24,214 bases of DNA from Funneliformis mosseae (taxonomy: Eukaryota; Glomeromycota; Glomeromycetes; Glomerales; Glomeraceae): contig CAJVPP010000953.1 in the NCBI GenBank assembly GCA_910592005.1, positions 1 to 24,214 on the forward strand, in the 5' to 3' direction. How positions within the stretch are numbered: position 1 is the first letter of the stretch; each line of letters starts with the position of its first letter. This document shows, piece after piece, positions 1 through 24,214 of this stretch. The position numbers and the translations under genes are program-made. The notes beneath the pieces were generated by a model. The model saw only the letters and a program-made list of their open reading frames with translations. It did no database searches and had not been told where the DNA came from.

Positions 1-539
1 TTTATTTAGTTAACAAGAAATAAATTATAAGTTTTATATTTGCAAAATGTTAAGAGTGTTTATTATTGTTATTAAATGTATTTTAAATACAATGTTAAGA
101 ACTTGTTGGAATCTGTTCTTTTTCCAAGGCATTTTTATGCTCTTTATATAGGAAAATATAATTAAAGAAAATCTATGATATTTATAATACTACTGACAAT
201 AATAACAGAGTTAACAGAGTTGCTAATTATGTAAAATATGTTATAAATGATAATAATAATATAAATAATAGAAATATAATAAACAATATATGTGTTCTAT
301 TTGACAGATATGGCAGATTTGGCAGATTTGTCTTATATGACTGTCCTGTCAGTTTCTGCCAGTTTCAACAGTTAATAATTTTAAATGAAGTTTATAAATG
401 AATATCCTTTAAATATCAGAATGTTTTTTTTTGATCATGTAAATAAATAATAATATTTATTTTAATAATAATATTAATTTATTTCAAATAAAAATTAATA
501 AATAAGTTTAAATAATATAAAAAATTGGTTATGTTTTTT
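1..539. other. AT-rich intergenic DNA, no gene seen
   Basis: Every frame is closed by frequent stops and no splice-consistent exon chain is visible. The only structured part is a GC-richer patch at about 302-372. It has two direct copies of GGCAGATTT followed by CTGTCAGTTTCTGCCAG, so the same word recurs loosely on both strands. It could be a worn transposon end lying left of the hAT relic, but no matching partner was found on the other side. Confidence 0.5.
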
Positions 540-1775
540 TATTATCTAAACAATCAGAAAGACTTAAAGAAATATAAAGAGAACATAGTAAAAAAAGTAA
601 TAAAAATAAAAATTCTGATAATGAAAAATTAATTGAAATAAATATAACAATTATACTTAAAAATATAAATGAAGTACAAACTTATAGAATTTTAAATATA
701 TTTTATGAAAATGATTACTTGAATTAAAAAAATCAATAATTATTTAAATACAATTTTATATCTTATAGAAAATGAATAATAGACTTGATAAATTAAGTTT
801 ACAATAAATTATGATATGTAATAAAGAATAGATACTTTAAAAGAATTATGTAAATTATTTAAACTATTTGATTATGTAATAATATTATCAATATTACTAA
901 TTATCAAAGCATTAAAAGTAATTTTAATAAAAAATTAAAGAAAAATTTAAAATTAATTTTGAAGATTTAGAGGATGAAAATAATAATAATAAAAATAATA
1001 ATAATGATGATAAATTTAATATATTTATTATAATTTTATTATTATATTAATATATTAAATTTATATATTTTTTATAAAAATTATAGAAGATTTTTTGTCT
1101 AACAATTATATCTTTGAAGATACTATAGATTCAGATTTAGAAATAGATAAAATTAATAAATTACTTATTAATAGACCTATTAAACATAATTTAAAAAGTT
1201 TAAAAAATTAACTTAAATAAAAATTCAAAAAATATGTAATTTTAATCAAATCTTACTGAAACTGAACAAATAATTAAAAAGGTATTAGAAATAATTATAA
1301 AATCACTTAATTATTATTGGAAAAACCTAATAAAATTGGACTTATTTTAACAATATTAGATTCAAGATATAAAATTTTAGTTTTTTATTAAATAGTGAGA
1401 TTTAATTAGAAATTAAAATTAAATATAAAGTTTATATAAAAATTTAAAATATAAATTATACTTAAATAATGATTCTTTTAAAATACAAATAAATAAATGA
1501 AAATTTTCTAAATGATTCAATATTTAATACACATTTTGGAAGTGAAGATCAATAATATAATAATAAAATGAATAAGATAGATAATTATTTTAATGAAAGA
1601 AAAATATGTCATAAAACCAATCCTTTTATATGATGAAATAATAATAAACAAAAATATTCTATATTAGCAATAATAGCACATAAATACTTATCTATTTTAG
1701 CAATATTAAAATTTCAAGTAAATGATTTTTCTCAGATGCTAGAAATATTATGAATACCTTTAAGTTCAAAATTTT
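540..1775 (+). pseudogene. Decayed hAT-superfamily transposase
   Basis: This is a broken plus-strand reading frame full of stops and frameshifts. The pieces line up in the order expected for a hAT transposase. At about 834-900 a stretch reads TLKELCKLFKLFDYVI, like the helical region before the catalytic insertion. At 1252-1322 the frame reads LTETEQIIKKVLEIIIKSL then NYYWKN. One frameshift later it reads LILTILDSRYKIL, which matches the hAT signature of a Tyr-Trp followed by Leu-Asp-x-Arg-x-Lys. At about 1640-1770 it reads KYSILAIIAHKYLSILA and, after another shift, FSDARNIM. That is the C-terminal dimerisation block (P-I-L-A, A-x-x-Y-L, F-S-x-A-G-x-I). No intact ORF survives and no terminal repeats could be paired. 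The domain order is strong evidence; the outer limits are only approximate. Confidence 0.62.
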
Positions 1776-2916
1776 TTAAAAAATTCTTTTTATTAAAAGA
1801 AAACTAAAATATATAGATATGTTACTTTATAATATTATTAAATTTTTTTTAAATTATAATTTAGAAATAAACTTATTATAAATTTATTATATATATTTAT
1901 AAATAATTTTTATAAAATTAAAAAAAAAGTTTGTTTTAATTTAATACTATTATAGAGTATTAAATAAAATTTATGATAAAATTTGTTATATTAATATCAT
2001 AGTTAGAGCTCTGAATTTGACCTGACAGATCGGATGACCTGAAGGGTCAACCCGAAAAGCTCGGGTCAAGTCAGATGTGGTACCCGACCTGACCCTACCT
2101 GAATTTTTTAATTAAAAATTCAAAATTTAATAACTTCGTCAATATTGATCCGTTATCATAAAATATATGTATCGTTAAATTATCATTTTTACTTTTTTTA
2201 ACATTATCATTATAATGTTGTCTTTCAAGATTAACAGCCACACGATATTTCTTATATTGTATTTTACTTTTTTCAAAACTTTCATTATCATTGTTTGAAA
2301 TTTGTAATTGACAAATTTTTCATTGTAGTTATTCATTGTAATTTTAATCTTAACCAAGACGAAAAAGCTTCTGAATCAGAATTTTTTATATTGTTTGTAA
2401 TTATTCATAATATTTTGGACTTTCTTTGTTACCAATTAAAGAATCTAATTACAATATTTTTGTGATCTTGCGAAATGACTTAAAAAAAAAATTTTATCAC
2501 CATCGAAAACTTCATTTAATAAATTTTTTTTTTTAAAAAAAACTTCAAATCAACGTCAAATAAATAAAGATTTAAAAAACTGCTTCTAAAGTATGCACTT
2601 CTTTAAAATAATCCGTCTCCATTACATCCTTTTTGCCACTGGTGTTTAATAAGAATTATTTTTTTTTTAAAAATAAAATTAAAGTTTGTTAAATTTAAAC
2701 AAGTAAATTATTATTAAAGTAAATTCGCAATAACAATGATTGCGTCAAAAAAACATGAAAAATAATATCAAAAACGTCAAATTATTATTCTTGAACCATT
2801 TATCTAATTATTTACCATTTTATTATTTTTTACCATGCCAAAAATATTAGTTCAACAATAAAATAGATTTGTGAAATAAAAAATTGCGAATCTTAAATGA
2901 TTTTTTTATTTTAACT
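1776..2916. other. AT-rich spacer with one GC-rich palindromic patch
   Basis: There is no credible gene in either strand. At about 2005-2105 the base composition jumps to GC-rich. AGGGTCA at about 2043 pairs with TGACCCT at about 2089, and ACCCGA pairs with TCGGGT inside it, around repeated GACCTG words. This looks like a fragment of a transposon terminus rather than a gene control region. The remainder is low-complexity A/T with homopolymer runs. Confidence 0.4.
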
Positions 2917-3177
2917 TCAAAGTTTATTTTTTAGGAAATTTATTTTCGGCTGCTGACTAAATGAGTAAGGTTTGAGCATATTTATCAATTCTTTGTAATC
3001 GATATTTTCGATCTTTATAGTTATTAGTAACGGTTTCGAAAGTTCAAACACCTCGGAGTTATAAGTTGGGAGGGCGTCATTAAAAAAAAGGTTGGAAAAT
3101 CTGTTAATTTTGTGCACGACTGTAATCGTTGAAGTACATGTAAAAAATTTTAATCGAAGTTTAGATTTCCCTCTTTT
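2917..3177 (-). CDS. Orphan open frame, possible 3' exon or gene relic
   Basis: This is an 86-codon open frame, bounded upstream by a TAG that could serve as a splice acceptor and downstream by TGA. It has no in-frame ATG near its start, so it can only be a last exon or a relic. Codon use is less A/T-biased than the surroundings. The middle reads FELSKPLLITI and then KELINMLKPYSF, followed by SQQPK. This faintly recalls the pre-box segment that precedes HMG boxes in glomeromycotan MATA-like proteins, but no HMG box follows it. I do not recognise it firmly and found no convincing upstream exon. Confidence 0.25.
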   Translation of the reverse strand, partial: KRGKSKLRLKFFTCTSTITVVHKINRFSNLFFNDALPTYNSEVFELSKPLLITIKIENIDYKELINMLKPYSFSQQPKINFLKNKL

Positions 3178-3387
3178 CTATTGAATATCGCTCAAAGTTG
3201 TTCAACGTCAAAAATTTACAGTATATACAATTATTTTGTTAATAGAACTGTGCTACGAACACATCGTTGCTTTACATTTACAAAAATATCATTGTTTATG
3301 TCATACTGTATGTCGTCAATCATTTTTCGTAAAAAGAAAAGACAATAACATTTAACAAAATTTTTTTCTTTTATATATATTTATACA

Positions 3388-3654
3388 ATGTCTGAAAGTA
3401 ACGATAAAGGTAAATTTGTAAAGACTTTAAATATATTTACATAAAATAGTTTTTTCTTTTTTTTTTAAAAAAAAAAAAAAATTGCAAAGCATTAATTAGA
3501 GGAGGCTTCGGATGATAAGAAAACTTCTTTATTAGAAGAATTAGAAGATAACACATTAGAACCAGTTTCTAACGATGAAGTTAATCATATCATTTCTAAC
3601 CAGATATTAAACGATTCTCAATTTTATTGCAACATTATCAGGTTTTGGCAATAA
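3388..3654 (+). CDS. Candidate two-exon acidic small protein at the head of the repeat array
   Basis: The ATG at 3388 opens MSESNDK and runs into a GTAAAT donor at 3410. The acceptor ATTAG ends at 3499. Splicing 3388-3409 to 3500-3654 keeps phase 1 and gives a 58-residue acidic protein: MSESNDKEEASDDKK, then TSLLEELEDNTLEPVSNDE, then a stop at 3652. There is no signal peptide and no known domain. The block LLEELEDN and its splice borders recur in decayed form downstream, so this may be the best-preserved unit of a longer modular gene rather than a whole gene. A donor inside exon 2 that leads on to later exons cannot be excluded. No function is proposed. Confidence 0.35.
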
Positions 3655-4400
3655 CGATTTCATGTTTGAAGGTAGATATTAATTTTCACTATAAATTCAT
3701 AAATTTGCAATACATTTATAAACTTTTTATGTTTGAAGGTAAGAATATGTATATTGAGAAAATTTTTAATGATAAAGGTAAATACAATAATTTGGAATTT
3801 ATTTGACAGTTAAATCTGAGAGTATATACTTAAAATATAAAAATAATCACATTAAAGTACTAAATTAGCATCCTTATTGGAGCTAATAGAAGATAATATT
3901 TATCACATTTTAATAATTCATAATTTTTGTTTGCTAAAATTAAATTTTATCAAATTTATATATAGAATCAGTTCCAATAGATAAAGGTAATACAACAAAT
4001 TCTAAATATTTAACTAATATCAAAGAATTTATTAATTGTATTTTATAATATATAATTAACCTTAGGTAAATATAATAATAATTACACTGATTTATTTACA
4101 AAAAATTTTAATAAATTCTAAAAATATAATATTAGTTTCAAGTGATAAAGGTAAATAAAATATCAATATTATTAATTAACAAATATTATGATCTATTAAT
4201 TATACTTAATAATTTTAAATATTAGAAAAATTAAATGGTAAAAAACATTTATAAATTGTTTAAATATTAAAATTTTATATTTAGTAATTAATTTTAAAAT
4301 TTCTTAAAATAATACATACATTATAATAGAATTCGTTACAAATGCTTCAGATACCCCAACATTAGAAGAATTAAATAATAAAGAACTTTATTTATTAATT
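3655..4400 (+). repeat. Decayed copies of the exon-like unit from 3388-3654
   Basis: The donor context GATAAAGGTAAA, first seen at exon 1 (about 3403), recurs near 3771 and 4144, with variants near 3981 and 4064. Acceptor-plus-exon pieces recur too. At about 3866 an AAATTAG acceptor is followed by a diverged copy reading like LLELIEDN. At 3966-3985 an exon-like AATCAGTTCCAATAGATAAAG is followed by GTAATA. At 4330-4382 a stretch reads EFVTNASDTPTLEELNNKE, similar to ASDDKKTSLLEELEDN of the first copy. TTATGTTTGAAGGTAAG near 3726 repeats a stretch at about 3663. This looks like a duplicated exon-intron unit now falling apart. Confidence 0.4.
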
Positions 4401-4539
4401 ATTTATTTATAAAATTAAATTATAATTCTTTTATTTATATTATTTTATTAAATAAATGATGATGCTTAGATTGTAAGTTATTTAATTTTATTATTTAATT
4501 ATATAATTAAATTTAATTAATCTATTATTTAAATATAGG

Positions 4540-5340
4540 GAGTAAGTTATTTATTTTTTTTATTTTAATTTAAACTTAATTTATTTTATAAAATATTTAA
4601 TAATTAATAATATTTAGTTGGTAAATAAATATATTTTATTATTAATCTAGATTTGTTTATATTATTTATAATAATAAAACTTTTTTTTATTTAGATGGTA
4701 AATTATTTTTCATTAATTTTATATAATATAAATAAAAAATATTAATATTTTTTATAATATTATAGAAAGTAAGATATTAATTAATTAATTAATTATACCT
4801 TTACTACAATTTTAAATACAACTAAATTTTTATTTAAATAAATATTAATAATTAATTATATAATAGATGGTAAATTATTTTTATTGATTATCAGTATTTA
4901 ATTATACTTTTTATTATAATTTAAACTTAATTAAATTTTTTATTTAAAAAATATTTAATAATTTAGATTGTAAGTTATTTTATTGATTATTAATATTTAA
5001 TTATATGTTTTTTATAATTTAAAATAATTAAATATTTTATTTATAAATATATATTACTAAAGGGGGTAATAAGTTATCTTTATTGGTTATTAGTATATAA
5101 TATACTTTTTATTGTAATTTAAACATAACTAAATTTTTTTATTTAAAAATATTTAATTATCAATAATTTAATAGATGATAAGATATGTTTTATTGATTAT
5201 GAGTATTTAATTATACTTTTATCATAATTTAAATTAACTAAATTTTTTATTTTAAAAAAAAAATTAATAATTAATAATATAATAGATAGTAAGTAATTTT
5301 TATTGATCATATTATAAATAATTTGTGGCTTGATTCCTAA
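4540..5340 (+). repeat. Tandem intron-like repeat with back-to-back splice signals
   Basis: Imperfect units occur about every 75-110 bp, with boundaries near 4543, 4617, 4693, 4766, 4866, 4965, 5063, 5173 and 5284. Each boundary has the form TAG, then 2-7 nt, then GTAAGT or GTAAAT (for example TAGATGGTAAAT near 4866, TAGATTGTAAGT near 4965, TAGATAGTAAGT near 5284). The last five units are best conserved: the boundary is followed by TTATTTTTATTGATTAT, TATTTAATTATACTTTT and then a T/A-rich tail. Read as splice signals, these are an acceptor and a donor separated by a 0-4 nt exon. It could equally be a simple tandem repeat whose unit happens to contain those words. Confidence 0.55.
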
Positions 5341-5570
5341 TTACTTAAGTTTAAAGTAACTGCAGATTACAGATACTATTATTATGATTGTCATAATTAT
5401 AATAAGAAATTAACTATGGTTAATAGTTTTTAATAAATTTTAGTAGTATATTTTAAGTTACGCTGAATTTTCTTAACGATTACAATTTTAATGTAATGAA
5501 AAAAAATAAAATAATAATATACAAACAAGGCAACGTAGTAATAAAGTAAAAAAAAAAATCTAAGAAAATG

Positions 5571-5969
5571 TTATTTCAGTTAATGATAATAATCATGAAA
5601 ACGATAATTCTAATAATAATAATCAACAAAATGAAAATTCTAATGATAATATCCAAAAAAAATGATAATTTTATAAATCTACCAATAAAAAAACCACAAA
5701 ATAAAAGAAAATAAATTCTTGAAGCAAATAATATTTCTCGAAATGATAAAAAAATACAGCCCAATGGTAATTTATTTATTCATATGAACCAACTCAAAAA
5801 AAAATTCAATCATCACAATTTCAAAATAATATTAACGAAATTTATAGCAGTAACTTCAAGCGAGGGAGCTATCCGAGAAGTGATGGAAAAATTTACTAAT
5901 ATTTCACAAAAAAGATCAATTTCGAAAAGAAAAGCGAAGAATTTTATTCTTTCATTATGTTCCTTATGA
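5571..5969 (+). pseudogene. Asn/Gln-rich low-complexity coding relic
   Basis: Directly after a TTATTTCAG acceptor-like site at about 5570, one frame reads VNDNNHENDNSNNNNQQNEN and continues for about ten residues before a stop. A one-base shift in a run of eight A residues (about 5655-5662) restores an open frame that goes on through NLPIKKPQNKRK and beyond. A third frame continues with IQSSQFQNNINEIYSS and KRGSYPRSDGKIY before another stop. The composition is that of a disordered, Asn/Gln/Ser-rich protein segment with several breaks. It may be the tail of the modular gene starting at 3388, but the link is not shown by the sequence. Confidence 0.35.
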
Positions 5970-5982
5970 TTCCTCCGTAGTA

Positions 5983-6283
5983 TCAACATAATTTCTTGAT
6001 AAGAAAATCCTGATTAATTATGTGTAAAGACTTAGAATTTTGTGGATCCACTTTCATATATTCCAGCGTAGCGTATTCGGAAAATGTTGGTTCCATTTGG
6101 ATTTCCATGATGGTCCGAAATAAATTTAAAAATAAAATTACTACATTAAATGTAGCAACCTCAGCCTTTATATACCTCATGTCCAGTTCGTTCATAATGC
6201 AAAATCATGTCCGCTTCTAAAAAAAGAAGAAAAGAAAGTTAGTAAAAAGAAGAATTTATCATTAAAAGAACCAACTTACCTTT
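5983..6283 (-). CDS. Candidate small minus-strand gene with a 5' intron
   Basis: On the minus strand a well-formed intron is visible. The donor GTAAGTTGG follows CTTTGAAAG at about 6280, and a pyrimidine-rich acceptor ending TTTTTTTAG lies at about 6220. The downstream exon is noticeably GC-richer than its surroundings. An open frame of 70 codons starts at 6195 (MNELDMRYIKAEV) and ends at 5983. Its later part, MEIQMEPTFSEYATLEYMKV, looks like real coding sequence. An earlier ATG in the same exon opens only a 15-codon frame. A second donor, GTAAGAGTTC, lies at about 6345. I do not recognise the protein. It may be a short gene with a 5' UTR intron or a fragment of a larger one. Confidence 0.28.
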
Positions 6284-6829
6284 CAAAGAGAACGAAATAA
6301 AGAAAAAATCTCTTAAGTATGCCAATTAATTATGAAAGAACTCTTACCTGCTCTAAATTAAAAAAAATAAATAGTTAAAAAATGTAATTTAATAATTGCG
6401 ATATTAGATAATATCGATATACTTAATTAAAAAAAGTATAAATATAATTAAAAAATTAAAAAATTCAAATAACCGAATTAATATAAAAAAATTAGAAAAT
6501 CTATCTATAATTAGCCGACCTGAACTTTGTCATGAGGAAGTCTGACATACTGAAAATAGAGTAATTTAAGAAAATTAAATACATATATGAATGATCTCTT
6601 TTTAGAAGAAAAATAAAATGGGTGAAGTAGGTAGAATGTAATGCGGTTTGTATTGTGAAATATGACCCCGAAATATCCTTGAAATAACCTATGACATCAA
6701 ATAACATCAATTATATTACTAACATGACAAGGTCATTTGAAAAATATTTAATGAACTTTAATTTGGCATAAATACATAAAGATTTTGCTTCATAATATTG
6801 TAATTTTTTTATCCCATCGGTATTATGTA
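6284..6829. other. AT-rich spacer without a supported gene
   Basis: A 69-codon minus-strand frame at 6501-6710 is present. It lacks recognisable motifs and sits among A/T runs. A few acceptor-like TTTTCAG sites occur on the minus strand, but no consistent chain of exons could be assembled. Nothing else is supported here. Confidence 0.4.
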
Positions 6830-7297
6830 TACACCGGTAGAATTTTTTGTTACTTACTACACGGGTTTATAATAAGTATATAAATACTGAATATTAATAA
6901 ATTTATATTAAAGCAATGCATATTGAAGATATTAATTTTTATGATATTAGTAAATAATACAAATTAGTAATGAATATGAAAATGCACATCCGTGACTGAA
7001 ATAAATATCTTGCTAATAATAATAATAAACTTGCATAAAAATTCTTTCAAGTATCATATTCGTTAATATTTTTTGTTAAATTAGCCTCTTTATTAAATTT
7101 ATCAACCATACAAAGTCACTTTAAGTTACACTTGTTTGTATTTTTTATTCTTGAAAGTTGTTGAAGCTGAAATATTTCATCATTTGTAGGAATAGAATTC
7201 ATCCATTATGATAGAAAGATTTTAATTTTGTAAAAGGGAAAAAAGGAGTGAAATTGAGAAAGAGATATATTCAATTAATTAAAATTCTACCGGTGTA
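6830..7297. mobile_element. Tc1/mariner-like MITE flanked by TA
   Basis: The left end reads TA followed by CACCGGTAGAATTTT (6830-6846). The right end is its exact reverse complement, AAAATTCTACCGGTG, followed by TA (7281-7297). A TA duplication just outside perfect 15-bp inverted ends is the hallmark of Tc1/mariner insertion. The outward flanks also partly match (GTATA left, GTACA right), so the inverted ends may run a few bases further. The 464-bp interior is A/T-rich with no transposase frame, so this is a non-autonomous copy that would need an enzyme from elsewhere. Confidence 0.7.
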
Positions 7298-7313
7298 CAC
7301 AATGAGATAAGCC

Positions 7314-7448
7314 TGTTATTCCATACTTCGTTACGGATTACTTAGGTTATTCCGAGTTAATATGAAAATCACTTGCGCTTACGCGCATGTGATTTTTATA
7401 TATAACCCGTGAATAACCTAGTTATCCGTAACGAAGTATGGAATAACA
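7314..7448. mobile_element. 135-bp near-perfect palindrome (fold-back MITE)
   Basis: The element starts TGTTATTCCATACTTCG and ends with the exact reverse complement, CGAAGTATGGAATAACA. Pairing continues inward with small bulges (ACGGATTACTTAGGTTATTC against GAATAACCTAGTTATCCGT). It closes on AAAATCAC-TTGCGC/GCGCA-TGTGATTTT around a TTAC loop, so almost all of it can fold on itself. No target duplication is evident. It lies 16 bp from the right end of the Tc1-like MITE. No coding frame is present. Confidence 0.7.
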
Positions 7449-7501
7449 AGTATATATGTACATTAATAAAAGACTTCATTTCAGAACATGATCGAAATGC
7501 A

Positions 7502-7769
7502 TGAGATGGAGGACGGTTCAAAAGAGCGACTCAAAGTCGGTTCTGGAATCGATTCTAAATTCAGCATATTCTGAGTATACCAGAGTTACTCACCATTTTT
7601 AAAATCGAACCGGAACCGGCTCCGGACTTGCTAAAAGAGTCATAGTTATAAAACCGAATATATTTGGTAAACAGTCAATAAAAATTTTTTAATTGTACTA
7701 TATTGTAATTTAACTCGACTCTCCTAGTCTTAATTTACTAGAGGAACCAAGAGAACCGTTCCATCACTA
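7502..7769. mobile_element. Probable hAT-like MITE, worn
   Basis: The left end GAGATGGAGGACGGTTC (from about 7503) and the right end GAACCGTTCCATCACTA (to 7769) are imperfect inverted repeats. Inside, GGTTCTGGAATCGATTC on the left faces AATCGAACCGGAACCGGC on the right. The outer 8 bp on the two sides (GAAATGCA and AGAATGTA) agree at five of eight positions, as an old 8-bp duplication might. The ends resemble those of the elements at 7897 and 8027 (a gene-free TAG.GNTGGAACGG family). There is no ORF. Confidence 0.4.
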
Positions 7770-7896
7770 AGAATGTATGAATTTTATACAAAATTCCTTT
7801 ATAAAACTTTACTATTATGCAAACTGATGATATCATAAATAATGAAAGTTAAAAACGAATTAATATGTTAAATCTCCCGGAGCAATGCGACTACGC

Positions 7897-7959
7897 TAGA
7901 GGTTCGAACCGGTTAAAAATTTTCTTTAACCGGTTAACATGGAACGGTTCCAACCTCTA
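7897..7959. mobile_element. 63-bp miniature of the AACCGGTT MITE family
   Basis: The left end TAGAGGTTCGAACCGGTTAA and the right end beginning GGAACGGTTCCAACCTCTA are inverted repeats with few mismatches. They match the ends of the element at 8027-8296. The interior is only another TTTAACCGGTTAA. The flanking 8-mers agree at just four positions, so a target duplication cannot be claimed. It is too short to code. Confidence 0.5.
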
Positions 7960-8026
7960 CCTTATGCAGTACCAGACCTGTACACTAGTAAATTTCTGAT
8001 AATTAGTTATGGAAAAGCTTTGGAAC

Positions 8027-8296
8027 TAGAGATTGGAACCGGTTAATTTTTAACCGGTTAATTAACCTGTTAAAGCGGTTATCCGGTTAATGATCATTTT
8101 TAACCGGTTAAAATAAGATGAATTTAACTCCGGTCGAAATTCAATTTCCGGCCAGAATTAAAATTTTTATGATTGCCTAGCTCCAGCAAAATTTATAGTA
8201 CTGGCCTAAGTTAATTTAACCGGTTAATTACCGGTTAACGAATATTTTAACCGGTCATTAACCGGTTAAAGAATATTTGGCCGGTTCCAACTTCTA
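8027..8296. mobile_element. hAT-like MITE with intact 8-bp target duplication
   Basis: The ends are TAGAGATTGGAACCGG (left) and its inverted counterpart CCGGTTCCAACTTCTA (right). On both sides the element is bordered by the identical octamer TTTGGAAC (8019-8026 and 8297-8304), as expected for hAT insertion. The 270-bp body contains many copies of TTAACCGGTTAA or close variants on both sides of a central A/T-rich part. There is no ORF, so it must be moved in trans. The hAT transposase relic at the left of the window is too decayed to be the source. Confidence 0.82.
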
Positions 8297-8304
8297 TTTG
8301 GAAC

Positions 8305-9088
8305 TGATTTCATTGATTGTGATATTGACTGCATCTGTCCTGCCTGGATTAAGATTTTAAAATTTTATTAATTATTATATTAGCGATCCTGAGAAAGGAA
8401 TTTAGTTTTGCTTGACTACGTATACATGTGCAATGAACATTATATCAAATATGTGTGCATATATAAAAATATTATTCAAGAATATTGATAACGCAAAATT
8501 GTAAATATTTTTTTTTGAATTTCAGATCAATATAAAAAAAAAGTTACCGTCGAGAATTTACTTGTGATAAATTGTCCCGAAGTCATGTACTGTAATTATA
8601 TATTTTGTCAATATGCAATTAATTAATCTTGCATTTATATATTGCTATAACAATAACTTTTCCTTACGTCCTAGAGGTTGTGTAAGTTCTTTTGAACGCA
8701 TTAAATTTTTACTTATATCTATTTAATTACTAGTCTATTTCAGATGAGACTTGCGGCTTCAAAATTAGCACTCCTTCTTTTGGCTTAAATTTCTACAATT
8801 TAGAGAATAAGTTTATTGATTAAAATAAAATAATATTTTTGCTGCAGTTTTAATAAATCAAATTCCTTTTTTTTTTCCATTTTAATAAATTTAATTTGAT
8901 CAGTCATACACGTAAAGTAACACAAGTATCGATCACTTCCAAATCGTTATTCTTCTAATAAATAAAATAAACAGATATTCCTATGTATGGTATGGTTGAT
9001 CTATCTACGAATGAAAAATATAATTGAACAAATATTTTTTTTTTTTATCTTTGAGAAAATTCCTTAAGCGAAATTTTCATTTTTCATA
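8305..9088. other. Intergenic region upstream of gene A
   Basis: No gene is supported. The last 100 bp before the ATG of gene A contain a long T run (about 9032-9045) and TTTATCTTTGAG, a pyrimidine-rich leader of the sort often seen before fungal start codons. No clear TATA box was identified, so promoter elements are not assigned. Confidence 0.4.
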
Positions 9089-12000
9089 ATGGAGTTTTCA
9101 AATATTCAATCAAATAAATCTAAACAATTCATCGCAATAATCATATTGTCATTGTTCTTACACGTTACGTTTTGCGATATTCAATATATTAACAATATTA
9201 AAGATGATTTTGAAAATGATTTAATATTTGAAGAATCTAATTCAAATCAAGACGGAATGATTTTATTACGATTTTCTAAAAGAAACGATAATAATATATA
9301 TTTAAAAATTATTCTCGTAAGTAGGTCAATTCTTTCTATTACAGTTGTTAATAAATCATTTCTTAGTTCAAAGATGATGAATGCAACTATTTTAAATGAA
9401 GAATATATTTTGATATTGTATGCGACACAAAATGATACATTTGATACATTTGATACATTTGGGTTGGTTTCGTCATGGAACGGAGATATAATTGAGTAAG
9501 TTTGTATAAATTATGTTTGATTATCTCGAAATTCAAAATATTTAATATTTCTTATAATTAAAATTTAAGCATTATCGATTTTGGAATTGTGTGGGATAAT
9601 ACTAGGCCAAAAAGTAATGTACCGAAAACAAACCTGCCATTTGGCCTATTTATTCATGAAGACGTATTCGCGTTTGCTGGCGTCAGAGGGAATGATGTTA
9701 TTTGGAAAAGGTTTAAACTTCCGAATAAATCATATTCTAACAATAGAAATGTAACTCTTATAACCGAAGGGAGTATTTTGAATCCGTTATCTAATAGTAC
9801 ATTTTATCCTTCCAATGTGAAATATTTTCAACTTATCGATGGCGGATTTGGGATAGCTATAAGTTATCGTCATGGAATAGATAAATTCAATGTCGATGAA
9901 GTTTATGTAAACCTTTTGGAACCTAATGCAACTGAACCGTTAGGACCTTATTTATTACATCATGCATTCAAATTCAAAGACTATAAATTGCCAATTCTGA
10001 TTGATGGTATGTAATTAATTTATTATAATTCATTTGTATTAAATGTCAAACAACAATAACATAATTATGTTCTTTACTGCCTAATTCTACAGATTGCATT
10101 ATTAACTTTGATGGCACCGGATATACATGTACAATTTATGATCATTCAGAAAGTTCCCAAATTCGTTTTCTATCAAATGGCGCAGTTACTTCTGTTGGTT
10201 ACACCAATATAGACGTTTATCAATATTATTATGGAAAATTTTTTTTTCCCAATTTTTATGGCGGATATGTCGGCTTTGTCCTCAACAACACTAATAATAA
10301 GATTGATTTTTATGATATTGATCATAATTATGAGGTCAATACTACTAGTACAAAAAATAAATATATTAATAGTTTAGATAATGTAACACATATAAATATA
10401 AATTTAATTCAAAAACAAAATGTTTTTTGGACTTTACGGGTATTTAATTATTATTTTACGATCGATTACTTTTCTTTAAATACTATTGATTCATCCGGTA
10501 AGGTTAACTCATTATGTTAATTTATTAAAATCAAAAAGCACTTTATTAACTTCCTATTTTACAGATTATCGTTACATGATTCAAAATCCAAATGTAAACA
10601 ATACGTCACCGAGTATCAATGAAACTATTTATTTACCAAATGATAATTTACAATTGAAGATATTTTACAATATTCCTATAATTATATCAACCGGAAATTT
10701 GACGATATATCAATATGATGAGGAGGACAACTTGTCTCTAAGACAGATAATTTCTGGACAAAATTTTTATGATGATTGCGAAGTGCAAAACGATACGGTG
10801 TTAATCAACATTTTACCTAGCACATTTCACAAAGGCAATGCTAATTTTAGTGTTCGGGTTGATAATAATTTTGTCAAGTCTCGAAAAACACAAGAACCTT
10901 TACTCGGAATTTCTGAAAAGATATGGAGATTTTCAACTCGTAAGTTTTAATTATAAATTCCTAAATGCGTAAATTTATATTGATAACTTTATTAACTTTA
11001 TCTTAGAATTGAAAGAACAAGATCAACCATCAGGTATATTTTTAAGACGTTTCATAAAAATAATTGTCATAATTAACTAACTATATTACTTTTTGCTTAC
11101 TTCGATAGATCAATTAATCCTTTCCATTAAATTAAAATTTAATGATGAAATGCCTGGATATTATGATGAAGTAAATTCTCAAAACACTTATATATTTGGT
11201 CAACTTCAAAATGAATTATCTAAAATAATACCTATAAATTCACAAAGATTAGAAATTAATCATATTCAAAATTTAAATGCTGATCGGAAAGATCAGAAAC
11301 AGGTTTTATTATCCATCGCTGTTAATAAACCAAATAATTATAGTACGGAACGAAATACTGAATCAGTAAAGAAAGATTTGGATGAATTAATTAAAAATAT
11401 GGATTTTAATCTTATATCTCAAGGAAATATTACGAGATTTATAGATAAAGGTTATGGAGCTCAACCAACTCGTAAGTATATTAATTTTAAATAACAACTT
11501 TTCTAATTTATCATTTTTAACTTTATGAATTATTGTTCTTGAAATTATAGATGATTTTTGGTCAGTTGAATTAATTGTCAATATAATCGTGATTGCTATT
11601 GTGATTATTATTTATTGTTTGCTTCAATATTATAAGGTACAGTATATATATAAAATTAATAAATTCATTATTTAATATCATTCACAAATTATTAATGATT
11701 TTATTCTTTTTAGGGCAATTATTTCTTTATTATTAAGATCATTTTGATCGTTTATGATTTAATAATGGATATTGCTTTTCTTCTTTCTAATGCTGATGAT
11801 ATTCCTGGTTTACATATTTATAGGTAAGAATTTTTTTATAATTGTTTATTTTTCATAATTGCATATTATATTAATAACTTTGCTTAATTTTTTTTAGCTT
11901 TTTATCAATTATAATTCCAATAGCTTTTAATACAATTGTGGCTATATTTTTATTATGTTTGGAAATTAAATATAACAAAGATTTTAGAGATTGGTGTAGT

Positions 12001-12446
12001 GATAATGAATTAACCGTTGCATCATATGCAATATTATCATGTGCTGATGTAGAAGCTCTTCATATATTAAATACATTCATTAACGATGAAAATCCGAATC
12101 TTAGACTTGAATTATTCAGAGCTTTATTTTCGGCACCTAAATTTGAAAAAATCACTAAATGGGTAACTTATGCTGGTTGTTTTAATATTTTCTTGGAAGA
12201 AATTCCACAATTTATTATTCAGGTAATTTCTCACTCGTATTATTTATTTTTTTGTTTTTGTTTTTTTTTTTGAAAAAAAAAAAGTTTAACTAAACTATTG
12301 TAAAATTTTAGGTTTATTATCAAAAACATATAATTTCTTATACAATTTTACCTACTTTAACTCTTATATCAAGTTTAGTCACATTATGTGTTGGAGTACT
12401 TGAAAAAATTTTCATAAATTTTATAAAATATCATAAGAATAAATAA
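9089..12446 (+). CDS. Gene A: secreted-type multi-pass membrane glycoprotein, 10 exons
   Basis: Exons 9089-9495, 9570-10006, 10093-10497, 10565-10939, 11007-11033, 11109-11471, 11551-11636, 11714-11823, 11898-12222 and 12312-12446 join in consistent phase to give 889 residues. The N-terminus has a signal peptide (FIAIIILSLFLHVTFC, cut near residue 29). About 640 residues of Asn-rich, beta-looking ectodomain follow, with at least fifteen N-x-S/T sequons. The C-terminal 220 residues hold four hydrophobic segments: VNIIVIAIVIIIYCLL, one in exon 8, one at the start of exon 9, and one at the end. Exon 9 ends with EEIPQFIIQ and exon 10 begins VYYQ, which resembles the E-x-x-P-Q-x-x-x-Q motif of XK-type membrane proteins. 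Function is unknown; a cell-surface role is inferred. The first six introns are all phase 1, so exons 5 and 6 could be skipped without breaking the frame. Confidence 0.85.
9434..9460 (+). repeat. Three tandem GATACATTT units inside gene A
   Basis: The 9-bp unit GATACATTT is repeated exactly three times, in frame, in exon 1. It encodes DTFDTFDTF in the ectodomain. Exact identity suggests recent slippage, and unit number may vary between strains or nuclei. Confidence 0.85.
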
Positions 12447-12929
12447 CACTACATGCGCATCATCATATCATCCAAAATATTAATATTTAGCAAATAGAAG
12501 ATATTGAATTTCAAGTATTAATTATTTAATCCTGATCAGTTTCGAATTCAATTTCGTTATTAAATACATATTTTGTAAGAGAATTCTGCATTTCATTTAT
12601 TATTATAAAAATACATTTATTTTGATTTTCTGCACTTTATCTTTCACAGTACTATTACATATATTTTTCCTGAGAATAGTTGTCAACTTATCGTTATACA
12701 GAAGATTTGCAAACTAAATTTAAAATTATATGATGTAGTTTTGAGAGTCGACCTTTCAATAGAAGTGGGGAAACTGCCGGGAAAATGAAAAATGGGTTAA
12801 TGCTAAAATCTGACCTAGAAATCATACTTTGCATATAAAAGTAAATAGATTTTTGCGGCAAATTCCCTCTTTATATTGCCAAGTCCTATACATATGTTTT
12901 TATTATTTGAACTTATTGAAATAGATGAT
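12447..12929. other. 3' flank of gene A, no further gene
   Basis: This is non-coding A/T-rich sequence after the gene A stop. No strong AATAAA signal was seen directly downstream of the stop. No frame with recognisable features is present before the repeat that begins near 12930. Confidence 0.4.
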
Positions 12930-13375
12930 ACTGAATATAATTTCGCCTGAAGACACCGTAAGTTTGTATGTAAAATGTTTTCGATATTTGCAGTTAGTCC
13001 TTTGAAGATCATTTGACAGGGTGCATGTTGGCAGAATGACTGTTACTGTAATAATTATTTTTTTATAAATACGAGCTATTGTATTTGCATATAAACACCT
13101 CAACAAGCCTTCTTTATTCGCTTTCGCTGCCGTTTTATCTTTATAATTTTAATTTGTAACTTCGTTTATTTTTTAATTTCCGATTTATTTTATTACACAA
13201 TTTTTCGTAATTGCGTAGTTTTAATTAAATAGAGTTTTATTGATTGGCATTTATTTAGTTTAATATATTGACATTGCGAAAGTGCCAATTTTACTCAATT
13301 AAAACTTCAGCTTACATTTGAAATTGTTTATAAATACATAAACGAAAAACTGAATACAACAATATTGTATCATCA
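12930..13375 (+). mobile_element. Single-arm copy of the fold-back repeat family
   Basis: It shares with 16680-17300 a series of blocks in the same order: GCAGTTAGTCCTTTGAAGAT with CATTTGACAGG, then TATAAATACGAGCT, TTTTTAATTTCCGATTTA, TTGCGTAGTTTTAATTAAAT, GGCATTTATTTAGTTTAATA, then TTGTTTATAAATACATAAAC and GAATACAAC. The related copy at 17 kb is interrupted between the GGCATTT block and the TTGTTTAT block by about 100 bp that are absent here. There is no ORF. It lies between the 3' ends of the convergent genes A and B. Confidence 0.6.
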
Positions 13376-14061
13376 CAAATATGAAAAAGCTCTCCGTTTT
13401 CTTACAGAGCGCATTTTTAGTAACATTTTTGGATCTAGACCTTCTTCAGAGCCTCATGTTCTTTCATGATTCGTTTATGGTAAGTTAATATCCAGAAGTA
13501 GTTGTAGCATATTAAGAGTTCGTGATGTGCATTTTCATTTCGCTTTTCAGTTAATAATTTTAAATACAAATCAAAAAAAAAAAAAATTCAGATACTCTCA
13601 ACTTTTTACCCTTCCTTTCTCAAATTTCAGGAATTTGAGTATTATCGGAGGATAGATATAAGTCTAGTCCCAAGACTTATATCCAAAAACTTCTTTGAAG
13701 AATTTTAAAACCCTGTCGACTAAAGTCACTTGTCTATTTATATAAAATTGTTAACTAATATTAAACTACTCCTTTCTATAATGATGGATGATAACTAAAT
13801 ACATAATGAAAGATAAACTAAATAATGTAATAGAGATAAAATATATACAAAGTTGATAAAAGTTGTCGTTTTCATTTTCATGATTTTCATGACAATCGGC
13901 ACATCGATCAGCATAGGTTAAATTTATAAAGTATGAATTCAAATTTTTTTTAAAAAAGTATCCCAACTTTATTTATTCTACAATCAATATTACTTGCAGA
14001 TTTTTAAGAGATATAATAACAAATATTTTAATGAGAAAAAAACTAGTTAATTATATAAAAA
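13376..14061. other. Intergenic DNA between repeat and 3' end of gene B
   Basis: A 35-codon frame from 13381 (MKKLSVFLQSAFLV...) is hydrophobic at its start but too short and unsupported to call. The minus strand has a 66-codon frame (13766-13966), also unsupported. The phrase GATCTAGACCTT near 13433 recurs near 16221, just outside the other side of gene B. This could be a shared repeat fragment. Confidence 0.35.
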
Positions 14062-16038
14062 TCATTGCATAAATAAATTGATAAAAGAAAAATATGCAGT
14101 TTCCAAGAACTGAACATAAGGATGAAGGCGTTTGTCACGATGCGTGCTTGGTTTGAAATGGGTCCACCAGCGAACTGGTAAAAAAACAAGGTCCATGAGC
14201 GACTGAGAAGGCGGGCAATCGTCGTAGCAAGAACAAAATACGCCTTCGGCGATAACTGAACCCGCCCGAGTGTAAAAGCTAATATATTCATCGTGCCATT
14301 CCTATAATTAATAGTAAGAGAATGTTAAGTATCTATCGGATATTTTCAGAAAATTTATTGCCAATCGTAAGAAATAATGTTCTGATCCAACTTACATTTG
14401 TTATATCATCAACAATGACCGGAACAAGCTTATTATTATCATCAGATACTAAAATCTTGGTTTTTCCTGGATGTAAATCTTTGGCAAACATGATAGATAA
14501 ATTTTCATTGAAGACATAATGAGTGGTTGTGAGCCGTAAATGACCTAAAAGCGAATAAGTAACAGTTATTTTGAGTGTTTTATTTATTTTAACTTATAAA
14601 TAATTTGAAATAGTACTTTTATAGCCGTCTGGTTTAGTGAAGCTTATCTTGGTAAATTTTTCTTCACGATCGAGTTTGCCAATGTGAGCGATAAGGTAAA
14701 CATTTGAAAACTCTTCAATATCATTTCTGATGTTTGACAACACTCGATCCCCTACTTGAAGTTCCGACATTCGAACGATTCTTCCAGATTCAAGCTTAAC
14801 TCGGGTTTCAAGCCAGAAACAACCTCCTTGATTAAGTTTTTTTTGAAGTTCTTCATTTTCTCGTCGAAGGTCACTTATACTTTTTTCAAGATCACTAATT
14901 TTTCATATATGCTATCCTTAAGTTTTTCAATTTGTTTATCATTTGCAATACGTGCTCTCTCATCATCTTCAGCCTTTCTTTTCAAGTATTCTGCTTCTGC
15001 CCTAGCTCTACCTTCCGTTCGTTTAATCTCATCATATTCTCTCTGTCTCTTTTCTTGTTCTTCCCTTGCAATCCGCACGAGTTCTTCTTGCTCCTTTCGT
15101 GTCTTTTCGAGCAATTCGTTTGTATATATTCCATTTAGGTCATAAATAGTATTTTCTAACTTTTCTAGACATTTTTCATGCATTTGAGTACCAGGGGGAA
15201 AGATGTCTGGATTCGGAGAAATGGCCCACCGATTACCCATGCGATTGACGAACATGCGAACTTTATCGTTCCAAGACTTTTCAAAATTTTTTGGATCATT
15301 TGTATTTTTCTTGTTACAATTCGAGAAGACAGAAATCATGTATAAAAAAGCTTGTTCTCCGAAAAACGTCGATATACCATCGATCACGTTTTTTTGCTCA
15401 TCCGTAAACCTTTTGGCTTCTATTAACAGCACCGTACAGTTAATCCTAGATTTAACACAACTTGATTTAATAATTACTACTTACCAAAAACAAATAATAT
15501 GGCCTTGATTCCATAAGCACATCTTTGTACGGTGCGCGCGATTTCTTCCATGATTTCTTCATTGGGCTTTTTGGTATCAAAAATCCCAGGCGTGTCGATA
15601 ATGTTGTAAGTTTTGTCATTAATTGGTAAACCGCGGAGCTAGATTTGTTGGTTGTCGAATCCTAACATGTTTGAAAAAATTTCGGACCTTGTATTATTTT
15701 TAAAACTACATTTAATATTATATTAAGTTCATATCGATATGTTAAATGCTTACAAAATCTTCGGAGACCTTAAAAGCGCAATTTTCATCTTCCGAGATTC
15801 TTAGCAAATGATTTCCCAACGTACTCTTACCAGCACCTAAGTAATAAGAATGAATGTTTCCAGCAATGAAGGAAAGGCACAATATCAATGCATACCTGTT
15901 TTTCCAACTAAGAGTATAACTGGCGCATTGATCTCCAACGGTGGCAAATTTTCTTCATTGATATCCAACTGGGACAATTTTTCTTCATTTATATCCAACG
16001 ATAGCGAACTTTCTTTATCCGACGGTACTTTTTGTATC
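14062..16038 (-). CDS. Gene B: AIG1/GIMAP-type GTPase, coiled coil and hedgehog-type Hint domain (5' end uncertain, one frameshift)
   Basis: Minus-strand exons in order are 16038-15896, 15836-15754, 15638-15485, 15419-14617, 14544-14396 and 14301-14062 (stop TGA at 14062). Three 10-residue repeats come first, then the P-loop GKTGAGKST, YNIIDTPGIFDT (G3) and AILFVF joined to EAKRFTDEQ. The segment FFGEQAFLYMISVFSNC follows, as in AIG1/GIMAP GTPases. A long charged coiled coil (NELLEKTRKEQEE...ENEELQKKLN) then runs directly into GGCFWLETRVKLESG and LQVGDRVL. TTTHYVF, AKDLHPG, EGVFCSCYDD and VFLPVRWW come next: the start, T-x-x-H, S-C-Y and P-x-R landmarks of hedgehog Hint domains. Known Hint domains cut before the Cys. 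There is a -1 frame break at about 14885-14905, and the switch I region is short. The first coding exon was not found, and the true start lies upstream of 16038. Either a live gene with an assembly indel or a recent pseudogene is possible. Confidence 0.8.
15918..16007 (-). repeat. Three 30-bp units encoding a decapeptide repeat before the P-loop of gene B
   Basis: On the minus strand, three 30-bp units encode SLSLDINEEK, LSQLDINEEN and LPPLEINAPV, immediately before ILLVGKTG. The third unit is diverged at its end. Such short N-terminal repeats can grow and shrink by slippage, so length variation among alleles is likely. Confidence 0.75.
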
Positions 16039-16513
16039 CTTATTAGGATTAAGATTAATGAAAGAATGAAAAAATTTTATGAAGCATAGGTAATAATTGA
16101 GACTTACGTGTTATAGAACAACTTATCGATTTATTATAGTCTTCCTTTTTTTTATAAAAAAATGAAAATGAAAAATGACAGAAAAAGAAGTAAAATGTTG
16201 ATCATGGCAGATTCTTTTTAGATCTAGACCTTATTTAGTAATTCCAAAAAAGAAACTAACGATAATAATAAATTTAGTTTTTTCTCTAAGGGAATTTGTT
16301 GTCCTGATTCAGTTAGTTTAAATTGATTAACACTAAAATTTTTAGGTTTATTCCATTAATGGTTTGAACATATGGCCAATATAATGTATCTTCTGATAAT
16401 TACTAGACAATATTTCCTTGTATGATGTGAGGACGGGTTAAATAAAAAATTTGGTTTATTTAGATATATCGTTGTATTCAGAAACAATTTTGTAATGTAA
16501 GCAGAGGGTATTA
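16039..16513. other. 5' flank of gene B, first exon unresolved
   Basis: On the minus strand a strong donor, GTAAGTCTC, lies at about 16107, and a pyrimidine-rich acceptor ends at 16039. At least one exon therefore lies upstream. The minus-strand ATG at about 16205 opens a hydrophobic stretch (MINILLLFLSFFIFIFL) but stops before the donor. No exon that joins exon 16038-15896 in frame could be fixed. The rest, 16210-16513, is plain A/T-rich DNA. Confidence 0.35.
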
Positions 16514-17690
16514 ATGAATAATTATTGAATAAAAATGAAGTAATTGTGACAAATATTTATTTAAAATATCAAATTAATCAGTGTTGCCTCAACGTCGGCG
16601 GTTTACACTTTCGCTTGATCAATATTTTAAACTATAAATGCTAAATACTAAATTCTAATTAATTAAGACTACTGTTACAATTAAATGCAAATTCCGGCCG
16701 AAATCTTCATAATTTCGCTTGAAAATCGCTCTTGATAATTACAGTTATTCCCTTTGACGATCATTTGCCAGGTTGTCACGGTGCCAGTTTGTCAAGACGC
16801 CAGTTTGTCAATGTGCCAGTGTGACAAATGGTCAAAATTCCAGGATGGAATAATTAAAGCTTTTTTATATATACGAGCCGGAAATCCCATGCTCGCCTTT
16901 AGCATATTTCTTTGAAAAACATTCCCTTCGCTACCTTCCCTTTACACCTTCGCGATAATTTCGATTTCGCACTTTTAAATTTTATAAATTCGCATTTTGT
17001 AACACAGTTTATTATTTTATTTTATTTTTAATTTCCGATTTTATTAGTAGTTTATTATACAATTTTTATGTAACAGTTTCGTAGTTTTATTAATTAGGTG
17101 GCATTTACTTAGTTTAATATATTGATATAGCGAATGTGTAGAGCGCCAACGTTGAGGCAACACTGATTAATTTGATCATATAAAATAAATTCTTGTCAAT
17201 ATTACTTCATTTTTATTCAATAATTACACATTAAAACCTTCTGCTTACATTTACAAATTGTTTATAAATACATAAACGAAAGAACTGAATACAACACTAC
17301 GCAAATTACGAAACTATTACGTAAAAAATGTAATTATAAAATACTAATAAATCGGAAATCAAAAATAAAATGATAAACGATTACATATGCGAAATTATAA
17401 AGTTAAAAAGGCGAAAATCGAAATTATCGCGAAGGTGTAAAAAGGATTGCGAAGAGAATGTATTCATATAAATATATTAAGGGCGAGCATGGGATATTGA
17501 GCTGTTTTAGGATTTCCAGCTCGTATATATAAAAAAAAAAATTAAGTCAGCTTGGCATCTTGAACATTTGTCATACCGTGACAGCCTGGCAAATGATCAT
17601 CAAAGAGACTAACTGTAAATATCGAAAGCGATTCACATGCGGAGTTATGAAGATTTCGGCCGGAATTACATTCAATCGCGATACAATTAT
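16514..17690. mobile_element. 1.1-kb fold-back element with two nested inverted repeats
   Basis: Two inverted-repeat pairs interleave. Pair 1 is 16514-16615 against 17127-17228, sharing TTATTGAATAAAAATGAAGT, AAATTAATCAGTGTTGCCTC and AACGT. Pair 2 is about 16690-17125 against 17235-17670: AATTCCGGCCGAAATCTTCAT and its reverse complement near 17650, TATATATACGAGC and GCTCGTATATATA, CCCATGCTCGCC and GGCGAGCATGGG, CACCTTCGCGATAATTTCGA and its reverse complement. The CAGTGTTGCC/GGCAACACTG core of pair 1 is bordered by ATTAAT on both sides, possibly a target duplication. There is no ORF. It sits between the divergent genes B and C. It looks like nested or duplicated non-autonomous DNA transposons. 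Confidence 0.7.
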
Positions 17691-18576
17691 TTATTAAAAA
17701 GATCAATTGACCAATCACCTGAGGCCAGAAATAGTCTAACTAAAATGACAAATTCTAACGAAATTATCGTCTTGTAATTAATGTAACAACAATACTAACG
17801 CATAGAATGTGCGGCGAAAGGACTTAAGGTTTTAAGTAGGAAGAAAAGTCCAAACAATTCGTGAAATGGCAGTGGTTCAAATTATATTTAGTTTACCATC
17901 AGAAATCTTTGAAATTTTCCTGGCAAACTTATAGGACCAAAGATGATAATACTATTAAGATTTGTCTCCACAATGAAATACCACAGTATGCATTGATGGT
18001 TAGACTGGATAGAAAGCAAAGTTGAATACTAAACAATAATATTCAAAGTAATTGAGATTGGCTAAAAAAGGTTTTAATACTGCTTATGTATTTTTAAATC
18101 GATGTGGTACAAATATATAACTTGCCAAATAAAACTGAATTCACTATATCTGATATTGATACATTTCATAAAATCGGGTATTACTTAGAATGAGAGTCCA
18201 CTTAATTTTGCCACGGTTTTTTTTTTGTTGCGATTCAGTCACTTGTTTTGGCTGACTTTGAAATCTGAAATATTTTTATCGAAAATTAATGTCAATGAAA
18301 ATTAATATCGGGCACAACCATCAAGAAATTTGTCTTAATGCAAATAATTTTAAGGAAACTTTTCATAGAAGCATGATCGGTTGTGGGTGATTTGTGGCTG
18401 TCATCGGGTGAAACAATTTTTTGGTTGATAAAAGCCACGAATTACTTGTTTCTGTCAGGTTAAAGATGAAATTTGGAAAAAATCCATTATAAAAAAAAAA
18501 AAACAGAAAGTTGACAATTGGTAGAGCTAAGCCACGAATAATACGCTTATGTTGATCTCTTTAAAATCGGTTCAGG

Positions 18577-18579
<3 letters not shown>

Positions 18580-18615
<36 letters not shown>
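18580..18615 (+). repeat. Poly-A tract of 36 bases
   Basis: This is an uninterrupted A run preceded by CGGTTCAGGTAT. It could be a slippage-expanded homopolymer or the tail of an old retrocopied transcript. No recognisable body or target duplication was found upstream to favour the second reading. Confidence 0.8.
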
Positions 18616-18620
<5 letters not shown>

Positions 18621-18778
18621 CGTCAGACATCTTTTAATTAACTTAAAGCTAAGCCTCAATTTTATTACTTATTATATTTTGTGGCTAAATATGCGACTAT
18701 TATTAATCATACCCGCTAAGCTAATGTTGTTACACGTCTCATTTTTTTTTTTTTTTTTTTATATATATCTTGGTAGAA

Positions 18779-18797
18779 TATATACAATATATAAAGG
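18779..18797 (+). promoter_or_regulatory. Possible TATA region of gene C
   Basis: TATACAATATATAAAGG lies about 60-75 bp upstream of the gene C ATG at 18856, followed by a pyrimidine-rich stretch (TTTCTCTCTTAAACC) and AAAATG at the start. The position fits a fungal core promoter, but A/T-rich DNA produces such words by chance. Confidence 0.3.
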
Positions 18798-18855
18798 ATG
18801 ATTGAAGATCTTCTAAACAGAACTTTCTCTCTTAAACCAAAGGAATACAATTAAA

Positions 18856-21800
18856 ATGTTTTACGATACCAGTGACACGGATGAAAAAAGAGGTTTCGTC
18901 AGTGAAACCGATAAGAAGGAATGTCCACATGACGGTAAACCAATTACTATGATCGAAATGTCGCCAAACGGCAAATATATTGTTACATATAGTGAAATAG
19001 ACGATACTGTTGTCGGGTGGAATGTTGACGATAAAGAAGGCAGTCTTGAGCCAATCAAAGCCGATGAAAACGATTCACACATTATACACATTGAACACAA
19101 AGAGAGTAAGATCGTTCACATGTGTGTTTCCGATAAAAAGATACTAGCGTATAGTAATGTCGAATATGGATCACGTGTTTCGACTTCTGATCTGAAATCA
19201 AATGGTATACATGATCATTTGAGTAAGTACAAATTTGATATCTATAAGTTTTATTATTGTGATTAATTGATTAATTAATGTATTTTGTTTATTAGAAATC
19301 ATTGATATGAATCATCAGGACCGAAAAATAGAGCTATATTTTAAATATTTTTTGGATAAATTTTATTGCAGCTTTAACGCTAGAGAACAATTTATTTTGT
19401 TTGGCGTTGACGGTGATATACAAGAACATAATATTGTCTGGGTCTATTTAACGCGAGGAAACAGATGGATGTGTCAAAAGATTTATACAGTACCTGCAAT
19501 AACAGAGATAATAAGCATATCAAAATTTGATAAAATTTGGCTACGCTCAGATGATCATATCCATGAATGGAATATTATGAATAAGGAAACGATGGTCATC
19601 TCAAGAATCTCACGCGGGGTAATTGGTAATTTTTTTTAGAGAAAAAAAAGAAAAAATATTAGGAACTAATTCTTATTTCTTCAATTAAATAATAATAGAT
19701 TAAAACGAAAGATATTAGAATTTCTGATTATAAAAAATATACCTGTCTAAAAATAAAGAACAATATCATTGTTTATTCAAGTTTGATGGGGATTCCTATT
19801 CCTATCGCTTCGGTGGACTTAAATGATGGTGCGAGTATATTTTATTACACGTGTGCTATAATTATAATTATATTGACGTTTCTGGTAATATTTTTTTTCA
19901 GAATTACGACTGTTCAAGTTTATGAAAAATACTCCTGAATTACATTGTTTGCTGCTGACTTTAATAGATCAAAATTCAAACAATAAAATTTTGGATTATA
20001 TCACAAAGTACTGTCGGAATATTTGCTTAGATCAATTTAAGAAGCATAATCGACCATCCACAGAATACGAGGCTGAAGATTTACCAAACCTTCCTTGCTT
20101 ATTTTACAATTGCCAATCAAACAACTATATGATTTTAGTTGTAGGAGGATATGTTTGGAAGATTCAAATTGACAAGATTGATTTCGATCTTTCGTTGGAG
20201 ATAAAGGCTGATTATGATGATCAATTCACGGAAAGTTGGATGACATATTTTGATCGTGATGATAGTGAAAATTATGAAAATCCATTTATTCTAGATATGA
20301 ACATTGACAAAGATATACTGTTTCTACAAATACCTAAAAGTTATAAAGATGAAGATATTAGATTGGATATTTTCATTCTTAATGAAATTATTGGATTGCG
20401 CGTTTTTAATGTTAAAAATGAGCAAATTTGCGAGTTATTCAAAAAAACTAAATATGAAATAAAAGTAGAGATAGAAGAAGTCAAGATATTTAAGACCAAA
20501 GAAATTGTCATATCAACAAACTTTGGCGTTTTTATTTTCCATCTAAATGAAAAGAACGAATTAATTTTGGATTATTTTCAATACATACACCATCAACTGA
20601 GGCAACAAGTTAACCTTAATTGGTTGAGTAAATTTATGTTCATCTCCAATAAATATCTTGAAGATGATAGAAAACTTCCTATTGATGGATGGGTTGCATA
20701 CGTAAAGAATGATCGAGAAAATTTTTTAAAACATGGGACGGCATTATTGATGTTTGCTATTGAAGTTCATGATTTAAAATTAATTAATGATATCTATAAG
20801 AAATGTTTAAATTATTTTAAACAAGACTTAGAAAGGAATAAGGCGTTTTTAACCATCATTAATTCTTCGATGCCATTTCTGAAGATGTGTTATCCTGAAT
20901 ATCTTTCAAGGTATTCATTAGATACAGCCATGATAATAGATTCTACGGATTATAAGAAAGAACATCTAAATATTTTACATCTTTACCCCTATTCAAAAAA
21001 TATTAAAACGATTAATTTGACTCGATCGATTTTTATGTCTAAATATAATTTTCAATTGGGAACAATAGATAATGACTCATTTGCATTTCTATTATATCTG
21101 TTTTATGTTATCATAGAATGTTTCGCGTTTTTTTTAACATTACCTATTTCCTTTTCGATATATTCCCTTTTAGATGGGTTTCACTTTATTAATAATATTT
21201 ATTTACATGACGGGTTCCTTTCTTGTTATTATATTATAGTCTATTCGTTCAAAAAAATCTATTCAAAGTTATTTAACCAAGACTTAAGCCCCATGATTAC
21301 TTTTATGGTACCTTACATCAAATTTGTTAGCTATCCTGAAGAATACACTTGGTGGGAATTAATTCGACCTCAAACTAGTCCATTTGGAGATACGATAACC
21401 GAAGAGATTTATAAAACTTGGGATGGTGAAGCATTAATTAATTTCAAGTGGAATGCATACGGAAAATATTATTATGCGATAATTTGGTTCACGTTTAATG
21501 CATTTCTCATTTGCTTCGTCATTGCTACAACAATATCCGAAATATCTGATGAAATCAGAACTCAACTTTTAATTGCTTCAACATTTCTTGGATTTATTCA
21601 CTTGACCGTTGAAATTCGTCAATTTATTTATAGTCCCATTAAATGGTTTCAGGATTATCGAAATTTACTTGGTATTTTGAAAGTATTTTATCATTTATTT
21701 TTTGTATTGTTTCTGTGATTGAAAAAAAGAAGTGATTAACCTTTTTGCTCCATTATAGATACGACAGCTTACGTTTTGCCACTAAGTGCCTCCTTTCTTT

Positions 21801-22871
21801 TGTTTCAGATAGATTACCATAAATATAATGATTACCTTAGTTATTCCACTTTATTTGGATTTGCATGTCTATTTTTGGATTTAAAATTCATATTCTTTTT
21901 CAGAGTGTTTGAGCAATTTGGTGTTTACTTTACGATCGTTATAAATGTCGCGAAAAAAATCTTTTATTTCATTTTTCTTTTATTTCTCATACTTATTGGA
22001 TTTGCTCATGCTTTTTATATTCTTTTAAAGCCAAGAGAACGAGAACGCGTTAATTTAGATGAACGTGTAGAAAGTAACGACACCAATAATCCCTGGAATA
22101 TGGTTGATGCTTATTACCAAGTACTACCGAATGGATCGATTAGTAAAGAGCCATTCATAGTTCAAAAGCCTGATGAAAATACAAACATGTTTTCCCATTT
22201 TAAAACCGCGCTACTTGCAATGTACTTTTCTCTAACGGGTACATACATAAGTATTTTTAAACGTATCATTTATTAATCATTCGAATGTTTAATACATTAT
22301 TTTACTCGAAAATCTATTATAGGTGATGCAAGTGCCATGAGCAAATGGATATACGTAGAAAATCCATTCTTTGTCGCGATAATGAGTGGGTTCTCATTCT
22401 TGGTCGTTGTATATCTCATGAATTTGCTCATCGGTTTGTTAAATATAGAGATTGGGAAAGATGACAATCGAGTTTCGTATTTGTTGCAAAAAGCAGAGGT
22501 TATTTTTATTTTTATTTGAATCCATATAAATATATTGTTTTGTTTTAAAAAAAATTTTATTTTATCTATTCCTCTTTTAATAGATTTTGAAAGAAATTGA
22601 AATGTTTTACATGTTACCACATCAAAGGCGTTGGAAATCTTGGTTCCCGGACACCATGTAAGTGATCGTCGTCAACTCTCTTTTCATTCTTTATATTCTT
22701 TGTTTAATGCATTAATTAATATCGTTTACCTTACTTAGTTATTATTACGCTAATGTTGATACATCGCGTAGAAAGGTTAATGAGTTAATTAAGAATGATG
22801 AATGGAGACCCGAAGAATTTCCAGAGATGAAGAGAAACTTGTTAAAAATCCTAGATGTTCAAGATAATTAG
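18856..22871 (+). CDS. Gene C: WD40-like/TRP-like ion-transport membrane protein, 8 exons
   Basis: Exons 18856-19222, 19296-19618, 19699-19834, 19902-21671, 21759-22238, 22323-22498, 22584-22657 and 22739-22871 join in phase to 1152 residues. The first ~600 residues are soluble and propeller-like (MSPNGKYIVTYSE then VVGWNV). Six or more hydrophobic segments follow: FAFLLYLFYVIIECFAFFLT (about 668), AIIWFTFNAFLICFVI (about 800), LLIASTFLGFIHL (about 832), YVLPLSASFLLF (about 870), and a long one with IFYFIFLLFLILIGFAHAF. Next come the pore-like FKTALLAMYFSLTGD (about 1013-1028) and FLVVVYLMNLLIGLLNIEI, a typical last helix of ion_trans/TRP-family channels. The tail is charged (KEIEMFYMLPHQRRW). 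A cation-channel role is inferred from topology, and selectivity cannot be read. The donor of exon 3 is ambiguous: GTGCGA at 19829 and GTATAT at 19835 both keep the frame. AATAAA at about 23071 could serve for polyadenylation. Confidence 0.85.
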
Positions 22872-24004
22872 ATTTTTTTTTTTTTTTGTCCAAGATAAAA
22901 CCGGGTGCATTTGTTATAAGCACGTTTTCTATGTTTTTAGACTATATAGATATACAGTAAATAAGTATATAGATAAAGAACCTTTAGTTCCAATGTATCA
23001 CAAGAATTGATATTAAAAGATGTCGGTCTTTTTTATACACTGTGTATATAGTTATAAAGCAACGGGGTTAAATAAAAATGAAGTTGAAAGGATATTTTAT
23101 ATTTTGGAGAGGTTATAAATAAATTATAATATAATTTCAATATAATTTATATATTTTAAAAAGGTCTGCTGCGACAAAGTATTTATTATAACATTACAAG
23201 TAAATAAATATGTGTCAAGTCATGTGTTAGCAAGATGGCAATCATTTAATTTATTTATATAACTATATATGTGAACAATTTGTTGATTGTAAATTTGACG
23301 CAGTAAAATGTGCGACAAATAAATCGGACTGATTACAAATTGATATTCTAGTTGTTTATGTTATAAAGTTGTTAACATTACTTGTCATTTTATATTTATA
23401 GTTCAAAACGCGGAATTTTTGCGAAAAAATTTACCACGCGCATTTATTTTGTTAATCATAAAACACATGAAATCATCACACAGAGGGATTTTATTTTTGA
23501 TTGAGTTGTTCATGTATTAAAAGTTTAATATTCATAAAATGCTGTTTCCTTGTATTTGATTGATAGGAATAAAAGGATTAAGGTTTTTCCGAGTATGCTA
23601 AATCCGAAAATATCCTTGTAATTGGGCGGGCAGGTACTCGTTAACAAAAAAGGATTCTATAATTAAATATGCTTAGATCAAAAAAAAAAAAAAATAAATA
23701 AAAAAAGGAGAATAATGATTTTGCGCTCACATTGTATATTGGAGTAATAGTCATCATGATAGGTTCAGTTTTTTTTTTATTTTTTTTTTTTTTTTTGAGG
23801 AATCGACGTTGCGGGAACAATCAAAAACAATAATAAATTATACGGAATTTTTTTTTTAAACAAAAATTCGTCAAATTTCAGCATAAATATAATATGAAGT
23901 TTATCTACCGCCCTGCCATTCATCAATTTTTTTTTTTATTACTCGTGTACAAGTCTTATTATTCCATTACATCTTTCGAACATTTCTAAAACATTTCTCA
24001 AAGG
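22872..24004. other. Intergenic DNA between gene C and the HMG-box start
   Basis: A/T-rich with several A and T homopolymers (about 23680-23697 and 23769-23796). AATAAA occurs at about 23071, 200 bp after the gene C stop. The 60 bp before 24005 are pyrimidine-rich (ATTCCATTACATCTTTCG), as is common before fungal start codons. No other gene is supported. Confidence 0.45.
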
Positions 24005-24184
24005 ATGAGCGATGAACTACAAATATTCCAATATACTTTTAATGAAGATAATGAGACAAGACAACCAAAAAGGAGGTTGCCAAACATGTTCATTTCCTAT
24101 CGCAAAGAAATGATGAAGCATAAGCCTCCTAAGATGCTGTTAACCCTACGCTCAACCGTCGAACTTAGGGCAACTATGACTTAA
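24005..24184 (+). pseudogene. HMG-box (MATA-like) protein start, cut by a stop within the box
   Basis: The ATG at 24005 opens a 59-codon frame. After an acidic lead (MSDELQIFQYTFNEDNE) it reads RRLPNMFISYRKEMMKHKPP. This is the first helix of a fungal HMG box (R-x-P-N-x-F-x-x-Y-R-K, then H-K-P). The normal continuation (helices 2 and 3 with the conserved Trp) is missing. The frame instead runs KMLLTLRSTVELRATMT and stops at 24182, and neither other frame resumes the box. Only 30 bp remain in the window, so an unseen intron cannot be formally excluded. A truncated or insertion-broken copy of the large glomeromycotan HMG family is more likely. HMG proteins of this class bind DNA in the nucleus. 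Confidence 0.6.
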
Positions 24185-24214
24185 TAACAGGGAGTAACGT
24201 GCGAGAAACTACTA

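Follow-up and report, generated by a model that had tools for sequence, protein, structure and literature searches.

The minus-strand gene found in the window, i.e., the whole stretch of 24,214 nucleotides analyzed here (C953:1-24214 of the 82-Mb Funneliformis mosseae assembly, apparently an entire contig), is moderately likely to belong, as a copy whose frame is broken in the assembly, to the known AIG1-Hog family (GIN1 / MEROPS C46) of arbuscular mycorrhizal fungi, in which the Hint domain would cleave itself and might leave the GTPase with a lipid. The family probably consists of cytosolic proteins in which a GIMAP-like GTPase precedes a long helix and a Hog module. The family keeps the entire cleavage site, yet it naturally carries a swap that was engineered in Drosophila hedgehog, where the resulting protein was active and more tolerant. 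The window copy itself calls for caution, the deposited gene model having lost the catalytic Cys at a frame shift.

Exon layout and frame breaks of the window gene

The traceable exons lie on the minus strand, beginning near 16147 and ending with the stop at 14062. The reference used for the window copy was the F. caledonium ortholog P0016, which is intact, 542 residues long and 98% identical at the protein level. The features of the gene are the following:

16108-16147, minus strand: putative coding exon 1 (KEDYNKSISCSIT), from tblastn with P0016 residues 2-17
15896-16027, minus strand: exon with the N-terminal extension and the first half of the P-loop (VILLVGKTG), its 5' boundary set by an AG and by agreement with P0016
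15754-15836, minus strand: exon with the second half of the P-loop (GAGKSTLGNHLL) up to KVSEDF
15485-15661, minus strand: exon with the G2 region (DSTTNKSSSAV) and G3 (DTPGIFDT), matched by AIG1, a single frame in P0016, with an internal frame shift at about 15625-15621
About 15621-15625, minus strand: frame break 1, in the G2 region, a short A run (coding strand) with one base out of frame relative to P0016
14617-15419, minus strand: exon with the remaining GTPase, the long helix (247-341 in the P0016 model), the GGCF cleavage site and the first half of Hint, with an internal frame shift at 14903-14899
14899-14903, minus strand: frame break 2 relative to P0016, a single-base shift in an A run flanked by IYEK and ISDLEK, just ahead of GGCF
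14819-14821, minus strand: Cys1, the Hint nucleophile of GG/CF at the predicted Gly-Cys cut, invariant in 42/42 relatives
14684-14686, minus strand: His46, aligned with the sterol-activating Asp of hedgehog (D303 in Drosophila)
14669-14671, minus strand: Asp of LDREE, not aligned to the sterol-Asp position
14396-14544, minus strand: exon with the TxxH motif (T 14530-14528, H 14521-14519) and the middle of Hint
14062-14301, minus strand: exon with the Hint end and its SCY (Cys 14229-14227), the sterol-recognition-like tail (P-V-R, HPY) and the stop

All the landmarks quoted in the original prediction were recovered on the minus strand, namely GKTGAGKST (split by an intron) and DTPGIFDT, then a lengthy charged stretch of helix-like character, and finally GGCF, GDRVL, TTTH, SCYDD and P-V-R. 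The proposal that GTPase, helix and Hint lie in a single protein holds for the intact relatives, while the window locus is broken in frame twice and shows no visible ATG. Indeed, neither tblastn nor reading of the sequence revealed an ATG at the window site matching the P0016 start, and frame break 1 separates the G2 stretch, whose T is found in 39 of 42 relatives, from G3. As assembled, the window locus is not a single open gene.

The protein deposited for this contig, P0017, splices across both frame shifts and thereby drops the G2 region as well as GGCF with Cys1, while retaining its Pfam labels AIG1 and Hint despite the loss of Cys1. A short intron in place of frame break 2 was ruled out, the splice made there in P0017 being the one that loses GGCF, and sequence reading revealed no GT-AG pair that joins both frames at this break while keeping GGCF. 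Similarly, the in-frame acceptor by which P0017 bypasses frame break 1 deletes the G2 stretch. A search of the assembly for a second copy of the gene revealed none that is intact, its matches besides the window being an 82% partial relic and two short ones. The relic, a decayed Hint sequence from the subfamily of the window gene, is located at C1751:15700-16208, with stops, the TxxH His changed to N and the SCY Cys changed to Y. The window copy is probably without a full protein product, unless both frame shifts are assembly errors.

The two domains and their family in Glomeromycotina

Pfam was run on the window exons translated as separate pieces. The piece running from G3 to the helix matched AIG1 (E 8e-23, 81.3 bits for a cut-off of 27) and the last piece matched Hint (E 4.5e-19, 69.3 bits for a cut-off of 29.7); the short P-loop piece stayed below the AIG1 cut-off of 27, at 19.3 bits. 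Against the PDB, the Hint piece retrieved Drosophila hedgehog chains by phmmer (6td6, 1.5e-07; 6tyy, 7.5e-07; 1at0, 8.5e-06). In control genomes, Hint passed its cut-off in 0/14 and AIG1 in 8/14, through other GTPases. The AIG1 label alone is therefore weak, and for the same reason the stronger evidence for the GTPase comes from the family profile, whose best PDB match was GIMAP7 (1.4e-36), followed by weaker matches to GIMAP4, 5 and 2. In addition, the DTPG of G3 is present in 42/42 chosen relatives.

The order of the domains is best seen in the paralogs. A Pfam Hint search of the assembly gave matches on three contigs (6 candidates, 6 scored), the other two carrying the paralogs C106 (497 aa) and C1873 (471 aa), both with AIG1 and Hint and with modelled exons open throughout. 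In C106, one uninterrupted frame of 340 residues extends from inside the P-loop, via GTPase and linker, to the first Hint motifs, so that the domain order is no artefact of exon joining. PF04548 followed by PF01079 in one protein was found in the intact C106 and C1873 and in 42/42 chosen relatives; in the window, this order appears only if read across the frame breaks. A fusion by chance or by gene-model artefact was ruled out by the C106 frame together with the 42 relatives. The structural model of P0016 has the hedgehog-like Hint fold, residues 346-491 pairing with residues 258-403 of the 6tyy chain (ends of the ranges only). As its pTM is only 0.48, the arrangement of the domains is not predicted.

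Relatives with both domains were found, among the matches listed, in Rhizophagus, Gigaspora, Dentiscutata, Cetraspora, Diversispora, Acaulospora, Entrophospora and Ambispora. In a tree of 44 rows, the window's ortholog, C106 and C1873 fell into separate, well-supported groups, which indicates that the fusion predates the split of the three copies. Conservation was assessed on two sets. The first, A1, consists of 42 proteins hand-picked for both domains and for length from at least 139 relatives (one of the listings giving the best 120 of 162), leaving aside AIG1-only, Hint-only, fragmentary and near-duplicate rows. Because its members were picked for completeness, invariance in A1 is favored by selection. 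The wider set of 94 fungal rows combines 91 hand-picked proteins with a Hint entry, out of at least 135 listed, with W4, C106 and C1873, and includes damaged models. P0017, a model without Cys1, was kept out of both sets. As a separate observation, proteins of F. caledonium and F. mosseae are 98-99% identical (P0016/window; P0001/C1873), the corresponding values for F. geosporum being 84% and 91%. Such identity reflects either close sister species or a question of assembly labelling.

By comparison with GIMAP/IAN proteins (GIMAP2, GIMAP7), P0016, C106 and C1873 do not have their most hydrophobic 19-residue stretch in a separate anchor; it lies in the GTPase or in the Hint end, with a mean of 1.07 in P0016, 1.45 in C106 and 1.64 in C1873. 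Human GIMAPs are not known to carry a Hint domain.

The fusion architecture had been put forward as new, which does not stand: it is already known, as the descriptions of GmGIN1, of the C46 expansion and of coral and snail proteins have been published. Funneliformis mosseae is the fungus named Glomus mosseae in earlier work. In this species, GmGIN1 was reported to carry a bona-fide Hog domain behind an AIG1- and IAN/IMAP-like GTPase, with no signal peptide (PMC2362128, citing Requena et al. 2002). It shares species and domain order with the window gene, and the Hog described for it in PMC2362128 has an L-like region in addition to motifs J and K; GmGIN1 is also cited in PMC6956056. Among the relatives listed (one listing being the best 120 of 162), no record bore the name GIN1, and GmGIN1 may be the window gene, C106, C1873 or a fourth gene. 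The fusion was then described as a Glomeromycotina family. In a 2022 survey, MEROPS C46 with AIG1 and Hint showed a huge expansion in Glomeromycotina and was absent from the other fungi analyzed (PMC8778642, in excerpt). The two Pfam domains and the lineage are identical to those of the window family; the passages of that survey describe C46 as peptidases with a putative role in mating, and they hold no discussion of active-site residues. Excerpts of other papers report an Aig1 G-protein among putative mating-response genes (PMC7490403), and transcripts of R. irregulare homologous to AIG1 and hedgehog, for which a possible role in appressoria is cited (PMC6956056). In animals, AIG1 with a C-terminal Hint/hedgehog domain is described for a coral, Acropora millepora (PMC3723955), and for a snail, Biomphalaria glabrata (PMC7053062).

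Hint active site, position 46 and possible reactions

In A1, where the mean column identity is 30%, Cys1, Phe2, His46, the Thr and His of TxxH and the Ser-Cys-Tyr motif are all invariant. The wider set, damaged models included, gave similar counts for Cys1 (C 89, gap 5; 89/89 scorable), the TxxH Thr (T 79, other 3, gap 12; 79/82 scorable), the TxxH His (H 80, other 2, gap 12; 80/82 scorable), the SCY Cys (C 82, other 1, gap 11; 82/83 scorable) and position 46 (H 83, F 1, gap 10; 83/84 scorable). Judged by these residues, the active site (Cys1, TxxH Thr/His and SCY Cys) appears competent for an N-S acyl shift. In the window, Gly stands before Cys1 at the predicted cut, but Gly-Cys is not supported as a family rule: the residue before Cys1 is Gly in only 19/42 members of A1, Asp in 7, Ser in 5 and others in the rest, being Ala in C106 and Thr in C1873.

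Inteins have a C-terminal Asn and a following extein, whereas here the SCY Cys stands at the Hint end in 42/42 relatives and only the tail follows. Hedgehog proper does not match either, since the N-terminus is a GTPase and the Hedge domain is absent from the Pfam matches. Most members of A1 retain the residues of P-x-R and H-P-Y in the tail (P 38/42, R 35/42, H 40/42, Y 38/42), and the tail is predicted to form a helix-loop-helix in P0016 (helices 496-512 and 524-541). The profile alignment with the hedgehog sterol recognition region extends through HWY, which points to a likeness only. In two of the 42 chosen relatives, P0032 and P0033, the tail is only 28 residues long.

The LDREE Asp had been taken for the Asp used by hedgehog in sterol transfer. 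This assignment had to be given up: pairwise, profile and 95-row alignments (phmmer, MAFFT with Drosophila Hog, profile comparison) place in that column the His of LIAHIG, 5 residues before the LDREE Asp, and the evidence for a lipid that had been drawn from LDREE falls with it. With Cys1 as residue 1, this His has number 46 in 41/42 rows and number 50 in P0136; a hedgehog-type Asp at Hint position 46 is thus absent from the window and from 42/42 relatives, all of which have His. The family profile gave a higher score to the D46H hedgehog chain 6tyy (75.8 bits) than to the wild-type chain 1at0 (69.8 bits). According to the passages of PMC9163320, D303A hedgehog is cut with DTT and does not mediate full sterol attachment. 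D303H hedgehog, as described there and in excerpts of PMC8529194, keeps its activity and structure and performs better with coprostanol and epicoprostanol. Because hedgehog with D303H (D46H) stays active, the loss of the Asp is no argument against lipid attachment. A natural His in a fungal Hog was not mentioned in the literature passages covered, and the word histidine occurs 0 times in the main text of PMC2362128. No literature was found on 24-ethylcholesterol in arbuscular mycorrhizal fungi. Relative to the Drosophila Hh Hog (1AT0; D46H 6TYY), the family therefore differs by His46, by a variable residue at -1 and by a GTPase replacing the Hedge domain, GmGIN1 being reported without a signal peptide.

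Since D46H hedgehog stays active and takes a wider range of sterols, a lipid-coupled self-cleavage is plausible. Cys1 would attack the preceding peptide bond in an N-S acyl shift aided by the Thr and His of TxxH, and the thioester would be resolved by a hydroxyl lipid held in the helix-loop-helix tail, with His46 as the base replacing Asp. The product would be a released fragment, made of GTPase and helix, whose new C-terminus bears a lipid ester; alternatively, water may resolve the thioester, leading to plain release. Membrane anchoring is likewise presumed, as is the cellular location: the reaction would run in the cytosol, because no secretion signal was read in the intact relatives or reported for GmGIN1. 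In the sequences of P0016, C106 and C1873, indeed, no hydrophobic N-terminus was seen and the starts are hydrophilic. By contrast, the processing of hedgehog takes place at an early stage of the secretory pathway (PMC4695875, in excerpt).

Several readings compete with this one. For the window copy, it comes close to an even chance that it is a young pseudogene, the family being real and active and this copy, without a frame, contributing nothing. The two frame shifts and the lack of a visible start are in favor of such a decay, and the relic on C1751, of the same subfamily and genome, indicates that copies of this subfamily do die. Unlike the relic, however, the window copy retains all the catalytic residues and 98% identity to an intact protein, and each of its shifts involves one base of a short A run, a common form of sequencing or assembly error. 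For the Hint domain, we hold it somewhat doubtful that it cuts via simple hydrolysis or thiolysis, acting as a C-terminal cap whose self-removal turns on the GTPase without any lipid. The invariance of His46 in A1 and its presence in 83 of the 84 scorable rows of the wider set argue against such a cap, as do the P-x-R and H-P-Y motifs, mostly retained in a predicted helix-loop-helix that exceeds the needs of hydrolysis; the missing hedgehog Asp, the variable residue before Cys and the 28-residue tails of P0032 and P0033 would fit it, and hedgehog without its sterol region was cut without sterol attachment in the passages of PMC7242414. That Hint is non-catalytic now and has a structural or binding role instead is quite improbable given that Cys1, TxxH and SCY are invariant in 42/42 relatives despite a mean column identity of 30%, even if a biochemical test was absent from the literature passages covered and the TxxH Thr column of the wider set holds 12/94 gaps and 3 other residues, many of these rows being partial models.

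The preferred reading, i.e., a frame-broken member of the AIG1-Hog family with a presumed self-cleaving Hint by which the GTPase may gain a lipid, has against it the two frame shifts and missing start of the window copy, a deposited model (P0017) devoid of G2 and Cys1, the variable residue before Cys1, the absence of the hedgehog sterol Asp, the cytosolic setting, the pTM of 0.48 and the selection of the 42 relatives for completeness. Extended to the lineage, it would mean that arbuscular mycorrhizal fungi possess cytosolic self-lipidating GTPases, in which a Hog with His46 would attach the coiled-coil end to a membrane sterol or a different hydroxyl lipid, a proposal that we put forward tentatively and regard as rather unlikely. 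If true, an intracellular non-animal protein would bear a lipid-ester anchor, and the substrate range would be broader than that of hedgehog, as in the D46H variant. If lipid ligation by these GTPases does occur, sterol attachment would not be confined to secreted animal proteins.

Neighbourhood of the gene

On the plus strand, gene pieces were found at 18817-22276, with an open frame of 609 aa without Pfam match, then an Ion_trans match (E 2.1e-8) at 21740-22276; 18817-19266 gave weak WD40-like matches below the cut-offs. Upstream of the gene, the region 16473-17667 contains nested inverted repeats with arms of 93, 95, 75, 55 and 33 nt, 84-87% complementary, which form a foldback, MITE-like element. 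A search of its own genome with this element gave at least 140 matching pieces on dozens of contigs (40/314 candidates scored). Finally, direct repeats that are 74-84% alike flank the gene, at 13153-13284 and at 16996-17138. The latter repeat lies inside the foldback element, and the former, on the downstream side, probably represents part of a related element.
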